Of a stretch of 64,000 nt of DNA, positions 1 through 64,000 are shown in pieces. The stretch comes from Streptomyces caniferus (GTDB lineage: Bacteria; Actinomycetota; Actinomycetes; Streptomycetales; Streptomycetaceae). The notes beneath the pieces were generated by a model, which saw nothing but the letters and a program-made list of their open reading frames with translations, did no database searches and had not been told where the DNA came from. The stretch covers positions 372,001 to 436,000 of the forward strand of contig NZ_BLIN01000001.1 of the NCBI RefSeq assembly GCF_009811555.1, in the 5' to 3' direction. Position numbers and translations under genes: made by a program. Numbering within the stretch: position 1 is the first letter of the stretch; the number at the start of each line of letters is the position of its first letter.

Positions 1-1102
1 ACAGGTGGCCGCCCTCGCTCCCCGCGTACCAGGCACGCCGGGTGGCCTCGTCCAGTTCGACGGCGCCGTCCGGCAGTCCATAGGTCTCGATGGTGCCGTT
101 GAACAGGGCCTTGACCAGCTCGCCGGAGTCTTCCGAGCGGGTATGACGGCTGACGAGCTGGGCCGCCGCGTCCGCGGTGCTGTGGCCGACGGCGAGCTTC
201 ACCTTGTCGTTGGTCGGCTTGCGCGACCTCGGGGCGGGGTCCTTGTACCGCCACGGGACGTGCAACGCGGTGCCGTAATAGCGCGAGTCCGTGAGCCCGG
301 AGGTGTCGCCGGGCGCGGACCAGCCGAGCGCGCGCAGCACGGCTTCCATGCTGGTGTCGGGCTGGTCCAGGTTGCCGGGTTGCGGCGGCAGCAGGCCGGG
401 GATGTCGCGGGCCCGCTGGAGAATGTCCGCGCCGGGGTCGGCGTACCAGCCGATGACGGCGTAACTCAGGTCGTTGTCGGGGGCGTAGTGGTACCCGCTG
501 CCCTGCTGGAGGTCCTTGAGGGTGTCATGGAAGCAGAAAACGTCCATGTGGTAGCTGGCGAACGCGGCGAAGGCCGGCAGGCCCGGGCCCACCGCGGTCA
601 GGAACGGCTCACGCCGGGCGGGCTCGGTCCATGGGTCGGTGACCGTCAGCTCGTGGTGGCGTCCGATGGTGTCCTGGTGCGGGTCCACGGTCTGCCCGTC
701 CGGGCTGCGGTCGGTGAGGTACCAGCTGTTGCCCTCGGTCCAGTCGTGGCCGTAGTCACTGACCGGCAGGTAGTCGCTGTGCACCACCCAGCCCTTTGCC
801 TGCCGGGCACCGTCCCGGTTGTAGTAGCGCACCATCAGCCAGCGGTTGGGCACCAGGGGGAAGGTGGTCTCTCCGGTGATCGCGTCATAGTGGCCTCGGG
901 CCAGCGCCTCGGGGAGCTCCCACTGGATGTGGACGCCGTCGAGATCCGTCACTTCCCGGTGGAACGGCGGCTCGGGGCTCTTCGCCTCGTTCAGCATGAT
1001 GCTGAAGTCCGGCGTCCAGCGGTTGAATTCGTGTTCGCCGAGTTGCTGAGTGACCACCAGGGTGTGCAGACGCACCGGGACGATCAGGTCGGTGTCAGGC
1101 AT
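1..1102 (-). CDS. Uncharacterised protein, third gene of the DUF6603 operon (3' end outside window)
   Basis: About 367 codons are visible before the gene leaves the window on the left. The ATG start overlaps the end of the preceding gene by 8 bases, which implies one transcript and probably coupled translation. The product has no signal peptide and no membrane segment. It is rich in Trp, Tyr and Asp, begins MPDTDLIVPVRLHTLVV, and contains the distinctive stretch LFNGTIETYGLPDGAVELDE near the visible end. I recognise no catalytic motif. From memory, similar proteins accompany DUF6603 proteins in other bacteria, but I cannot verify this here. The function is unknown, and a structural or assembly role beside its two large neighbours is only inference. 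Confidence 0.8.
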   Translation of the reverse strand, partial: MPDTDLIVPVRLHTLVVTQQLGEHEFNRWTPDFSIMLNEAKSPEPPFHREVTDLDGVHIQWELPEALARGHYDAITGETTFPLVPNRWLMVRYYNRDGARQAKGWVVHSDYLPVSDYGHDWTEGNSWYLTDRSPDGQTVDPHQDTIGRHHELTVTDPWTEPARREPFLTAVGPGLPAFAAFASYHMDVFCFHDTLKDLQQGSGYHYAPDNDLSYAVIGWYADPGADILQRARDIPGLLPPQPGNLDQPDTSMEAVLRALGWSAPGDTSGLTDSRYYGTALHVPWRYKDPAPRSRKPTNDKVKLAVGHSTADAAAQLVSRHTRSEDSGELVKALFNGTIETYGLPDGAVELDEATRRAWYAGSEGGHL

Positions 1103-3374
1103 TGCGGCCTCCGGCTGCGGGCACCAGCTTCTGCTCAAGCGGCGCGTTGATCATTTCCAGGGCGAACTCGCTGGGGCTCAGCCGGGTGTTGTTGCCGTCC
1201 CTGCCGAACTGTCGCGACAGCGCGGGGACGAGGCCGGGGTCACCGTCGAGCAGGTTCAGCACGTGGTGCGTTCCGGGGCGCAGGTGACGGGAGAAAACCG
1301 TGCCGGAGTCGGTCGGCCAGTCGACGTGCTGAGGAGCGCCGAGTTCGGCGTCCTCTCCGGCCACGAGGTGGCGCAGCGCGAGCTTGCCGCCCGAGGTGGT
1401 GCCGAAGTGGATGCCTTCGCCGGGTTCGCGGATGACGATCTCGTCGGGGACGTTGTCGAAGAGCAGGAGCAGGACGTCGGGGGCCGGGTGGTCGCGGCGC
1501 AGTTCGGCCAGTGTCTCGCTGTCGCGCTTGGCGATGAGGTCGAACTCTGGCCAGGCGGGGACGAGCGCGGAGCGCAGCAGCAGCCCGGCTTCCGGGGGTG
1601 TGCTCATGGTGCGGGCCGCGACCGCGGCCTGGAGAGTGTCGTCGAGTTGCCGGTCGAGGGAGGTGTGCAGGCCGATGCTGCGGGCGCCGTTGCGTAGCGC
1701 CTCCAGCCAGTGCGGGTCGATCCGGAACAGCCGCAGCGACTCCGGTGGCAGCATGCGCGGGTCGGGGACGAGGTAGCCGAAGGGGATGCCGTGCAGCCGG
1801 TCGAGGCGTTCCATCCAGGCGGGTAGGCCGGCGGTGTGCTGTTCGGCGGTCCGCGTCAGGGCTGTTCGCTGGGCGGTCATGCCGAGCAGCAGGCGCCGGT
1901 CGGCGCGGTTGCGGCGCGCCGGAGGCGGTGGTGGCGGCGGCTCCTCCTGCAGCAGGTCGTGCTGCGGGGTGGCCAGGGCGCGGCGGATGTCGCCGCTGCG
2001 ATGGGCGAGGGTGCGCAGCCAGTCGAGGTTGGGGCGCAGCTGGGTCTCGGGATCGGCGGCCGTGCGGCCCGGCGCCGGGGTGGCGAGGCGGGCGCGCGAG
2101 GGATCGGCGGCGATGGCCATCAACCCGACGGCCTGGTTGGAGAGTTGGCGGCGGGCGCGGACCAGGTCGGCGCTGTAGTCGGGGTCGGCGAGGGCGAGGG
2201 TGCGGCCCAGTGTCCAGGCGGAGGCGTAGCTGACGTCGAAGACCCCGTACTCCTTGTCGTAGATCAGGGCGTGGTCGGCGGTGGTCCGGGTTTCCGGGTC
2301 GGGGTCGTAACCCTCGGGGAGCGGCTGGGCGGTGACGGCGGTGCACGGGCCGCGGTACCAGGCGTAGCTGAGTTCGCCGGAGAGCAGGCGCTGGGGTACG
2401 GGGACGTAGCCGCGCGCGAGCCGGTCGCGGACGTACCGCTCGTGCGCGTCGCGGGCCTCGCTCTGCGGGGCTGGTTCCAGCCGCAGGGCCAGGCGCTCGG
2501 CGTTGCCGGGGTCGCCGAGGCTGCGGGCGACGAGCTGTTTGAGCAGGCACTCCGGGTCGAGCTCCGCGGTGTGGTCGTTGGTGAACGACCACGACCACAG
2601 GGCGGCGAGGCGAAGGTGCGTGGCCCCGCTGTCGAAACTGCCGTCGAGCGCTTCGTCGTGGCCTTCGAGGGAGACGAGGTGGACGCTGCGCGGGCCGACG
2701 CGGTCGCGGGCGAAACGGCTGCCGGTGACGACGGCGAACGAGCCCTCGGTCAGCTTCTCGCCGCCCGCACGGTCGGGGGTCGGGGGGTGGACGTCGCGCA
2801 CGTGGGTCAGGTAGGGCAGTTCGTCCTTGCGCGGCATGAGGGCGCGGAAGAGTGCCACGGGGACGTCGATGGTGCGACAGGTCGACTCGGCGGTCCTTGG
2901 GTCGAGATCGCCGAGGCGGATGCCGGGCGGCTGGACGGTCGGTTCGTCCGGAACGCACAGTTTGGTGACGGGGCGTGAGGTGGCGAGGCCGACGGCCTCG
3001 GGGTCGTCCGACAGCTCCCCTTCCTCGAACACCAGCAGAGCCATCCACGGCGTGACGGCGCCGTCCCTCGCCCAGTGCAGATCGCGCTCCCAGGGCAGCA
3101 CCGAGCGGGTCAGCGTGATGTGCGGCAGGACGGTGCGATAGTCGCCGCTGGAGCCGGGCGGCGGGTAGACCGCCTGCACGGACGCCTCGTCGAGCACGAA
3201 CTGGGCGGCCCGCACCTCGAATCGCGCCTCGGCCGTGGGGAGCGGTGCGCTGGTGGTGATGTCCTCTGCGCCCTTGAGGAGCTTGTGCTCGGCGTGGATG
3301 GTGTAGGTGCCGGCCTGGATGCCGGGGGCCAGGTGGTCGTAGAAGGTGACGTCGAGATCGGGTCCGGTGGCCAC
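1095..3374 (-). CDS. Uncharacterised 759-residue protein, second gene of the DUF6603 operon
   Basis: A GTG start sits behind a strong ribosome site (GAGAGGGGG), 14 bases after the upstream gene. No signal peptide or transmembrane helix is visible, so the protein is probably cytoplasmic. The N-terminal 120 residues look beta-rich and contain LPHITLTRSVLPWERDLHW. The middle is helical, followed by a polyproline run (seven prolines, near residue 480) that probably separates two domains. The C-terminal part contains PFGYLVPDPRMLPPESLRLF and a GARSIGLHTSLDRQ motif. None of this matches an enzyme family I know. Its position between a DUF6603 giant and another unknown suggests all three act together. 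It could be a scaffold or a particle component, but that is inference. Confidence 0.8.
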   Translation of the reverse strand: MATGPDLDVTFYDHLAPGIQAGTYTIHAEHKLLKGAEDITTSAPLPTAEARFEVRAAQFVLDEASVQAVYPPPGSSGDYRTVLPHITLTRSVLPWERDLHWARDGAVTPWMALLVFEEGELSDDPEAVGLATSRPVTKLCVPDEPTVQPPGIRLGDLDPRTAESTCRTIDVPVALFRALMPRKDELPYLTHVRDVHPPTPDRAGGEKLTEGSFAVVTGSRFARDRVGPRSVHLVSLEGHDEALDGSFDSGATHLRLAALWSWSFTNDHTAELDPECLLKQLVARSLGDPGNAERLALRLEPAPQSEARDAHERYVRDRLARGYVPVPQRLLSGELSYAWYRGPCTAVTAQPLPEGYDPDPETRTTADHALIYDKEYGVFDVSYASAWTLGRTLALADPDYSADLVRARRQLSNQAVGLMAIAADPSRARLATPAPGRTAADPETQLRPNLDWLRTLAHRSGDIRRALATPQHDLLQEEPPPPPPPARRNRADRRLLLGMTAQRTALTRTAEQHTAGLPAWMERLDRLHGIPFGYLVPDPRMLPPESLRLFRIDPHWLEALRNGARSIGLHTSLDRQLDDTLQAAVAARTMSTPPEAGLLLRSALVPAWPEFDLIAKRDSETLAELRRDHPAPDVLLLLFDNVPDEIVIREPGEGIHFGTTSGGKLALRHLVAGEDAELGAPQHVDWPTDSGTVFSRHLRPGTHHVLNLLDGDPGLVPALSRQFGRDGNNTRLSPSEFALEMINAPLEQKLVPAAGGRNA

Positions 3375-3388
3375 GAAAGGCCCCCTCT

Positions 3389-6300
3389 CTAGCGGGCGTT
3401 GGTGGTCAGGGGACGGGAGACGAGGTAGTCGCGGGCGTCGTCGGCGTACTGCCGCAGGGACGCCCCGGCGGCTCCGGGGGCCAGCCCGAGCCGGTGCAGG
3501 GCTCCGTAGGCGGCGGCGCGGTTGTCCTTGGTGGCCGCGTCGATGCCTTCGGCGATCGTCTCGATGCTGTCGACGGTGTCGATGAGCGGGACCGGGCCCT
3601 GCGGGTCACCGTTCCGCAGCGGGGTATGGCCGTGCGGCGTGACGGGGGTGATGCTGAGCGCCTTGGAGGTGACCGGGCCGAGCTCGCCCGCGCTGTCGGC
3701 CTCGGGGACGGCGAGGCGCAGGCCGCAGAGCTGCCCCGCGAGCAGGTCGGGGCCGTCGAGGGCCTGGTCGGGGCGGTCAAGCGGGGTTCCCCACAGGGCG
3801 GTTGGGGCATCCCGTCGCAGGATCTCGATGTCGAAGTCGCGGTAGTGGGTGCTGGTGCCCTTGCGGACGGTGATCCGGAACTCGGAGGTGATGCTCTCCC
3901 GTTCCCGCATCGGCCGGATGCTGATCCTGTCGTCCGGCGACCCGGCCGACTCGTACGGCTCGTCATTGAGGTAGATCTGTGTGGCGGGGATGACCGTCTC
4001 GACCGCGGCAGCGAACCCGGCGGCGGCGATGAGCGCAGGGGCCTGTTCCGCGCGGCGCGCGGCGAGTTCGCCCGGGTCGACATCGGCAAGCAGCCCGCCG
4101 AGCGGGGTGATGCTCAGCGGCTCGGGCAGCTGTTCGCGGACCTCCGGCCACTTCGCGGCGTCGAGCGGCTTGCGCTTGGCGCCGATATCGAAGCTGAACG
4201 AGATGAACCAGACCTTGACCGTGGCCCGGCCGCCGAGCGGCGGCATCCACAACGACAGGTCGATGCCGACCTCGATGGACACCCGGACCTTGACGAACCA
4301 CACCTTGATGGTGAACGCGACGCCGATGCTGATGCCGAGGTCGGCTTCCAGAGAGAAGGGGCGCCACTGGACCAGTATGTCGATGTAGGCGGTGAACCAG
4401 GCGGACAGCAGCCCCGAGGCGTACGTCGCGGCGAGCCGGCCACCGACCATGAACGCGTTGGGCGTGAGCGCGGTATAGACCTCCGCCTTGACCATGATCT
4501 TGCTGTCAGGGGCCCAGACGAAGCCGAGCCGCGCCGGGACCGGGTAATGGTCCGGCACCCGGAACCTGGGGTGGTAACCGCCGGCGGTGATGACGAAGTC
4601 ACCCGCATGCGGACCCGCCGTCCAGATGTACACGGCGATGCCGCCGGTGAGCTGGACCGCCGGGTCGTAGACGAAGGAGCCTGGGCCGACCACTGCGTCC
4701 AGCGAGAGCAGCCCCTGGGATCGCACATAGGCCAGCTTGAGATCGATGTTGAGGCGGGCGTGGGTGTAGGGGGCGCCCTTGGGGAAGGTGATCGAGGTGC
4801 GGCCGAGCAGCATCACCTTCAGGTCGTCGCCGAACTCCACGAGGGCGAGCGCCCGGGCGGCGATGAACTGGAACGACGTGAACTGCACGCCGATCGCGCC
4901 CCAGTAGCGCCCTTCGGCGGGCCGCACCCAGTCGTTCAGCCGCTCCAGCATCTGCGCCGGTCCGGTCCCGTCCGGGCCGGCGCCCAACCGGTTGACCAGC
5001 GGGAACTCGTCGAGCTGCGTGATCTCCGGGACGCGCACCGTGCTGTTGACGCCGAAGCCGCCGGACAGGCCGGTGACGGTGAACGCGGGCGGGCCGAACA
5101 GCGCCCCGCCGTCCCGCGCGGCGATCTCGCCGAAGAGGAAGACCGAGGACCAGCCGTCGACGCTGCGGGCGTAACTGCCCGCAGCCTCCATGGCGAAGAA
5201 CCCGGTCTCCACCGCGATCGCACCGGTGATGTAGACGGCGTACTTCTCGTCGTCGCGGACCACCAGGGCCCCGGTGACCTTCAGCGGGGGCACGTCGATG
5301 CGCAGCCCGGCACCCTGGAGCACGGGGGTGAGCCGGTAGTCCTTGTCGAGGCCGAGGCCCAGGCCGACCGTATCCAGCTGGACAGGGCCCAGGGAGAGGG
5401 TGGCATCGAACGCGACGAACAGCACATCGCGCCGGTAGCCGAGGCCGACCTTGCGGATCCGGACCGGGCCGAAGACCCGGCCGACGTCCTGCGAGGACCG
5501 TTCCCGGTCCTCGTACGACCGGATCCGCTCGCGCCCGAGGACCACGCCATCCACCGGTGCGGGGGTACCGAGAGCGAGGGCGCTGCCAGGCCGGGAGTCC
5601 AGGCGAAGCACCAGCGGCGGCAACTCCTCATCGCCTACGTACAGCAACGCCCAGATCAGCACGCCGGGTTGGAGGGGTTCGTCCAGCAGCCGGGGCAGGC
5701 TCGGCCGGGCGACGGCGGCCGGTACGGCGAGCGCACGGGCTTCCCCCTCGCCGCCGTCTCCGCCGCTCCCGCTGCCGTCGCCGATGATGCCCGCGATCTC
5801 GTCGAGTTCGTCATTGACCCTTTCGACCTGCCCCTGCGGCCAGGCAGCGGAGGCATAGCCGAACTGAACACCGGTCAATGCGATGTCGTTGTCCAGGGTG
5901 ATGCATTCACCCACCAACGGCAGTTGTGAGGCACGCGCCTCAACGGCCGCGCGAACCGCCATCGCATAACGGCGCCGCTTGGGGGCTGTGTTGTCGACCG
6001 GCTGCGAGGCGAGCATCCAGCCGCAGCGCTCGGTGCGGGCCGCCAGCAGGAGCAGGTCGTCGTCGAGGTCGAGGTGGAGGCCGACCTCATACACCTTCGG
6101 GGTGAGCATCGGGGGCAGCTCGGGCAGGGCGAGCCCGAGCGCACCGGCCAAGTCCTGAGCGGTCACGCCCGAGGCGTGCTGCCAGACCGCGGTGAGCCTC
6201 TTGGGCCACGGCGGGCCCGGTACGTCACCCGGCAGCTTGAACACCAGCCTGCTGTCCCCGACCGTCAGGACGACATCGGGCAGGATCGGCCGCAACCGAC

Positions 6301-8113
6301 GCTCACCCAGGTCGAGTTCAAAGCCGAGCCCGGTCAGCTCGATATGGGCATCGCCGAGGTCGAAGTCCGGGTCGAAGGTGAGACTCAGCACCCAGTCGGG
6401 AAGCCAGTCCAGGCCGACCCTGGGGATGCTCCAGTCGCCGAACCGCAAGGGCGGCAGCAGGTCCCGCCACGAGGTGCCCCCACCTCCCCCTCCCCCGCCA
6501 GTCGGCCAGGGCAGGCTCCAGTCCAGGCGCGACGGGGCCGAGGGAAAGGTCCAGCCGAGGCCGAGCGAGAGACCGGCCAGCGGATTGCCCGGCAGCCTCG
6601 GCCACTCCACTGCGCCGACCAGGTCGGAGATCCACCCGTTCAGCAGGTCGAGTTGCGGCGCCGTGGGCCAGTCGGGCCCGCCGAACAACCCGAAGGCGCT
6701 CAGGTCGATCCCCTTGTCGGAGAAGAACTCGCCGAGGAACGGAAGGTCCCCCAGGGTGGCCTGCAGACGGGGGAAGCCGATCAGGCCCAGCTTCGACCAC
6801 CGGTCCGAGCCCAGCGGCAGACCCGCGAACACCAGCCGCAGCCAGTCCGACGCCCCGCTGAACGCGATGGCTCCGCTGCTCAGGTCAAGCCGGAGCCCCA
6901 GGGACGGCACGGTGGGGAAGATGTCCGGCAGCTCCGGTAGCTCCAGGCCGAGCAGGGCGGCGAGGTCCGGCAGGGTGAGCGGGGATCCGTCCCGCCACCA
7001 GCCGGTCAGCTCCCTGGGCTGCGGCAGGCCGGGGAAGCCGGGGAGGTCCATCTCCACGCGCGGGATGTCGAACCGCAGCACACGGCCTCCGCCCAGCTGG
7101 AGGGAGAGTGCGGGTAGCCGCCGCACGATGTCGACCGGGCCGACGTCCGGGAGCGCGAAGTCGAAGCCGAGATCCGGGAGTTCGATCCGAAGCCAACCGA
7201 GGTCGATGTCAACATCGAACAAGGAGCCGAGGCGGCCACCGCCGCCCGATCCGCCTCCAGACGACCAACCCAGGCCGAATTTCGACACCGTGAACCGCCC
7301 GAGCCTGATCGCAGGGAAGTCCTGCCAGGACACCTCCGGCACAAGCCGAACGAGCCACACGCGCGGACCACCACCGGGCAGGACATAGGCCGCGCCGACC
7401 CACAGCCCCGCCCCTAGTGCACGGTCCTCCGGAAGCAGCGGCCAAAAGGTCCCGCCGCCGTCCACCGCTTCGGCCACCGCCGTGTTGATCAACGTGGCTT
7501 GCTCGGCGGTGACCTCACCGGGGGCCGCGATCAGTTCGACGCCCTGGACGCCGACCTCGTCGCCGCCGGGGATCTCCGCACCAATGTGGGGCAGGTCGGA
7601 CAGGTGGACGTCACTGTCCTTGACCCCGACCAGGCACACCAGCCCGTCACCCGCCCGGGGGCCGGCGAACACGATCCGCACATGCTCCGTCTCCGCCGTG
7701 ATGACCACCCTGCCGAGCGCCAGGCTGTCGTACTGAGCCGTCACCCGCCGGATCCCAGGGACGAATGCGCGCGGTGCTCCCGTCAGGTCCAGCCCCCAGG
7801 CGTCCGCCATCGCGACCACGTCGAGCGTTTCGCCCTCGGCCGCGTCGTGCCGCGCGGTCAGCCCGGTCACGTACTGGTTCGCCGCATCCGCCGCAAAGCG
7901 CAACGTCACCACCACCTCGGGCCCGCCCAGCACCGCGACGGTCCCGAGGACGGTGAGCTCCTCCGCACGCACCTCCGTGGTACGCAGAGCGAGTAACTCG
8001 CCGTTGCCCACGAGCTGGTAGAGCTCGGGGAACGGAAACTCATCCAACCTCAGAACGAACTCGCCGCCCGGCTGCGGAAAACGACGCTTGAGGTCTTCGA
8101 CGGACACAGGCAT
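3389..8113 (-). CDS. Giant DUF6603-type protein, 1574 residues, first gene of the operon
   Basis: The ATG at 8113 is preferred over an in-frame start 47 codons upstream because it has GAGGGGG five bases before it. The upstream extension has no coding look. The C-terminal half (roughly residues 850-1400) resembles the DUF6603 family, with FGPPAFTVTGLSGGFGVNS followed by long runs of alternating polar/hydrophobic residues typical of beta strands. The N-terminal half holds two copies of a module: a Gly-rich linker (near residues 284 and 541), a beta-rich stretch, then a motif with LGLELPELP near 390 and LGLALPELP near 660. There is no signal peptide and no helix-type membrane segment. DUF6603 has no established function. 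The protein is very large, its codon use is normal for Streptomyces, and two further unknown genes follow it within 14 and minus 8 bases. Confidence 0.8.
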   Translation of the reverse strand: MPVSVEDLKRRFPQPGGEFVLRLDEFPFPELYQLVGNGELLALRTTEVRAEELTVLGTVAVLGGPEVVVTLRFAADAANQYVTGLTARHDAAEGETLDVVAMADAWGLDLTGAPRAFVPGIRRVTAQYDSLALGRVVITAETEHVRIVFAGPRAGDGLVCLVGVKDSDVHLSDLPHIGAEIPGGDEVGVQGVELIAAPGEVTAEQATLINTAVAEAVDGGGTFWPLLPEDRALGAGLWVGAAYVLPGGGPRVWLVRLVPEVSWQDFPAIRLGRFTVSKFGLGWSSGGGSGGGGRLGSLFDVDIDLGWLRIELPDLGFDFALPDVGPVDIVRRLPALSLQLGGGRVLRFDIPRVEMDLPGFPGLPQPRELTGWWRDGSPLTLPDLAALLGLELPELPDIFPTVPSLGLRLDLSSGAIAFSGASDWLRLVFAGLPLGSDRWSKLGLIGFPRLQATLGDLPFLGEFFSDKGIDLSAFGLFGGPDWPTAPQLDLLNGWISDLVGAVEWPRLPGNPLAGLSLGLGWTFPSAPSRLDWSLPWPTGGGGGGGGTSWRDLLPPLRFGDWSIPRVGLDWLPDWVLSLTFDPDFDLGDAHIELTGLGFELDLGERRLRPILPDVVLTVGDSRLVFKLPGDVPGPPWPKRLTAVWQHASGVTAQDLAGALGLALPELPPMLTPKVYEVGLHLDLDDDLLLLAARTERCGWMLASQPVDNTAPKRRRYAMAVRAAVEARASQLPLVGECITLDNDIALTGVQFGYASAAWPQGQVERVNDELDEIAGIIGDGSGSGGDGGEGEARALAVPAAVARPSLPRLLDEPLQPGVLIWALLYVGDEELPPLVLRLDSRPGSALALGTPAPVDGVVLGRERIRSYEDRERSSQDVGRVFGPVRIRKVGLGYRRDVLFVAFDATLSLGPVQLDTVGLGLGLDKDYRLTPVLQGAGLRIDVPPLKVTGALVVRDDEKYAVYITGAIAVETGFFAMEAAGSYARSVDGWSSVFLFGEIAARDGGALFGPPAFTVTGLSGGFGVNSTVRVPEITQLDEFPLVNRLGAGPDGTGPAQMLERLNDWVRPAEGRYWGAIGVQFTSFQFIAARALALVEFGDDLKVMLLGRTSITFPKGAPYTHARLNIDLKLAYVRSQGLLSLDAVVGPGSFVYDPAVQLTGGIAVYIWTAGPHAGDFVITAGGYHPRFRVPDHYPVPARLGFVWAPDSKIMVKAEVYTALTPNAFMVGGRLAATYASGLLSAWFTAYIDILVQWRPFSLEADLGISIGVAFTIKVWFVKVRVSIEVGIDLSLWMPPLGGRATVKVWFISFSFDIGAKRKPLDAAKWPEVREQLPEPLSITPLGGLLADVDPGELAARRAEQAPALIAAAGFAAAVETVIPATQIYLNDEPYESAGSPDDRISIRPMRERESITSEFRITVRKGTSTHYRDFDIEILRRDAPTALWGTPLDRPDQALDGPDLLAGQLCGLRLAVPEADSAGELGPVTSKALSITPVTPHGHTPLRNGDPQGPVPLIDTVDSIETIAEGIDAATKDNRAAAYGALHRLGLAPGAAGASLRQYADDARDYLVSRPLTTNAR

Positions 8114-8491
8114 GGAGTCCCCCTCGTGGGCTGCTGGACCGCAAGACGACATGCAGGCCCCGGCCCCCTTGCCCACGGGCTGCACCGGCGATATGGAACT
8201 ACGGATTACGCACATGCCGCGAGATGGCTTGCGAAATCCAGCCATTCGCCCCAACAGGGGAAATTCTGTGCTACGCGCACTGGGCCTCTGGGGGAGGTCC
8301 GGCTCGGAAGGTCATCTCCGGCACTTCACGGAGGGACCTCCAGAAGCCCGGGAACGTGCCCGCCTGGCAAGACGGAGCTCATGGCGCACGGGCCGCGGAC
8401 TGCGCAGCCGTGCGGCGGCCAGGTCCAGGTCCCAGCGCCCCGTGTGGACCTCCACCGCCCTGCCCAGAGTGCGCGGCCAGGGCGGCGCCGA
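8114..8491. other. Non-coding upstream region of the DUF6603 operon
   Basis: No convincing gene is visible on either strand. The part next to the operon start is noticeably more AT-rich than the surroundings (near 8190-8280) and is the natural place for the leftward operon promoter. I could not assign a reliable -10/-35 pair. Confidence 0.5.
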
Positions 8492-8719
8492 TCAGACCTT
8501 CTCGACCATCCGAGCCTGGGCGGCTGTGACCATCCGGATGCCTTCCACATCCGAAATAAGGACGGACACCCGGCCCGGATGTGCCAGGGAAGTCGCGCAC
8601 AGCATGGTGTCGAGGGCGTACCCCACCTGATGAACCGTGGGAATGAGCGTCACGCGAGCGTCAATATTCCGGAACCGCACCGACGCCACCCATCGGCCTG
8701 CCACAAAACCCCAGGTCAT
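8492..8719 (-). CDS. Possible small protein of 75 residues, unknown
   Basis: The reading frame runs from an ATG at 8719 (MTWGFVAGRWVASVRF) to a stop at 8492. Its amino-acid composition is protein-like, with alternating hydrophobic strands such as RVSVLISDVEGIRMVTAAQ. Third codon positions are less GC-rich (ATT, GTT, CAT, TTT, GCA appear) than in neighbouring genes. The ribosome site is poor: GGACGGGG lies directly against the start. It may be a real small gene, an acquired gene, or the remnant of a longer one. I recognise no family. Confidence 0.35.
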   Translation of the reverse strand: MTWGFVAGRWVASVRFRNIDARVTLIPTVHQVGYALDTMLCATSLAHPGRVSVLISDVEGIRMVTAAQARMVEKV

Positions 8720-8804
8720 CCCCGTCCGACCAGGGCGCCGACCACATGACCTGCTGGATCCGCGAAAACACGTCGAGTTCCCGCAAGGATCCGAAAACCG
8801 CAGG

Positions 8805-10133
8805 TCAGGTGCCTGTCGCCACACGCTCCAGAATCGCCACGCACTCCACGTGCGCGGTCATCGGAAACAGATCGAACGCCCGCATCCTCCGCGGCACATA
8901 GCCCACCTCGGCGAAGTACTTGAGGTCGCGGGCGAGGGCGGCCGGGTCGCAGGCGACGTAGGCGATGCGGCGGGGGGTGAGGGAGGCGAGGTGGGTGGTG
9001 GTCTTCTTGCCGGCGCCGGCGCGGGGTGGGTCGAGGACGACGAGGTCGACGTCGGTGATGCCGGTGCGGGGGAGGATCGACTCGACCTTGCCGTGTTCGA
9101 TGCGTACGCGGTCGAGGTCCTGGAGGTTGTGGCGGGCGTCCTCGACCGCGCGCTTGCCCGATTCGATGCCGAGGACCGCGCCCTTGTCGCCGACGCGTTC
9201 GGCGAGGGCACCGGCGAAGAGGCCGACGCCGCAGTACAGGTCGAGGGCCATATCGCCCTTCTTGGGCATCAGGCCCTGCATGACGGCCTCGACGAGGAGG
9301 TCGGCGGCCTTCGGGTGGACCTGCCAGAAGCCGCCGTTGCCGACCCGCCAGGTGCGGTCGGCGGCGCGCTCGCGGACGAAGGGGCGGCCGTGGACGCGGT
9401 GGACCCCGCCGTCCTTCTCGCCGACGCGCAGGACGGAGACCGGCTTGTCGAGTTCGACGATGGGGAGGCGGCCGCCGGGGCGCGGGGTGAGGATGACCTG
9501 ACGGTCGTGGGAGCCGGTGGCCGCGATCGCCTCGACGCCGGCCATCTGCGGCCACTCACGCTTCTCGATGCCGAGTTCGGAGACTCCCGGGGCGGCGATC
9601 ATGCAGTGGGTGACCGGCTCGACTTCGTGGGAGCGGTGCTTGCGGAGTCCCGCGTGGCCATCGGCGTCGACCGCGTACTGGACGCGGGTGCGCCAGGCCG
9701 GAACCTCGCCCTTGGCGACCTTGTCGCCGGGGGCGGGCTCGACCGTGCCGTCCCAGTGGGCGTCGTCGGGCGACAGTCCGGCCAGCCGTTCCAGCTGTTC
9801 GGCGATGACCGAGGCCTTCAGGCGGCGCTGGGCGCCGGGGGCGGCGTGCTGCCAGTCGCAGCCGCCGCACTTGCCGGGGCCGGAGAACGGGCAGGGGGCC
9901 TCGACCCGGTCCTTGGAGGGGGTGTGGATCGCGACGGCGTCCGCGCGCAGGAAGCGGGCGCCCTCCTCACCGTCGGTGACGCGGGCGGTGACGCGCTCGC
10001 CGGGCAGCGTGTGCCGTACGAAGAGGACCTGGCCCTCGTCGGTGCGGGCGATGCAGTGGCCGCCGTGTGCGACCGGGCCGACCTCGACCTCGTACTCCTC
10101 GCCGACCAGCGATTTCTTCGGTTCTTCCTGCAT
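8805..10133 (-). CDS. TRAM-domain class I SAM-dependent RNA uridine-C5 methyltransferase (TrmA/RlmCD family)
   Basis: The 442-residue protein should methylate the C5 of a uridine in rRNA or tRNA. An N-terminal TRAM domain (about residues 8-65) is followed by an iron-sulfur cysteine set at C81, C89 and C92 (CGGC motif). The methyltransferase domain has the SAM-binding stretch LDLYCGVGLFA, the VVLDPPRAG motif, and the catalytic Cys in ACDPAALARDL (C395). The ATG at 10133 has AGGAG ten bases upstream. A longer in-frame extension lacks coding character. The neighbours match the conserved M. tuberculosis block (Rv2689c next to the permease Rv2690c). The target nucleotide cannot be told from sequence. 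Confidence 0.92.
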   Translation of the reverse strand: MQEEPKKSLVGEEYEVEVGPVAHGGHCIARTDEGQVLFVRHTLPGERVTARVTDGEEGARFLRADAVAIHTPSKDRVEAPCPFSGPGKCGGCDWQHAAPGAQRRLKASVIAEQLERLAGLSPDDAHWDGTVEPAPGDKVAKGEVPAWRTRVQYAVDADGHAGLRKHRSHEVEPVTHCMIAAPGVSELGIEKREWPQMAGVEAIAATGSHDRQVILTPRPGGRLPIVELDKPVSVLRVGEKDGGVHRVHGRPFVRERAADRTWRVGNGGFWQVHPKAADLLVEAVMQGLMPKKGDMALDLYCGVGLFAGALAERVGDKGAVLGIESGKRAVEDARHNLQDLDRVRIEHGKVESILPRTGITDVDLVVLDPPRAGAGKKTTTHLASLTPRRIAYVACDPAALARDLKYFAEVGYVPRRMRAFDLFPMTAHVECVAILERVATGT

Positions 10134-10642
10134 GGCGGGAGGGCTCCTGAGGTGGGTGGTGCGGGGGGCACGTCGAGGCGGTACGGCGGGATGCCGACCG
10201 TCAAGTCTACGTCCCACCGTGTCATGCCCCGGCCCTGTGCTGGGACGGGGCATGACACGGTCGGGCGGGGCCGTGCCGGGCCGTCCTGTGCTGGTTGGCG
10301 GCCGTGCTGATGCGGGCCGGGCCGGGCGGGGCTGTGCCGTGCCCGGCCGACCGCCGGCACCGGTGCTGTGCCGGACCGGCCCCATCCCCCCACAGCTTCG
10401 TGCTCTGCCGGGCCGTCCCGCGGCCGGGCCCCGTGCGGCGGATCGCCCCTCGTCGGCGCGTGTGGCCTCACCGCACCGTTGGAACGGTGGCTGCCCCACG
10501 CCTCACCCTGGCGCCGCTCTCGCTGCCCGTCGGCCCTCGCCCGTGTCCGCCGACGAGCACCTGCGCACGCCAGCGAGCCTCTGAGCGCCGGCGAGCCCCA
10601 GTGCGCCGCCGAGCGTCGGCACACCCGCCCCAGGCAGCCGCC
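10134..10642. other. Non-coding spacer, GC-rich and low-complexity
   Basis: This 509-base gap lies between the permease stop and the methyltransferase start. It contains the perfect hairpin described separately (10217-10260). From about 10260 to 10460 it carries many degenerate copies of GTGCCGGGCCG/GTGCTG-like words. Apparent long reading frames here are shadows of the GC bias. I see no gene. Confidence 0.6.
10217..10260. terminator. Perfect 15-bp inverted repeat (terminator or regulatory hairpin)
   Basis: The arms CCGTGTCATGCCCCG (10217-10231) and CGGGGCATGACACGG (10246-10260) are perfectly complementary with a 14-base loop. It lies about 380 bases beyond the permease stop and about 85 bases before the methyltransferase start. 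No T-tract follows on the leftward strand, which is common for Streptomyces terminators but also leaves room for a protein-binding site. Confidence 0.55.
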
Positions 10643-12694
10643 CTACTTCTTGGGCGCCGCCTTCTCCTTCTTCGGCTGGGAGACCGGGCCGCGGCGGACC
10701 GCACCCGGAGCGTTCCACTCCGCGCGCTTGCGGGCGCGCAGCTTGGCGGCCTCGGAGGAGTCCAGCTGCCAGGGCACGGAGGTGACCATGACGCCGGGGG
10801 TGAAGAGGAGGCGGCCCTTGAGGCGCAGTGCGGACTGGTTGTGCAGCAGGTGCTCGTACCAGTGGCCGACGACGTATTCGGGGATGTAGACGGAGACGGC
10901 GTCGCGCGGGCTCTCCCGGCGCAGCGACTTGACGTAGTCGATGATCGGCCGGGTGATCTCGCGGTACGGGGAGGCCAGGACCTTCAGCGGCACCTCGATG
11001 CCGCGGCGCTCCCACTCCTCCCGCAGGGCCTTGGTGTCGGCCTGGTCCACGTCCACGCTGACCGCTTCGAGGCTGTCGGAGCGCATCAGCTTGGCGTAGT
11101 TCAGGGCGCGCAGGGTGGGCTTGTGCACCTTGGAGACCAGGACAAGGGAGTGCACCCGGGAGGGGCGGACCACGTCGTCGTCCGGGGTTTCCTCGGCGGC
11201 GATCTCGTCGGCGACCCGGTCGTAGTGGCGGCGGATCGCGGACATCGTCACAAAGAAGATGACCATGCCGAGGAGCGCGACCCAGGCGCCGTGGGTGAAC
11301 TTCGTCAGGAGGACGACGACCAGGACCAGGCCCGTGAAGAAGGCACCGAATGCGTTGATGGCGCGGGAGCGGTGCATCCGGCGGCGCTTGGCCGGGTCGG
11401 TCTCGCTGAGCAGATGGCGGTTCCAGTGGCGGACCATGCCGGTCTGGCTGAGCGTGAACGAGACGAAGACGCCGACGATGTAGAGCTGGATCAGGCGGGT
11501 CGAGTCCGCGCCGTAGAGGTACACGAGGATCGCGGCGGCGCCGGCCAGCAGGACGATTCCGTTGGAGAACGCCAGGCGATCGCCGCGGGTGTGCAGCTGG
11601 CGCGGCAGATAGCGGTCCTGGGCGAGGATCGAGCCGAGCAGCGGGAAGCCGTTGTAGGCGGTGTTCGCGGCGAGGAACAGCACCAGAGCGGTGGCGGCGG
11701 CGAGGATGACGAAGAGGAAGCTGCCCTTGCCGAAGACCGCCTCGGCCACCTGCGAGATGACCGGGTTCTGGGTGTAGCCGGAGCCGACCGGCTTGCCGTG
11801 GTCGAGCAGGTCCTTGGCGGGGGTCTCCGCCATCCGGACGTGGGTCGCCATGGCCAGGCCGATGATGCCGCAGAACATGGTGACGGCCAGGCCGCCCATG
11901 AGGGCCAGCGTGGTCGCGGCGTTCTTGGACTTCGGCTTGCGGAAGGCCGGGACGCCGTTGGAGATCGCCTCGACGCCGGTGAGCGCGGCACAGCCGGAGG
12001 AGAAGGCGCGCAGCATGAGGAAGACGAGGGCGAAGCCGGCCAGGCCGCCCTGTTCCGCGTGGATGGTGAAGCCCGCGGTGGGGGCCTGCATCGTGTCGCC
12101 CAGGACGACGCCGCGGATCACGCCCCAGGCGATCATGATGAAGACGCCGGCCACGAAGACGTACGTCGGAATCGCGAAGAGCTTGCCCGACTCCTTGACG
12201 CCGCGCAGGTTCATCAGCGTCAGCAGCACGATGATGGCGATCGCGCACAGCGTCTTGTGCTGGACGACGAACGGGATCGCGGAGCCCAGGTTCTCCACTC
12301 CGGAGGCGATGGAGACCGCGACGGTCAGCACATAGTCGACGAGCAGGGCGCTGGCGACGGTGAGACCGGCCTTGGGGCCGAGGTTGGTGTTGGCGACCTC
12401 GTAGTCGCCGCCGCCGCTCGGGTAGGCGTGCACGTTCTGCCGGTACGACGCGACGACGGTGAACATCAGCACCACGACCGCGACCGCGATCCAGGGGCTG
12501 AAGTTGTACGCAGACACACCCGCGATGGACAGGACGAGCAGCACCTCGCCGGGCGCATAGGCCACCGAGGAGAGCGGGTCGGAGGCGAAGACGGGGAGTG
12601 CGATGCGCTTGGGAAGCAGGGTCTCCCCTAGCTTGTCGCTGCGCAGTGCGCGCCCGATCAAGATCCGTTTGGGCACGTCGGTCAGTTTGGACAC
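10643..12694 (-). CDS. KimA-like potassium importer (APC/KUP superfamily)
   Basis: The 683-residue protein has about twelve membrane helices between residues 40 and 480 and a cytoplasmic C-terminal domain. The hallmark FASDPLSSVAYAPGEVLL follows the N-terminus, as in KimA (YdaO) potassium-proton symporters and their actinobacterial relatives. The basic, Lys/Ala-rich tail is typical of the Streptomyces form. The start is GTG at 12694. No Shine-Dalgarno site is visible, but TAGCAT lies seven bases upstream, which would fit a leaderless transcript. The gene is adjacent to RCK/TrkA-type genes, supporting a role in potassium rather than amino-acid transport. In other bacteria KimA is controlled by cyclic-di-AMP. 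The annotation as a generic amino-acid permease is the alternative. Confidence 0.8.
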   Translation of the reverse strand: MSKLTDVPKRILIGRALRSDKLGETLLPKRIALPVFASDPLSSVAYAPGEVLLVLSIAGVSAYNFSPWIAVAVVVLMFTVVASYRQNVHAYPSGGGDYEVANTNLGPKAGLTVASALLVDYVLTVAVSIASGVENLGSAIPFVVQHKTLCAIAIIVLLTLMNLRGVKESGKLFAIPTYVFVAGVFIMIAWGVIRGVVLGDTMQAPTAGFTIHAEQGGLAGFALVFLMLRAFSSGCAALTGVEAISNGVPAFRKPKSKNAATTLALMGGLAVTMFCGIIGLAMATHVRMAETPAKDLLDHGKPVGSGYTQNPVISQVAEAVFGKGSFLFVILAAATALVLFLAANTAYNGFPLLGSILAQDRYLPRQLHTRGDRLAFSNGIVLLAGAAAILVYLYGADSTRLIQLYIVGVFVSFTLSQTGMVRHWNRHLLSETDPAKRRRMHRSRAINAFGAFFTGLVLVVVLLTKFTHGAWVALLGMVIFFVTMSAIRRHYDRVADEIAAEETPDDDVVRPSRVHSLVLVSKVHKPTLRALNYAKLMRSDSLEAVSVDVDQADTKALREEWERRGIEVPLKVLASPYREITRPIIDYVKSLRRESPRDAVSVYIPEYVVGHWYEHLLHNQSALRLKGRLLFTPGVMVTSVPWQLDSSEAAKLRARKRAEWNAPGAVRRGPVSQPKKEKAAPKK

Positions 12695-12884
12695 GCAGAG
12701 GATGCTAAGCCTTCGTCAAGGTCTGCGCCCACCCGCTACCGGATCGGGTGGCCTCGGCGGGGAACGCAGTGCGTCGAGCGGGGTGCGTCTGCCCTGCTGA
12801 GGGGCGCATCGGAGCCGGTCGCCTCCACAGAATCCGCACGTCGCGCGCACGGCACGGCCCCGGCAGGCCGTATCCGTGGCATTC

Positions 12885-13285
12885 GTCACGGGGTTGCCGC
12901 GATCCGTCACGGAGATGACGCGACCTGTCACGCGTACGACTACACCGGTCACGAATTGACGCCGGTCGTCACGGAACGCGATGCCCGAGTCACCATGAGG
13001 TGTCGCGGCGGAGTCATGGGATCCACTGTGGGGTCAGAGGTGGCCTTGGGCGGGTGGTCATGGGTGGGTGGGCGCGGCGGAGAGTCCGGGAGCGCCGCTG
13101 CCGGCGTCGCTCCTGAGTCACCCCACGCGCCGGTGAGTCACCCTTGCGAGTCGATGAGTCACCCCACGTGGTGGCGAGGCGGACCCACCACGTCCCCGCG
13201 AGTCACCCCATGGGGTGGCGAACCCACCACGTCCCTGCGGGTCACCCACGAGTCGTCGAGTCACCCTCACGTGCCCGCGAGTCAC
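12885..13285. repeat. Phased array of GTCAC repeats upstream of the KimA-like gene
   Basis: Thirteen exact GTCAC copies start at 12885, 12906, 12927, 12948, 12968, 12989, 13117, 13137, 13158, 13202, 13241, 13260 and 13281. Spacings are 21, 21, 21, 20 and 21 in the first block. In the second block they are 20, 21, 44, 39, 19 and 21, that is, one or two units of about 20 bp. Degenerate copies (GTCAT/GTCAG) at 13013, 13033 and 13057 partly bridge the blocks. The spacing is two helical turns, so all copies face one side of the DNA. The last copy contains the stop codon of the next gene. No reading frame or transposon explains it. Confidence 0.85.
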
Positions 13286-15321
13286 CCCTGCCGGGCGTCC
13301 CCTGTCCCCGCTCCGGCCCCTGACTCCGCCCCGGCCCCCGCACCCCGCTGACGCCGTACATGCAGATCTCCCAGCCCCTGTCGCGTGGCGACCAGCAGCA
13401 CCCGGTCCTGCGGCCGGAGGACGTAGCCGGCGCCGAGCTCGTGCACCAGGTGGGCGGGCTCGCGCTCCGCTTCCGGCGGTGGCGCCGCGGCCCCGCCGTC
13501 CGTCTCCGGGTCGTCCGGTGTGGAGGTGTCGACCGCCAGCACCCGCAGCCGCCCCGGCCGGAGCACCTCGCCGACCGTACGGCCCTCCAACGCCACATGG
13601 CCGCGTACCTCGACCCGCGCGACCAGCAGCACCCGGCGCTCGACCGGAATGGCACCGAGGATCTGGCGGCCCATCATCGCGCCGGCGAAGGCGGGCGCGG
13701 CCAGGTAGCTGACGCTCCGGCTGCGGGTCAGTGCCCGCGGGTGCGCGGCGCGCAGGGTGCGGTAGACGGCGGTGGCGAACCGGTCGTCGAACAGCCGCAG
13801 GGTCACCCGCAGCCGCGGATTGACCGAGCGGGCGTAGAGGGCGGCCTCCAGGTTGGTGGTGTCCTCGCTGGTCAGGGCGAGCAGGGTGGCCGCGCGCTCG
13901 ATCACCGCGGCCTCCAGGACACCTTCGTGGGTGACGTCGCCCAGTACGGTCGGCACCCGCAGCCGGCGGGCCAGCGCGATACCCCGCGCCTCCGGGTCCC
14001 CTTCGATGCACACCACGGGGATGCCCATCTCGTGCAGCCGCGCCAGCACCCGGGTGCCGACCTTGCCGAGGCCGAGCAGCACCACATGCCCCGACAGACC
14101 GCGTGGCGGGCGGCGCAGCGCCGAGGCGCTGCGGAAGGTGCCCAGTCCCTCGAACGCCGCCGCGACGAGCACCGGCAGCAGCAACAGCCCGGTCAGCCCG
14201 GACAGCAGCTGCAGGATCTTGCGGGGCGTCGGATCGTGGATCGCCGGGTCATTGATCGCGAAGAGGTCCAGCAGCGAGAGGTAGGCGGCGTGCACCGGAT
14301 CCTCCCCGGTGGTCAGGGAACCGGCGACGGCCAGCGCCAGCACCGCGCCGACGACCGCGGCCAGGGACCAGCGCAGCCGCCGGGAGAAGAGCGAGGCGAG
14401 CGGTGCGCCGCGGCCGCGCAGTCCGCGGGGGCGCACCGGCCGCCCCGTATAGGAGACGGTCTCCAGGACGATGGTTCCGCAGCCGACGGCGGCCGCGGCC
14501 GCGGCGTCGTCCGGCAGCAGTACGGGCCCCTCGTCGACGGCCGCCGAACTCGGCACGTCCTCGGGGTCGTTGGCGGAGGCGGAGAGCAGTGCCAGGGTGC
14601 ACAGCCCCGGATCGCCGGGCCGGCCCGGCGGCACCGGCGTACGCTCCACGGCGCGCAGCAGCAGCCCGTCCGCCTCGATGACCTTGCTGGTACCGGCGAC
14701 CGCGGTGGCCACCAGCGCGGGAGCCACGGTGTCGGCGTCGGACAGTACGGTCGTGGAGGCATCGGCGGCCTCCACGTCCCCGGCGTCGTCGGAACCCAGG
14801 GCGGCGACGGCCGCCGCCTGGTCGAGCAACTCCTCCAGATGCTGGCCGAGTTTGCGGTTGTAGAGCCGGATGACCAGCCGCAGCCGGGGGTTGAGCCTGC
14901 GGGCCCGCAGGGCGGCATGGATGTTGAGCTCATCGTCGTCGTAGACCAGCGCCAGGGCGTCCGCGTCGACGATGCCCGCCGCGGCCAGCGCCGCATCGTC
15001 GGGCTGCGCCGCCTCCAGGAGCCGTACGGTCTCCTCCTGCACCTCCGCGCCGTCGTCCAGGCCCTCGGGTGGCAGCGGTGTCGTCCGCGTCATCGCCGCC
15101 GACATCCGGCCCAGCAGCGCGGTGGCCCGGTCCAGCGCGCGGGCCGGCGGCGGGATGCGGGGGCGGTGCGGCTCCCGGGCGGAGGGGACGACGAGCGTCA
15201 CCCGTTCGCCGTAGACGTCCCGGAGTTCGGCGGCGAGCCGATGCGCCAGCGCATCGTCGCCGCAAACCACCATGTGCGGGGTGCAGTAGCCCTGTTGGGG
15301 CTGGAGAGGCAGGTTGGGCAC
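13282..15321 (-). CDS. RCK-2TM-RCK protein (TrkA-N family, putative potassium channel or regulator)
   Basis: This 679-residue protein has two NAD-binding TrkA-N/RCK modules around a membrane region. The first module covers about residues 17-160. Two helices follow at about 317-340 and 367-392, and the second module starts near 405 with the Rossmann motif HVVLLGLGKVGTRVLARL. The segment between the helices (LLDLFAINDPAIHDP) lacks a TVGYG-like potassium filter, so it is not an ordinary channel. The start is GTG at 15321 with GAGG close by, and an internal ATG 16 codons on is possible. The C-terminal tail is a Gly/Ala repeat and ends inside the GTCAC array. It is divergent from ceoB, which points to shared control of potassium genes. 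Confidence 0.8.
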   Translation of the reverse strand: MPNLPLQPQQGYCTPHMVVCGDDALAHRLAAELRDVYGERVTLVVPSAREPHRPRIPPPARALDRATALLGRMSAAMTRTTPLPPEGLDDGAEVQEETVRLLEAAQPDDAALAAAGIVDADALALVYDDDELNIHAALRARRLNPRLRLVIRLYNRKLGQHLEELLDQAAAVAALGSDDAGDVEAADASTTVLSDADTVAPALVATAVAGTSKVIEADGLLLRAVERTPVPPGRPGDPGLCTLALLSASANDPEDVPSSAAVDEGPVLLPDDAAAAAAVGCGTIVLETVSYTGRPVRPRGLRGRGAPLASLFSRRLRWSLAAVVGAVLALAVAGSLTTGEDPVHAAYLSLLDLFAINDPAIHDPTPRKILQLLSGLTGLLLLPVLVAAAFEGLGTFRSASALRRPPRGLSGHVVLLGLGKVGTRVLARLHEMGIPVVCIEGDPEARGIALARRLRVPTVLGDVTHEGVLEAAVIERAATLLALTSEDTTNLEAALYARSVNPRLRVTLRLFDDRFATAVYRTLRAAHPRALTRSRSVSYLAAPAFAGAMMGRQILGAIPVERRVLLVARVEVRGHVALEGRTVGEVLRPGRLRVLAVDTSTPDDPETDGGAAAPPPEAEREPAHLVHELGAGYVLRPQDRVLLVATRQGLGDLHVRRQRGAGAGAESGAGAGTGDARQG

Positions 15322-15602
15322 ACCTCGTAGCGTGCCTTACGGGCGTCGGGCGGCGCAGCCCGGCGCGAGATGCCGTCGTGCGGACGGCGCGGATCCGCAT
15401 CAGACCACGGCCCACCGCGCCCCCTACCGGAAGCGCCATTACGGCTACGGTTGTACCGGACCACGGTGCGCCCAGCGCCCCCGCTGACGCGCCCGGTCCT
15501 GTCGCGAGCCGTGGCTTCGTGTCGCCGGTACTGGGAGAAGAAAGTAGTGAGCAGGGTGTTTGTGCAGGTCAGCGCGCTAGTACAGGGCACGGGGTAATCA
15601 GC
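15322..15602. promoter_or_regulatory. Divergent intergenic region between the RCK protein gene and ceoB
   Basis: This 281-base spacer must hold promoters for both directions. A run GTGTTTGTGCAGG and AT-rich words near 15540-15600 precede ceoB, but I could not assign a confident -10/-35 pair. Confidence 0.4.
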
Positions 15603-16271
15603 ATGCACATCGTCATCATGGGGTGCGGGCGCGTGGGCTCCGCGCTTGCGCAGACCCTGGAGAGCCAGGGGCACACCATCGCCGTGGTGGACCAGGACCC
15701 GACGGCGTTCCGTCGCCTGGGTTCGTCCTTCGGCGGCCGCCGGGTGACCGGCGTCGGCTTCGACCAGGACACCCTGCGCGAGGCCGGCATCGAGGAGGCG
15801 GGCGCCTTCGCCGCCGTCTCCAGCGGTGACAACTCCAACATCATCGCCGCCCGGGTGGCCCGTGAGATGTTCGGTGTCGAGAATGTCGCGGCCCGTATCT
15901 ACGACCCCCGCCGCGCCGAGGTCTACCAGCGTCTGGGCATCCCGACCGTCGCCACCGTCCGCTGGACGGCCGACCAGATGCTGCGCCGGCTGCTGCCGTC
16001 GGGCGCCGAACCGCTGTGGCGGGACCCCAGCGGCGGCGTCCAGCTCGCGGAGGTGCACACCTCCCCCGCCTGGGTCGGCCACAAGATCAGCACTCTCCAG
16101 GAGGAGACCGGCGTCCGCGTCGCCTTCCTCACCCGGCTGGGCGAGGCGATTCTGCCGACCTCGCAGACCGTGCTGCAGGAAGGCGACCTGGTGCACGTCA
16201 TGATGCGCACCGACGAGGTCGAGAAGGTGGAGGCGGCATTCGCCACGGGTCCTGAGGAGGCGCACGCATGA
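15603..16271 (+). CDS. ceoB: TrkA/RCK-type potassium uptake regulator CeoB
   Basis: The 222-residue protein has an N-terminal Rossmann fold (MHIVIMGCGRVGSALAQ, with acidic VVDQDP closing the NAD site) and a C-terminal RCK_C domain from about residue 140. Such proteins form the cytosolic gating ring of Trk/Ktr-type potassium systems and can bind NAD(H), ATP or cyclic-di-AMP. Its 3' end overlaps the next TrkA gene in an ATGA, so the two products are probably made in equal amounts and form a hetero-ring, as proposed for mycobacterial CeoB/CeoC. No TrkH/KtrB membrane subunit lies in the window. The KimA-like permease is the nearest possible partner (inference). Confidence 0.88.
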   Translation: MHIVIMGCGRVGSALAQTLESQGHTIAVVDQDPTAFRRLGSSFGGRRVTGVGFDQDTLREAGIEEAGAFAAVSSGDNSNIIAARVAREMFGVENVAARIYDPRRAEVYQRLGIPTVATVRWTADQMLRRLLPSGAEPLWRDPSGGVQLAEVHTSPAWVGHKISTLQEETGVRVAFLTRLGEAILPTSQTVLQEGDLVHVMMRTDEVEKVEAAFATGPEEAHA

Positions 16272-16939
16272 GGGTCGCGATCGCAGGCGCCGGCGCGGTG
16301 GGCCGTTCCATCGCGGGCGAGCTGCTGGAGAACGGGCACGAGATCCTGCTCATCGACAAGGCGCCGACCGCCATCTCGGTCGAGCGGGTGCCGCTGGCGG
16401 AGTGGCTGCTGGCGGACGCCTGCGAGATCACCTCGCTGGACGAGGCGGCGCTGCAGCGCTGCAACGTCGTCATCGCGGCGACCGGCGACGACAAGGTCAA
16501 CCTCGTCGTCTCGCTGCTCGCCAAGACCGAGTACGGCGTGCCGCGGGTGGTCGCCCGGGTCAATAACCCGAAGAACGAGTGGCTCTTCAACGAGTCCTGG
16601 GGCGTCGATGTCGCGGTCTCCACGCCGCGTCTGATGTCGGCCCTGGTCGAGGAGGCGGTGAGCGTCGGCGACCTGGTACGGCTGCTGCGCTTCAGCCACG
16701 GCGACGCCAACCTCGTCGAGCTGACGCTGCCCCCGGAGGCCGCACTGGCCGGCACCCGGGTCGGCGATGTCGAGTGGCCCGAGGACACCTCCCTGGTGAC
16801 GATCATCCGCGGTACGCGGGTGCTCACGCCCAACAAGGAGGACGCGCTGGAGGCCGGCGACGAGCTGCTGTTCGTGGCGGCCCAGTCGCGCGAGGAGCAG
16901 CTGGAGGATCTGCTGTCGATGCGGCGCGAGGACGCGTAG
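16268..16939 (+). CDS. ceoC: TrkA/RCK-type potassium uptake regulator CeoC
   Basis: This second TrkA-type protein (223 residues) starts in the ATGA that ends ceoB. The N-terminal nucleotide site MRVAIAGAGAVGRSIAGELL is followed by the acid LLIDKAP, and an RCK_C domain covers roughly residues 140-220 (LAGTRVGDVEWPEDTSLVTI). The pair is conserved across actinobacteria beside the permease and DUF3159 genes, which supports a joint job in potassium uptake. Two strong hairpins end the transcript. Confidence 0.88.
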   Translation: MRVAIAGAGAVGRSIAGELLENGHEILLIDKAPTAISVERVPLAEWLLADACEITSLDEAALQRCNVVIAATGDDKVNLVVSLLAKTEYGVPRVVARVNNPKNEWLFNESWGVDVAVSTPRLMSALVEEAVSVGDLVRLLRFSHGDANLVELTLPPEAALAGTRVGDVEWPEDTSLVTIIRGTRVLTPNKEDALEAGDELLFVAAQSREEQLEDLLSMRREDA

Positions 16940-16958
16940 CGACGACCGGCGGTCCATG

Positions 16959-17004
16959 GGGTGTGTGCCCCGGCGGCGGTTGTTCTGTGCCGGGGCACAC
17001 ACCC
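16959..17004. terminator. Terminator hairpin after ceoC
   Basis: A perfect 16-bp stem: GGGTGTGTGCCCCGGC (16959-16974) pairs with GCCGGGGCACACACCC (16989-17004). It lies 20 bases beyond the ceoC stop between convergent genes. Confidence 0.75.
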
Positions 17005-17026
17005 TCGGCACCACCGGCCGTAGCGA

Positions 17027-17068
17027 CGCCTGGGGCCCGGGAACCAAGCGGTTCCCGGGCCCCAGGCG
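17027..17068. terminator. Terminator hairpin for the DUF3159 gene (probably bidirectional)
   Basis: A perfect 19-bp stem (17027-17045 with 17050-17068) closes on the four-base loop AAGC, 20 bases beyond the DUF3159 stop. Together with the preceding hairpin it insulates the two convergent transcripts. Confidence 0.8.
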
Positions 17069-17088
17069 TAGGTGTGTGCGGGCTCCCG

Positions 17089-17982
17089 TCAGCGGCGGTG
17101 ACGGGCCCGTCGCGGCCGCTCGTCGTCGCCCTCCGCCGCGGTCTCCGCCACGGCCTCGGACACCATGTCCGGGTAGAGGTCGCCGGCGACCCGGTCGAGC
17201 ACCTCGCGCTCGCCGCGGCGCCGCTCCTCCGCCTCCTTCTCGGCCTTCTCCTTCGCCTCCATCTCGGCGAAGACATCGATCGGGGCCGGTGCCTTCGCCA
17301 GGAACACCCACGTGAGGTAGACCGCGAGCAGGAAGGGCGGGATCTTCAGTGCGATCAGCACCCAGCCGAGCTGGGTGGTGTCCGCCCACCAGTACAGCGG
17401 GAAGAGGATCGCGCACTTGGCGAAGAGGATCAGCCCCCAGGCCCAGCTGGCCTTGGCGTACGCCTTCTTCCGGCCCGGGTTGCGGGTGCGCCAGGAGAGG
17501 TTCTCCTTGAACACCGGCCCCAGGATCAGCCCGATCAGCGGGACGCCCGCGAGCGTGGTGATCATGTACGCGAGGGCCAGTCCGAGGGTGTAGAGCATCC
17601 CCGGCAGGTAGAAGTCCTTGGCGTTGCCCGTCATCATCGCGAAGACCACGCCGAAGGCCACCCCGAAGACGCCGCTGAAGGCGTGCTTGACGGTGTCCTT
17701 GCGGACCAGGCGGACCGCTGCCAGCACCACCGATACGGCCAGCGCGGCGATCGCCGAGATGTGCAGGTCCTTGTTGATCGTGAAGATCGTCACGAACAGC
17801 AGGCCGGGGACCACGGTCTCCACCATGCCGCGGACCCCGCCGAACGCTTCGAACAGCGCCGCCTCGGTCACCTGTCTGTCGGCGGCTCCTGGGACGCCCG
17901 GCTCGGGCGGGGCGGGCGAGGGGCCTGCGGAGGCATCGGGGTCGGCATCCGCGTCAGTGGTCGGTCGGTCGTGAGACGTCAC
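17089..17982 (-). CDS. DUF3159 family membrane protein
   Basis: The 297-residue protein matches the actinobacterial DUF3159 family (M. tuberculosis Rv2693c). After an acidic, disordered N-terminus it has about six membrane helices between residues 55 and 235, with VTEAALFEAFGGVRGMVETVVP as the family signature. The C-terminus is a charged Glu/Lys/Arg stretch, probably helical and cytosolic. The GTG start has AGGAG six bases upstream, and the stop of the OB-fold gene is only three bases before it, so the two are translated from one message. The function is unknown. Its constant company with ceoBC hints at ion homeostasis, but nothing in the sequence proves it. Confidence 0.88.
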   Translation of the reverse strand: MTSHDRPTTDADADPDASAGPSPAPPEPGVPGAADRQVTEAALFEAFGGVRGMVETVVPGLLFVTIFTINKDLHISAIAALAVSVVLAAVRLVRKDTVKHAFSGVFGVAFGVVFAMMTGNAKDFYLPGMLYTLGLALAYMITTLAGVPLIGLILGPVFKENLSWRTRNPGRKKAYAKASWAWGLILFAKCAILFPLYWWADTTQLGWVLIALKIPPFLLAVYLTWVFLAKAPAPIDVFAEMEAKEKAEKEAEERRRGEREVLDRVAGDLYPDMVSEAVAETAAEGDDERPRRARHRR

Positions 17983-17985
17983 CGG

Positions 17986-18384
17986 CTACTCCTGTCCGAG
18001 CGGTCGGAGTTCGTACTTCGGATTGAAGAGCACCCGGCGTCCGTGGCTCAGCGAGACCCGGCCCGAGGCGATGAGCTTACGGCCCGGCTCGATCCCGACG
18101 ATGGAGCGGCGTCCGAGCCACACCACGTCGAGCGCCGCGGAGCCGTCGAACAGCTCCGCCTCGAGCGCGGGCACACCGGCGCGCGGCCGCAGCGTCACAT
18201 GCCGCAGGGTGCCGGTGACCTTCACTATCTGCCGGTCGTCACAGTCGCAGATACGGGTGCACCCCGCGTCCTGCGCATCCTGCTGCAGCTCGGCGGACTG
18301 CAGCTCCTCCTCGGAGGAGGACAGCCTGTCGAGCAGCCGGCGGAAGCGACCGGCCGGCTTCTCGGAACGGGTCCCAGCACTCAT
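17986..18384 (-). CDS. OB-fold nucleic-acid-binding domain protein
   Basis: The 132-residue protein is the counterpart of the small OB-fold protein found next to DUF3159 in actinobacteria (Rv2694c type). About residues 45-130 form a five-strand OB fold (VKVTGTLRHVTLRP, VPALEAELFDGSAALDVVWLGRR). Three cysteines and acidic residues (CTRICDCDD) precede it. The ATG at 18384 is chosen because an upstream extension reads as non-coding and this start has GGGG nearby. The pairing with a membrane protein three bases downstream is conserved, but the substrate is unknown. Confidence 0.82.
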   Translation of the reverse strand: MSAGTRSEKPAGRFRRLLDRLSSSEEELQSAELQQDAQDAGCTRICDCDDRQIVKVTGTLRHVTLRPRAGVPALEAELFDGSAALDVVWLGRRSIVGIEPGRKLIASGRVSLSHGRRVLFNPKYELRPLGQE

Positions 18385-18501
18385 AGCCCCAGCGTACCGG
18401 TGGCCAGGTCCCGGGATCACGGCCCGCATACGGACTTCGTACCCACCGCACAAAGCCGCGCCCCGCCGCGGGGGCCCGGATTCCGGTCCTGCGCCGCCGG
18501 G

Positions 18502-19185
18502 TCACTGCTCGAAGCGGTACCCCATCCCCGGCTCCGTGATGAAGTGCTTCGGGTGCGAGGGATCGCTCTCCAGCTTGCGGCGGAGCTGGGCCATGTACAC
18601 CCGCAGATAGTTGGTCTCGGTGCCGTACGAGGGGCCCCAGACCTCCTGGAGCAGCTGCTTCTGGCTGACCAGCCGGCCCGCGTTGCGGACCAGGACCTCC
18701 AGCAGATGCCACTCGGTGGGGGTCAGCCGGATGTCCCGGCCGCCGCGGTTGACCTTCTTCGCGGCGAGGTCGACGGAGAAACCTTCCGTCTCCACGATCA
18801 CCTCGGCGTCGGCGGGCCCGGTCGGCTCGGCCCTGCGCACCGCCGCCCGGAGCCGGGCCAGCAGCTCGTCCATGCCGAACGGCTTGGTGACGTAGTCGTC
18901 CGCCCCTGCGTCCAGCGCCTCCACCTTCTCGTCGGAGGTCTGCCGGGCGGAGAGCACCAGGATCGGCACCCGGGTCCAGCCCCGCAGCCCCTTGATCACC
19001 TCCACGCCGTCCATGTCCGGCAGACCGAGGTCGAGGACGACGACGTCGGGGTGGCGGGCGGCCGCGAGTTTGAGCGCGGTGGCTCCGTCGGGGGCCGCGT
19101 CGACCTCGTATTTGCGCGCCTTCAGGTTGATCACGAGGGCGCGGACGATCTGCGGCTCGTCATCGACCACAAGCACCCGGTTCAC
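18502..19185 (-). CDS. kdpE: KdpE, OmpR-type response regulator of the Kdp potassium pump
   Basis: The 227-residue protein has a receiver domain (acidic pair VVDDE, phosphoacceptor Asp in VVLDLGLPDMDG, switch Thr/Ser in ILVLSAR, Lys in VTKPFG) and a C-terminal winged-helix DNA-binding domain (LTPTEWHLLEVLVRN, GTETNYLRVYMAQLRRKLE). It should be phosphorylated by KdpD and activate kdpFABC when potassium is scarce. The GTG start has GAGGAG seven bases upstream and follows kdpD by 79 bases. It is unusual that the pump operon is not directly adjacent: an acetyltransferase gene and a pseudogene separate them. Confidence 0.93.
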   Translation of the reverse strand: MNRVLVVDDEPQIVRALVINLKARKYEVDAAPDGATALKLAAARHPDVVVLDLGLPDMDGVEVIKGLRGWTRVPILVLSARQTSDEKVEALDAGADDYVTKPFGMDELLARLRAAVRRAEPTGPADAEVIVETEGFSVDLAAKKVNRGGRDIRLTPTEWHLLEVLVRNAGRLVSQKQLLQEVWGPSYGTETNYLRVYMAQLRRKLESDPSHPKHFITEPGMGYRFEQ

Positions 19186-19264
19186 TGGCGTTCTCCTCGT
19201 GGTGTCGTCGCCCGGCGGGGCGAGCCCGCCGGGCGTGTGGTGAGGGTGGTCCGTGCGGCCCGGC

Positions 19265-21817
19265 TCATGTCGTGGCCTGGGCGGGAAGGTCGGGCCTGGC
19301 CGGCGGCCGGCCGGACGCCGCCCGGAGCGTGAGGACCATCGTCATACCGCCTCCGGGGGTGTCCTCGGCGGCGAGCGTGCCGCCCATCGCCTCCGCGAAT
19401 CCGCGCGCCACGGCCAGCCCGAGGCCCACACCGGCACCGCGCGGAGCGTCGCCGTAGCGCTGGAAGGGTTCGAAGATCCGGTCCTTGGCGCTGTCCGGCA
19501 CCCCCGGGCCGCGGTCGGCGACCCGCAGCTCCACCCGGTCGCCGAGCGCACTGGCCGAGACCAGTACCTGCGTCCCGTCGGGGCTGTACTTCACGGCGTT
19601 CTCCACCAGGTTGGCGACCGAGCGTTCCAGCAGCCCCGGGTCGACGGCCACGATCGGCAGCTCCTCGGGGATGTCGAGGGTGACGCTGCCCTCCGGGACG
19701 CCGCCGAGCGCCATCGGCACCACCTCGTCGAGGTCGATCTCGCGGATCAGCGGGGTGACCGTGCCGGTCTGCAGCCGGGACATGTCCAGGAGGTTGCCGA
19801 CCAGGTGGTCCAGGCGGTCGGCGCCCGCCTCGATGCCGGCCAGCAGCTCCGCCTCGTCCTCCTCGGACCAGGCGACGTCGTCGGAGCGCAGGGAGGTGAC
19901 GGAGGCCTTGATGCCGGCCAGCGGGGTCCGCAGATCGTGGCTGACCGCGGCCAGCAGCGCCGTCCTGATGCGGTTGCCCTCGGCCAGCTCACGGGCCCGC
20001 TCCGCCTCGCCCACCAGCCGCTGCCGGTCCAGTACGACGGCGGCCTGGGCGGCGAACGCGGCCAGCACCCGGCGGTCCTCCGCGGGCAGCACCCGGCCGG
20101 TCAGCGCCAGCGCCATGTGGTCGCCCACCGGCATGTCGACATCGGCGTCCTCGGGGCGCAGGAGCGGCTTGCCGTGGTCACTGCCGGCCCGGCCCGCGCA
20201 GGTCCACGGCTCGACGTCGCCGGCCCGCTCCAGCAGCGCCACCGTCTCCATGCCGAAGGTCTCCCGGACCCGCTCCAGCAGGGCGTCCAGGGTCGTCTCG
20301 CCGCGCAGCACGCTGCCCGCGAGGAACGAGAGGATCTCCGACTCGGCGCGCAGCCTGGCCGCCTGATGGGTGCGGCGGGCGGCGAGGTCCACCACGGAGG
20401 CGACCGAGACGGCCACCGCGAAGAAGATCACGATGGCGACGATGTTCTTGGGGTCGTCGACCGTGAGGGTGTGGGTGGGCGGCGTGAAGTAGAAGTTCAG
20501 CAGCAGCGAGCCGACCGCGGCGGACGCCAGGGCCGGCAGCTGCCCGCCGAGCAGCGCGGCGACGACCGTCAGGAAGAGGAAGAGCAGGACATCGTTGGCC
20601 AGTCCGGGGCCGTTCACCATGCCGGTCAGCAGCAGCGAGAGCAGGACCGGGCCGACGACGCCGACGAGCCAGCCGGCGATGATCCGGGTCCGTCCCAGCC
20701 GCGCGCCGCGCGCCACCGGCAGCCCCCGGCCCTTGGCGACCTCGTCGTGGGTGACGATGTGCACATCGAGGTCGGGGCCGGATTCGCGGGCGACGGTCGC
20801 CCCCACGCCCGGCCCGAAGATGTACTGCCAGGCCTTGCGGCGACTGGAGCCCAGCACGATCTGGGTGGCATTGACCCCGCGCGCGAACTCCAGCAGTGCG
20901 CTGGGTATGTCGTCCCCGATGACGTGGTGAAACGTACCGCCCAGGTCCTCCACCAGGGTCCGCTGGACGGCGAGTTCCTTGGGCGAGGCCGAGGTCAGCC
21001 CGTCGCTGCGGGCGATGTAGACGGCGAGCACCTCGCTGCCCGACCCCTTGGCCGCCATCCTCGCCGCTCGGCGGATCAGCGTACGGCCCTCCGGCCCGCC
21101 GGTCAGTCCGACGACGATGCGCTCGCGCGCCTGCCAGGTGGAACGGATCGAATGCTCCGCCCGGTACTCCTGCAGATACTCGTCCACCCGGTCGGCGACC
21201 CACAGCAGCGCCAGCTCGCGCAGCGCCGTGAGGTTGCCGGGCCGGAAGTAGTTGGACAGGGCGGCGTCCACCTTGTCGGGCTGGTAGATGTTGCCGTGCG
21301 CCATCCGACGGCGGATCGCCTGGGGCGACATGTCGACAAGCTCGATCTGGTCGGCCCTGCGCACGATCTCGTCGGGCACGGTCTCGCGCTGCCGCACACC
21401 CGTTATCGACTCGACGACATCCCCGAGTGACTCCAGGTGCTGGATGTTGACCGTCGAGATGACGTCGATCCCCGCTTCCAGCAGCTCCTCGATGTCCTGC
21501 CAGCGCTTGCCGTTGCGCGAACCGGGGACGTTGGTGTGTGCCAGCTCGTCGACCAGCGCCACGGCCGGATCGCGTTCCAGGACCGCGTCCACGTCCATTT
21601 CGGTGAATACGGTGTCGCGGTACTCCAACTCCCGGCGCTGGATCTGCTCCAGCCCGTGCAGCATGACCTCCGTACGGGGCCTGCCGTGATGCTCGACGAA
21701 CGCCACGACCACGTCCGTGCCCCGCTCCACGCGCCGGTGCGCCTCGGACAGCATCGCGTACGTCTTTCCGACGCCCGGTGCCGCGCCGAGGTATATCCGT
21801 AGCTTGCCGCGTGCCAT
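19265..21817 (-). CDS. kdpD: KdpD, potassium/osmotic sensor histidine kinase
   Basis: The 850-residue protein has the full KdpD layout. The cytosolic KdpD domain carries a Walker A motif at residues 11-19 (GAAPGVGKT) and Walker B near VALVDELAHTN. A universal-stress-like domain spans about residues 230-370 and four membrane helices about 385-485. A GAF-like segment, the dimerisation/His box AVSHDLRTPLAGIKA, and a C-terminal ATPase domain (NLVENAVKYSPDG, DRGPGVPD, GVGLGLAVARGF) follow. In other Gram-positives the stress-protein domain binds cyclic-di-AMP. Whether this one does is not visible. The ATG start has only GGGG as ribosome site. Confidence 0.94.
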   Translation of the reverse strand: MARGKLRIYLGAAPGVGKTYAMLSEAHRRVERGTDVVVAFVEHHGRPRTEVMLHGLEQIQRRELEYRDTVFTEMDVDAVLERDPAVALVDELAHTNVPGSRNGKRWQDIEELLEAGIDVISTVNIQHLESLGDVVESITGVRQRETVPDEIVRRADQIELVDMSPQAIRRRMAHGNIYQPDKVDAALSNYFRPGNLTALRELALLWVADRVDEYLQEYRAEHSIRSTWQARERIVVGLTGGPEGRTLIRRAARMAAKGSGSEVLAVYIARSDGLTSASPKELAVQRTLVEDLGGTFHHVIGDDIPSALLEFARGVNATQIVLGSSRRKAWQYIFGPGVGATVARESGPDLDVHIVTHDEVAKGRGLPVARGARLGRTRIIAGWLVGVVGPVLLSLLLTGMVNGPGLANDVLLFLFLTVVAALLGGQLPALASAAVGSLLLNFYFTPPTHTLTVDDPKNIVAIVIFFAVAVSVASVVDLAARRTHQAARLRAESEILSFLAGSVLRGETTLDALLERVRETFGMETVALLERAGDVEPWTCAGRAGSDHGKPLLRPEDADVDMPVGDHMALALTGRVLPAEDRRVLAAFAAQAAVVLDRQRLVGEAERARELAEGNRIRTALLAAVSHDLRTPLAGIKASVTSLRSDDVAWSEEDEAELLAGIEAGADRLDHLVGNLLDMSRLQTGTVTPLIREIDLDEVVPMALGGVPEGSVTLDIPEELPIVAVDPGLLERSVANLVENAVKYSPDGTQVLVSASALGDRVELRVADRGPGVPDSAKDRIFEPFQRYGDAPRGAGVGLGLAVARGFAEAMGGTLAAEDTPGGGMTMVLTLRAASGRPPARPDLPAQATT

Positions 21818-22098
21818 GGCCCCATTGTCTTACGTGAAAGCCGCCCCCACCGGGCTGAACCTGCTGCGACCCTACCGACCGGGCAAGGGCACAAAAGGTG
21901 CAGTCGGCGACTTGGCGTCCGGTCTTGACGCGACTCTGATACGGGCGGCGGGAGGGCCCGCGGCTGGGACCCAGGGGGTGGACGGGCACGCGGACGGGGC
22001 GCCGGCCCGGGGCCGGGCGGCGGGGCGGGCGCCGGACCGGGGCGGAGGCCGTCGACGGGGCGGACGGCGGGAAGCGGAGGGCGGGCAGGAGGTGAACC
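21818..22098. promoter_or_regulatory. Divergent region between kdpD and the acetyltransferase gene
   Basis: This 281-base spacer holds no gene. AT-richer sequence lies at 21826-21840 and around 21880-21945 (TCTTGACGCGACTCTGATAC). TTGACG is a possible -35 element for the rightward gene, but its -10 partner is not clear. Confidence 0.4.
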
Positions 22099-22716
22099 AT
22101 GGCCGGAAAAATGCCGTCGCCGGGCCACCGGCCGACTGCGACGATGACCCGCATGACCGAGGCACATCCGACGGCCTCCCGCACGCCCGACGTACGCATC
22201 GCCCACACCGCCGATCTGGACCCCGCCACCCTCAAGGCGGCCCGCGCCCTCCTCTACGACGTCTTCGACGACATGACCGCGGAGGACTGGGAGCACTCGC
22301 TCGGCGGTCTGCACGCCCTGGTCCACGAAGACGGCGAGCTGATCGGGCACGCGGCTGTGGTCCAGCGACGCCTGCTGCACGGCGGCCGGGCACTGCGCTG
22401 CGGTTACGTGGAGGGCGTCGCGGTCCGTGCGGACCGGCGCGGACGCGGACACGGCGCGGCCCTGATGGACGTCCTGGAACGCGTCGTGCGCGGCGGCTAC
22501 GACCTCGGCGCGCTCGGCGCCGCCGAAGAGGCCGCGCCCTTCTACGCCGCACGCGGCTGGCAGCTGTGGCGCGGACGCTCCTGGGCCCTCACTCCGGACG
22601 GCATCCGGCGCACCGCCGACGAGGACGGCTGCCTCTACGTCCTCCCTACCGCGGCCGCCCCTCTGCAGCTCGACACCGACCTCACCTGCGACTGGCGCGA
22701 CGGCGACCTCTGGTGA
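22099..22716 (+). CDS. Aminoglycoside 2'-N-acetyltransferase-like GNAT protein (AAC(2')-I family)
   Basis: The 205-residue protein aligns closely by eye with mycobacterial AAC(2')-I enzymes: HTADLD near the start, DWEHSLGGLHAL, HAAVVQRRLL, ALRCGYVEGVAVRADRRGRG (acetyl-CoA loop) and the C-terminal TCDWRDGDLW. These enzymes acetylate the 2'-amino group of aminoglycosides using acetyl-CoA, and in many actinobacteria they are chromosomal with an uncertain natural role. The ATG at 22099 is chosen because AGGAGGT sits five bases before it. Internal ATGs at 22144 and 22153 have no ribosome site. It stands alone on the plus strand between the two halves of the kdp region. Resistance activity is inference. 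Confidence 0.85.
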   Translation: MAGKMPSPGHRPTATMTRMTEAHPTASRTPDVRIAHTADLDPATLKAARALLYDVFDDMTAEDWEHSLGGLHALVHEDGELIGHAAVVQRRLLHGGRALRCGYVEGVAVRADRRGRGHGAALMDVLERVVRGGYDLGALGAAEEAAPFYAARGWQLWRGRSWALTPDGIRRTADEDGCLYVLPTAAAPLQLDTDLTCDWRDGDLW

Positions 22717-22824
22717 CGGGCCGGCGGGCCAGCCGGGAGTTCTTCGCCCGACCGCCCCCGGCCGGCCCCGCCCCCCGCCCGGCCCAGTCGCTCCGTACCG
22801 AACCCGGCCCGGATCAGTACCGCC

Positions 22825-23161
22825 TCAGCTCGGGTTCTCGGCGTGGGTCAATGTCTCGCGTTCGTCGGTGCAGCCGTGGTCGGGATCGGAGTACGAGCCG
22901 CATTCGACGATGGCGCGGGGCTTGGGCGTGCGCGCGAGCGAGCGAGGCGTAACGGCTCGCCATCATGGCGTCGAATGCGCTCTTCCAGGGCTGGGCCCCG
23001 GGGCTGACCTTGTTACGGGTGAAGTCGAGCTGGGCGGTGCCGACGAGTACGACGGGATGGGGGAAGGCGGCCGGCGCCGCGGTGGACGGGGCGCCGGCGA
23101 GCAGGCCTGCCGTCAGAGCGCCGAGCAGCGCGCCGACGACTAGGGTGAGCCTTCTGCGCAT
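22825..23161 (-). pseudogene. Broken secreted alginate-lyase-type gene (N-terminal remnant, frameshifted)
   Basis: The frame opens at 23161 with a clear Sec signal peptide (MRRRLTLVVGALLGALTAGL, then AAPAAFPHP) and continues HPVVLVGTAQLDFTRNKV and AFDAMMASRYASL. It then shifts near 22935-22946, where the tetranucleotide CTCG is tandemly repeated. Removing four bases restores PKPRAIVECGSYSDPDHGCTDERE, typical of the start of alginate-lyase-like/heparinase-type secreted enzymes. The reading then stops at 22825 after about 110 codons, whereas intact relatives have about 350-400 residues. There is no good ribosome site. The gene is therefore both frameshifted and 3'-truncated. Confidence 0.75.
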
Positions 23162-23367
23162 GGGGGGTGGGCGCCTTCCCGTCGAGATGCTCGATGAATG
23201 AGAGCCGTTCTCGTACATGAACGGCAGGCGCTGATATGAACACCTGCGATGACTGGCGAACGCAAGGGCAAGCCCTCGCACCGTCAAGACCTGGCGCCGG
23301 AGACCGAGAAATCAACCCCCGTGCGCCGATGGCCAGTTCAGGCCCCGAAGAGGCGGAACGCAAGAAG

Positions 23368-23405
23368 AGCGGCCCTTGGAGGAGAGGTCTCCTCCAAGGG
23401 CCGCT
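23368..23405. terminator. Terminator hairpin of the kdpFABC operon
   Basis: A perfect 17-bp stem (23368-23384 with 23389-23405) closes on the loop AGGT and lies 17 bases past the kdpC stop. On the leftward strand it is followed by CTTCTTG. Confidence 0.85.
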
Positions 23406-23421
23406 CGGGCACTCTGCGCGC

Positions 23422-24099
23422 TCAGCCCTTGCCCCCGCCGTGGACCAGATCCTTCAGCGCCGTGTTCAACTCCAGTACGTTGACGCGCGGTTCCCCCAGG
23501 AAACCGAGGGTGCGGGCGTCGGTGTGGCGCTCGACCAGCCGACGTACCGTGCCGCCGGGCAAGTGGTTCTCCCTGGCGACCCGGTCCGCCTGCAGCTCGG
23601 CGTACGCGGGCGAGATGTCCGGGTCGAGTCCGGAACCCGACGAGGTGACGGCGTCCGCCGGGACCTTCGCCTCGGGGACCCCGTACGTCTCGGAGACCCA
23701 CCGCTTGCGCTCCTTCACCGCCTTGGCGAGGTCGGTATTGGTGGCGCCCAGGTTGGAGGCGCCGGAGACCTGGAGGTCGTACCCGGTGTTGACGCCATTG
23801 GCCCGGTTGCTGCCCAGCCCCGCGGCGGGGCGCGGCTGGAAGAACCTCAGGTCCGGGACCGGGTTGCCCCTCTTGTCCTTGCCCTTGTCGTAGCGCTGGC
23901 CGATCAGCGACGAACCGACGACCTTGCCGTGGGAGCTCACCTCGGACCCGTTGGCCTTGCCGGGGAACGCCGCCTGCGCCACGCCGGTGACCACCAGCGG
24001 GTAGACGACCCCGCAGACCACGGTCAGGACGAGCAGGGCGCGCAGGCCCGCCCCGATCAACCGGGCGGTGTTGCGGACGGAGTTGTTCACGGTGGTCAC
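23422..24099 (-). CDS. kdpC: KdpC, potassium-transporting ATPase subunit C
   Basis: The 225-residue subunit has one N-terminal membrane helix (about residues 15-42) and an extracytoplasmic domain with family motifs: [34 protein letters not shown], and [11 protein letters not shown] near the C-terminus. KdpC stabilises the complex and helps potassium capture for KdpA. The GTG start overlaps the kdpB stop by four bases (GTGA). At 225 residues it is somewhat longer than the roughly 190-residue E. coli protein, as is usual in Streptomyces. Confidence 0.95.
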
Positions 24100-26231
24100 C
24101 CGATTCCGGGGAGGAGAGTGAGGAGCAGGTCGATGAGCTTGATGCCGATGAACGGCGCGAGCAGACCGCCCAGTCCGTAGACGGCGAGGTTGCGGCGCAG
24201 CATCCGGTCGGCGCTGACCGGCCGGTACTGCACGCCCCTGAGGGCGAGCGGCACCAGCGCGACGATGATCAGCGCATTGAAGATGATCGCCGAGAGGATC
24301 GCGGAGTGCGGGCTGGACAGCCGCATGATGTTGAGCGTGTCCAGGCCGGGGTAGGCCACCGCGAACATCGCCGGGATGATGGCGAAGTACTTCGCGACGT
24401 CGTTGGCGATCGAGAAGGTCGTCAGTGCGCCGCGTGTGATCAGCAACTGTTTGCCGATCTCGACGATCTCGATGAGCTTCGTCGGATTGGAGTCCAGGTC
24501 CACCATGTTCCCGGCCTCCTTGGCGGCCGAGGTACCGGTGTTCATGGCCACGCCGACGTCCGCCTGTGCCAGCGCGGGTGCGTCGTTGGTGCCGTCGCCC
24601 GTCATTGCGACCAGCTTGCCGCCGGCCTGCTCCCGCTTGATGAGCGCCATCTTGTCCTCGGGCGTGGCCTCCGCGAGGAAGTCGTCCACCCCTGCCTCGT
24701 CGGCGATGGCCTTGGCCGTCAGCGGGTTGTCACCCGTGATCATGACGGTCTTGATGCCCATCTTGCGCAGTTCGACGAAGCGTTCGCGCATCCCGTCCTT
24801 GACGACATCCTTGAGGTGGATGACCCCCAGCACGCGGGGCCCGCTCGCGTCCTCCAGGGCGACCAGCAACGGAGTGCCGCCGGCCTGCGAGATGACGTCG
24901 GTGAGCTGCTGGGCGTCCTCGGCGACCGCGCCACCACGCTCCCTGACCCAGGCGATGACCGCACCTGACGCGCCCTTACGGATCTTGCGCCCTTCGACGT
25001 CCACCCCCGACATCCGGGTCTGGGCGGTGAACGGGATCCACTCCGCGCCCGTCAACTCACCCTGGTGGCGCTCGCGCAGCCCGTACTTCTCCTTGGCGAG
25101 GACGACGATGGAGCGCCCCTCGGGCGTCTCGTCGGCCAGCGAGGACAGCTGCGCGGCGTCCGCGACCTCGGCTTCGGTGGTGCCGCGTACGGGGACGAAC
25201 TCGGCTGCCTGCCGGTTGCCGAGGGTGATGGTGCCCGTCTTGTCGAGCAGCAATGTCGATACATCGCCTGCGGCTTCGACGGCGCGGCCGGACATGGCCA
25301 GGACGTTGCGCTGCACCAGACGGTCCATACCGGCGATGCCGATGGCCGAGAGCAGGGCACCGATCGTCGTCGGGATGAGGCAGACCAGCAGCGCCAGCAG
25401 GACGATCATGGTCTGTTCGGCGCCCGCGTAGACCGCGAAGGGCTGGAGGGTGACGACCGCCAGCAGGAAGACGATGGTCAGCGAGGCGAGCAGGATGTTG
25501 AGCGCGATCTCGTTGGGGGTCTTCTGCCGTGCGGCGCCCTCGACGAGGTTGATCATCCGGTCGATGAAGGTCTCGCCGGGCTTCGTCGTGATCTTGATGA
25601 CGATGCGGTCGGAGAGCACCTTCGTCCCGCCGGTCACGGCGGAGCGGTCACCTCCTGACTCGCGGATGACCGGAGCCGACTCCCCCGTGATGGCGGACTC
25701 GTCGACGGATGCCACTCCCTCGACGACATCGCCGTCACCGGGAATGACGTCACCGGCCTCGCACACGACAAGGTCCCCGATGCGCAGCTCGGTGCCGGGC
25801 ACCTGCTCCTCGCCGCTTGCGCTCAGCCGGCGCGCCACGGTGTCCGTCTTGGCCTTGCGCAGGGTGTCGGCCTGCGCCTTGCCGCGGCCCTCGGCGACCG
25901 CCTCGGCGAGATTCGCGAACAGGACGGTCAGCCACAGCCAGACGGCGATCGCCCAGCCGAACCAGTCGGCGGGATCCGTACAGGCGAAGAGCGTGGTCAG
26001 CACGGAGCCGACCTCGACCACGAACATCACGGGGGACTTGACCATCACCCGCGGGTCGAGTTTGCGTATCGCGTCCGGCAGGGACGTGACCAGTTGCCTG
26101 GGGTCGAAGAGACCACCGCCCACACGGCCGTCGCCGGGCTGGTGCCCATGGGGGACGTCCTGGTGCGGAGCACGGGTCGGAGTGGCGGTGGACATGGAGC
26201 CGGGCTCCTCCGGTTTCACAGGGACGGTCAT
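24096..26231 (-). CDS. kdpB: KdpB, P-type ATPase subunit of the potassium pump
   Basis: The 711-residue catalytic subunit hydrolyses ATP to drive potassium uptake through KdpA. Visible signatures are the actuator loop [14 protein letters not shown], the phosphorylation site DKTGT (Asp330), and the hinge [18 protein letters not shown]. About seven membrane helices are present, including the conserved [20 protein letters not shown]. The ATG at 26231 overlaps the kdpA stop in an ATGA. A longer in-frame reading upstream is only a shadow of kdpA. The first 45 residues are a charged, His-containing extension ahead of the first helix, longer than in E. coli. Confidence 0.96.
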
Positions 26232-27949
26232 GACAGCCCCTCCGCCAGCGGCCCGAGGGCCAGCGCCGGGAAGTAGGTCAGACCGGTGATGATCAGGATC
26301 GTGCCGACGAGCAGCCCCGCGAACAGCGGCTTCTCGGTACGGAGGGTGCCCGCGGTCTCCGGGACCGGCTTCTGCTCGGCGAGCGAGCCGGCCAGGGCGA
26401 GCACGAACACCATCGGCAGGAAGCGGCCGAGCAGCATCGCCAGACCGATCGTGGTGTTGTACCAGGGGGTGTTGGCATTGAGGCCGGCGAACGCGGAGCC
26501 GTTGTTGTTGGCGCCGGAGGTGAAGGCGTAGAGCACCTCGGAGAAGCCGTGCGAACCGGCGCCCGTCGCCTTGGTGTTGAGCATCGAACCCAGTGCGTCC
26601 GGCAGCACCATCGAAGCGGCGGTGAAGCCGAGCACCAGCGTCGGGGTGATGAGGAGGTAGCAGGCGGCGAGCTTGATCTCGCGGGTGCCGATCTTCTTGC
26701 CGAGGTATTCGGGCGTACGGCCCACCATCAGGCCGGCGATGAACACCGCGATGACCGCCATCACGAGCATGCCGTACAGGCCGGAGCCGACGCCGCCGGG
26801 TGCGATCTCGCCCAGCATCATGCCGAGCAGCTGGATGCCGCCGCCGAAGGCCGTGAAGGAGGAGTGGAAGGAGTCGACCGCGCCGGTGGAGGTGAGGGTG
26901 GTGGCCACCGAGAAGATCGAGGAGCCGCCGATGCCGAAGCGGGTCTCCTTGCCTTCCATCGCGGCGCCCGCGGCCTGCAGGGCCGGGCCGCCGTGGGCGA
27001 ACTCGGTCCACATCATCAGCGCCGTGAAGCCGAGCCAGATGACGCCCATCGTGGCGAGGATCGCGTAGCCCTGGCGCACGTTCCCGACCAGCCTGCCGAA
27101 GGTCCGGGTCAGCGCGAACGGGATGACGAGGATCAGGAAGACCTCGAAGAGGTTGGTGAAGGCAGTGGGGTTCTCGAAGGGGTGGGCGGAGTTGGCGTTG
27201 AAGTAGCCGCCCCCGTTGGTGCCCAGTTCCTTGATGACCTCCTGGGAGGCGACCGCGCCGCCGTTGGTCTGCTGGGAGCCGCCCATGAACTGACCGACCT
27301 CATGGATGCCGGAGAAGTTCTGGACGGCACCACAGGCGACCAGGACGAGCGCGCCGAGGACGGCGATCGGCAGCAGGACCCGTACGGTGCCGCGGACCAG
27401 GTCCGCCCAGAAGTTGCCGAGCTCGCCGGTGCGGGTGGGGGTGCCACCTGCTCGGGCGAAGCCGCGTACCAGGGCGATGGCAACGGCCATGCCGGTGGCG
27501 GCGGAGACGAAGTTCTGCACCGCGAGGCCGGCGGTCTGCACGACGTGGCCCATGGCCTGTTCGCCGCTGTAGGACTGCCAGTTGGTGTTGCTGACGAAGG
27601 ACGCCGCGGTGTTGAACGCCTGGTCCGGGCTGATCGACGCGAAGCCGAGGGACAGCGGCAGACCGCCCTGGACGCGCTGCAGCAGGTAGAGGAAGAGCAC
27701 CCCGGCCGCGGAGAACGCCAGGACGCCGCGCAGATAGGCCGGCCAGCGCATCTGGACATCCGCATGCGCACCGATGCAGCGGTAGACGGCCTTCTCGATG
27801 CGCAGGTGCTTGGGCGAGCTGTAGACGGCGGCCATGTAGTCGCCGAGGGGGCGGTACGCCAGGGCGAGCGCAGCGGTGAGCGCCGTCAGCTGGAGCACGC
27901 CTGAGAGAACGGGGCTCATGTGGCCCGCCGCGACAGCAGCAGTCGACAC
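26228..27949 (-). CDS. kdpA: KdpA, potassium-translocating subunit
   Basis: The 573-residue membrane protein forms the potassium pathway, related to KtrB/TrkH with four filter loops. Family stretches visible are [59 protein letters not shown] and [20 protein letters not shown]. The GTG start has GGAGAGG seven bases upstream and comes one base after the kdpF stop. An ATG ten codons on ([11 protein letters not shown]) is the alternative start. The 5' ribosome site is formed by the last codons of kdpF. Confidence 0.96.
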
Positions 27950-27950
27950 C

Positions 27951-28040
27951 TCAGAACCTCTCCGGGAAGACGAGGGCGAGGACCAGGTAGCCGAGCAGGG
28001 CGACGGCCACGACCAGACCGACGATGTTCTCCACGGTCAC
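27951..28040 (-). CDS. kdpF: KdpF, single-helix accessory subunit (29 residues)
   Basis: The peptide is one hydrophobic helix starting [20 protein letters not shown] and ending FPERF, the standard KdpF pattern. In E. coli KdpF stabilises the KdpABC complex. Its GTG start shares a GTGA with the stop of the preceding 27-residue gene, and its TGA is one base before the kdpA start. It is too short for normal gene finders. Confidence 0.92.
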
Positions 28041-28120
28041 AGCTTCGCCACCCCCTTGGCGACGAGAGCCACCAGCGCGAAGACCGCGATCGTGACGACG
28101 ACGAAGGCCACATCGGCCAT
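28037..28120 (-). CDS. 27-residue membrane peptide, first gene of the kdp operon
   Basis: ATG at 28120 is preceded by AGGAG at a spacing of six. The peptide begins MADVAFVVVTIAVFALVALV and ends with the basic tail AKGVAKL, so it is one membrane helix with a positive inside end. Its stop overlaps the kdpF start by four bases, the same coupling used through the rest of the operon. It looks like a second KdpF-sized subunit or a leader that loads ribosomes for kdpF. Comparable short genes occur ahead of kdpF in actinobacteria, but I know of no assigned function. Confidence 0.8.
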   Translation of the reverse strand: MADVAFVVVTIAVFALVALVAKGVAKL

Positions 28121-28129
28121 CGTGTGCTC

Positions 28130-28159
28130 CTAGGGGAAAGTGGCGGACGGGACCCCTAG
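28130..28159 (-). promoter_or_regulatory. Inverted repeat against the ribosome site of the first kdp gene
   Basis: CTAGGGG and CCCCTAG (28153-28159 and 28130-28136 on the leftward strand) are separated by 16 bases. The second arm runs into the AGGAG of the 27-residue gene, so a folded mRNA could partly hide that site. The stem is only 7 bp, and a role is inference. Confidence 0.45.
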
Positions 28160-28193
28160 AGCAAAGCGCCGTTCCGGCCGTCTGTGACCGCCG

Positions 28194-28232
28194 TTGACGG
28201 CTCCCTTACGGCCATTGGCGCTCCCTTGACGA
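28194..28232 (-). promoter_or_regulatory. Candidate KdpE operator or promoter region
   Basis: On the leftward strand AAGGGAGC occurs twice, exactly 20 bp apart (plus-strand GCTCCCTTA at 28200-28208 and GCTCCCTTG at 28220-28228), flanked by two TTGACG words (28194 and 28227). It lies 80-110 bases before the first kdp gene. Tandem half-sites two turns apart suit an OmpR-family dimer such as KdpE. The identity of the protein is inference. Confidence 0.5.
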
Positions 28233-28270
28233 CTTTCCTACGCAGCACGACCTGACCTGCACAAACGGAG

Positions 28271-28304
28271 CGGGCCCGCACCCCCCAGAGGGGATACGGG
28301 CCCG
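28271..28304. terminator. Hairpin after the DUF3710 gene
   Basis: CGGGCCCG (28271-28278) and CGGGCCCG (28297-28304) pair, with an additional CCCC/GGGG pairing inside. The hairpin lies about 60 bases past the DUF3710 stop on the leftward strand. Confidence 0.6.
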
Positions 28305-28364
28305 TGCGACCGTCACGATCCAGCCGTCACCGGGGCGCCTGGACGCCGCCCGGCCGCCGGAGTG

Positions 28365-29129
28365 TCAGCGGATCTCGGTGATCTCCGGTCCGCGCTCCAG
28401 ACGCTCGACACCACCGCCGAAGCGCGACTGCTCGACCTGGTCCTGCTGCACGCCGTCCGGCACCATCTGGGCGTCGTCCGGCAGCTTCAGGACGATCGGG
28501 TCCCGGGGGGCCATCGGGCCCTCGCCGCGGATGATGACGGTGTCCCGGAAGATGTGTTCCAGCACGCCTGCGGCCTGCGGCTGCACCGCGCCCTGGCCGG
28601 AGATCACACCGCGCAGGAACCACCGGGGGCCGTCGACACCGATGAAGCGCACGACCTGCACCCCGTTCGTGCCGTCGGGCAGCTGTACGGGGACCTGGGC
28701 ACGCAGCTCCCAGCCCAGCGGGCCCTCGACCTCGTCGATGACCCCGCCCTGCTGGGTGATGCCGGCGGCGATCTCCTCGCGGACCTCACCCCAGATGCCC
28801 TCGTTCTTGGGGGCGGCGAAGGCCTGCAGCTGTACGGCGCTGTCCTGCAGCACCACGGTCGCGGCGACGATGGCGTCACCGGCGACCTCCACCCGAAGCT
28901 CCATGCCGTCGACACCCGGCACGTACAGCCCGCCGAGGTCCACCCGGCCCTCGCCGGGCTCGGAGACCTCCGACGAGTCCCAGGGACCGTCGGGGCGCGG
29001 CGCGGGCGGAAGATTGAGCCGCTGCTGCGGCGCCTCGTCCTCGTCGGCGTCGCTCACCGTGTGCTCGTCGAGCGTGGTGTCCTCGACCGACTCTTCAGGA
29101 GCCTCGTTCTTCTTGCGACGTCCGAACAC
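28365..29129 (-). CDS. DUF3710 family protein
   Basis: The 254-residue soluble protein begins with a basic patch (MFGRRKKNE) and a disordered acidic region to about residue 50, then the DUF3710 domain (GRVDLGGLYVPG, LGWELRAQVPVQLPDG, VRFIGVDGPRWFLRGVISG). It is conserved in actinobacteria next to dut (Rv2696c in M. tuberculosis), and its function is unknown. The GTG at 29129 is preferred over upstream codons because AAGGA lies seven bases ahead and the dut stop is only one base upstream, giving a coupled pair. Confidence 0.9.
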   Translation of the reverse strand: MFGRRKKNEAPEESVEDTTLDEHTVSDADEDEAPQQRLNLPPAPRPDGPWDSSEVSEPGEGRVDLGGLYVPGVDGMELRVEVAGDAIVAATVVLQDSAVQLQAFAAPKNEGIWGEVREEIAAGITQQGGVIDEVEGPLGWELRAQVPVQLPDGTNGVQVVRFIGVDGPRWFLRGVISGQGAVQPQAAGVLEHIFRDTVIIRGEGPMAPRDPIVLKLPDDAQMVPDGVQQDQVEQSRFGGGVERLERGPEITEIR

Positions 29130-29130
29130 G

Positions 29131-29652
29131 TCACTGTCCTTCCCGGTCGGCACCGACCGATGCGTATTCATTCCCGCCCGTGGAGCCGCCCACCGCCGCA
29201 TGACCGCCGGTGGAACCGAATCCCCCCTCGGCCCGCGCCGAGCCGGGAAGTTCCGCCACCTCGTGGAAGCGCACCTTCTCGACCTGCTGGACGACCAGTT
29301 GGGCAATCCGGTCGAACCTCTCGAACCGCACGCTTTCGCGCGGGTCCAGATTGACCACGATCACCTTGATCTCTCCACGGTACCCGGCATCCACCGTCCC
29401 GGGGGCATTCACCAGCGCGAGGCCGCACCTCGCGGCCAGTCCGGACCGCGGGTGCACAAATGCCGCATACCCGTCAGGCAGCGCGATCGACACCCCGGTG
29501 GGCAGCACGGTGCGCTCCCCCGGCGCCAGCTCGGCGGCCTCGGTGGTCACCAGATCCACGCCCGCGTCGCCGGGGTGCCCGTACGACGGAACGGGCACCT
29601 CCGGGTCCAGCCGCCGCAGCAGCACATCCACCGGATTCCGTACCTGACTCAC
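29131..29652 (-). CDS. dut: Deoxyuridine 5'-triphosphate nucleotidohydrolase
   Basis: The 173-residue trimeric dUTPase hydrolyses dUTP to dUMP and pyrophosphate, keeping uracil out of DNA and feeding dTMP synthesis. All five motifs are present: GDAGVDL, PRSGLA, GTVDAGYRGE, RIAQLVV and the C-terminal Gly-rich GGFGSTGGH, followed by about 17 extra residues. The GTG start overlaps the thioesterase stop by four bases (GTGA). Further upstream codons in the same frame belong to that gene's shadow. Confidence 0.96.
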   Translation of the reverse strand: MSQVRNPVDVLLRRLDPEVPVPSYGHPGDAGVDLVTTEAAELAPGERTVLPTGVSIALPDGYAAFVHPRSGLAARCGLALVNAPGTVDAGYRGEIKVIVVNLDPRESVRFERFDRIAQLVVQQVEKVRFHEVAELPGSARAEGGFGSTGGHAAVGGSTGGNEYASVGADREGQ

Positions 29653-30242
29653 GGGTTCACCTCGAAGGCACGCGCTCGCTTGACCTGGTCCGGGTCGGAC
29701 ATCGCCGCCTGGATCTCCTCGGGCCGTCCGTTGTCGATGAAGTGGTCGACCTTCACCTCGATGAAGACCGCCTCGGCGCGCACCGCGACGGGACCGTCCG
29801 GTCCGCCTATGCGTCCCACGGCCGTCGAGTAGATCTTGCGCCCGTGCACCGCGGTGACCCGCGCGTCCAGGTGCAGCACCGTGCCCAGCGGCACCGGCCG
29901 GACGAAGTCGGTCTCCAGCCGGCCGGTCACCGCGATCACCCGCAGCAGCCAGTTCAGCGAGCCCAGCGTCTCGTCCAGCGCGGTGGCCAGCACCCCGCCG
30001 TGCGCCAGCCCCGGGGCGCCCTGGTGGGCCTCCTTGACGGTGAACTCGGCGGACACGCTCACACCGTCGCCGGCCCGCGCCTCCAGGTGCAGACCGTGCG
30101 GCTGGCCCGTGCCGCAGCCGAAGCACCGGTCGTAGTGCGCGCCGAGGAGTTCTCCGGGTGCCGGCGCGTCGGCATGCCGGACCGGAGCGACGGCGTCCGC
30201 CGGTGGCGTCAGCCGCGCCCTGGGTTCGTCAGTTCCACTCAC
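29649..30242 (-). CDS. PaaI-type hotdog-fold thioesterase family protein
   Basis: The 197-residue protein carries a hotdog domain from about residue 55 to 165 with AHGGVLATALDETLG, the core helix/active-site region of PaaI-like acyl-CoA thioesterases. A Cys pair precedes it (DRCFGCGTGQPHGLHL), which is typical of the actinobacterial subgroup. The substrate is not known. The GTG at 30242 is the best start because longer readings run through the promoter region of the divergent gene. It has no clear Shine-Dalgarno site. It forms the first gene of a coupled trio with dut and DUF3710. Confidence 0.85.
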   Translation of the reverse strand: MSGTDEPRARLTPPADAVAPVRHADAPAPGELLGAHYDRCFGCGTGQPHGLHLEARAGDGVSVSAEFTVKEAHQGAPGLAHGGVLATALDETLGSLNWLLRVIAVTGRLETDFVRPVPLGTVLHLDARVTAVHGRKIYSTAVGRIGGPDGPVAVRAEAVFIEVKVDHFIDNGRPEEIQAAMSDPDQVKRARAFEVNP

Positions 30243-30300
30243 GAGTGCAGACCCTACCCGCGCGCATAAGAGACCCGCGCCGCCGTGCCAAGCTGGAGCC

Positions 30301-30744
30301 ATGCAGCCGTACGAAGAACGCCTCACCGCGCCCCGGTCCTGGTGGGTGATCGCCGCGCTGATCGGCGTCGCCTGCGCCCTGATGCTGCTCCCCCTGGGGA
30401 CGCTCTGGATGCTCGGCGGACTGATCGGCGGAGCGGCGCTGTCCGCGGTGGCGGTGAGCTCGTACGGCTCGGCCCGGATCCGCGTGGTGGGCGACGCCCT
30501 GATCGCGGGCGACGCGAAGATCCCGGTGACGGCACTGGGCGAGGCACGGGCGCTGGACGCGGACGAGGCGCTGGCGTGGCGTACGCACAAGGCCGACGCC
30601 CGCGCGTTCATGCTGCTGCGGGGCTATATCCGCACCGCGGTGCGGGTGGAGATCACCGACCCGCAGGACCCGACGCCGTACGCCTATCTCTCGACGCGGG
30701 CGCCGGAGCGTCTGGTGGCGGCGCTGGCAGCCGGACGGGCCTGA
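30301..30744 (+). CDS. DUF3093 family membrane protein
   Basis: The 147-residue protein has two closely spaced helices (about residues 13-52) followed by a cytoplasmic or extracellular beta-rich domain of about 90 residues (SYGSARIRVVGDALIAGDAKIPV, LLRGYIRTAVRVEITDPQDPTPY). This is the DUF3093 pattern, the Rv2698 counterpart conserved beside dut in actinobacteria. It is divergent from the thioesterase gene by 58 bases. No function is known. Confidence 0.88.
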   Translation: MQPYEERLTAPRSWWVIAALIGVACALMLLPLGTLWMLGGLIGGAALSAVAVSSYGSARIRVVGDALIAGDAKIPVTALGEARALDADEALAWRTHKADARAFMLLRGYIRTAVRVEITDPQDPTPYAYLSTRAPERLVAALAAGRA

Positions 30745-30769
30745 CCCGGCGGCCGCCGGGCCCGGTCAG
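30741..30769. terminator. Convergent hairpin over both stop codons
   Basis: CTGACC (30741-30746) pairs with GGTCAG (30764-30769) around an inner 16-base GC palindrome. It covers the TGA of the DUF3093 gene and the TGA of the facing gene, which are only 21 bases apart. Confidence 0.5.
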
Positions 30770-31662
30770 CCGCCCGCTGGGGGCTCGCTCTCGTCGGCCC
30801 GTTCGGCGTGCGGCAGGACGGCCGGAGCGGAATCGGGAAGGGCTTCCCAGGGGACCTGCTGCTTGCGCAGGTCCTTACGGATTTTTTCCGCAAGTTTTCT
30901 GGTGTCCCTGCGGTTCATGAACGCGCCGACGGTGGCGCCGATCATGAACGGGGTGAGGTTGGGGAGGTTGCGCAGCGTGCGCTTCATGATCTGCTGGCGC
31001 AGCTCACGCCTCATCTGCACGCCGAGGGCGATGTTCAGCGAGGCCGGTTTGGTGATGTCGACGCCCCGCTCCTCCGTCCAGGACGTCAGATACGCCATGC
31101 CGCGCTGCCGGAAATTCCCCGCGGGCCGCAGGCCGTAGACCTCGTGCAGCTCGGCGATGAGCTTGATCTCGACCGAGGCGACGCCGGTGACCTCGGCGGC
31201 CAGCTCGGCCGGCATGGCGGGCGGTACGGGCAGCATCGCTGCCGCGCCGACGCCCGCTCCGACGGCGGCGGTGCCCTTGCAGGCGCCCGCGACCAGCTTG
31301 TCGGCCAGGTCCTCGGGGGTCAGTCCGGGGAACTGGGCGCGCAGGGTGGCGAGGTCGCGGACCGGGATCCGCGGGGCGGTCTCCATGATCCGGTCGGCGA
31401 TCACGGCGATCGTCGCCCGCACCCTGCCGCCGGCTCCGGCACCACGGCCGACCATGGCCGCGAGCGAGGCCGTGCGGCCGCTCCCCCGCTCTCGGCTCTG
31501 CTCGAGCGGGAGGTGCCCTCCTTGCAGCGCGCCGGTCGTCCGCTCCGCGGGAAGGGCGCTCGGGTCGGCGGGCACGGGCGCGTTTTTCTCGCGTGATCGT
31601 GCGCCGGCCGCCGAGCCTTCGACGCCCTTGGAGCCCTTGCGGAACGGGTTCACGCCTGCCAC
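30766..31662 (-). CDS. Uncharacterised EcsC-like protein
   Basis: The 298-residue protein has a basic, disordered first 90 residues and then a helical domain. A hydrophobic Gly/Ala segment (AVGAGVGAAAMLPVPPAMPAEL) is followed by EIKLIAELHEVYGL, a pattern seen in EcsC-family membrane-associated proteins. The C-terminus contains a second hydrophobic stretch (NLTPFMIGATVGAF) and a charged end. The GTG start at 31662 has no clear ribosome site, and a GTG three codons on is equally possible. It follows the DUF4193 gene by 12 bases, so the two are co-transcribed. The EcsC assignment is tentative. Confidence 0.6.
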   Translation of the reverse strand: MAGVNPFRKGSKGVEGSAAGARSREKNAPVPADPSALPAERTTGALQGGHLPLEQSRERGSGRTASLAAMVGRGAGAGGRVRATIAVIADRIMETAPRIPVRDLATLRAQFPGLTPEDLADKLVAGACKGTAAVGAGVGAAAMLPVPPAMPAELAAEVTGVASVEIKLIAELHEVYGLRPAGNFRQRGMAYLTSWTEERGVDITKPASLNIALGVQMRRELRQQIMKRTLRNLPNLTPFMIGATVGAFMNRRDTRKLAEKIRKDLRKQQVPWEALPDSAPAVLPHAERADESEPPAGG

Positions 31663-31674
31663 GGCGTAGACCGG

Positions 31675-31977
31675 TCAGGCCGCGCAGTCGCGGCAGATCG
31701 GCTGCCCGTTCTTGTCCTCCGCGGCGAGCTGGCTGCGGTGGTGGACCAGGAAGCAGCTCATGCACGTGAACTCGTCCTGCTGCTTGGGCAGCACGCGCAC
31801 GGCCAGTTCTTCGTTGGACAGGTCCGCGCCGGGCAGCTCCAGGCCCTCGGCCTGCTCGAACTCGTCGACGTCGACGGCCGAGGCGGACTTGTCGTTCCGC
31901 CGCGACTTCAGCTCTTCAATGCTGTCCTCGTTGAGGTCGTCGTCGGTCTTGCGTGGGGTGTCGTAATCCGTAGCCAT
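31675..31977 (-). CDS. DUF4193 zinc-ribbon-like protein
   Basis: This 100-residue protein is the highly conserved actinobacterial DUF4193 (Rv2699c type). An acidic N-terminal 60 residues precede a C-terminal metal-binding site with two CxxC pairs (CMSC and CRDC) separated by LVHHRSQLAAEDKNGQPI. This could make it a small transcription-associated or structural zinc protein, but its function is unestablished. The ATG start has GGGGGAG eight bases upstream, a strong site consistent with high expression. Confidence 0.92.
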   Translation of the reverse strand: MATDYDTPRKTDDDLNEDSIEELKSRRNDKSASAVDVDEFEQAEGLELPGADLSNEELAVRVLPKQQDEFTCMSCFLVHHRSQLAAEDKNGQPICRDCAA

Positions 31978-32505
31978 TTTTCGCTCTCCCCCTCTGGGTG
32001 TCTGCGGTGTCTCAGCGCTCGTAACGCGTGAGAGGCCGGACTTGTGCCCGACCTGAGGCGGAGATTTTGCCTCACATCAAGGTCTGTTACTCAATCGACA
32101 CCCAACCGCACCCCTGAAGAGGTGATCGGTTTGGATGGCGATCAGGACCGTACACGGTCCGAATGTCGCACCTCGCGCAGCCCACCACCTCTACTTCCCG
32201 TGATCTCACCCCCCGGAAACCCGGACTTCCCCGGCATTCCGACAGGCATTTCGATCACGGAGCGTAGATGGCTGGAATTTCGCGCCTGTGAGGCATCACA
32301 CACACGCAGACCGGCGAGCGGACCGGTTCAATTCCGCGCAAAGCGAACTCGGCGAAGGATCCATGCCGACCCCCCTTCACGTCAAACCGGCAGGCGAGGC
32401 GGCATACGGCCGTGAGACGGGCGATCGTACGCACAGATGTCCGACGACTGCCCACGGGGGCGCACAGTGGCTCCAGCGGGCGTACAACCGCCCTGTGGCC
32501 TGCGT
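31978..32505. other. Non-coding region between the DUF4193 gene and cutS
   Basis: This 528-base gap is clearly lower in GC than its surroundings (near 32050-32110 and 32240-32350) and has no convincing coding frame. It contains the promoter side of the DUF4193 gene, a GGACCGT-AC-ACGGTCC palindrome (listed separately) and the 3' flank of cutS. Confidence 0.6.
32145..32160. promoter_or_regulatory. 16-base palindrome upstream of the DUF4193 gene
   Basis: GGACCGT and ACGGTCC form 7-bp arms around AC, about 170 bases upstream of the DUF4193 start. The compact shape suits a dimeric repressor. The binding protein is unknown. Confidence 0.4.
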
Positions 32506-33768
32506 CTAGAGCGGCAGGACGACCCGCATGACGAGTCCGCCGCCCTCGCGGGGCACGGCCGTGATCGAGCCGTCGTGCGCACGGACCACCGAGCGCACGA
32601 TGGACAGTCCCAGACCGACGCCCTTGTCGCTGCCCGTGCGCTCGGTACGCAGCCGCCGGAACGGCTCGAAGAGGTTCTCCACCTCATACGCCGGAACCAC
32701 CGGACCGGTATTGGCCACCACCAGCACCGCACACCCCGGCGCCGGCTCCGTGGACACCTCCACCCACCCCTCCTCCGGCACGTTGTAACGCACCGCGTTC
32801 TGCACCAGATTCAACGCGATCCGCTCCAGCAGCACCCCGTTGCCCTGCACCACCACCCGGGACCGGACCCCACGCAGCTCCACCCCCTTGGCCTGCGCCT
32901 CCTCCCGCGTCTGGTCCACCGCCTGCGACGCCACCTCCGACAAGTCCACCGGCTTCTTGTCGACCACCTTGTTCTCACTGCGCGCCAGCAGCAGCAGACC
33001 CTCCACCAACTGCTCACTGCGCTCATTCGTCGCCAACAGCGTCTTCCCCAGCTGCGCCAGCTCCGGCGACGCCCCCGGATCCGCCAGCTGCACCTCCAGC
33101 AACGTCCGGTTGATCGCCAACGGCGTCCGCAACTCATGCGACGCATTCGCCACGAACCGCCGCTGCGACTCGAACGCCCGGTCCAGCCGGTCCAGCATCT
33201 CGTCGAACGTGTCCGCAAGCTCCTTCAGCTCATCATCAGGACCCCCCAGCTCGATCCGACGATGCAGATCCGAACCCGCCACCCGCTGAGCCGTACGCGT
33301 AATACGCCCCAACGGCGACAACACCCGCCCCGCCATCGCATAACCAAAAGCGAACGCCACCACCGTCAGGCCGAGCAGGGCCAGCAGGGACCGGTTGAGG
33401 AGGCTGTTGAGGGCGACCGCGCGCTGGTGCTGCAGGCACTGTTCGACGGCCTGCTGGAGCAGCTGCCCGGACGTCTCGGTGGGCAGGTCGCAGATGTCAC
33501 TGGTCGACTGGAACTTCCCGCCGAGGATCTTCAGCGGCAGGGCGCTGCCGTCGTGCAGCGCGTCCGCGGCCAGCATGTAGATGATCGTCAGCAGCACGAT
33601 CCCGGCCATCAGGAACATGCCGCCGTACAGCAGCGTCAGCCGTATCCGGATCGTGGGCCGCAGCCACGGGAACGGACGCACATCGACCGGCCTGGGGTCC
33701 CAGGTCGGCTTGGGCGGAACGGGCGGCGGCGGGGTCGCCGCCTTGGAGAACGAGGGCAGGGAGGGCAT
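32506..33768 (-). CDS. cutS: CutS, sensor histidine kinase
   Basis: The 420-residue kinase has a proline-rich cytoplasmic start, helices at about 44-66 and 117-145, a short extracytoplasmic loop of about 50 residues, HAMP, the His box ASHELRTPLAINR and an ATPase domain (NLVQNAVRYN, GVGLGLSIVRSVV). The loop has exactly two cysteines, C93 and C111. Published work on Streptomyces CutRS links such a conserved pair to sensing of disulfide formation outside the membrane, and the pathway controls secretion stress and antibiotic output. It starts six bases after cutR. The codon choice in the segment 32690-33350 shifts to G-ending codons relative to the gene's first third. Confidence 0.92.
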   Translation of the reverse strand: MPSLPSFSKAATPPPPVPPKPTWDPRPVDVRPFPWLRPTIRIRLTLLYGGMFLMAGIVLLTIIYMLAADALHDGSALPLKILGGKFQSTSDICDLPTETSGQLLQQAVEQCLQHQRAVALNSLLNRSLLALLGLTVVAFAFGYAMAGRVLSPLGRITRTAQRVAGSDLHRRIELGGPDDELKELADTFDEMLDRLDRAFESQRRFVANASHELRTPLAINRTLLEVQLADPGASPELAQLGKTLLATNERSEQLVEGLLLLARSENKVVDKKPVDLSEVASQAVDQTREEAQAKGVELRGVRSRVVVQGNGVLLERIALNLVQNAVRYNVPEEGWVEVSTEPAPGCAVLVVANTGPVVPAYEVENLFEPFRRLRTERTGSDKGVGLGLSIVRSVVRAHDGSITAVPREGGGLVMRVVLPL

Positions 33769-33774
33769 CGCCGG

Positions 33775-34428
33775 TCAGATCCGGTATCCCGAGCCGGGGA
33801 CGGTGACGATCACCGCGGGCTCGCCGAGCTTGCGGCGCAACGTCATGACCGTGACCCGTACGACGTTGGTGAACGGGTCGGTGTTCTCGTCCCAGGCCTT
33901 CTCCAGGAGCTGCTCGGCCGAGACGACCGTGCCCTCGCTGCGCATCAGGACCTCCAGCACCGCGAATTCCTTCGGGGCGAGCTGGACCTCCTTGCCGTCG
34001 CGGAACACCTCGCGGCGATTGGGGTCGAGCTTGATGCCGGCCCGCTCCAGGACGGGCGGCAGCGCGACGGTCGTACGGCGCCCGAGGGCGCGCACCCGGG
34101 CGGTCAGCTCGGTGAAGGCGAAGGGCTTGGGAAGGTAGTCGTCCGCGCCGATCTCCAGGCCCTCGACGCGGTCGCTGACGTCGCCGGAGGCAGTGAGCAT
34201 CAGGACGCGGGTGGGCATCCCCAGCTCGACGATCTTGCGGCAGACATCGTCACCGTGGACGACCGGAAGGTCACGGTCCAGCACGACGACGTCGTAGTCG
34301 TTGACCGCGATCCGTTCCAGGGCGGCAGCGCCGTCGTAGACCACGTCGACCGCCATGGCCTCCCGGCGTAGTCCGGTGGCCACCGCATCGGCGAGCAGCT
34401 GCTCGTCCTCGACGACGAGAACACGCAC
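33775..34428 (-). CDS. cutR: CutR, OmpR-family response regulator
   Basis: The 217-residue regulator has a receiver domain (VVEDE, phosphoacceptor Asp in VVLDRDLPVVHGDD, MLTAS, LPKPFAF) and a C-terminal winged helix (LAPKEFAVLEVLMRSEG, TNVVRVTVMTLRRKLG). With CutS it forms the CutRS pair, which represses antibiotic production in Streptomyces. The GTG start has AAGGA eight bases upstream (GAGGAAGGA). It is the first gene of the two-gene operon, with cutS six bases behind. Confidence 0.93.
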   Translation of the reverse strand: MRVLVVEDEQLLADAVATGLRREAMAVDVVYDGAAALERIAVNDYDVVVLDRDLPVVHGDDVCRKIVELGMPTRVLMLTASGDVSDRVEGLEIGADDYLPKPFAFTELTARVRALGRRTTVALPPVLERAGIKLDPNRREVFRDGKEVQLAPKEFAVLEVLMRSEGTVVSAEQLLEKAWDENTDPFTNVVRVTVMTLRRKLGEPAVIVTVPGSGYRI

Positions 34429-34754
34429 GTCGCTAGTCCTTCCTCAGGGCCCTTTCGGGCAGGCACAACAATGTCTTCAGAGCTCTTCCATCCTGCCCCG
34501 AAGAGCCATAAACCGGCGGTAAGAGGGGTGCGGAAGGGGTGGAGGGCCCCCGGACCCGGCACCCGACGGGCAGGATTCCCGGACGGGTTGAGGTTTCCCT
34601 GAGGTGGGGGTTGGGGAGGACGACTGCACACCCGCGATCACGCCCTGTTTCTTCGGCTACCTGCCATGAACTGATCCATCGCAGGGACCACGCCGTGATC
34701 GACCCACCCGTCGGCACACCCCCGTGCCCACCGACCCACGACGAGGGGGCGCAC
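34429..34754. promoter_or_regulatory. Divergent region between cutR and the small gene at 34755
   Basis: These 326 bases hold no convincing gene. A small CCCTTTCGGG inverted repeat lies at about 34450, just upstream of cutR, and AT-richer sequence follows to 34520. Promoters for both directions must lie here. Confidence 0.45.
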
Positions 34755-34931
34755 ATGGACGCGTTCACCGCAGGCATTTTGCAGCGCATAGAGAACACCG
34801 AAGCGGATCTGGATCGGGCCCGTGCCGTCGGCGACGACTTCCTCGCCGAGGTCGAGCAGGCGGAACTCGAGGACCTGCAGCGACTGGCGACCGAGCACGG
34901 CGTCCGGTACGGAGCGGTCAGCAACGCCTGA
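34755..34931 (+). CDS. Small conserved-looking acidic protein, 58 residues
   Basis: ATG at 34755 has GAGGGGG five bases upstream. The product (MDAFTAGILQRIENTEADLD and on) is one long predicted amphipathic helix pair rich in Glu, Asp, Leu and Ala with a short GVRYGAVSNA end, so it is probably a helical hairpin or coiled-coil dimer. A longer in-frame reading upstream is unlikely because its sequence is Pro/Arg-rich. I cannot name a family. It ends in a bidirectional terminator. Confidence 0.75.
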   Translation: MDAFTAGILQRIENTEADLDRARAVGDDFLAEVEQAELEDLQRLATEHGVRYGAVSNA

Positions 34932-34952
34932 CCTCTCCCCGGCGCACGACGA

Positions 34953-34990
34953 CAGCGCCCCGGCATCCAGGGGATGGTGCCGGGGCGCTG
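34953..34990. terminator. Bidirectional terminator between the small gene and the inositol phosphatase gene
   Basis: CAGCGCCCCGGCA (34953-34965) and TGCCGGGGCGCTG (34978-34990) form a perfect 13-bp stem with further pairing in the loop, placed between convergent stops. Confidence 0.8.
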
Positions 34991-35012
34991 TGGTGCCCGG
35001 ACGCGGGTCCGG

Positions 35013-35858
35013 TCAGTCGTGCCAGGCGCCGAGCTCGTCCAGGAGCGGCTGGAGCCGCTCGAAGAGGGCCGGGGAGGCGGCGAGGGTCAGCTCGTGGGAG
35101 ACCGGCTGCCCGGGGCGGCCGCCGGTGAGCGCGCCGGCCTCGCGGGCGATCAGGGCACCGGCCGCCAGGTCCCAGGGGTTCAGACCGCGCTCGTAGTAGG
35201 CGTCGAGCCGGCCGCAGGCCACATCGCACAGGTCGATCGCGGCCGAGCCGCCGCGCCGGATGTCGCGGACCTGCGGCAGCAGCGTGCGCACCACCTCCGC
35301 CTGGGCGGCCCGGCGCTCGGCGAGGTAGCCGAACCCGGTGCCGATCAGCGCCTGGGAGAGCGGCGGCGCGGGCCGGTGGCGGATGCGCTCGCCGTTGTTG
35401 AACGCGCCACGACCCACGACGGCCTGGTAGGTCTCCCCGCGCATCGGGGCGGCGACGACTCCGACGACCACCTCGCCGTCCTTCTCCGCGGCGATGGACA
35501 CCGACCAGGCAGGCAGCCCGTAGAGGTAGTTGACGGTGCCGTCGACGGGGTCGATGACCCAGCGGATACCGCTCGTGCCGTCGGAGCTGGCGCCCTCCTC
35601 CCCCAGGAAGCCGTCGTCGGGGCGGTGCTCCCCGAGGAAGCCGGTGATCAGCTTCTCGGAGGCGAGATCCATCTCGGTGACGACATCGATCGGGCTGGAC
35701 TTGGTGGCGGCCACGCCGAGGTCGGCGGGCCGGCCGTCGCGCAGCAGTGCCCCCGCGCGGCGGGCGGCCTCCAGGGCCAGTTCCAGAAGTTCGTCGTACA
35801 GCGCGTCGCTCTGCGCCGGGTCGGTCTGCGGGGCCTCGGGGTGCAGCGGGTCGGGCAC
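35013..35858 (-). CDS. Inositol monophosphatase family protein (SuhB-like)
   Basis: The 281-residue magnesium-dependent phosphatase should hydrolyse inositol-1-phosphate or a related sugar phosphate. The metal-binding motif WVIDPVDGTVNYLYGLP and the second motif GLNPWDLAAGALIAREAG are intact, with EEGAS supplying the first metal ligand. The GTG start has AAGGAG four bases upstream. The equivalent M. tuberculosis gene (suhB) sits at the same place in the conserved block. The cell role, inositol supply for mycothiol and lipids, is inferred from the family. Confidence 0.92.
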   Translation of the reverse strand: MPDPLHPEAPQTDPAQSDALYDELLELALEAARRAGALLRDGRPADLGVAATKSSPIDVVTEMDLASEKLITGFLGEHRPDDGFLGEEGASSDGTSGIRWVIDPVDGTVNYLYGLPAWSVSIAAEKDGEVVVGVVAAPMRGETYQAVVGRGAFNNGERIRHRPAPPLSQALIGTGFGYLAERRAAQAEVVRTLLPQVRDIRRGGSAAIDLCDVACGRLDAYYERGLNPWDLAAGALIAREAGALTGGRPGQPVSHELTLAASPALFERLQPLLDELGAWHD

Positions 35859-35941
35859 GATGCTCCTTGCTCGGACGAGCGGTGATCGGGGCGCAGGGGC
35901 TTACGCGGAGTGCGCGGGGCCTGCGCGGAGGCTGGACGGCG

Positions 35942-37096
35942 TTACGCGGGGGCCTCGGCGGCCGGGCCCCGCCAGTCGGCGCCGGCGGCGGCCGGGCGCG
36001 GTGCGCGCGCCGGGCAGCAGCCCACGGGGCACAGGTCGTGGCCGGGCCCGAGGGCGCCCAGGGCGCAGCGCTCCGGGGCACCGCCCCGTTCGGTGGCCGC
36101 GCGCTCCAGGAGGAGGTCGCGGACGGCCGCGGCGAACCGCGGATCGGCGCCCACGGTGGCCGACCTGGCGACCGGAAGACCCAGCTCGGCGGCCTTGGCG
36201 GTGGCTTCGGTGTCGAGGTCGTACTTGACCTCCATGTGGTCGGAGACGAACCCGATGGGGGCCATCACGACGGCCGGGACGCCCGCGGCGTGCCGCTCCT
36301 CCAGGTGGTCGCAGATGTCCGGCTCCAGCCAGGGGATGTGCGGGGCGCCGCTGCGGGACTGGTAGACGAGCCGCCAGGGGTGGTCCACACCGGTCTCCGC
36401 GGCGACCGCGTCCGCGATCACCCGTGCGACGTCCAGGTGCTGGGCGACGTACGCACCGCCCTCGCCGTCCTGCGTGTGGTCGGCGGGGGTACCGGAGGTG
36501 TCGGCCGCGGCGGTGGGGATGGAGTGCGTGGTGAAGGCGAGGTGGGCGCCGGCCCGCACCTCCTGGGGCAGTGCGGCGAGGGAGGCCAGCACACCGTCGA
36601 CCATCGGGCGGACGAAGCCGGGGTGGTTGAAGTAGTGCCGCAGCTTGTCGACCTGCGGCACCGGCAGGCCCTCGGCCCGGAGGGCGGCGAGGGCGTCGGC
36701 GAGGTTCTCGCGGTACTGCCGGCATCCCGAGTACGACGCGTAGGCGCTGGTCGCCAGGACGGCGATACGGCGGTGGCCGTCCTGGACCATGGTGCGCAGG
36801 GTGTCGGTCAGGTAGGGCGCCCAGTTGCGGTTGCCCCAGTAGACGGGCAGGTCCAGGCCGTGCTCGGCGAAGTCCTTGCGCAGTGCGTCCAGCAGTTCCC
36901 GGTTCTGGGCATTGATGGGGCTGACGCCGCCGAACAGGAAGTAGTGCTGCCCCACCTCCTTGAGGCGCTCGCGGGGGATGCCGCGGCCGCGGGTGACGTT
37001 CTCCAGGAACGGGACGACGTCGTCGGGGCCTTCGGGACCGCCGAAGGACAGCAGCAGCAGGGCGTCATAGGGGCGGGGGTCGCACTGTTCGGGCAT
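35942..37096 (-). CDS. cpfC: Coproporphyrin III ferrochelatase (actinobacterial, iron-sulfur type)
   Basis: The 384-residue enzyme inserts iron into coproporphyrin III in the coproporphyrin-dependent haem pathway of Gram-positives. Conserved parts are [14 protein letters not shown] at the N-terminus, TTHSIPTAA with the catalytic His, [16 protein letters not shown] and [17 protein letters not shown]. Actinobacterial enzymes carry a [2Fe-2S] cluster. The likely ligands are the Cys in [12 protein letters not shown] and the C-terminal set RCALG...DLCPVGCC. The ATG at 37096 is used because upstream codons overlap the divergent promoter. Confidence 0.93.
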
Positions 37097-37277
37097 GCCA
37101 TCGATCCTGCCACCCTTCCCACGGGTGCGGCGGGCAGGTCCCGGCGCCGGGAGAGGCGGCCCCACCGTCGGGCGCGGCCGGAAATCCGGAGGCGGCCGGC
37201 GGCACACCGCCCGTAAGCTGTATCGGTTGTTGTCATCCCTTACCGATCTTTCGGTCCTCACCGGCGGAGCACCCCCG

Positions 37278-38552
37278 TTGCCCAGTCCCTACCGCGCCAT
37301 CTTCGGCCGCCCCGGCACCAGGTCGTTCTCCGTTGCCGGACTGCTGGGCCGGATGCCCCTGTCGATGATGGGCATCGGGATCGTCACGATGATCTCCCAG
37401 TTGACCGGCCGTTACGGCCTGGCCGGTGCGCTGTCCGCGACCCTCGCGCTGTCCGCCGCGGTGCTCGGCCCGCAGATCTCCCGGCTGGTGGACCGGCACG
37501 GCCAGCGCCGGGTGCTGCGCCCGGCCACCCTGGTGTCGGTCGCCGCGGTCGCCGGGCTGCTGCTGAGCGCGCAGCAGCGCTGGGCGGACTGGCTGCTGTT
37601 CGTCTTCGCGGCCTGTGCGGGGTGTGTGCCGAGCGTGGGCTCGATGATCCGGGCGCGCTGGGCCGAGATCTACCGGGGTTCCCCGCGGGAGCTGCACACC
37701 GCGTACTCGTGGGAGTCGATCGTCGACGAGATGTGCTTCATCGTCGGACCGATCCTGTCCATCGGCCTGTCCACCGCGTGGTTCCCGGAGGCCGGACCGC
37801 TGCTGGCGGCCGGTTTCCTGGCCGCCGGTGTCTTCTGGCTGACGGCGCAGCGGGCGACGGAGCCGGTGCCGCATCCGCGCGAACAGCACACCAAGGGATC
37901 CGCCCTGCGCTCGCGGGGGCTGCAGGTACTGGTGGTGACGTTCGTGGCGACCGGTGCGATCTTCGGGGCGATCGACGTGGTGACCGTGGCCTTCGCCGAG
38001 GAGGTCGGGCACAAGGCGGCGGCCAGTCTGGTCCTGGCGGTCTATGCGCTCGGCTCGTGTGCGGCCGGCGCGGTCTTCGGGCTGCTCCACCTCAAGGGGC
38101 ATCCGTCCCGCCGCTGGGTGGTGGGGGTGTGCGTGATGGCGGTGAGCATGGTGCCGCTGCAACTCGTGGGCTCACTGCCGCTGCTGGCCGTCGCACTGTT
38201 CGTCGCGGGGCTGTCCGTCGCCCCGACGATGGTGACCACGATGGCGCTGGTCGAGGAGCATGTGCCCCGGTCGAAGCTGACCGAGGGCATGTCCTGGACC
38301 AGCACCGGTCTGGCGGTGGGCGTCGCGCTGGGTTCGTCGGCGGCCGGCTGGGTGGTGGACGCCGCCGGGGCCGCCCGGGGCTATCTGGTGCCCGGGGCAG
38401 CGGGCGTCCTCGCCGCGCTGGTGGCCTTCGCGGGCTACCGCAGGCTCCGCCCGCAGTCCGCTCCTGCGGTGGCGGGCCCGGCCGTGGCGGGCGGTCTGCC
38501 CGGCCGGACCGATCCGGCCACGGAGCGTCAGGGCGAGGAGAGCGTCGCCTAG
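37278..38552 (+). CDS. Major facilitator superfamily transporter
   Basis: The 424-residue protein has about twelve helices and begins [33 protein letters not shown] after the start, as in many actinobacterial MFS exporters of unknown substrate. A TTG at 37278 is the best start: GGAG lies eight bases upstream and it matches the expected N-terminus, whereas ATG codons upstream would add a basic non-coding stretch. The last 35 residues are a disordered Pro/Ala tail. It is divergent from the ferrochelatase gene, and a link to porphyrin export would be pure speculation. Confidence 0.85.
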
Positions 38553-38848
38553 GACCGGTTGCGGGAGTCGGCCGGTGCCCGCCTCCGCGGTGCCGTTTCC
38601 GCAGCGACCCGGCCGGTGCCCGCCTCGCGTCGCGTCGGACCGCCGGATTCGTCGGTCCACGTGAACCCGCCGCCCTTGTCGGGGAGTTACCGGCGGTACG
38701 ACATGTCCCGGAGCCGGGCGATTCCGGCCGGTTCCGCGCCCCTGTGATTCCCGTCACCCCACCCGAACGACCCTTCGGTGACTGGCATCATGCGCTCACA
38801 CCACGGCCGCCGGACACGGCCGGCCCGCGCGAGGGAGGGGACGTCACC
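38553..38848. other. Spacer upstream of the lactone oxidase gene
   Basis: This 296-base non-coding gap presumably carries the promoter of the oxidase gene. The region near 38740-38790 is less GC-rich. No terminator-grade hairpin or repeat stands out. Confidence 0.45.
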
Positions 38849-40192
38849 ATGGCAGTCAGCAACGCCGTCGGCGGCTCGGGAGGGCGCGGCACGAACGCCG
38901 CGCCGTGGCGCAACTGGGCGGGCAATGTCACCGCCCGCCCCGCCCGGAGCGTGACCCCGGCGAGCACCGAGGAGGTGGCGGCCGCGGTGCGCGCCGCCGC
39001 CGCGGACGGGCTGACGGTCAAGGCCGCCGGCACCGGCCACTCCTTCACCCCGGCGGCCGCCACCGACGGGCTGCTGATCCGCCCCGAGCGGCTGACCGGC
39101 GTCCGCGCGGTCGACCGCGCGGCCGGCACGGTGACGGTGGCCGCCGGCACGCCGCTCAAGCACCTCAACCACACGCTGGCCGCACACGGACTGTCGCTGA
39201 CCAACATGGGCGACATCATGGAGCAGACGGTGTCCGGGGCGACCGCCACCGGCACCCATGGCACCGGCCGCGACTCGGCGTCGATCGCCGCCCAGATCAC
39301 CGCCCTGGAACTGGTCACCGCCGACGGCTCGGTGCTGACCTGCTCCGCCGGGGAGAACCCGGAGGTCTTCGCCGCGGCGCGGCTGGGCCTGGGCGCGCTG
39401 GGCGTGGTCAGCGAGCTGACCTTCGCGGTGGAACCGGAGTTCCTGCTGACCGCCCGCGAGGAGCCGATGGCCTTCGACGAGGTGACGGACCGCTTCGACG
39501 AGTTGGTAGCCGAGAACGAGCACTTCGAGTTCTACTGGTTCCCGCACACCGGCAGCTGCAACACCAAGCGCAACAACCGCAGTCAGGGCCCGGCGGCACC
39601 GCCCGGGAGGGTCAGCGGCTGGGTCGAGGACGAGCTGCTGTCCAACGGGGTCTTCCAGCTCGCCTGCACCGTCGGGCGGGCGGTCCCGGCCGCCATACCG
39701 GGCATCGCCAAGGTCTCCAGCCGCGCGCTGTCGGCCCGTACGTACACCGACATCCCGTACAAGGTGTTCACCTCGCCGCGGCGGGTGCGGTTCGTGGAGA
39801 TGGAGTACGCCCTGCCCCGCGCGGCCGCGGTGGCGGCGCTGGGCGAGCTCAAGGCCCTGGTGGAGCGCTCGGACTTCAAGGTCAGCTTCCCGGTGGAGGT
39901 GCGGACCGCGCCCGCCGACGACCTTCCGCTGTCCACCGCTTCGGGCCGGGACACCGCGTACCTCGCCGTCCACATGTACCGCGGGACGCCGTACGAGGCG
40001 TACTTCGCGGCCGTCGAGCGGATCATGACGGCGCACGACGGGCGCCCGCACTGGGGCAAGCTGCACACCCGCGACGCCGCCTACCTTGCCGACGCCTATC
40101 CCCGGTTCGGGGAGTTCACCGCGGTACGCGACCGGCTGGATCCGGACCGCCGGTTCGCCAACGCCTATCTGCGGCGGGTCCTGGGGGACTGA
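38849..40192 (+). CDS. D-arabinono-1,4-lactone oxidase family FAD enzyme
   Basis: The 447-residue flavoenzyme has an N-terminal FAD-binding (PCMH) domain to about residue 190. It contains AAGTGHSFTPAA, whose His is the usual covalent FAD attachment in this family, and GATATGTHGTG. A C-terminal ALO domain carries the conserved RPHWGKLH. Relatives oxidise sugar lactones or alditols with oxygen, producing hydrogen peroxide. The substrate of this copy cannot be read from sequence. The ATG has GGGAGGGG eight bases upstream. It is monocistronic and ends at a strong hairpin. Confidence 0.9.
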   Translation: MAVSNAVGGSGGRGTNAAPWRNWAGNVTARPARSVTPASTEEVAAAVRAAAADGLTVKAAGTGHSFTPAAATDGLLIRPERLTGVRAVDRAAGTVTVAAGTPLKHLNHTLAAHGLSLTNMGDIMEQTVSGATATGTHGTGRDSASIAAQITALELVTADGSVLTCSAGENPEVFAAARLGLGALGVVSELTFAVEPEFLLTAREEPMAFDEVTDRFDELVAENEHFEFYWFPHTGSCNTKRNNRSQGPAAPPGRVSGWVEDELLSNGVFQLACTVGRAVPAAIPGIAKVSSRALSARTYTDIPYKVFTSPRRVRFVEMEYALPRAAAVAALGELKALVERSDFKVSFPVEVRTAPADDLPLSTASGRDTAYLAVHMYRGTPYEAYFAAVERIMTAHDGRPHWGKLHTRDAAYLADAYPRFGEFTAVRDRLDPDRRFANAYLRRVLGD

Positions 40193-40199
40193 CCGACGA

Positions 40200-40243
40200 C
40201 GGCCGCGGCCCGGCGCCCAGGGAGGGGCACCGGGCCGCGGCCG
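40200..40243. terminator. Bidirectional terminator after the lactone oxidase gene
   Basis: CGGCCGCGGCCCGG (40200-40213) pairs perfectly with CCGGGCCGCGGCCG (40230-40243), between two convergent stops. Confidence 0.75.
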
Positions 40244-40275
40244 TGGCGGATCCGCCGGTCCGGGCAGCCCCTGGA

Positions 40276-41487
40276 TCAGGAGGAGGCGCCGGGTTCGGGG
40301 TCCGGCGCACCGGACTGCTGTCCGTTCGAGTGCCCGCCCTGCTCCTCGGAGCCGGCCGGGCCATCGCCGGAGCCGGTGCCGCCGTCACCGGCGGAACCGC
40401 TCGGGGACGGGTCCGGCGACGAGGACGTGCCGGGGTCCGGCGAGCTCTTGCCGCCGTCGGACGGGCCCGGGTCCGGCGACGGGGCGCCGCCGTCCTGGTC
40501 CGTACCGGCGCCGGTGTCACCCGAGTTGCTCGGGTCCGGGCTCGGCCGGTCGCCGTCGCCGTGCCGGCCGCGGCCGTCCGGCGAGTGGCCGGAGCCGGGC
40601 GGCTGCGGGGTGCGGTGCTGCTGCCGGCCCCCTCCCCCGGTGTGGGTGAGGTTGCTCAGCGTGGTGCCCTGCGCCCCGCTCGGCGTCTGCCCGGTGATCA
40701 GCTCGGTGCCGGTGACCACGCCCATGGCGAGCGCGAAGACCGCGAGCGCGCCGAGCGTCGGCCGCTTCCAGCCGCGCAGCCGGGTGCCGTACGTCGCGGT
40801 GCTGAGCTCCTCGGGCGGGCCGGCCGGATGCCGCGCGGCCGGGACGCCGGGCGGGCGGGCGGCCGCCTGGCCCAGCGCCATGGTCCGGTCGTCGAGACGC
40901 GGCACCAGCTGGGTCCGGTCGGTGGGCCGCCCCGGACCGCTCCCGTCCACCGCGCGCAGTGCGCGGGTCGCCTCGGGATCGGCGGTGCGCAGCAACCGCG
41001 TCGGATCATCGGTCCGCAGGGCGGGGTGGGCGGCCGCCGGGTCGCGCCGACGGGCCTGTTCGGCCCGCGGGATCAGCTGCGTACGGGCCGCGCCGGTCCC
41101 GCTCGTCCTGGCGGCGACGGAGGTGACCTTGTCCTCCGCGCCGTCCTTGTCGAAGGTCGGCAGCACCATCGTGGGCTCGGCCTGCCGGCCGTCCGGTGCG
41201 GTGGATCGAGTGCGGGTGGAGGAGGAGCGGCGGGGCTTCGGCCGGGTGGTGACCGTCGCCTCCTTGAGCTGTTCGCCGGTACGCCGGAACAGGTGCTGGA
41301 ACACCGAGCCGCCGGTGGTGGCCACGACGCTGACCACACCCGCGCCGATGATGGTTCCGTAGACGCCGAGCCGGCCCGCGAGGTACGCCGCGACCGCCGC
41401 GGCGAGCGCGCTGCCGGCCACCTGAGCGATGCTCAGGTCGATCCGCTTCTCCTTCTTCTTCGTGTCGCTTTCGGTTTCTTCGTCCAT
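40276..41487 (-). CDS. Uncharacterised membrane protein with long disordered Ser/Pro/Asp tail
   Basis: The 403-residue protein starts at the ATG at 41487 (AGG six bases upstream), MDEETESDTKKKEKRIDLS. It has a Gly/Ala-rich membrane region at about residues 20-62, a long Thr/Arg/Pro-rich cytoplasmic middle, and a second helix near 245-270 (PTLGALAVFALAMGVVTGTEL). The last 130 residues are extremely low-complexity (repeats of PSPDP and GSG). The two-helix topology leaves the tail outside. I recognise no family beyond 'conserved in Streptomyces', and its position upstream of sepH is the only context. Confidence 0.7.
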   Translation of the reverse strand: MDEETESDTKKKEKRIDLSIAQVAGSALAAAVAAYLAGRLGVYGTIIGAGVVSVVATTGGSVFQHLFRRTGEQLKEATVTTRPKPRRSSSTRTRSTAPDGRQAEPTMVLPTFDKDGAEDKVTSVAARTSGTGAARTQLIPRAEQARRRDPAAAHPALRTDDPTRLLRTADPEATRALRAVDGSGPGRPTDRTQLVPRLDDRTMALGQAAARPPGVPAARHPAGPPEELSTATYGTRLRGWKRPTLGALAVFALAMGVVTGTELITGQTPSGAQGTTLSNLTHTGGGGRQQHRTPQPPGSGHSPDGRGRHGDGDRPSPDPSNSGDTGAGTDQDGGAPSPDPGPSDGGKSSPDPGTSSSPDPSPSGSAGDGGTGSGDGPAGSEEQGGHSNGQQSGAPDPEPGASS

Positions 41488-41985
41488 CTCCAACCTTTGA
41501 TAGCCCCTTCGATCCATCTTGCATGGAGAAGTGACCATTCGGCGGAGCCAAAAGTTCCGATTTTGGGGAATCTGTGAAACTTGCCACCTGCGTGCCAGGT
41601 AGAGAGATCGACAAGGCGACCCAACTCCGTTGCCCGCCCAGAAGTTCAGCGGCGCGGCGGTCCACCTCAGTGGTCCGAATGGAGTACTGTGGCGAGCCCT
41701 GGCCCCGGTTCCCGTCCGGCTGCCCGGAACCCATGGGAGGGGGCCATGAAGGCGGCACTCGCCCCGGGGCGCCGCCGCTCGGCACGGGTGAACGGCGACA
41801 GGGCAAGCGGCATGGTCACTGAGCGTGGCGAACAGGTAACCGTGTCATAACGGCGTTTCAGGGCCAAGCCCCGACACGCCGGGCAACTCGGCAATGTTGT
41901 GGCAGGCTGCACCCGGGCAGGCCACACTCGACTAGCGGAAGCAGCGACGCGAGTGACGTCGGCAGGCACCACCCGGGAGGTCCCC
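41488..41985. promoter_or_regulatory. Divergent region upstream of sepH
   Basis: This 498-base region carries the promoters of sepH and the facing gene. It includes AT-rich sequence (41520-41600) and a possible 34-codon open frame listed separately. No large repeat is present. Confidence 0.45.
41746..41850 (+). CDS. Possible 34-residue small protein or leader upstream of sepH
   Basis: ATG at 41746 is preceded by GGGAGGGGGCC, a strong ribosome site, and the frame ends in TAA at 41850. The peptide begins MKAALAPGRRRSARVNGD and is strongly basic. It lies 136 bases before the sepH start on the same strand. There is no independent evidence of expression, and it may be a chance frame. Confidence 0.3.
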   Translation: MKAALAPGRRRSARVNGDRASGMVTERGEQVTVS

Positions 41986-43044
41986 ATGCCCGAACTGCGT
42001 GTCGTGGCCGTCTCCAACGACGGCACACGGCTGGTGCTCAAAGCTGCGGACAGCACCGAGTACACGCTTCCGATCGACGAACGGCTGCGCGCCGCCGTCC
42101 GCAACGACCGTGCACGCCTCGGCCAGATCGAGATCGAGGTCGAGAGCCACCTGCGTCCGCGGGACATCCAGGCCCGTATAAGAGCCGGTGCCTCCGCCGA
42201 GGAGGTCGCCCAGCTCGCCGGCATCCCCGTCGACCGGGTGCGCCGCTTCGAGGGCCCGGTGCTCGCCGAGCGTGCCTTCATGGCCGAGCGCGCCCGCAAG
42301 ACCCCTGTACGACGGCCGGGCGAGAACACCGGTCCGCAGCTCGGCGAGGCGGTGGCGGAGCGACTCCTGCTGCGCGGCGCCGACAAGGAGAGCGTGCAGT
42401 GGGACTCCTGGCGCCGGGACGACGGCACCTGGGAAGTACTGCTGGTCTACCGCGTCGCGACCGAACCGCACTCGGCGAGCTGGACGTACGACCCGCCGCG
42501 GCGGCTCGTCCAGGCCGTGGACGACGAGGCGCGCGCGCTGATCGGCGAGAGCGACGACACGCCCGAGCCGAGCTTCCCGTTCGTGCCGCGGATCGCGCGG
42601 CTGCCGCGCGACCGGCCGCTGGACCGCGCGTTGGACCGGCAGACGTCCGAGCGCGGCGAGCGCACGGCGCAGTCCGGGGGCGAGGACGACGAACCGCGGG
42701 TCGCGGAGGAGGCCGTCGGTGAGCGGGACTCACTGACCAGCCTGCTGGAGGCGGTGCCGAGCTTCCGCGGCGACATGGTCGTACCGGAGACCGTGACGTC
42801 GGCGCAGAGCGACGAGGAGTCCGAGGCCGAGGTCGAGGAGCCGCCCGCCCCGGCGGCCAGTGCGGGCGCGGGTTCCGCGTACGCCGATGTGCTGATGCCG
42901 CGTGCGGTGGCCGGCCATCGCGACCGGCTGACCGGGACGACGGACCGACAGGCCGAGGCGGACGGGGTACGGCCCGGCCGCCGCGCCGCGGTGCCCAGCT
43001 GGGACGAGATCGTCTTCGGCACCCGGCGCAAGAAGCCGGAGTAA
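41986..43044 (+). CDS. sepH: SepH, cell-division protein (DUF3071)
   Basis: The 352-residue protein is the conserved actinobacterial division factor that binds FtsZ and promotes filament assembly at sporulation and vegetative septa. The N-terminal DUF3071 domain (MPELRVVAVSNDGTRLVLK to about residue 170) includes a helix-turn-helix-like part (RIRAGASAEEVAQLAGIPVDRVRRFEG). The rest is disordered and acidic, ending in a short conserved motif (SWDEIVFGTRRKKPE). The ATG at 41986 has GGGAGGT four bases upstream. A hairpin ends the gene. Confidence 0.95.
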   Translation: MPELRVVAVSNDGTRLVLKAADSTEYTLPIDERLRAAVRNDRARLGQIEIEVESHLRPRDIQARIRAGASAEEVAQLAGIPVDRVRRFEGPVLAERAFMAERARKTPVRRPGENTGPQLGEAVAERLLLRGADKESVQWDSWRRDDGTWEVLLVYRVATEPHSASWTYDPPRRLVQAVDDEARALIGESDDTPEPSFPFVPRIARLPRDRPLDRALDRQTSERGERTAQSGGEDDEPRVAEEAVGERDSLTSLLEAVPSFRGDMVVPETVTSAQSDEESEAEVEEPPAPAASAGAGSAYADVLMPRAVAGHRDRLTGTTDRQAEADGVRPGRRAAVPSWDEIVFGTRRKKPE

Positions 43045-43082
43045 CGGGGCGGCCCTTGGGGCCGTTCCCGGTGCGCATCCTC

Positions 43083-43120
43083 CCGTCCGCCCGCCCCCTG
43101 GAAAGGGAGCGGGCGGACGG
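43083..43120. terminator. Bidirectional terminator between sepH and the sulfurtransferase gene
   Basis: CCGTCCGCCCGC (43083-43094) pairs with GCGGGCGGACGG (43109-43120), a perfect 12-bp stem between convergent genes. Confidence 0.8.
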
Positions 43121-43158
43121 CGTTCGTGCGACGCCCCGTCACGGGCCCGGGTGAGGGC

Positions 43159-43998
43159 TCAGCCGGGCTGCGGGCCGGTGGCGACGGGGCGGGCCGGGTC
43201 GGCCGACCACTCGCTCCAGGAGCCGACGTACAGGGCCGCCGGCACCCCCGCGATCGCGAGGGCCAGTACCTGGTGGGCGGCGGAGACTCCGGAGCCGCAG
43301 TACACACCGACCTCCACGTCCGCTGTGGCGCCCAGCGACGCGAAGCGCTCGGCCAGTTCCGACGCGTCGCGGAAGACGGTGCCCCCCTCGACGACGTTCT
43401 CGGTCGTCGGCGCGGACACGGCGCCCGGGATGTGGCCGGCGACCTTGTCGATGGGCTCGACCTCGCCGCGGTAGCGCTCGCCGGCCCGCGCGTCCAGCAG
43501 CACTCCGCGGCGGGCCACGGCGGCCGCGTCGTCCGCCCGCAGCAGCGCCAGCCCACCGGGCACCGGAGTGAAGTCACCTTTTTGGACAGCCGGTTGATCG
43601 ACGCTCAGGGCGAGCCCGGCGGCCTCCCAGGCGGCGAGGCCGCCGTCCAGGACGCGCACATCGGGGTGGCCGGTCCAGCGCAGCAGCCACCAGGCGCGGG
43701 CGGACGCCCAGCCCTGACCGCCGTCGTAGACGACCACGGGGCGGTCCGCCCGGACACCGGCGGCCCGCATGGCATCGGTGAAGGCATCGAGGTCGGGGAG
43801 CGGGTGGCGGCCGCCCGGGCCGGGAGGCGAGGCGAGCTCGCTCTCGAGGTCGACATAGACCGCACCGGGCACATGACCGGCCTCGTACACGGGGCGGCCG
43901 GGCGGGCCACCGAGTTGGTAGCGGACATCCAGAACTACCGGAGCGGTGGGCTGCCCCAGCTCGCTCGCGAGTTCGGTAGCGGTGATGATGACATTCAT
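43159..43998 (-). CDS. sseA: Thiosulfate/3-mercaptopyruvate sulfurtransferase (two-domain rhodanese)
   Basis: The 279-residue enzyme transfers sulfane sulfur from thiosulfate or 3-mercaptopyruvate to cyanide or thiols. Two rhodanese domains are visible. The first is inactive (DGGQGWASARAW replaces the Cys loop), and the second has the active Cys in VYCGSGVSAAH. The ATG at 43998 is favoured because AAGGA lies eight bases upstream. An ATG three codons earlier would place that site against the start. The gene symbol follows usual actinobacterial annotation. Confidence 0.9.
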   Translation of the reverse strand: MNVIITATELASELGQPTAPVVLDVRYQLGGPPGRPVYEAGHVPGAVYVDLESELASPPGPGGRHPLPDLDAFTDAMRAAGVRADRPVVVYDGGQGWASARAWWLLRWTGHPDVRVLDGGLAAWEAAGLALSVDQPAVQKGDFTPVPGGLALLRADDAAAVARRGVLLDARAGERYRGEVEPIDKVAGHIPGAVSAPTTENVVEGGTVFRDASELAERFASLGATADVEVGVYCGSGVSAAHQVLALAIAGVPAALYVGSWSEWSADPARPVATGPQPG

Positions 43999-44055
43999 GG
44001 GACTCATCCTTGCGTAGCGACGGCTACGTACAGAAGGTAGGTGCCCACCCTCCGT

Positions 44056-44073
44056 ATGACGCAGTTACGTCAT
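44056..44073. promoter_or_regulatory. Inverted repeat between the sulfurtransferase and VOC genes
   Basis: ATGACG and CGTCAT are separated by six bases (CAGTTA), in the 250-base divergent region, 58 bases upstream of the sulfurtransferase start. It could be an operator for a dimeric regulator, which is unidentified. Confidence 0.35.
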
Positions 44074-44248
44074 GCGGTAACGCCTCTGAGGCGGATGGGA
44101 AACGTCAAAACGGGCATTCTCCCTCGCGAACCGGCCATGGACGGCGCGGCCGGGGCGCGCACCAGGTCACCGGGTGCGAGCATCTGCTCGGGACCCGCGC
44201 CCGTGGCGCACATGGTCAGCACCCGACGCCTCCGAGGAGAGTGTGACA

Positions 44249-45025
44249 ATGACGACCGAGGCAGCGACCCGGCGGATGCCCGGCGCGCCCTGCTGGGTGA
44301 GCCTCCTGGCCCACAGCCTGTCCGCGACGCAGGAGTTCTACGGCGCGCTGTTCGGCTGGGAGTTCCGCCCGGGACCGCAGCATTTCGGTCCGTACGCCCG
44401 GGCCTTCCTCGACGGCCGGGAAGTCGCCGGGGTCGGCGAGCTGGCGCCCGACCGGCATCTTCCGGTCGCCTGGACCACCTATCTGGCGTGCGACGACGCG
44501 GACGCGACCGCCGAGCAGATCCGTTCCTGCGGCGGAACGGTGGGCGTCGGACCGCTGGATGCGGAGGACGACACGGGGCGGATGGCGATCGCCTCCGACC
44601 CGCAGGGCGCGATCTTCGGCATCTGGCAGGGCAGGTCGATGACGGGCACCTCGATCACCGGCGAGCGGGGCACCCCGGCGTGGAACGAGCTGGTCACCCG
44701 GGACACGAGCTCCGTCCTCACGTTCTACGAGCATGTCTTCGGCTACGAGGCGGAGCCGGTGGTCTCGGCCGACTTCGACTATCTGACGCTGCATCTCAAG
44801 GACCACCCGGTGGCCGGTATCCACGGCGTGGGCAACGCCCTGCCGCGCGACCGGGGCTCCCACTGGATGACGTACTTCGCCGTCTCCGACACGGACGCGG
44901 CGGCCCGCCGGGTCACCGAGCTGGGCGGCCATGTGCTGCAGCCCGTGCGGGACTCCGCACACGGCCGGCTGGCGACCGTCTCCGACAGCGAGGGCGCCGT
45001 CTTCACGATCATCCAGCGGAACTGA
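44249..45025 (+). CDS. Two-domain VOC (glyoxalase/bleomycin-resistance fold) protein
   Basis: The 258-residue protein consists of two tandem vicinal-oxygen-chelate domains (about residues 10-120 and 135-255), each starting with a sensing strand then F-Y-x-x-L/V-F-G-W/Y (EFYGALFGWEF, TFYEHVFGYEA). Such Streptomyces proteins are often called hydroxylases or antibiotic-binding proteins. Enzyme activity is unproven and few clear metal ligands are conserved. The ATG at 44249 follows GAGGAG by nine bases. A GTG two codons earlier is possible. Confidence 0.85.
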   Translation: MTTEAATRRMPGAPCWVSLLAHSLSATQEFYGALFGWEFRPGPQHFGPYARAFLDGREVAGVGELAPDRHLPVAWTTYLACDDADATAEQIRSCGGTVGVGPLDAEDDTGRMAIASDPQGAIFGIWQGRSMTGTSITGERGTPAWNELVTRDTSSVLTFYEHVFGYEAEPVVSADFDYLTLHLKDHPVAGIHGVGNALPRDRGSHWMTYFAVSDTDAAARRVTELGGHVLQPVRDSAHGRLATVSDSEGAVFTIIQRN

Positions 45026-45128
45026 GGGGCGGTCACACCCGGCGCTGACCGTAGTGCACCGTGGGTCGGTCGTACCGGTGAGGTACGCGCCGAGCAGCCG
45101 GCCGCTCCGGCCCGGGGAGTCGGACAGC

Positions 45129-45156
45129 CCCCGAGGTCTGCTCGCCTCCCTCGGGG
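45129..45156. terminator. Possible terminator between the VOC and thymidine kinase genes
   Basis: CCCCGAGG (45129-45136) pairs with CCTCGGGG (45149-45156), between convergent genes. The 8-bp stem is shorter than the other hairpins here. Confidence 0.4.
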
Positions 45157-45206
45157 CCGTCGGCCCGTCGGCGGGGCGGGCTCGGTCACGCCGTCGGCGG
45201 CCGGGC

Positions 45207-45872
45207 CTACTTCGCGCTGTCGACCGGCAGGACGTCCGGGGAGAGCGCGACCGCGCGGGCGGTCGCCGAGGTCTGGCGACGGCGGTGGTGTCGCCGGCAC
45301 AGCACCTCGTAGCCGACCACGGCGTGCGGGCTGTCCACATCGCCGACGACATCGCCCACGACCACTTGAGCGCCCTCGACGACCATCCGCCCGTCGACCG
45401 TACGGGCATTGTGCGTGGCACGGGCGCCGCACCAGCACAGCGCCTCGACCTGCAGCACCTCTATGCGGTCGGCCAGTTCGACCAGACGCTGGGAGCCGGG
45501 GAAGAGCTTGCTGCGGAAGTCGGTGGTGATGCCGAAGGCGAAGACGTCCAGTTCGAGGTCGTCGACGACGCGGGCGAGCTGGTCGACCTGTTCGGGGGCG
45601 AGGAACTGGGCCTCGTCGGCGATGACGTAGTCGACCCGGCCGCCGGAGGAGAGCTGGCCGACGACATGCGCGTAGAAGTCCATGTCGTGCGCCGCCTCGA
45701 CGGCCTCGGTGACCAGCCCGAGGCGGGAGGAGAGCTTGCCGTGGCCGGCCCGGTCGTTACGGCTGTAGATCATGCCTTGCAGGCCCCGGGAGGAGCGGTT
45801 GTGCTCGATCTGCAGAGCAAGTGTCGACTTTCCGCAGTCCATCGTTCCGGAGAAGAACACCAGCTCGGGCAT
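45207..45872 (-). CDS. tdk: Thymidine kinase (type II)
   Basis: The 221-residue enzyme phosphorylates thymidine for the salvage pathway. The P-loop GTMDCGKST (residues 9-17), the DEAQF motif, and the zinc site formed by CWC and the C-terminal CRRHH identify the family. The first 200 residues match the usual length, and about 20 extra residues form the tail. The ATG start has no clear Shine-Dalgarno site. It follows the phosphodiesterase gene by 67 bases on the same strand. Confidence 0.94.
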   Translation of the reverse strand: MPELVFFSGTMDCGKSTLALQIEHNRSSRGLQGMIYSRNDRAGHGKLSSRLGLVTEAVEAAHDMDFYAHVVGQLSSGGRVDYVIADEAQFLAPEQVDQLARVVDDLELDVFAFGITTDFRSKLFPGSQRLVELADRIEVLQVEALCWCGARATHNARTVDGRMVVEGAQVVVGDVVGDVDSPHAVVGYEVLCRRHHRRRQTSATARAVALSPDVLPVDSAK

Positions 45873-45939
45873 GAGGAGTTGCGGGCCTTTCGGGCTCGTA
45901 CGGGAAACGGGACGGCGTGCGGGCGACGGGGCGCGCAGG

Positions 45940-47130
45940 TCAGGTGCGGACTTCCAGGAGCGGCACCAGCTGCTCGACCGGGGTCATCGAGCCGTGCATC
46001 CCCACCATCTCCGATTCACGCGGCTCTCGTTCGGTCGCGATGATCACCATGTCGGCGTGCGCGGCCGCGACGACATCGCCGATCCGGGCACGCACCCGGT
46101 CGTCGACCTGCGGCCCGAACCATCCTGCGGCGATGGCCTCTTCGCGGCTCGCCACCCACATCTGCTCGCCGACCACCTCGCGCCATACGGCGAGGACGTC
46201 GGCGGCCGCGCCCGGATGGGCGTACACATGACGTGCCCGGCCCTCGCCGCCCAACAGGCGTACGCCGGCACGCAGTTCCCAGTCCTCGTCGAAGTCGATC
46301 CGGGAGTCGGGATCGAAGGGGATGTCGATCATGCCGTGGTCGGCGGTGATGTAGAGGGCGCTGCGGGGCGGCAGTTGTTCCGCCAGCCGCTGGGCGAGCC
46401 GGTCGACGTACATCAACTGGCCGCGCCAGGCGTCGGAGTCGACGCCGTAGCGGTGCCCCTTGCCGTCCACCTCGGAGTAGTACGTGTAGACCAGCGAACG
46501 GTCACCGGCGGCGAGCTGCTCGGCCGCGAGGTCCATCCGTTCCTCGGCGGAGAGCCGGCCGTGGAACGTGCCGCCGCTCAGCGCGACCTGGGTGAGCGGG
46601 GTGTGCTGGAAGTTCGGTGCGGAGACCTGGCAGGTGTGGATCCCGGCGGCGTCGGCGCGCTGGAAGACCGTCGGATACGGCTGCCAGACGTACGGGTCGG
46701 TCCACGGGTACCAGCGCAGCTGGTTCATCAGGGCGCCGGTGGCCGGGTCCTCGCAGGTGTAGCCGGGCAGGCCGTGGGCGCCCGGCGGCAGGCCGGTGCC
46801 GACCGAGGCGAGCGAGGTCGCGGTGGTGGACGGGAAGCCCGCGGTGAGCGGGCGGCCGCTGCCGTTGAACGACGTGCCCAGGAGCGAGGTGAGGAACGGC
46901 GCCTCCTCCGGGTGGGCCCGCAGCAGCTCCCAGCCGAGGCCGTCGATCAGGAAGACACAGGCCCGGTCGGCGGGCGCCAGCTCCATCGTGGTGCCGAGGC
47001 CGGTCATGCCGAGGCCGGTGGCGATGGTGGGCAGCAGATCGGCGAGCGAGCCGGTGCCGTACTGCGGCACGGGGGCGCCGAGCGGGTCGAGCGGTTCGGG
47101 TTCCGGCCAGGCGGGGGCGATGTGGGCCAT
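45940..47130 (-). CDS. Nucleotide pyrophosphatase/phosphodiesterase family protein (alkaline-phosphatase fold)
   Basis: The 396-residue protein has the metal-binding core of the alkaline phosphatase superfamily: VFLIDGLGWELL (first Asp), the nucleophile region FPSTTATSLASVGTGL, SEVDGKGHRYG and TADHGMID. It would hydrolyse a phosphodiester or pyrophosphate bond on an unknown substrate. No signal peptide is visible, so it is probably cytoplasmic. Its ATG shares one base with the stop of the DUF5998 gene (TGATG), a coupled pair typical of Streptomyces. Confidence 0.88.
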   Translation of the reverse strand: MAHIAPAWPEPEPLDPLGAPVPQYGTGSLADLLPTIATGLGMTGLGTTMELAPADRACVFLIDGLGWELLRAHPEEAPFLTSLLGTSFNGSGRPLTAGFPSTTATSLASVGTGLPPGAHGLPGYTCEDPATGALMNQLRWYPWTDPYVWQPYPTVFQRADAAGIHTCQVSAPNFQHTPLTQVALSGGTFHGRLSAEERMDLAAEQLAAGDRSLVYTYYSEVDGKGHRYGVDSDAWRGQLMYVDRLAQRLAEQLPPRSALYITADHGMIDIPFDPDSRIDFDEDWELRAGVRLLGGEGRARHVYAHPGAAADVLAVWREVVGEQMWVASREEAIAAGWFGPQVDDRVRARIGDVVAAAHADMVIIATEREPRESEMVGMHGSMTPVEQLVPLLEVRT

Positions 47131-47723
47131 CAGCGGGGGCTGGGGGTGGCCGCGGTGGCCTCGGAGAGCGCCTGGGCGAAGGTGAGCGTCTCGCGCACCG
47201 AGTCCGGTCCGTCACCGGCCTCGCTGACCCGCAGCGAGAGGTCGTCGGCGGTGGACGAGCCCGTGTAGCCGTGGTCCGCCTCGCAGTTGGGGTCGCCGCA
47301 GGCGGCGGGCTCCAGGTCCAGGCGGGCGACCGCGCCCCAGCCGATGGTGAGCACGACCTCGCGGGGCAGCTGGCCCGGGGTGTAGGACTCGGGGTTGGCG
47401 ACCACGCGGCTGAGCACCACGGAGGAGATCCGGCTCAGCTTGACGGACTCGGTGGAGGTGGTGGCGTACGGCGACGGGGAGGTGGCGTCGGCGGCCTGCT
47501 CGTCGGTGTGGCTCACGATGAAACGGGTGCCGGTCAGGACCAGGACCGTGACATGGCGGCGGACCTCGTTGGCGTCGAAGGTCGTCTCCTGGTGGACGAG
47601 GTACGACACCACGGGCTCGCCGCCGACCGCGGCCTGCACCGCCTCGGCCACGAGCGTCGGGTAATAGCCGCTGCGCTCGATCGCCGCGCGCAGCCCCTGG
47701 GTCGTCGTACCGGTCTTAGCCAT
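47130..47723 (-). CDS. DUF5998 family protein
   Basis: The 197-residue protein matches the actinobacterial DUF5998 family: MAKTGTTTQGLRAAIERSGYYP at the start, then HVTVLVLTGTRFIVSHTDE and AACGDPNCEADHGYTG, a Cys/His cluster that may bind metal. The start could also be an ATG three codons earlier, and neither has a good ribosome site. It lies between patA and the phosphodiesterase gene in an order conserved in Streptomyces. Its function is unknown. Confidence 0.85.
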   Translation of the reverse strand: MAKTGTTTQGLRAAIERSGYYPTLVAEAVQAAVGGEPVVSYLVHQETTFDANEVRRHVTVLVLTGTRFIVSHTDEQAADATSPSPYATTSTESVKLSRISSVVLSRVVANPESYTPGQLPREVVLTIGWGAVARLDLEPAACGDPNCEADHGYTGSSTADDLSLRVSEAGDGPDSVRETLTFAQALSEATAATPSPR

Positions 47724-47761
47724 GGGGTCCATCTTACGGGGCGTACCGGGCCGCGAGAGCC

Positions 47762-50700
47762 TCAGTAGACGGGCAGTCGACGGGGGCCGAGGTCAGTGGT
47801 GGCAGGGGCCCTGGCCAGGCGCACGGTCGCCCCCAATACGGACAGGCCGTGGGCGGCGACGACGACCGGTTCGAGGTCGACGCCGACGACCTCGGGGTGA
47901 TCGTCGACGAGCCGGGAGACGCGCAGCAGCACCTCGGCCAGCGCCGCGGTGTCCACGGGCTGGGAGCCGCGCCAGCCGAACAGCAGCGGGGCGGCGCGGA
48001 TCGAACGGATCTGCTCGTCGACCTCGCGGTCGGTGGCGGGGATGAGGCGGTGGGCGATGTCGCCGAGCAGCTGGGAGGGCGCCCCGGCCAGGCCGAAGGA
48101 GAGCACGGCGCCGGCCGCCGGGTCGATGGCGGCACGGATGACCGTGTCGACGCCGCGCGGCACCATCGACTGGACGACCGGGCGCAGCTCTTCCGGAGAG
48201 CCGAGGAAGTCGGTCAATTCGGCATATGTGCGGCGCAGTTCCGCCTCGCCGGCAATATCGAGTCGTACCCCGCCGAGGTCGGCGCGGTGGCGCAGATGGG
48301 GTGCGGTGGTCTTGAGGGCCACCGGATAGCCGAGGCGGGCGGCGGCGCGGACGGCGGTGTCCGGGTCGGGGGCCGGGAGGACGGGCCGGGTGTGGATGCC
48401 GTAACGGGCGAGCAGCGCCTCGGCGTCCTGGGCCGGCACCGGGACGGAGCGGCCTGTGGGGGCGTCGGGGGTGAGGCGGTCGAGGAGGCGGTCGATGTCG
48501 GCACCGGCCGCGGCCTCCTGGATGTCGTCGTACTCGGGCACCCGGCCCGGCTCGGCGGCCTCCCGGCGCCAGACGGCGTAGCGGACGGCCTCGGCGAGGG
48601 AGCGCACGGCGCGCTCGGCGGCGGGGTAGGCGGGGATACGGAGGGGGTCGGCACGGTGCCGGGACACGGTGGCGGCGTCGGCGTCACGGGCCGGGGCCGG
48701 CTGCCGGGCGGCGAGGGTGGGCGGCGGGCCCGGGGGGATGAGGGGGCGTGCGCGGTTCGTCGGAGGCGGTGCGGGCGGCGTGGACGCGGGGGGCGGGTCG
48801 GCGGGGCGCGCGGGTGCGGGGCCGGCGGGGCGGACCGGCTTGTCCGGGGCGGGGGCTGTGGGCTGGGGCGACTGCGGGGATGCCGGTGCCGCGAGCGTCT
48901 CGGCCAGATCGTCCATGGCGAGGTGGACCACCGTCACCGGCTTCTCGGGATGCGCCTCGGCCGCGGTGCGCAGCGCGGCGGCGAGTGCGGCGCCCTCGCT
49001 CTCGGCCGGGGAGACGGCGGCGCCCTCCCCCACCCAGGGGATGGCCGTGACGACCACGGCATCGCAGCCGTCGCCGGACAGCGCCTCGGCGAGCGCGGCC
49101 CGGAAGTCGTCCGGTGTCGCCGCGGAGGGCAGTACACGGGGGCTCTGCGGGTGCAGCCGCTCGGTCAGGCAGGCGTCGTACGCGAGCAGTGCCAGCGACT
49201 CGGAGTTGCCGAGGATGGCGATGCGCGGTCCGGCCGGGAGCGGCTGCGAGGCCAGCAGCAGGCCCGCGTCGATCAGCTCCGTGACCGTGTCGACGCGGAT
49301 CACGCCCGCCTGGCGCATCAGGGCCGCGACGGTGCTGTCGGGGACGCGGACCGTGGGCACGGCGTGGCCCGGCGGAGCGGTGCCGTTATGCCGGGCCCCC
49401 TTGGCGACCACGACCGGTTTGACGGCGGCGGTGCGGCGGGCGAGCCGGGCGAATTTGCGCGGGTTGCCGATGGACTCCAGATAGAGGATCACGACGTCGG
49501 TGTCCGGATCGTCGTACCAGTACTGGAGCAGGTCGTTGCCGGAGACGTCGGCGCGGTTGCCCGCCGAGACGAAGGCGGAGATACCGGCGATCCCGCCGTC
49601 ACCGGGGCCGCGCGCATGCAGGCCGCTGAGCAGGGCGATGCCGATGGCGCCGGACTGGGTGAACAGTCCGATATGGCCGGCGCCGGGCATCCGGGGAGCG
49701 AGGGAGGCGTTCAGCCGGACGTCGGGGGCGGTGTTTATCAGGCCGAAGGCGTTGGGGCCGATGAGCCGCATGCCGTACGAGCGGGCCTGGCGGAGCAGGG
49801 CGCGCTGCCGCTCCCGGCCCTCGGGACCCGCCTCCGCATAACCGGAGGACAGGATCAGCACACCCTGGACGCCGTGTTCGCCGCAGTCGCGGACCACGTC
49901 GGGGACGCTGTCCGCGGGAACGGCGATGACGGCGAGGTCGACCGGGTCGGGGATCTCCCGCAGGGCGCGGACGGCCGGCACCTCTTCGGGCCGCAGCCGC
50001 TGCAGGTCTTCGGGGAAGGCGTGGTTGACGGCGTGCACGCGGCCCGTGAAGCCGGAGTCCAGGAGGCTGCGCAGCGCGGTACGGCCGACACCGCCCGGTG
50101 CGCGGCCGGCGCCGATGACGGCGACCGAGCCCGGAGCGAGCAGCCGCTGCACGGACCGGGCCTCGGCGCGCTGCTCGCGGCCGCGCATCACGGCCATGGA
50201 CTGCTCGGTGGGCTCCAGGCCGAACTCCAGGCGGACCACACCGTCTTCGAAGGTGCGCTTGTGGGTGTAGCCGGCGTCCGTGAAGACCTTGATCATTTTG
50301 GAGTTCGCGGGGAGCACCTCGGCGGCGAACCGGCGGATGCCGCGTTCCCGGGCGACGGCAGCGATGTGCTCCAGGAGGGCGGAGGCGACACCGCGGCCCT
50401 GATGGGCGTCCTGGACGAGGAAGGCGACCTCGGCCTGGTCGTCCTCGGGGTTCTTGGCGGGCAGCCCCTGGTCGTTGATCCGGTCGTAGCGGACCGTGGC
50501 GATGAACTCGCCGCCGACGGTGGCCGCGAGCCCGACCCGGTCGACGTAGTCGTGGTGGGTGAAACGGTGCACATCGCGGTCCGACAGGCGCGGGTAGGGC
50601 GCGAAGAACCGGTAGTACTTCGACTCGTCCGAGACCTGCTCGTAGAAGGAGACCAGCCGCTCGGCGTCATCGGGGGTGATGGGGCGGATCCGCGCCGTGC

Positions 50701-50767
50701 CGCCGTCGCGCAGCACCACGTCGGCTTCCCAGTGGGTCGGGTATGCGTGGTCCGGCGGCTTCTGCAT
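47762..50767 (-). CDS. patA: PatA-type lysine acetyltransferase with N-terminal GNAT and acyl-CoA-synthetase-like domains
   Basis: The 1001-residue protein has a GNAT domain at about residues 15-185 (VAFLVQDAHQGRGVASALL is the acetyl-CoA loop) followed by CoA-binding and ligase domains like ADP-forming acyl-CoA synthetases (GSVAVIGAGRAPGG, GLFTQSGAIGIALL) and a C-terminal ATP-grasp region from about 790. In Streptomyces lividans such an enzyme, with the GNAT domain in front, acetylates acyl-CoA synthetases. A proline-rich segment at about residues 621-700 separates the ligase core from the ATP-grasp part. The ATG at 50767 is used, and longer readings run through the promoter shared with ptsH. 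Confidence 0.88.
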   Translation of the reverse strand: MQKPPDHAYPTHWEADVVLRDGGTARIRPITPDDAERLVSFYEQVSDESKYYRFFAPYPRLSDRDVHRFTHHDYVDRVGLAATVGGEFIATVRYDRINDQGLPAKNPEDDQAEVAFLVQDAHQGRGVASALLEHIAAVARERGIRRFAAEVLPANSKMIKVFTDAGYTHKRTFEDGVVRLEFGLEPTEQSMAVMRGREQRAEARSVQRLLAPGSVAVIGAGRAPGGVGRTALRSLLDSGFTGRVHAVNHAFPEDLQRLRPEEVPAVRALREIPDPVDLAVIAVPADSVPDVVRDCGEHGVQGVLILSSGYAEAGPEGRERQRALLRQARSYGMRLIGPNAFGLINTAPDVRLNASLAPRMPGAGHIGLFTQSGAIGIALLSGLHARGPGDGGIAGISAFVSAGNRADVSGNDLLQYWYDDPDTDVVILYLESIGNPRKFARLARRTAAVKPVVVAKGARHNGTAPPGHAVPTVRVPDSTVAALMRQAGVIRVDTVTELIDAGLLLASQPLPAGPRIAILGNSESLALLAYDACLTERLHPQSPRVLPSAATPDDFRAALAEALSGDGCDAVVVTAIPWVGEGAAVSPAESEGAALAAALRTAAEAHPEKPVTVVHLAMDDLAETLAAPASPQSPQPTAPAPDKPVRPAGPAPARPADPPPASTPPAPPPTNRARPLIPPGPPPTLAARQPAPARDADAATVSRHRADPLRIPAYPAAERAVRSLAEAVRYAVWRREAAEPGRVPEYDDIQEAAAGADIDRLLDRLTPDAPTGRSVPVPAQDAEALLARYGIHTRPVLPAPDPDTAVRAAARLGYPVALKTTAPHLRHRADLGGVRLDIAGEAELRRTYAELTDFLGSPEELRPVVQSMVPRGVDTVIRAAIDPAAGAVLSFGLAGAPSQLLGDIAHRLIPATDREVDEQIRSIRAAPLLFGWRGSQPVDTAALAEVLLRVSRLVDDHPEVVGVDLEPVVVAAHGLSVLGATVRLARAPATTDLGPRRLPVY

Positions 50768-50949
50768 GCGGACAGCGTACGACCGGGCACCGACAAGCGG
50801 CCCGGCGCGCGTACGCTCGGGGTGCGGGGCAGGCCGAGCATGCTGTACGGACGTACGGCCCGCCTGGACTGTCGGGCCTCCCTTGGGAAGACCAATGACC
50901 GCAAAAGGCCAGGACACAGGGCTGTCGGGCAGTCCTGACAGCGTGAGAG

Positions 50950-50965
50950 ACTGGTCTAGACAACA
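50950..50965. promoter_or_regulatory. DasR-type operator (dre) in front of ptsH
   Basis: ACTGGTCTAGACAACA resembles the Streptomyces DasR-responsive element (consensus ACTGGTCTAGACCACT) at 13 of 16 positions, including the TGGTCTAGAC core. It sits 25-40 bases before the ptsH start, where it would block or overlap the promoter. DasR senses N-acetylglucosamine-derived sugar phosphates, and ptsH is a known target. Confidence 0.8.
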
Positions 50966-50989
50966 GTCACGACTTTGAAGGGCAACACC

Positions 50990-51271
50990 ATGGCTGAGCG
51001 CCGCGTCAATGTCGGTTGGGCCGAGGGCCTGCACGCCCGCCCCGCGTCGATCTTCGTCCGTGCGGCCACCGCCTCCGGCGTCCCGATGACGATCGCCAAG
51101 GCTGATGGCAACCCCGTCAACGCGGCCTCCATGCTCGCGGTCCTGGGCCTGGGCGCCCAGGGTGGCGAGGAGATCGTGCTGGCCTCCGACGCAGAGGGCG
51201 CCGAGGCGGCGCTCGACCGTCTGGCCAAGCTCGTCGCCGAGGGTCTCGAGGAGCTCCCCGAGACCGTCTGA
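50990..51271 (+). CDS. ptsH: HPr, phosphocarrier protein of the sugar phosphotransferase system
   Basis: The 93-residue protein carries phosphate from Enzyme I to the sugar-specific EIIA proteins. The active His is residue 15 in EGLHARPAS, and Ser47 lies at the usual regulatory position (NAASMLAVLGLG). The ATG at 50990 has AAGGG seven bases upstream. An in-frame TTG five codons earlier has no site. It is monocistronic, controlled by the DasR site just upstream, and ends at a strong hairpin. Confidence 0.95.
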   Translation: MAERRVNVGWAEGLHARPASIFVRAATASGVPMTIAKADGNPVNAASMLAVLGLGAQGGEEIVLASDAEGAEAALDRLAKLVAEGLEELPETV

Positions 51272-51300
51272 GTCCGCCAGGACTCCTGCTGCATGCGGCG

Positions 51301-51341
51301 GCCCCGCCGCGGCGACCGATGACCGGTTGCCGCGGCGGGGC
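51301..51341 (+). terminator. Terminator of ptsH
   Basis: GCCCCGCCGCGG (51301-51312) pairs with CCGCGGCGGGGC (51330-51341), with additional pairing inside (ACCG/CGGT), followed by CGTTTGACTG. Confidence 0.8.
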
Positions 51342-51624
51342 CGTTTGACTGTGCCGGAATCCGTTCACGGCGTCCGGAATATCGCGGCGCGCGCTCGGCG
51401 CATGTGCCTTACGCAGACGACCAGTCGCGGAGACTCTCGGGCGTGCCGAATTCCTGCGCTACCCGAAATCAGGGCCGCAAGAAAAGCATGAGCCATTCCG
51501 CACCCCGCCCCCTTTCCCCGCCGCGCATGAGGAAGCACAAATACGGGCCGAAGACGGACGGAAATGAGAACGGCGCATCACGCCGCCAAGGCCATTCCGC
51601 ACTTCTTTGTATACGGGGCGATTG
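51342..51624. other. Non-coding region between ptsH and the GntR gene
   Basis: No gene is visible. Sequence at 51420-51620 is clearly lower in GC than average and contains only short shadow frames. It may be a remnant of acquired DNA or simply a long 3' flank. Confidence 0.4.
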
Positions 51625-52314
51625 TTAAGGGCGGGCGCGCGCCGTGTTGACGGGCGGTTTCGGATCCCTCACCTCCGCCTCGGCGGGGCGCCGGAGCCGG
51701 TAGACCGGGAGCGAGCGCTCGACATGAGCCGCCATCAGGGCGCGGGCCCGTTCCGCGTCCCCCCGGGCCACCGCGTCCAGCACCGCGCCGTGTTCGTCCC
51801 ACGACTCCCCCGTACGGGCGGGCAGTTCCACGGCGTACATCCACTCGATCTTGCGCCGTAGTTGAGTCAGCAACGCCGTCAGGCTGGGGCTGCCCGCCGC
51901 CTGGGCCAGCGTCTCGTGGAACCAGCCGTCCAGTTGGCGCAGATCCGCGGGGTTGCCGTGACGGGCCCGCTCGCGGCCGAGCCGTACCAGGCCGCGGAGC
52001 ACCTTGAGGTGGGCCGGGCTGCGGCGGGCGGCCGCGCGGGCCGCGCCCAGCGGCTCCAACAGGGCGCGGACGTCGAGGAGATCGGCGGCCTCCTGCTCGG
52101 TGGGCTCGGCGACACAGGCGCCCGCGTGGTGGCGGGTGGTGACGAACCCTTCGGACTGCAGTGTCCGCAGCGCTTCCCGGACCGGCACCCTGGAGACGCC
52201 GTACCGGGCCGCCAGGATCTCTTCGATCAGCCGGCTCCCCGGCGCCAGCGCACCGGAGACAATGTCGTCGCGAATCGCCGTGCACACCGCATGCGCGGAA
52301 ATATGGCCTCGCAT
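51625..52314 (-). CDS. GntR-family transcriptional regulator (FadR/FCD type)
   Basis: The 229-residue regulator has an N-terminal winged helix (AIRDDIVSGALAPGSRLIEEILAARYGVSRVPVREALRTLQSEG) and a C-terminal all-helical FCD domain for a small acid ligand (with LDGWFHETLAQAAG and WDEHGAVLDAVARGD). The ATG start has GGAGG eight bases upstream. It has no obvious target or metabolic neighbour: ptsH on one side and the M23 gene on the other are both separately terminated. Confidence 0.9.
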   Translation of the reverse strand: MRGHISAHAVCTAIRDDIVSGALAPGSRLIEEILAARYGVSRVPVREALRTLQSEGFVTTRHHAGACVAEPTEQEAADLLDVRALLEPLGAARAAARRSPAHLKVLRGLVRLGRERARHGNPADLRQLDGWFHETLAQAAGSPSLTALLTQLRRKIEWMYAVELPARTGESWDEHGAVLDAVARGDAERARALMAAHVERSLPVYRLRRPAEAEVRDPKPPVNTARARP

Positions 52315-52488
52315 CTTCCGTGCCTCCGCCGTAATCCCCTGGAAACGCCGCCGGTCGGCGACTTTTCCGTGACTCTATTCGACCGGAACGGCTTTTCCGA
52401 CGGACTCCGGTTATTCATGGATACTTTTTGGCCAGAAGCCGCGGGCGTGCGGCGTATCGGATGTGCAGTCACCGCGCGCCGGATACGC

Positions 52489-52518
52489 CGAAGCCCCGGC
52501 CGTGGAACCGGGGCTTCG
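52489..52518 (-). terminator. Terminator of the M23 hydrolase gene
   Basis: CGAAGCCCCGG (52489-52499) pairs with CCGGGGCTTCG (52508-52518), with an eight-base loop, 59 bases past the stop. Confidence 0.75.
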
Positions 52519-52577
52519 TACGGGCGCTCATGCGGCGTGGGCCCCGCGAGGCGCGCGCGGCCGGGCGGAGCGGAGGA

Positions 52578-53357
52578 TCAGACGTTGACGCCGTGCGAGC
52601 GCAGGTAGGAGACCGGGTCGATGTCCGAGCCGTAGTCGGCGCCGGTGCGGGCCTCGAAGTGCAGGTGCGGGCCGGTGGCGTTGCCGGTGGCGCCGGAGAG
52701 GCCGATCTGCTGGCCCGGGGTCACGTGCTGGCCGACCGAGACGCCGAGCGACGACAGGTGGCCGTACTGGGTGTACGTGCCGTCGTTCATCTTGATCACG
52801 ATGTTGTTGCCGTACGAGCCGCCCCAGCCGGCCTCGACGACGGTGCCCATGCCGACGGCGTGGACGGAGGTGCCGGAGGCGGCATGGAAGTCGATGCCGG
52901 TGTGGCTGCCGGAGGACCACAGGCCGCTGGAGGCCTTGTACGAGGTGGACACGTACGAGTCGGCCACGGGGGCGACGAAGGTGTTGAGGCGCTTGCGCTC
53001 CGCCTCCCGGGCGGCGCGCTCCTTGGCCTTGCGGGCGGCCTCGACGCGCCGCTTGGCCTCTTCGGCCTGCTTCTTGGCCACGGCCTCGGCCTTCGCCTTC
53101 GCCGCCGCGGCCTCCGCTTCGGCCTGCTGCGCGTCGGCCTGGGCCGCGACGTGGTTGGCGAGCTCGTCACCGAGCACGACGGCCTGCTGCAGACCGGTGT
53201 CGTGGGTGCGCGCCTCGTCCGTGGCAGCCAGCGCCGGCGAGGCCACGGAGGCGACAACGCCGCCGGCTGCGAGGGTGGCTATGCCGGCGATGTTGCGGGT
53301 CGTACGAACGGGGCGGCTCGCACGACGGTGCTTCCCGGTGGCACGGATGAACGCCAT
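52578..53357 (-). CDS. Secreted M23-family cell-wall endopeptidase
   Basis: The 259-residue protein has a basic N-terminus, a Sec signal peptide (hydrophobic GIATLAAGGVVASVASPALA), a long Ala/Glu/Lys coiled coil at about residues 60-125, and a C-terminal LytM/M23 domain. The zinc ligands are in SHTGIDFHAASG and HLHFEAR. It should cut peptidoglycan cross-links, with the coiled coil holding it at the division or growth site. The coding region lies directly downstream of a cyclic-di-AMP riboswitch, which explains its 27-base leader purine run GGAAGGAAAGGA. Confidence 0.92.
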   Translation of the reverse strand: MAFIRATGKHRRASRPVRTTRNIAGIATLAAGGVVASVASPALAATDEARTHDTGLQQAVVLGDELANHVAAQADAQQAEAEAAAAKAKAEAVAKKQAEEAKRRVEAARKAKERAAREAERKRLNTFVAPVADSYVSTSYKASSGLWSSGSHTGIDFHAASGTSVHAVGMGTVVEAGWGGSYGNNIVIKMNDGTYTQYGHLSSLGVSVGQHVTPGQQIGLSGATGNATGPHLHFEARTGADYGSDIDPVSYLRSHGVNV

Positions 53358-53383
53358 GTACTGGCTTGTCCTTTCCTTCCTTC

Positions 53384-53516
53384 TCGCCTACCGGGTTAGC
53401 TGACGGGTTCGGAGCAGGAAGGTCTCCTACGGGCTCCTCCGGAGGGGAGTCCGATTCACCCCAAGGGACTCTGGGTCCCCGGCTCCCCTGGCTCGCGCCG
53501 TACGGGGACTCGGCGA
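53384..53516 (-). ncRNA. Cyclic-di-AMP riboswitch (ydaO-yuaA class)
   Basis: The leader of the M23 gene carries the class signature in order on the minus strand: TCGCCGAGTCC (first stem), CAGGGGAGCCGGGGACCCA, TTGGGGTGAATCGG, GTAGGAGACCTTCCTGCTCC, GAACCCGTCAGCTAACCCGG and GGCGAG, which pairs back to the first stem. Spacing and sequence fit the known consensus. In Streptomyces these RNAs control cell-wall hydrolase genes, where high cyclic-di-AMP favours shut-off. The RNA ends 26 bases before the start codon, so it could block either transcription or translation. Confidence 0.92.
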
Positions 53517-53666
53517 TGACTGTCCGGTGCCACGGTTGTGGCGGACTTGTGACGGACAGCCGGACCGACGCTAAACGGGGCAACTTTCAATCGGCAAACA
53601 GAACTGCTTTTTTGTGCGGGATGCCACAAGAACCGAGGTACCGGCCGCAATAAACCGGACATACGG

Positions 53667-53700
53667 CAACTCCCGTGGCGGACCGTCGCCACGGGAGTTG
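53667..53700. terminator. Terminator after the M16 protease pair
   Basis: CAACTCCCGTGGCG (53667-53680) pairs with CGCCACGGGAGTTG (53687-53700), a perfect 14-bp stem with a six-base loop. Confidence 0.85.
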
Positions 53701-53735
53701 CTTTGTCGATATGTGACCTTCCGTCACATGATGGT

Positions 53736-55160
53736 CTAGCCGCTGACGACGGTCACCTCACCGATGCCCAGCGCCTTGATGGGCTCGGCGATCTGCGCCG
53801 CATCGCCCACCAGGACCGTGACCAGCCGGTCCACGGGGAAGGCGTTGACCGCCGCCGCGGTCGCCTCGACCGTGCCGGTCTCCGCCAGCCGGACGTACAA
53901 CTGGGCCTGGAAGTCGTCCGGCAGGTGCTGCTCCACCTGGTCGGCGAGGGTGCCCGCGACGGCTGCCGCGGTCTCGTACTTCAGCGGCGCGACCCCGACG
54001 AGGTTCTGTACGGCGACATCCCGCTCGTCGTCCGTCAGCCCCTCTGCCGCGAGGGTGCGCAGCACGTTCCACAGGTCGTCGAGCGCCGGGACGGTGGAGG
54101 CGGTGTCCACCGAGCCGCTGATGCCGAGCAGCGAGGCGCCCGTGGCCCCCTCGGGGGAGGTGGGAGCGGTGGAGCGCAGTACCTGGCCGAAGGCGCGCAC
54201 CCCGTAGGTGTAGCCCTTCTCCTCCCGCAGCACACGGTCCAGACGGGAGGTGAGGGTGCCGCCCAGGCAGTAGGTGCCGAGGACCTGCGCCGGCCACACC
54301 CGGTCGTGCCGGTCGGCACCGATACGGCCGATGAGCAGCTGCGTCTGGACGGCGCCGGGGCGGTCCACGATCACCACGCGGCCGGTGTCGTCGGCGACGA
54401 TCGGCGAGGCCTTCAGCGGCTCGGCCGTCGAGCCGCTCCACGCGCCGAGCGTCTCGGCGAGCGCGCCGTCCAGGTCGACCCCGGTGAAGTCACCCACGAT
54501 GACGGCGGTGGCGGTCGCGGGCCGTACATGGGCGTCGTAGAAGGCGCGGACGGCCGCGGCGTCGATGCGTCCGACGGACTCCTCGGTGCCCTGGCGCGGC
54601 CGCGACATACGGGACGTGGCCGGGAACAGCTCCTTGGACAGCGCCATGGCGGCCCGCCGGGCCGGGTTGGCGAGCTCGTGCGGGATCTCGTCGAGACGGT
54701 TGCGCACCAGCCGCTCGACCTCGCTCTCCGGGAAGGCGGGCGCGCGCAGCGCGTCGGCGAGCAGGCCGAGCGCACGCGGCAGCCGGGACGCCGGCACCTC
54801 GAGGGAGACCCGTACACCGGGGTGGTCGGCGTGCGCGTCCAGAGTGGCGCCGCAGCGTTCCAGCTCGGCGGCGAACTCCTCCGCGTCATGCTTGTCGGTG
54901 CCCTCGGACAGGGCACGCGCCATGATCGTGGCGACGCCGTCCAGGCCCTCGGGCTCGGCGTCCAGCGGCGCGACGAGGTTGATCTCGACGGCGACGACCT
55001 GCTGGCCGGGGCGGTGGCTGGTCAGGAGGGTGAGCCCGTTGGGCAGGTGGCCGCGGTCGGGGGCCGGGAAGGCCCACGGCCTGGGCGCGCCGCCCTGGGG
55101 CTGCGGGTGAAAGTCCATGCTGCTCACGGGGGAATCGGCGTGGGTGGTGGCGTCGCTCAC
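53736..55160 (-). CDS. M16-family peptidase subunit lacking the zinc site
   Basis: The 474-residue protein has the two-lobe M16 fold, but its N-terminal lobe lacks the HxxEH zinc motif (the region reads NGLTLLTSHRPGQQVVAVEI, then LVAPLDAEPEGLDGVATIM). It keeps the C-terminal R/Y pair in REEKGYTYGVRAFG. Such proteins act as the substrate-binding partner of an active M16 subunit, like the alpha subunit of the mitochondrial processing peptidase. The GTG start overlaps the active subunit's stop by four bases, so equal amounts are made. Confidence 0.88.
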   Translation of the reverse strand: MSDATTHADSPVSSMDFHPQPQGGAPRPWAFPAPDRGHLPNGLTLLTSHRPGQQVVAVEINLVAPLDAEPEGLDGVATIMARALSEGTDKHDAEEFAAELERCGATLDAHADHPGVRVSLEVPASRLPRALGLLADALRAPAFPESEVERLVRNRLDEIPHELANPARRAAMALSKELFPATSRMSRPRQGTEESVGRIDAAAVRAFYDAHVRPATATAVIVGDFTGVDLDGALAETLGAWSGSTAEPLKASPIVADDTGRVVIVDRPGAVQTQLLIGRIGADRHDRVWPAQVLGTYCLGGTLTSRLDRVLREEKGYTYGVRAFGQVLRSTAPTSPEGATGASLLGISGSVDTASTVPALDDLWNVLRTLAAEGLTDDERDVAVQNLVGVAPLKYETAAAVAGTLADQVEQHLPDDFQAQLYVRLAETGTVEATAAAVNAFPVDRLVTVLVGDAAQIAEPIKALGIGEVTVVSG

Positions 55161-56503
55161 TGGTCCGCCTCCCCTTCCTCGGTGTCGGCGGCGTCGGTCT
55201 GCTCGGTGGGCTCGTAGACCAGCACCGCGCGGTTGTCGGGGCGCAGCCGGGCCTTGGCGACCGCCTGCACCTCCTCGGGGGTGATGTCCAGAACACGCTG
55301 CACGGCGGTCAGCGCCAACTGCGGATCGCCGAACAGAACGGCGAAGCGGCACAGTTCGTCGGCGCGGCCGCTGACCGTGGCCAGCCGGTCCAGCCATTCC
55401 CGCTCCAGCTGGGCCTGAGCCCGCTCCATCTCCTCCGGGGTCGGGCCTTCGGCGGCGAAGCGGGCCAGCTCCTCGTCGACCGCGCGCTCGATGCCGGGGA
55501 CCTCCACGCCACCGGACGTCTTCACGTCCAGCCAGCCCAGCGAGGGCGCACCGGCCAGCCGCAGCAGGCCGAAACCGGCCGCCACGGCGCTGCGGTCGCG
55601 GCGCACCAGCCGGTTGTACAGGCGGCTGGACTCGCCGCCGCCCAGGACGGTCAGCGCGAGGTCCGCGGCGTCCGCCTCACGGGTGCCGTCGTGCGGCAGA
55701 CGGTAGGCCGCCATCAGGGCCCGGGCGGGCACGTCCTCCTCCACGACCTCCCGCAGCTCGCCGCCGATGACGTCGGGCAGCGTGCCGTCCCGCGGCGGCT
55801 GCTTGCCGTCGTGCCCCGGGATCGAGCCGAAGTACTTCTCCACCCAGGCCAGAGTCTGCTCGGGGTCGATGTCGCCGACGATCGACAGGACGGCGTTGTT
55901 GGGCGCGTAGTACGTCCGGAAGAACGCCCGCGCGTCCTCCAGGGAGGCCGCGTCCAGATCGGCCATCGACCCGATGGGTGTGTGGTGGTACGGGTGGCCC
56001 TCGGGGTACGCCATGGCCGTCAGCTTCTCGAAGGCCGTGCCGTAGGGGACGTTGTCGTAGCGCTGGCGGCGCTCGTTCTTGACGACGTCGCGCTGGTTCT
56101 CCATGGAGTCGTCGTCGAGCGCGGTCAGCAGCGAGCCCATCCGGTCCGCCTCCAGCCAGAGCGCGAGCTCCAGCTCATGGGCGGGCATGGTCTCGAAGTA
56201 GTTGGTGCGCTCGAAGCTCGTGGTGCCGTTGAGCGAACCGCCGGCGCCCTGCACCAGCTCGAAGTGGCCGTTGCCCTTCACCTGCGCGGACCCCTGGAAC
56301 ATCAGGTGCTCGAAGAGGTGAGCCAGGCCGGTACGGCCCTTGACCTCGTGGCGGGAGCCGACGTCGTACCACAGGCAGACCGCTGCAACCGGGGTCAGGT
56401 GGTCTTCGGAGAGCACCACGCGCAGGCCGTTGGCCAGCCGGTGCTCGGTCGCTGTCAGGCCGCCGGAGCCGGCTTGTTCTGTGGCCGTGTGACCCATGGG
56501 CAT
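55157..56503 (-). CDS. M16-family zinc peptidase, active subunit
   Basis: The 448-residue subunit carries the inverted zinc motif HLFEHLMF with downstream Glu residues in the expected place, in the context LANGLRVVLSEDH and YDVGSRHEVKGRTGLAHLFEH. No signal peptide is visible, so it works inside the cell. With the following inactive partner it should form a heterodimer that trims peptides. The ATG at 56503 has GAAGGGA six bases upstream, and an ATG two codons on is possible. It is divergent from parC. Confidence 0.92.
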   Translation of the reverse strand: MPMGHTATEQAGSGGLTATEHRLANGLRVVLSEDHLTPVAAVCLWYDVGSRHEVKGRTGLAHLFEHLMFQGSAQVKGNGHFELVQGAGGSLNGTTSFERTNYFETMPAHELELALWLEADRMGSLLTALDDDSMENQRDVVKNERRQRYDNVPYGTAFEKLTAMAYPEGHPYHHTPIGSMADLDAASLEDARAFFRTYYAPNNAVLSIVGDIDPEQTLAWVEKYFGSIPGHDGKQPPRDGTLPDVIGGELREVVEEDVPARALMAAYRLPHDGTREADAADLALTVLGGGESSRLYNRLVRRDRSAVAAGFGLLRLAGAPSLGWLDVKTSGGVEVPGIERAVDEELARFAAEGPTPEEMERAQAQLEREWLDRLATVSGRADELCRFAVLFGDPQLALTAVQRVLDITPEEVQAVAKARLRPDNRAVLVYEPTEQTDAADTEEGEADQ

Positions 56504-56795
56504 GTACGTCCCTTCGATCCGCTTGCGAGGAAGTTCTGTCACTGTATGCAAGCGCGTCGGCATCTGGCGAAGTTCCCGTACGACCGGCGCCGGACATGCG
56601 CCGCGCTCGGCCCCGGCGGGAGCCGAAGGGGGAGTCGCGGTCGGCGTTGTCAGTGGGGCGGTCCACAATGGTCCGCGTCAGACTCAGACATACTCGCGGG
56701 TCGATCCCCAGCTGGTTGACCCGACTGGTTGACCGTTGTTCCGATGTCGCCTCCCGGCATCGGCACTAGACGCAGCAGAAGGAGCCGCAGCCGCG
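56504..56795. promoter_or_regulatory. Divergent region upstream of parC
   Basis: These 292 bases hold promoters for parC and the M16 pair. The word CTGGTTGAC occurs twice, 13 bp apart (56712 and 56725), each ending in a possible -35 TTGAC for parC. Confidence 0.45.
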
Positions 56796-59243
56796 ATGGC
56801 CCGCCGCAGCACGAAGACCCCGCCGCCGGACGACTTCGAGGAGAGGATCCTCGACATCGACGTCGTCGACGAGATGCAGGGTTCCTTCCTCGAGTACGCG
56901 TATTCGGTCATCTACTCGCGCGCCCTGCCGGACGCCCGCGACGGTCTCAAGCCCGTGCACCGCCGCATCCTGTACCAGATGAACGAGATGGGGCTGCGAC
57001 CCGAACGCGGCTACGTCAAGTGCGCCCGCGTCGTCGGTGAGGTGATGGGTAAGCTCCATCCGCACGGCGACGCGTCGATCTACGACGCCCTGGTGCGCAT
57101 GGCGCAGCCGTTCTCGATGCGGCTGCCGCTCGTCGACGGCCACGGCAACTTCGGTTCGCTGGGCAATGACGACCCGCCCGCCGCGATGCGGTACACCGAG
57201 TGCCGGATGGCCTCCGCGACCTCCCTGATGACGGAGTCCATCGACGAGGACACCGTCGACTTCTCGCCGAACTACGACGGCCAGGAGCAGGAACCGGTCG
57301 CCCTCCCTGCCGCATATCCGAACCTCCTGGTCAACGGCGCATCCGGCATCGCCGTCGGTATGGCGACGAACATGCCGCCGCACAACCTGGGCGAGGTCAT
57401 CGCCGCCGCCCGCCATCTGATCAAGCATCCGAACGCCGATCTCGACACCCTGATGCGCTTCGTGCCGGGTCCGGACCTGCCGACGGGCGGCCGGATCGTG
57501 GGCCTCGGCGGCGTACGGGACGCGTACGAGAAGGGCCGCGGCACGTTCAAGATCCGCGCGACGGTCACGGTGGAGAACGTCACCGCGCGCCGCAAGGGCC
57601 TGGTCGTCACCGAACTCCCCTTCACCGTCGGCCCCGAGAAGGTCATCTCCAAGATCAAGGACCTGGTCGGTTCGAAGAGGCTCCAGGGCATCGCGGACGT
57701 CAAGGACCTCACCGACCGCGAGCACGGTCTGCGGCTGGTGATCGAGGTCAAGAACGGCTTCAACCCCGAAGCCGTCCTGGAGCAGCTCTACAAGCTCACG
57801 CCGATGGAGGAGTCCTTCGGCATCAACAACGTCGCGCTGGTGGACGGCCAGCCGCTGACGCTGGGCCTCAAGGAGCTGCTGGAGGTCTACGTCGACCACC
57901 GCTTCAACGTGGTGCGGCGACGCAGCGAGTTCCGGCGCAGCAAGCGCCGCGACCGCCTCCACCTGGTCGAGGGCCTGCTCGTGGCTCTGGTGGACATCGA
58001 CGAGGTCATCCGCCTCATCCGCTCCAGCGACAACAGCGCGCAGGCCAAGGAGCGGCTGATCGAGCGGTTCTCGCTGAGCGACATCCAGACGCAGTACATC
58101 CTCGACACCCCGCTGCGCCGGCTGACCAAGTTCGACCGTATCGAGCTGGAGTCGGAGCGTGACCGGCTGCAGGACGAGATCGAGAAGCTGACGCAGATCC
58201 TGGAGTCGGACGCCGAACTGCGCAAGCTGGTGTCCGGTGAGCTGGCCGCGGTCGCGAAGAAGTACGGCACGGACCGGCGGACCGTTCTGCTGGAGTCGGC
58301 GGGCACCTCGGTCGGCGCGGTGCCGCTGGAGGTCTCGGACGACCCGTGCCGGGTGCTGCTGTCCTCGACGGGACTGCTGGCGCGCACGGTCACCGGGGAC
58401 GTAGCCTTCGACATCGACGCCAAGCGCGTCAAGCACGATGTGATCCTCTCGGCGGTGCCGGCGACGACCCGAGGCGAGGTGGGCGCGGTGACGTCCCTGG
58501 GCCGGCTGCTGCGGATCTCGGTGATCGATCTGCCGCAGCTCCCGGAGACCGCGGCGGCGCCCAGCCTCTCCGGTGGCGCGCAGCTCTCGGAGTTCCTGAC
58601 CCTGGAGGAAGGCGAGGAGCTGATCTGTCTCACCACGCTGGACGAGTCCTCGCCGGGTCTGGCGCTCGGCACGGAGCAGGGCGTCGTCAAGCGGGTGGTA
58701 CCCGACTACCCCGCCCACAAGGAAGAGTTGGAGGTCATCACCCTCAGGGACAGCGACCGCATCGTGGGGGCGGTCGAGCTGCGCACCGGTGAGGAGGACC
58801 TGGTCTTCGTCACCAACGAGGCGCAGTTGCTGCGCTATCCGGCCTCGCAGGTACGGCCGCAGGGCCGGCCCGCGGGCGGTATGACGGGCGTCAAGCTGGG
58901 CGAGGGCGCGAAGGTGATCGCGTTCGCCGCGGTCGATCCGGCCGCCGAGGCCATGGTGTTCACGGTCGCCGGCTCGCACGGCACGCTGGACGACTCGGTG
59001 GCGACGGCCAAGCTGACGCCGTTCGACCAGTATCCGCGCAAGGGACGGGCGACCGGCGGCGTGCGCTGTCAGCGGTTCCTGAAGGGCGAGGACGTCCTCG
59101 TCCAGGCCTGGGTCGGGACGGCTCCGGTGCGGGCCGCGGATGCCAAGGGCAGCCCGGTCGAGATGCCGGCGGTGGATCCGCGACGGGACGGCTCGGGTGT
59201 GCCGCTGCTGAAGCCGGTAGCGGCGCTGGCGGGGCCGGTGTAG
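56796..59243 (+). CDS. parC: Topoisomerase IV subunit A
   Basis: The 815-residue protein is the DNA-breaking subunit that unlinks replicated chromosomes. Key parts are the quinolone-pocket region MGKLHPHGDASIYDALVRMAQ, the catalytic Tyr in AAMRYTECRM, and a C-terminal beta-propeller for DNA wrapping (LLSSTGLLARTVTG, ATGGVRCQRF). It is ParC rather than GyrA by length, by lack of a recognisable GyrA box and by genome context. The ATG at 56796 has AAGGAG eleven bases upstream, and an in-frame ATG 20 codons earlier is the alternative. Confidence 0.92.
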   Translation: MARRSTKTPPPDDFEERILDIDVVDEMQGSFLEYAYSVIYSRALPDARDGLKPVHRRILYQMNEMGLRPERGYVKCARVVGEVMGKLHPHGDASIYDALVRMAQPFSMRLPLVDGHGNFGSLGNDDPPAAMRYTECRMASATSLMTESIDEDTVDFSPNYDGQEQEPVALPAAYPNLLVNGASGIAVGMATNMPPHNLGEVIAAARHLIKHPNADLDTLMRFVPGPDLPTGGRIVGLGGVRDAYEKGRGTFKIRATVTVENVTARRKGLVVTELPFTVGPEKVISKIKDLVGSKRLQGIADVKDLTDREHGLRLVIEVKNGFNPEAVLEQLYKLTPMEESFGINNVALVDGQPLTLGLKELLEVYVDHRFNVVRRRSEFRRSKRRDRLHLVEGLLVALVDIDEVIRLIRSSDNSAQAKERLIERFSLSDIQTQYILDTPLRRLTKFDRIELESERDRLQDEIEKLTQILESDAELRKLVSGELAAVAKKYGTDRRTVLLESAGTSVGAVPLEVSDDPCRVLLSSTGLLARTVTGDVAFDIDAKRVKHDVILSAVPATTRGEVGAVTSLGRLLRISVIDLPQLPETAAAPSLSGGAQLSEFLTLEEGEELICLTTLDESSPGLALGTEQGVVKRVVPDYPAHKEELEVITLRDSDRIVGAVELRTGEEDLVFVTNEAQLLRYPASQVRPQGRPAGGMTGVKLGEGAKVIAFAAVDPAAEAMVFTVAGSHGTLDDSVATAKLTPFDQYPRKGRATGGVRCQRFLKGEDVLVQAWVGTAPVRAADAKGSPVEMPAVDPRRDGSGVPLLKPVAALAGPV

Positions 59244-59263
59244 TCAGCGCATGTGACAGCCGC

Positions 59264-59308
59264 GGGTGACGCCGTCGGGCCGAGGAGATCGGCCCGACGG
59301 CGTCACCC
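59264..59308. terminator. 20-bp terminator hairpin between parC and the CobW gene
   Basis: A perfect 20-bp stem (59264-59283 with 59289-59308) on a five-base loop. Its right arm covers the CobW stop codon (59303-59305). It serves both convergent genes. Confidence 0.85.
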
Positions 59309-60409
59309 GTCTTCGGGGTCCTCGTGCGCGGCCACGTACCGCAGCACGCCCCACATGCTGTTGGGGTCGGCCTCCGACGGTGCACTGTCGCGGCAGTTGT
59401 CCAGCTCCTTGTGCAGGGCCGGTGTGTCGATGCCGCTGCCGATCATGACGAGCTGGGTGCACCGTTCCTCGCCCTTCGGCCAGGGCGCGGGGTAGAAGCG
59501 CAGGAAGTCACCGACGGCGTGCACGGTGAACTTCTGGCGGTTCTCCGGTACGTCGAAGTGGACGAAGCCCTTGATGCGGTAGAGGCCGGCGGGGCGGCTG
59601 TCGAGGAAGTCCATGAGCCGACGCGGGTGCATCGGCTCGACGGAGGTGAACTCCACGCTCTGATAGGCGGCATGGAGGTGACTCGCGTGGTGGGTGTGGC
59701 CGGAGTGGTCGCACTGGTCGTCCGAGCCGTGCCCGGGCTCCCCGTTCTCCGCGGCCTCGCGCAGCAGGTCCTCGAAGGACAACTGCCGCACCGCCGCGTG
59801 GTGGTCCTCCCCCGGTCCGCGGTCGAAGAACAGCTCGGGGTCGACCCGCCCGTACGCCGTGCAGATGACGGGCCGGCCGGGAGCGAGGCCCGACAGCGTG
59901 TCCATGAGGTGGTTCCGCGCGGCCTCGCCGATGCGGTCGGCCTTGTTGAGCACCACGATGTCGGCGATGCCCACATGCCGGTCCAGTTCGGGATGCCGGG
60001 CCCTGGTGTCGTCGAACTCCGCAGCGTCGACGACCTCGATCAGCCCGCCGTAGACGATCCGGTCGTTGTCGCTGGCAAGGATCATCCGGATGAGTTCCTG
60101 CGGCTCGGCCAGCCCGCTGGCCTCGATGACGATCACGTCGATCCGGGCGGCGGGGCGGGCCAGGCGCTCCAGGTAGGTGTCCAGTTCGCTGGTGTCGACC
60201 GCACAGCACAGACAGCCGTTGCCGAGCGAGACCATCGAGTCCACCTGCCCGGCGACGGTCATGGCGTCGATCTCGATGCTGCCGAAGTCGTTGACGATCG
60301 CGCCGATACGGGTGCCGTCGCCGTTGCCGAGGAGATGATTGAGCAGCGTGGTCTTGCCCGACCCAAGGAAGCCCGCGAGCACGACGACCGGGATCTGTTG
60401 CGTGGCCAA
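59303..60409 (-). CDS. CobW/COG0523-family GTP-dependent metal chaperone
   Basis: The 368-residue GTPase has Walker A GFLGSGKTTLLN, the metal motif GCLCC, the guanine motif NKAD, and a CobW C-terminal domain. A His/Asp-rich loop (CDHSGHTHHASHLH) between the domains fits zinc or cobalt binding. Members deliver zinc or cobalt to client proteins. The metal for this one is unknown, and no Zur-type box was seen upstream. The start is TTG at 60409, chosen because GGAGGGG lies four bases before it. A nearby ATG is out of frame. Confidence 0.88.
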   Translation of the reverse strand: MATQQIPVVVLAGFLGSGKTTLLNHLLGNGDGTRIGAIVNDFGSIEIDAMTVAGQVDSMVSLGNGCLCCAVDTSELDTYLERLARPAARIDVIVIEASGLAEPQELIRMILASDNDRIVYGGLIEVVDAAEFDDTRARHPELDRHVGIADIVVLNKADRIGEAARNHLMDTLSGLAPGRPVICTAYGRVDPELFFDRGPGEDHHAAVRQLSFEDLLREAAENGEPGHGSDDQCDHSGHTHHASHLHAAYQSVEFTSVEPMHPRRLMDFLDSRPAGLYRIKGFVHFDVPENRQKFTVHAVGDFLRFYPAPWPKGEERCTQLVMIGSGIDTPALHKELDNCRDSAPSEADPNSMWGVLRYVAAHEDPEDG

Positions 60410-60531
60410 GGGGCCCCTCCATGGTGCGGGTGGCGGGCCGCGCGGACCGGCGGCAGACGAGCTGTCGATCGTAACGGAACGCCGACGGCACGAGCCCGGC
60501 TCCGCCCCCGCACCGCCTACGCCCCTCCCGG

Positions 60532-61701
60532 CTAGCAGGAGGCGACGGCGGGCAGCGCTTGCGGCGGGGGCGGGCCGACGTAGCGGGCCGCGGGGCGAAT
60601 GATCTTCGAGTCCTCGGCCTGCTCCAGGATGTTGGCGCTCCAGCCCACCACACGGGCCGCGCAGAAGGTGGGCGTGAACATCTCGCGCGGCAATCCGCAC
60701 AGCTCCATGACCACCCCCGCGTAGAGCTCCACGTTGGTGTGCAGCTCACGGCCGGGCTTGAGCTCCGCCAGCAGCTCTTCGACCCTTGCTTCCACCTGGA
60801 CGGCGAATTCCACCAGTGGCCCACCCAGCTGCTGGGCAATCCCGCGGAGCATCCTGGAGCGCGGGTCCTCGGTGCGGTAGACGGAGTGCCCGAACCCCAT
60901 GATCCGTTCCCCGCCCAGGACGCGTTCGCGGATCCAGGGATCGATGCGGTCGGGTGTGCCGATGGCGTCGAGCATGTCCAGGGCGCGGCTGGGCGCACCG
61001 CCGTGCAGCGGCCCGGAGAGCGCGCCGACGGCACCCACGAGGCAGGCCGCGAGATCGGCGCCGGTGGAGGCGATGACGCGGGCGGTGAAGGTCGACGCGT
61101 TGAAACCGTGGTCGATGGTGGAGATCAGGTACGCCTCGATAGCCCGGACCCGGTCGGGCTCCGGCTCGTCGCCGGTCAGCATGTAGAGGTAGTTGGCGGC
61201 GTAACTGAGATCCGCCCGAGGCTCGACGGGCTGCAGGCCCTGACCGAGCCGGTGCAACGCGGTGACCAGGGTCGGCACGGCGGCGCACGCGGCGAGCGCG
61301 TCGGCACGTCGGCGGTCCGGGTCGAGGTCGTACAGCGGCCTGAGGCCGACCGTCGCACCGAGCAGGGACAGCGCGGTGCGCAGCCCGGCGAGCGGGCCGG
61401 AGAGCACGCCGGCATGGGCGAGGGCGGGCAACGCATCGCGCACGGCCGCCGGCAGCGTGCGCAGAGCGGCGGTCTCCGCGCTGAACGCCTTGAGCTGCGC
61501 GGCGTCGGGCAGCTCCCCGTGGAACATCAGGTGCCAGACGTCCTCGAACGTACGGGCCGTCGCCAGCTCCACGGCGGAGTACTGGCGGTAGTGGTAGAAG
61601 CCCTCGGTGCCCCGGACGTCGCCCACTTGGGTCTCGGTGACGATGACGCCCGAAAGCCCGCGGGGCACGTCGATCGGTGTGGTCGCCTGGGCGCTCGCCA
61701 T
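60532..61701 (-). CDS. Citrate/2-methylcitrate synthase family protein
   Basis: The 389-residue enzyme condenses oxaloacetate with acetyl- or propionyl-CoA. Active-site regions are present: GALSGPLHGGAPSRA (first His), GFGHSVYRTEDPR (second His) and a conserved C-terminal Arg region (FTPTFCAARVVGWSANILEQ with the catalytic Asp expected in the preceding helix). The ATG has AAGGAG seven bases upstream. It is transcribed away from a second citrate-synthase-like gene across an 86-113-base gap that holds a palindrome. Whether it prefers acetyl- or propionyl-CoA is not decidable here. Confidence 0.88.
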   Translation of the reverse strand: MASAQATTPIDVPRGLSGVIVTETQVGDVRGTEGFYHYRQYSAVELATARTFEDVWHLMFHGELPDAAQLKAFSAETAALRTLPAAVRDALPALAHAGVLSGPLAGLRTALSLLGATVGLRPLYDLDPDRRRADALAACAAVPTLVTALHRLGQGLQPVEPRADLSYAANYLYMLTGDEPEPDRVRAIEAYLISTIDHGFNASTFTARVIASTGADLAACLVGAVGALSGPLHGGAPSRALDMLDAIGTPDRIDPWIRERVLGGERIMGFGHSVYRTEDPRSRMLRGIAQQLGGPLVEFAVQVEARVEELLAELKPGRELHTNVELYAGVVMELCGLPREMFTPTFCAARVVGWSANILEQAEDSKIIRPAARYVGPPPPQALPAVASC

Positions 61702-61752
61702 GGCAGATCTCCTTGCTCTTCCTCACTCGAATATTGATCCGACTGTCTATGC

Positions 61753-61786
61753 TTGACTCAAGTATTGTCAACATTGATTGAGTCAA
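61753..61786. promoter_or_regulatory. Palindromic operator between the two citrate synthase genes
   Basis: TTGACTCAA (61753-61761) and TTGAGTCAA (61778-61786) are perfect inverted 9-bp arms with a 16-base AT-rich spacer. They lie 51 bases from one start codon and 28 from the other. The arrangement suits a single regulator acting on both promoters. The HTH-bearing citrate-synthase-like protein next door is the nearest candidate (inference). Confidence 0.7.
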
Positions 61787-61814
61787 TATGGATGAGCCTG
61801 GATACGGTGACCCC

Positions 61815-63062
61815 ATGGCGGATCGAGACACGGCGCAGGACATTGGCGGGCAGCGACTGAGCACCCGTGAGACAGCCGACCGGCTGGGCGTGAAACCGGA
61901 GACGGTGTACGCCTATGTGAGCCGCGGCCAGCTGACCAGCCGCCGCGAGCCGGGCGCCCGCGGCAGCACCTTCGACGCGAAGGAGGTCGATGCGCTCGCC
62001 CGCCGCGCAGGCCGCCGCGAACCGACCGCCTCCGTAGGCGAGTTGGCGATCCGCACGGGCATCACGCTGATCGACCGCGACCATTGCTATTACCGAGGCG
62101 TCGACGCCTCGGAACTCGCCGCCCACTACAGCTACGAGGAAGTAGCCGAGTGGCTGTGGACCGGTGAACTGCACCCCGGCACCCACTTCACGGCGCCACA
62201 GGACGCACTCTCCGCCACCCGCCGCGCCGTACAGGCGCTGCCGGCCCACAGCGGACCGATGGACCAGCTACGGGTCGCCTTGATCGCCGCGGCCGCCGCC
62301 GACCCGCTCCGTTTCGACCTGTCCGAGGACACCGTTGTCGGAACCGCCCGCAGCCTCATCCCCACCCTCGTCGACGCCTTGCCGTCGCACACCCCGAAGC
62401 AGTGCGCCGCGGACTCCCTCGCCACCCGCCTCTGGCCACGACTGACCTCAAAGCCCGCCGACCCCGCGGCACTGCGCGTCCTGGACGCCGCACTGGTCCT
62501 GCTCATCGACCACGACCTCGCCGCTTCGACCTACGCGGTACGGGTCGCCGCCTCCGCCCGCGCCCATCCGTACGCGATCGTCTCGGCCGGCTTCGGGGCA
62601 CTGGACGGTGTGCTGCACGGCGCCGCAAGCGGACTCGCCCACCGGATGCTGAAGGAGGTATTGGACCGGGGCAGCGCCGCTGCCGTCGTCGCCGACCACC
62701 TGCGGGCGGGCCGCCGGGTTCCTGGCCTCGGGCATTTCCTGTACCCGGCCGAGGACCCGCGGGCCACCACCCTGTTCCGACTCCTGGAGGACGTACCGCA
62801 GGCCCGCCCCGCCCTGCAGGCCGCCCGTCAAGTGATCACCACCACGGCCCGGCACACGGATCTGCAGGCCAATGTCGATCTGACACTGGCCGTACTGTCC
62901 GTCTCGACACAGATGCCGGCGGAGGCAGGCGAGACCATCTTCGCCATCGCCCGCACCGCTGGCTGGATCGCCCACGCCCTGGAGGAATACGCCGAACCGC
63001 CCCTCCGCATGCGCCCCAGCGGCCAGTACCACGGCCCCCGCCCGCCCCAGCCACTGCCGTGA
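61815..63062 (+). CDS. Citrate-synthase-like protein with N-terminal helix-turn-helix
   Basis: The 415-residue protein has an excisionase/MerR-like helix-turn-helix at about residues 15-70 (LSTRETADRLGVKPETVYAYVSRGQL) fused to a citrate synthase fold (DGVLHGAASGLAHRML and GLGHFLYPAEDPRATTL hold the two His positions). The second His is in GLGHFLYP, so catalysis may be possible, but the C-terminal region is divergent. The fusion suggests a metabolite-sensing DNA-binding protein or a regulated enzyme. ATG 61815 follows GGTGA, and an ATG nine codons upstream is possible and would almost abut the palindrome. Confidence 0.85.
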   Translation: MADRDTAQDIGGQRLSTRETADRLGVKPETVYAYVSRGQLTSRREPGARGSTFDAKEVDALARRAGRREPTASVGELAIRTGITLIDRDHCYYRGVDASELAAHYSYEEVAEWLWTGELHPGTHFTAPQDALSATRRAVQALPAHSGPMDQLRVALIAAAAADPLRFDLSEDTVVGTARSLIPTLVDALPSHTPKQCAADSLATRLWPRLTSKPADPAALRVLDAALVLLIDHDLAASTYAVRVAASARAHPYAIVSAGFGALDGVLHGAASGLAHRMLKEVLDRGSAAAVVADHLRAGRRVPGLGHFLYPAEDPRATTLFRLLEDVPQARPALQAARQVITTTARHTDLQANVDLTLAVLSVSTQMPAEAGETIFAIARTAGWIAHALEEYAEPPLRMRPSGQYHGPRPPQPLP

Positions 63063-63240
63063 CAGGAGGCTGCCGCAGGGTGGGTCGCACCGGAAGGAGC
63101 CAGGCTTCCGACGACCCCGGCTCGATGGCGCATGCCTGGCGTTACCGAACCTCACGCGACGGGCCACCGGCCATCGCCTGGCGGAATTCCGTCCACATTG
63201 CCCCGACCGGACCCCCACCCGGAATCCGGCACGGATCAGA

Positions 63241-63259
63241 TGAGGTTAGGCTCACCTAT
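63241..63259 (+). promoter_or_regulatory. Iron box (DmdR/IdeR operator) touching the start of the next gene
   Basis: TGAGGTTAGGCTCACCTAT matches the 19-bp iron-box consensus TTAGGTTAGGCTCACCTAA at 17 positions. It ends one base before the GTG start at 63260, so the gene is either leaderless with the box over its promoter, or the box overlaps the transcript start. Confidence 0.85.
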
Positions 63260-64000
63260 GTGAGTACCTGCGCCACCACTTCTCGTGAATCGGCCGAATC
63301 TCTCGCCGGGACCGCGGCCCCTGCCCGAACCTGGCTGCTCATCGAGCAGCCGGGACCCTGGGGCGCCCATGCGCTGACGGACAGTCACCTCGACCCTGAC
63401 GTCGGCCGGGCCTTGGAGGCCGCGGCAGAGGGTACGGGAGTACGCGTCGCCCTGATCCGCCGACCGGGGCGCCATGCCGACCGCCACGGCGCGCCCCGGC
63501 GGCGGCTGTTCCTCGCCCACACCGCGCCGGGACGCTCCTGGATCCGTACGACCACCGTCACCGACCCGCAGGCGGCCCTCGGGCTGAACTTTGCAGCCCT
63601 GGGAGCGGGAGAGCATCACGGCGTCTGGGAGCCGTACCTCGGTGAGCCGCTGGTCCTCGTGTGCACCAACGGCAAGCGGGACCGCTGCTGCGCCCTGCTC
63701 GGCCGCCCGCTGGCCGCCGAGCTCGCCGCCGGCGGCACCGAGGCCTGGGAAGTCACCCACATCGGGGGACACCGCTTCTCCCCCACCCTTTTCGTCCTCC
63801 CCTACGGCTACGCCTACGGACGGGCCTCGGCCCCCCTGGTCAAGGAGGCCGTGGAGTCGGCGCGCAGCGGACGGATCACGGTGGGCCACGCCCGCGGCCG
63901 CTCGACCTGGGACCGGCCGGGCCAGGCCGCCGACCTCGCGGTCCGTGAGCTGATCGGGGAGGATCTGGCGGACGCACTCGACGTCGTACGGACCGACACG
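63260..64000 (+). CDS. Sucrase/ferredoxin-like family protein (3' end outside window)
   Basis: About 247 codons are visible. The protein has a thioredoxin-like fold with the Suc_Fer-like signature: LVCTNGKRDRCCALLGRPLA (cluster cysteines), then THIGGHRFSPTLFVLPYG. Family members are [2Fe-2S] proteins of unclear role, some found with siderophore or haem genes. The GTG start directly abuts an iron box, so expression should rise when iron is low. No Shine-Dalgarno site exists, which fits a leaderless message. Confidence 0.88.
   Translation, partial: MSTCATTSRESAESLAGTAAPARTWLLIEQPGPWGAHALTDSHLDPDVGRALEAAAEGTGVRVALIRRPGRHADRHGAPRRRLFLAHTAPGRSWIRTTTVTDPQAALGLNFAALGAGEHHGVWEPYLGEPLVLVCTNGKRDRCCALLGRPLAAELAAGGTEAWEVTHIGGHRFSPTLFVLPYGYAYGRASAPLVKEAVESARSGRITVGHARGRSTWDRPGQAADLAVRELIGEDLADALDVVRTDT

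Follow-up and report, generated by a model that had tools for sequence, protein, structure and literature searches.

The GTnAC box is known in a form read by GlnR. The operators of MtrA, AfsQ1 and GlnR in Streptomyces share this half-site, set as direct repeats on one face of the helix, and the sections of the sources used here also tie MtrA to osmotic stress in S. venezuelae and list TGACAGG as its site at adpA (PMC13189361, PMC6988585). The same sections place the MtrA and AfsQ1 repeats about 11 bp apart, and describe none of the three operators as a six- to nine-fold array. BldC forms cooperative head-to-tail multimers on variable numbers of direct repeats, and in the excerpts of PMC5859096 that bear on this its operators are AT-rich AATTNNNN(C) repeats in 9-bp units. 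KdpE sites before kdpFABC are direct repeats of the OmpR/PhoB type. For E. coli the relevant excerpts of PMC3264566 describe the KdpE site as AT-rich, a TTTATA/TTTACA pair separated by 5 bp, on which the DNA-binding domain of KdpE shows no discernible cooperativity. Very little work has been done on how Streptomyces takes up potassium (a 2023 review is cited, on nine putative K+ transporters), and among the papers listed by a search on KdpE, KimA and kdpFABC in this genus, titles and abstracts gave no description of a kimA operator.

The locus considered here lies in a window of 64,000 nucleotides, the whole stretch of Streptomyces caniferus DNA that was analysed, and all plain coordinates refer to it. 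An array of GTGAC words stands in front of a kimA homologue. Like the MtrA, AfsQ1 and GlnR operators it has a GTNAC half-site, in direct repeats on one face: 23 of the 31 collected units start with GTNAC, 7 with ATGAC and 1 with CTGAC. TGACAGG occurs literally in the arrays of S. caniferus and of its relative G390. Unlike the MtrA and AfsQ1 repeats, however, the strong words of the array follow one another at about 21 bp, the weak arm standing at 12, and a second GTNAC half-site at offset 11 (n5-n6 spacer) is found in only 2 of 28 units. The words are GC-rich and 21 bp apart where those of BldC are AT-rich and 9 bp apart; a BldC operator was rejected, as by eye the array holds no AT-rich AATTNNNNC repeats in 9-bp units and its period is about 21. 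The comparison with KdpE cuts both ways. A kdpE gene lies in the same cluster as the array, and the CGTCAA arm of the boxes before kdpF is also the second arm of several array units, but those boxes have 11-bp spacing and CGTMAR words whereas the array words are GTGAC. The literature searched gave no published operator with the dyad described below or with GTGAC repeats. Multi-site operators are already known; the form, place and register of the kimA array appear to be new.

We argue that the part of the array nearest kimA is a lineage-specific multi-copy operator upstream of this gene. This is a prediction, and as the best explanation of the whole we give it a probability of about one half. 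It is built on the observed phase of the words, their retention between drifting spacers, a distribution limited to a single clade, and conserved blocks nearby. From these we infer protein binding at the array, the identity of the binder and an action on kimA.

Two groups of words between kimA and the RCK gene

Exact GTCAC occurs 13 times on the plus strand within 401 bp between two genes that both lie on the minus strand, so on their coding strand the word reads GTGAC. One is the kimA homologue (10643..12694, minus), of the K+/H+ symporter family, which matches the KimA structure 6s3k in the PDB at E 6.5e-117. The other, upstream of the array, encodes an RCK protein with TrkA_N domains (13282..15321, minus). 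The original prediction had counted the thirteen words correctly, and shuffles bear it out: when the window was dinucleotide-shuffled 100 times, the richest 401 bp of each shuffle held 3.9 words on average and 6 at most. By a Poisson estimate GTCAC forms the most improbable cluster among all 5-mers of the window.

The six proximal words start at 12885, 12906, 12927, 12948, 12968 and 12989 on the plus strand. As GTGAC words with steps of 20-21 bp they make up a sub-array (12885..12993, minus) that adjoins kimA, beginning about 190 bp from its start codon; this is the part conserved in the clade. The seven distal words start at 13117, 13137, 13158, 13202, 13241, 13260 and 13281 (plus), and their sub-array (13117..13285, minus) has units of 19-21, 39 and 44 bp. 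As had been claimed, the array runs into the RCK stop codon, which the word at 13281 overlaps. The groups are 128 bp apart, or 6.15 units. GTCA words at 13013, 13033 and 13057 (steps 24, 20, 24) partly fill this gap, and as three further TGAC words on the minus strand (13013..13060) they extend the proximal chain upstream; a counterpart of them was looked for in the relatives and none was seen.

The spacing had been given as 19-21 bp or double that, which suits most steps but not the 128-bp gap or the 44-bp step. All thirteen words have a best common period of 20.95 bp with R 0.93, a value reached by none of 5000 random placements over periods 9-26 (99.9% level 0.82), though with wider period steps for the placements than for the real words. 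This speaks for the claim that all words face one side of the helix, but on a strict 10.5-bp helix R for the thirteen is only 0.73. Taken alone, the proximal six reach R 0.99-1.0 at periods 10.4 and 20.8, and the distal seven 0.94 at 20.5. A coding repeat was rejected because the 20-bp steps break the reading frame.

The distal seven words are probably a young satellite that grew from an array word in this genome, over the RCK stop. We file them as such because their spacers are more similar than composition predicts (identity 0.53 against 0.32 expected; words 1.0), because they are absent from all four relatives that cover the spot (G390, G348, G294 and G064; the S. sioyaensis contig ends before it), and because they lie at a stop codon. 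Another reason is that a second GTCAC array of the same genome (C5:3380774-3380920, L262; steps 44, 20, 20, 27, 31) is likewise missing in five relatives. The distal half also resembles the intergenic minisatellites seen here at other Streptomyces loci, which have a period of about 20 bp, a variable number of units and a place next to a stop codon. These minisatellites differ from the proximal half, which combines a fixed word with spacers close to random. The original prediction of a single operator spanning 400 bp fails for roughly half of that length, since the distal half has no counterpart in the four relatives that cover it. The second array is flanked by an FtsK/FHA-domain gene and a gene for a solute-binding protein, and by eye four of the five relatives show other short repeats there.

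Conservation of the proximal words in one clade

The proximal array is found at the orthologous place in six genomes: S. caniferus, G390, G348, G294, G064 and S. sioyaensis. A 606-bp query spanning the interval between the start of kimA and the RCK stop found matches in 37 of 392 Streptomyces genomes, its own included (E up to 0.001); only in the first five carriers just named do they extend into the proximal array at kimA. S. sioyaensis is the fifth relative with the array; its contig ends 324 bp upstream of kimA. A separate search for relatives gave no further carriers beyond the six. At 20 loci checked from that search and from the shorter matches of the query, some of them kimA promoters, the TGAC chain never exceeds 2. 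The six carriers form one clade with local support 0.949 in a FastTree tree of 22 sequences (1380 bp of kimA). On this tree the clade adjoins G137, which has the anchor, the word unit nearest kimA, without the array. NBRC 110611 falls outside the carrier clade and has two GTGAC words 21 bp apart; its upstream gene differs by eye.

The arrays were walked from word to word upstream of the anchor, accepting TGAC or TCAC at 19-24 bp. The steps are 21, 21, 21, 20, 21 and then 24, 20, 24 in S. caniferus, 20, 21, 21, 21, 20, 21 in G390, 20, 21, 21, 22, 20, 21 in G348, 22, 21, 20, 21, 23 in G294, 20, 21, 20, 21 in S. sioyaensis, and 19, 21 in G064. Related species have 3 to 9 words per array. The TGAC chain numbers 9 in S. 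caniferus, where the best non-overlapping 4-mer reaches 2, and 7, 7 and 6 in G390, G348 and G294. In S. sioyaensis TGAC ties at 3, and in G064 a CGCC chain of 4 exceeds the TGAC chain of 3. A blind test was also made on 121 kimA upstream stretches, some genomes being counted twice via two collections. Four stretches have a 4-mer chain of at least six at 19-23 bp, and the word in these four is TGAC or GTGA; 1210 shuffles gave three chains of five and none of six. The test singles out four of the six carriers, missing S. sioyaensis and G064, and this counts against our reading.

The words were compared with the relatives in an alignment that covers four S. caniferus words plus the anchor and may favour words. 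The words are kept 16/16 against G390, G348 and G294, where the spacers are kept 43/73, 43/71 and 38/73. Against S. sioyaensis the figures are 15/16 and 28/71, the sole change being GTGAC to GTCAC, which is still GTNAC. Against G064 they are 8/8 and 16/41, with half of the words unaligned. The stretch between the array and the promoter block is 69-87% identical to the relatives. Within the S. caniferus proximal array the words have identity 1.0, and the spacers 0.32 pairwise against 0.27 expected from composition. In the units collected across the carriers the word columns are conserved partly by construction, since the collection itself stepped along the words. Because the words are kept against the relatives while the spacers are not, we take the proximal units to turn over in whole steps with the word held.

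This bears on the test attached to the original prediction, which took an array absent or unphased in all close relatives as the mark of a neutral minisatellite. The proximal part is present and phased in five relatives with drifting spacers, which speaks for a binding site; all four relatives that could be compared lack the distal half. We consider it quite probable that the proximal array is a selected multi-copy binding array and not a decaying minisatellite.

The kdp cluster and the promoter side of kimA

Genes for kdpE, kdpD and kdpFABC, which the original prediction did not mention, lie 5-15 kb from the array and kimA; they are named here by their best NCBIfam matches. Two of these matches fall below the curated cut-off: kdpE (18502..19185, minus), an OmpR/PhoB-type response regulator, has 254 of 325 bits, and the sensor kinase kdpD (19265..21817, minus) has 530 of 1123. 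KdpA, KdpB, KdpC and KdpF are each above the cut-off of at least one NCBIfam model, with kdpC at 23422-24099 and kdpF at 27951-28040, and kdpB and kdpA also in the cluster. Since a KimA homologue, RCK proteins, kdpE, kdpD and kdpFABC all occur within about 15 kb, a putative potassium or osmotic switch is a reasonable role for the array. A second kdpA, 75% identical, is present elsewhere in the genome (G000 C5:394541-396178).

A conserved box (28191..28241, minus) lies upstream of kdpF and of a 27-codon frame, and comprises the composites GTAGGAAAGTCGTCAAGG and CGTAAGGGAGCCGTCAACGG, which are 11-bp direct repeats. Its pattern, GTAWGRRANNC-GTCAAS and CGTAAGGGAGG-CGTCAACGG, was taken from an alignment of 17 kdpF promoters. 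It was recovered in 23 of 30 kdpA loci (L274-L303), in one of which only the second composite is plain. This two-composite box is a likely operator of Streptomyces KdpE. The 27-codon frame, which starts ATGGCCGA (28037-28120, between box and kdpF), is conserved in the 17 aligned promoters.

A two-box weight matrix derived from the kdpF boxes fits the array only in part. With the two boxes at spacing 12, the score of the array is reached by 0/200 shuffles in G390 and in G348, 5/200 in G294, 8/200 in S. sioyaensis, 13/200 in S. caniferus and 114/200 in G064. The composite as found before kdpF, CGTMAR...CGTCAA at spacing 11, is not recovered: its score is reached by 96 of 200 shuffles in S. caniferus, 160 in S. 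sioyaensis, 68 in G064, 23 in G390, 19 in G348 and 25 in G294. The fit is also poor downstream of the array on the 12822-12839 side, where the best spacing-11 scores of the carriers are reached by 8-135 of 200. GTGAC itself scores poorly against the kdp half-sites. Since thirty-six combinations of spacing, species and region went into this comparison, the fit at spacing 12 is a lead and not a proof. The same matrix scores 14.2 bits at the kimA box in eight other loci, against a 95% shuffle level of 4.3. This level is exceeded by 11 of 110 kimA upstreams, about 5 or 6 being expected by chance.

Between the array and a promoter-like block lies another conserved block, GTGCGGATTCTGTGGAGG (12822..12839, minus), readable as an 11-bp direct repeat of the response-regulator type. 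Of 112 unique kimA upstreams, 22 have a related 11-bp repeat (GTGCGGATNCTGTGGAGG or GCAAGGATTNCGTTAAGG) at 110-145 bp from the start, against 0.18 in shuffles (maximum 2) and 0 on the reverse strand, the pattern having been fitted post hoc. In the array clade this repeat is the block at 12822-12839, and it is a hint that kdp and kimA belong to one regulon. The block TTGACGAAGGCTTAGCAT (12702..12719, minus), immediately ahead of the kimA start codon, is nearly invariant in the carriers, and its predicted role is probably that of the core promoter. The stretch GGGTGGGCG...TTGACGAAGGCTTAGCATCCTCTGC-GTG (12702-12740), directly before kimA, is kept at 42-45 of 45 positions in the carriers. TAGCAT lies 7 bp before the kimA GTG, a position that suggests leaderless transcription. 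Sigma-70 promoter and terminator patterns gave nothing convincing.

Candidate binders and rival explanations

In the route we propose, a single kind of protein would sit at every second turn of the helix, always on the same face. Its strong contact would be with TGAC, mostly as GTGAC, and its weak one with a second arm, GTCA, 12 bp on. In 10 of 28 units this arm lies exactly 12 bp from where the word begins, against at most 2 for any other offset, and one can see in it either the inverted half of a 15-bp dyad or another half-site in direct orientation. The word is far the stronger of the two (TGAC columns 1.8-2.0 bits, partly owing to the way units were collected, against 0.4-0.6 bits). Units would be gained and lost in whole steps while word and phase are kept. 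The binder may load the array cooperatively and so aid occupancy of the 11-bp-repeat block at 12822-12839, nearer the kimA promoter.

A response regulator of the OmpR/PhoB type is our leading, though tentative, candidate for the binder. KdpE comes first among these because its gene lies in the same potassium cluster and because of the CGTCAA arm, but that it is KdpE itself is rather doubtful. The 12+9 register, 21 bp in all, does not fit canonical 11-bp response-regulator boxes. It counts against KdpE, MtrA, AfsQ1 and GlnR alike; the MtrA and AfsQ1 forms, as given in the parts of the sources that cover them, have 11 bp. Our reading is further weakened by the distance of about 190 bp to the kimA start, which is far for direct contact with the polymerase, by the 3 of 9 chained S. 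caniferus words that have no counterpart in relatives, and by a kdp model that weakens in G294, S. sioyaensis and S. caniferus and is absent in G064. One can imagine a bolder scenario where KdpE coats a clade-specific antenna of at least six phased sites in the 12+9-bp register. This would draw the regulator of kdpFABC to kimA in a graded, copy-number-tunable way, and gain and loss of units would be how each species retunes kimA. In this full form the scenario is unlikely. A predicted operator at kimA that is conserved and phased, together with a candidate regulator from the same cluster and the direct-repeat boxes of kdpF and kimA, makes a compact, testable promoter. With its 3 to 9 words in related species the array is also a natural series in which to study how cooperativity depends on the number of sites and on their helical phase.

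Several other explanations must be weighed against this operator. Each unit could instead be an inverted repeat TGAC-N7-GTCA, at best TGACG-N5-CGTCA, bound by a non-OmpR dimer, for instance of the Lrp/AsnC or TetR type, stacked every two turns. Lrp-like octamers wrap phased sites of such a kind. The arm at offset 12 is in its favor, and the only two such dyads of the window both lie in the array (12916..12930 and, as TGACG-N5-CGTCA, 12957..12971), a count that is ordinary by itself with 0.91 expected in 64 kb. The perfect form is present in at least one unit of S. caniferus, G390, G348 and G294. The palindromes originally noted at 12906 (N6) and 12948 (N5) are there too, but these spacings are not confined to the array, with 3 and 2 matches in the whole window against about 0.8-0.9 expected. 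We doubt the dimer: the arms are unequal, a reading as direct repeats suits these letters too, and a single-dyad search of six genomes with one mismatch gave 56 matches against 40 for a control, 7 of the 56 in the arrays themselves and with no clear regulon. Unequal arms would also suit an activator of the AraC/XylS type, where a monomer with two helix-turn-helices sits on each 21-bp direct repeat, a strong GTGAC box with a weak box one turn on; the half-sites of AraC and XylS have just this geometry. However, no candidate gene was identified, AdpA as the known Streptomyces member reads another word, and to our knowledge arrays so long are not usual for the family, which makes this activator improbable. 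If the units are hairpins in a transcript they could form short TGACG/CGTCA stems, and the distal part folds with z -1.74 (15 of 200 shuffles fold as well). An RNA element is hardly credible all the same, as the partner of the fixed first arm drifts without compensation. The proximal fold has z -0.69, the sole Rfam match below E 1 scores 17.7 of 44 bits, far under the gathering score, and the array lies upstream of the promoter-like block.

A neutral minisatellite over the whole 400 bp would account for the distal half, for the other GTCAC array missing in relatives, and for unit numbers that vary between species. It would require mutations spread evenly over the unit, and the proximal half has invariant words among near-chance spacers, words retained against five relatives, and an invariant five-base run that arose in 0 of 20000 simulations of neutral drift at its own divergence. 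We regard it as very improbable. The anchor raises the case for Crp-cAMP. This unit, CGTGACGAATGCCACG (12875..12890, minus), fits the Streptomyces Crp consensus GTG(N)6GNCAC, as stated in the portion of PMC10033298 used here, in five of the six carriers, G294 deviating at the G, and it is conserved beyond the array clade. Of 110 kimA upstreams 14 contain CGTG-N8-CACG, where shuffles give 1.5 and at most 5. The excess of the strict consensus is weak (15 of 110 against 5.4, maximum 11), and the other array units, which would have to be degenerate Crp half-sites, lack a CAC arm at Crp spacing, so Crp at the array is decidedly improbable. A near-identical 16-mer, a Crp-type site like TGTGACGAACGCCACG, is also a point for Crp; it lies at C5:3633754 (L263), a short way upstream of a gene for a protein with a match to Pfam Beta-lactamase, and recurs in G348, G294 and G064 (L213, L216, L226), seemingly at the same place. 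An anchor search of six genomes with one mismatch gave 57 matches against 25 for the control and no clear regulon.

The preferred operator at kimA was also sought elsewhere. In its own genome blastn at E up to 10 returned only the array and short weak matches (40 scored, best other E 0.15). Three GTCAC at 19-21 bp give six overlapping matches in the kimA array itself and 3 other places against 1 for the control pattern: one inside long open frames, C5:1992589, and C5:3380818, in the second array, which lies between genes and is missing in five relatives. Double TGAC-N7-GTCA dyads were found in 27 of 392 genomes against 6 for the control; of 25 loci viewed several resemble local satellites, and those at kimA are only in G390, G348 and G294. 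A second double-dyad place in G294 (L174) is outside long frames. Repeats of 19-21 bp on TGAC-N7-GTCA also occur in other Streptomyces (L170, L176, L177, L183, L187, L191), several apparently at gene ends.
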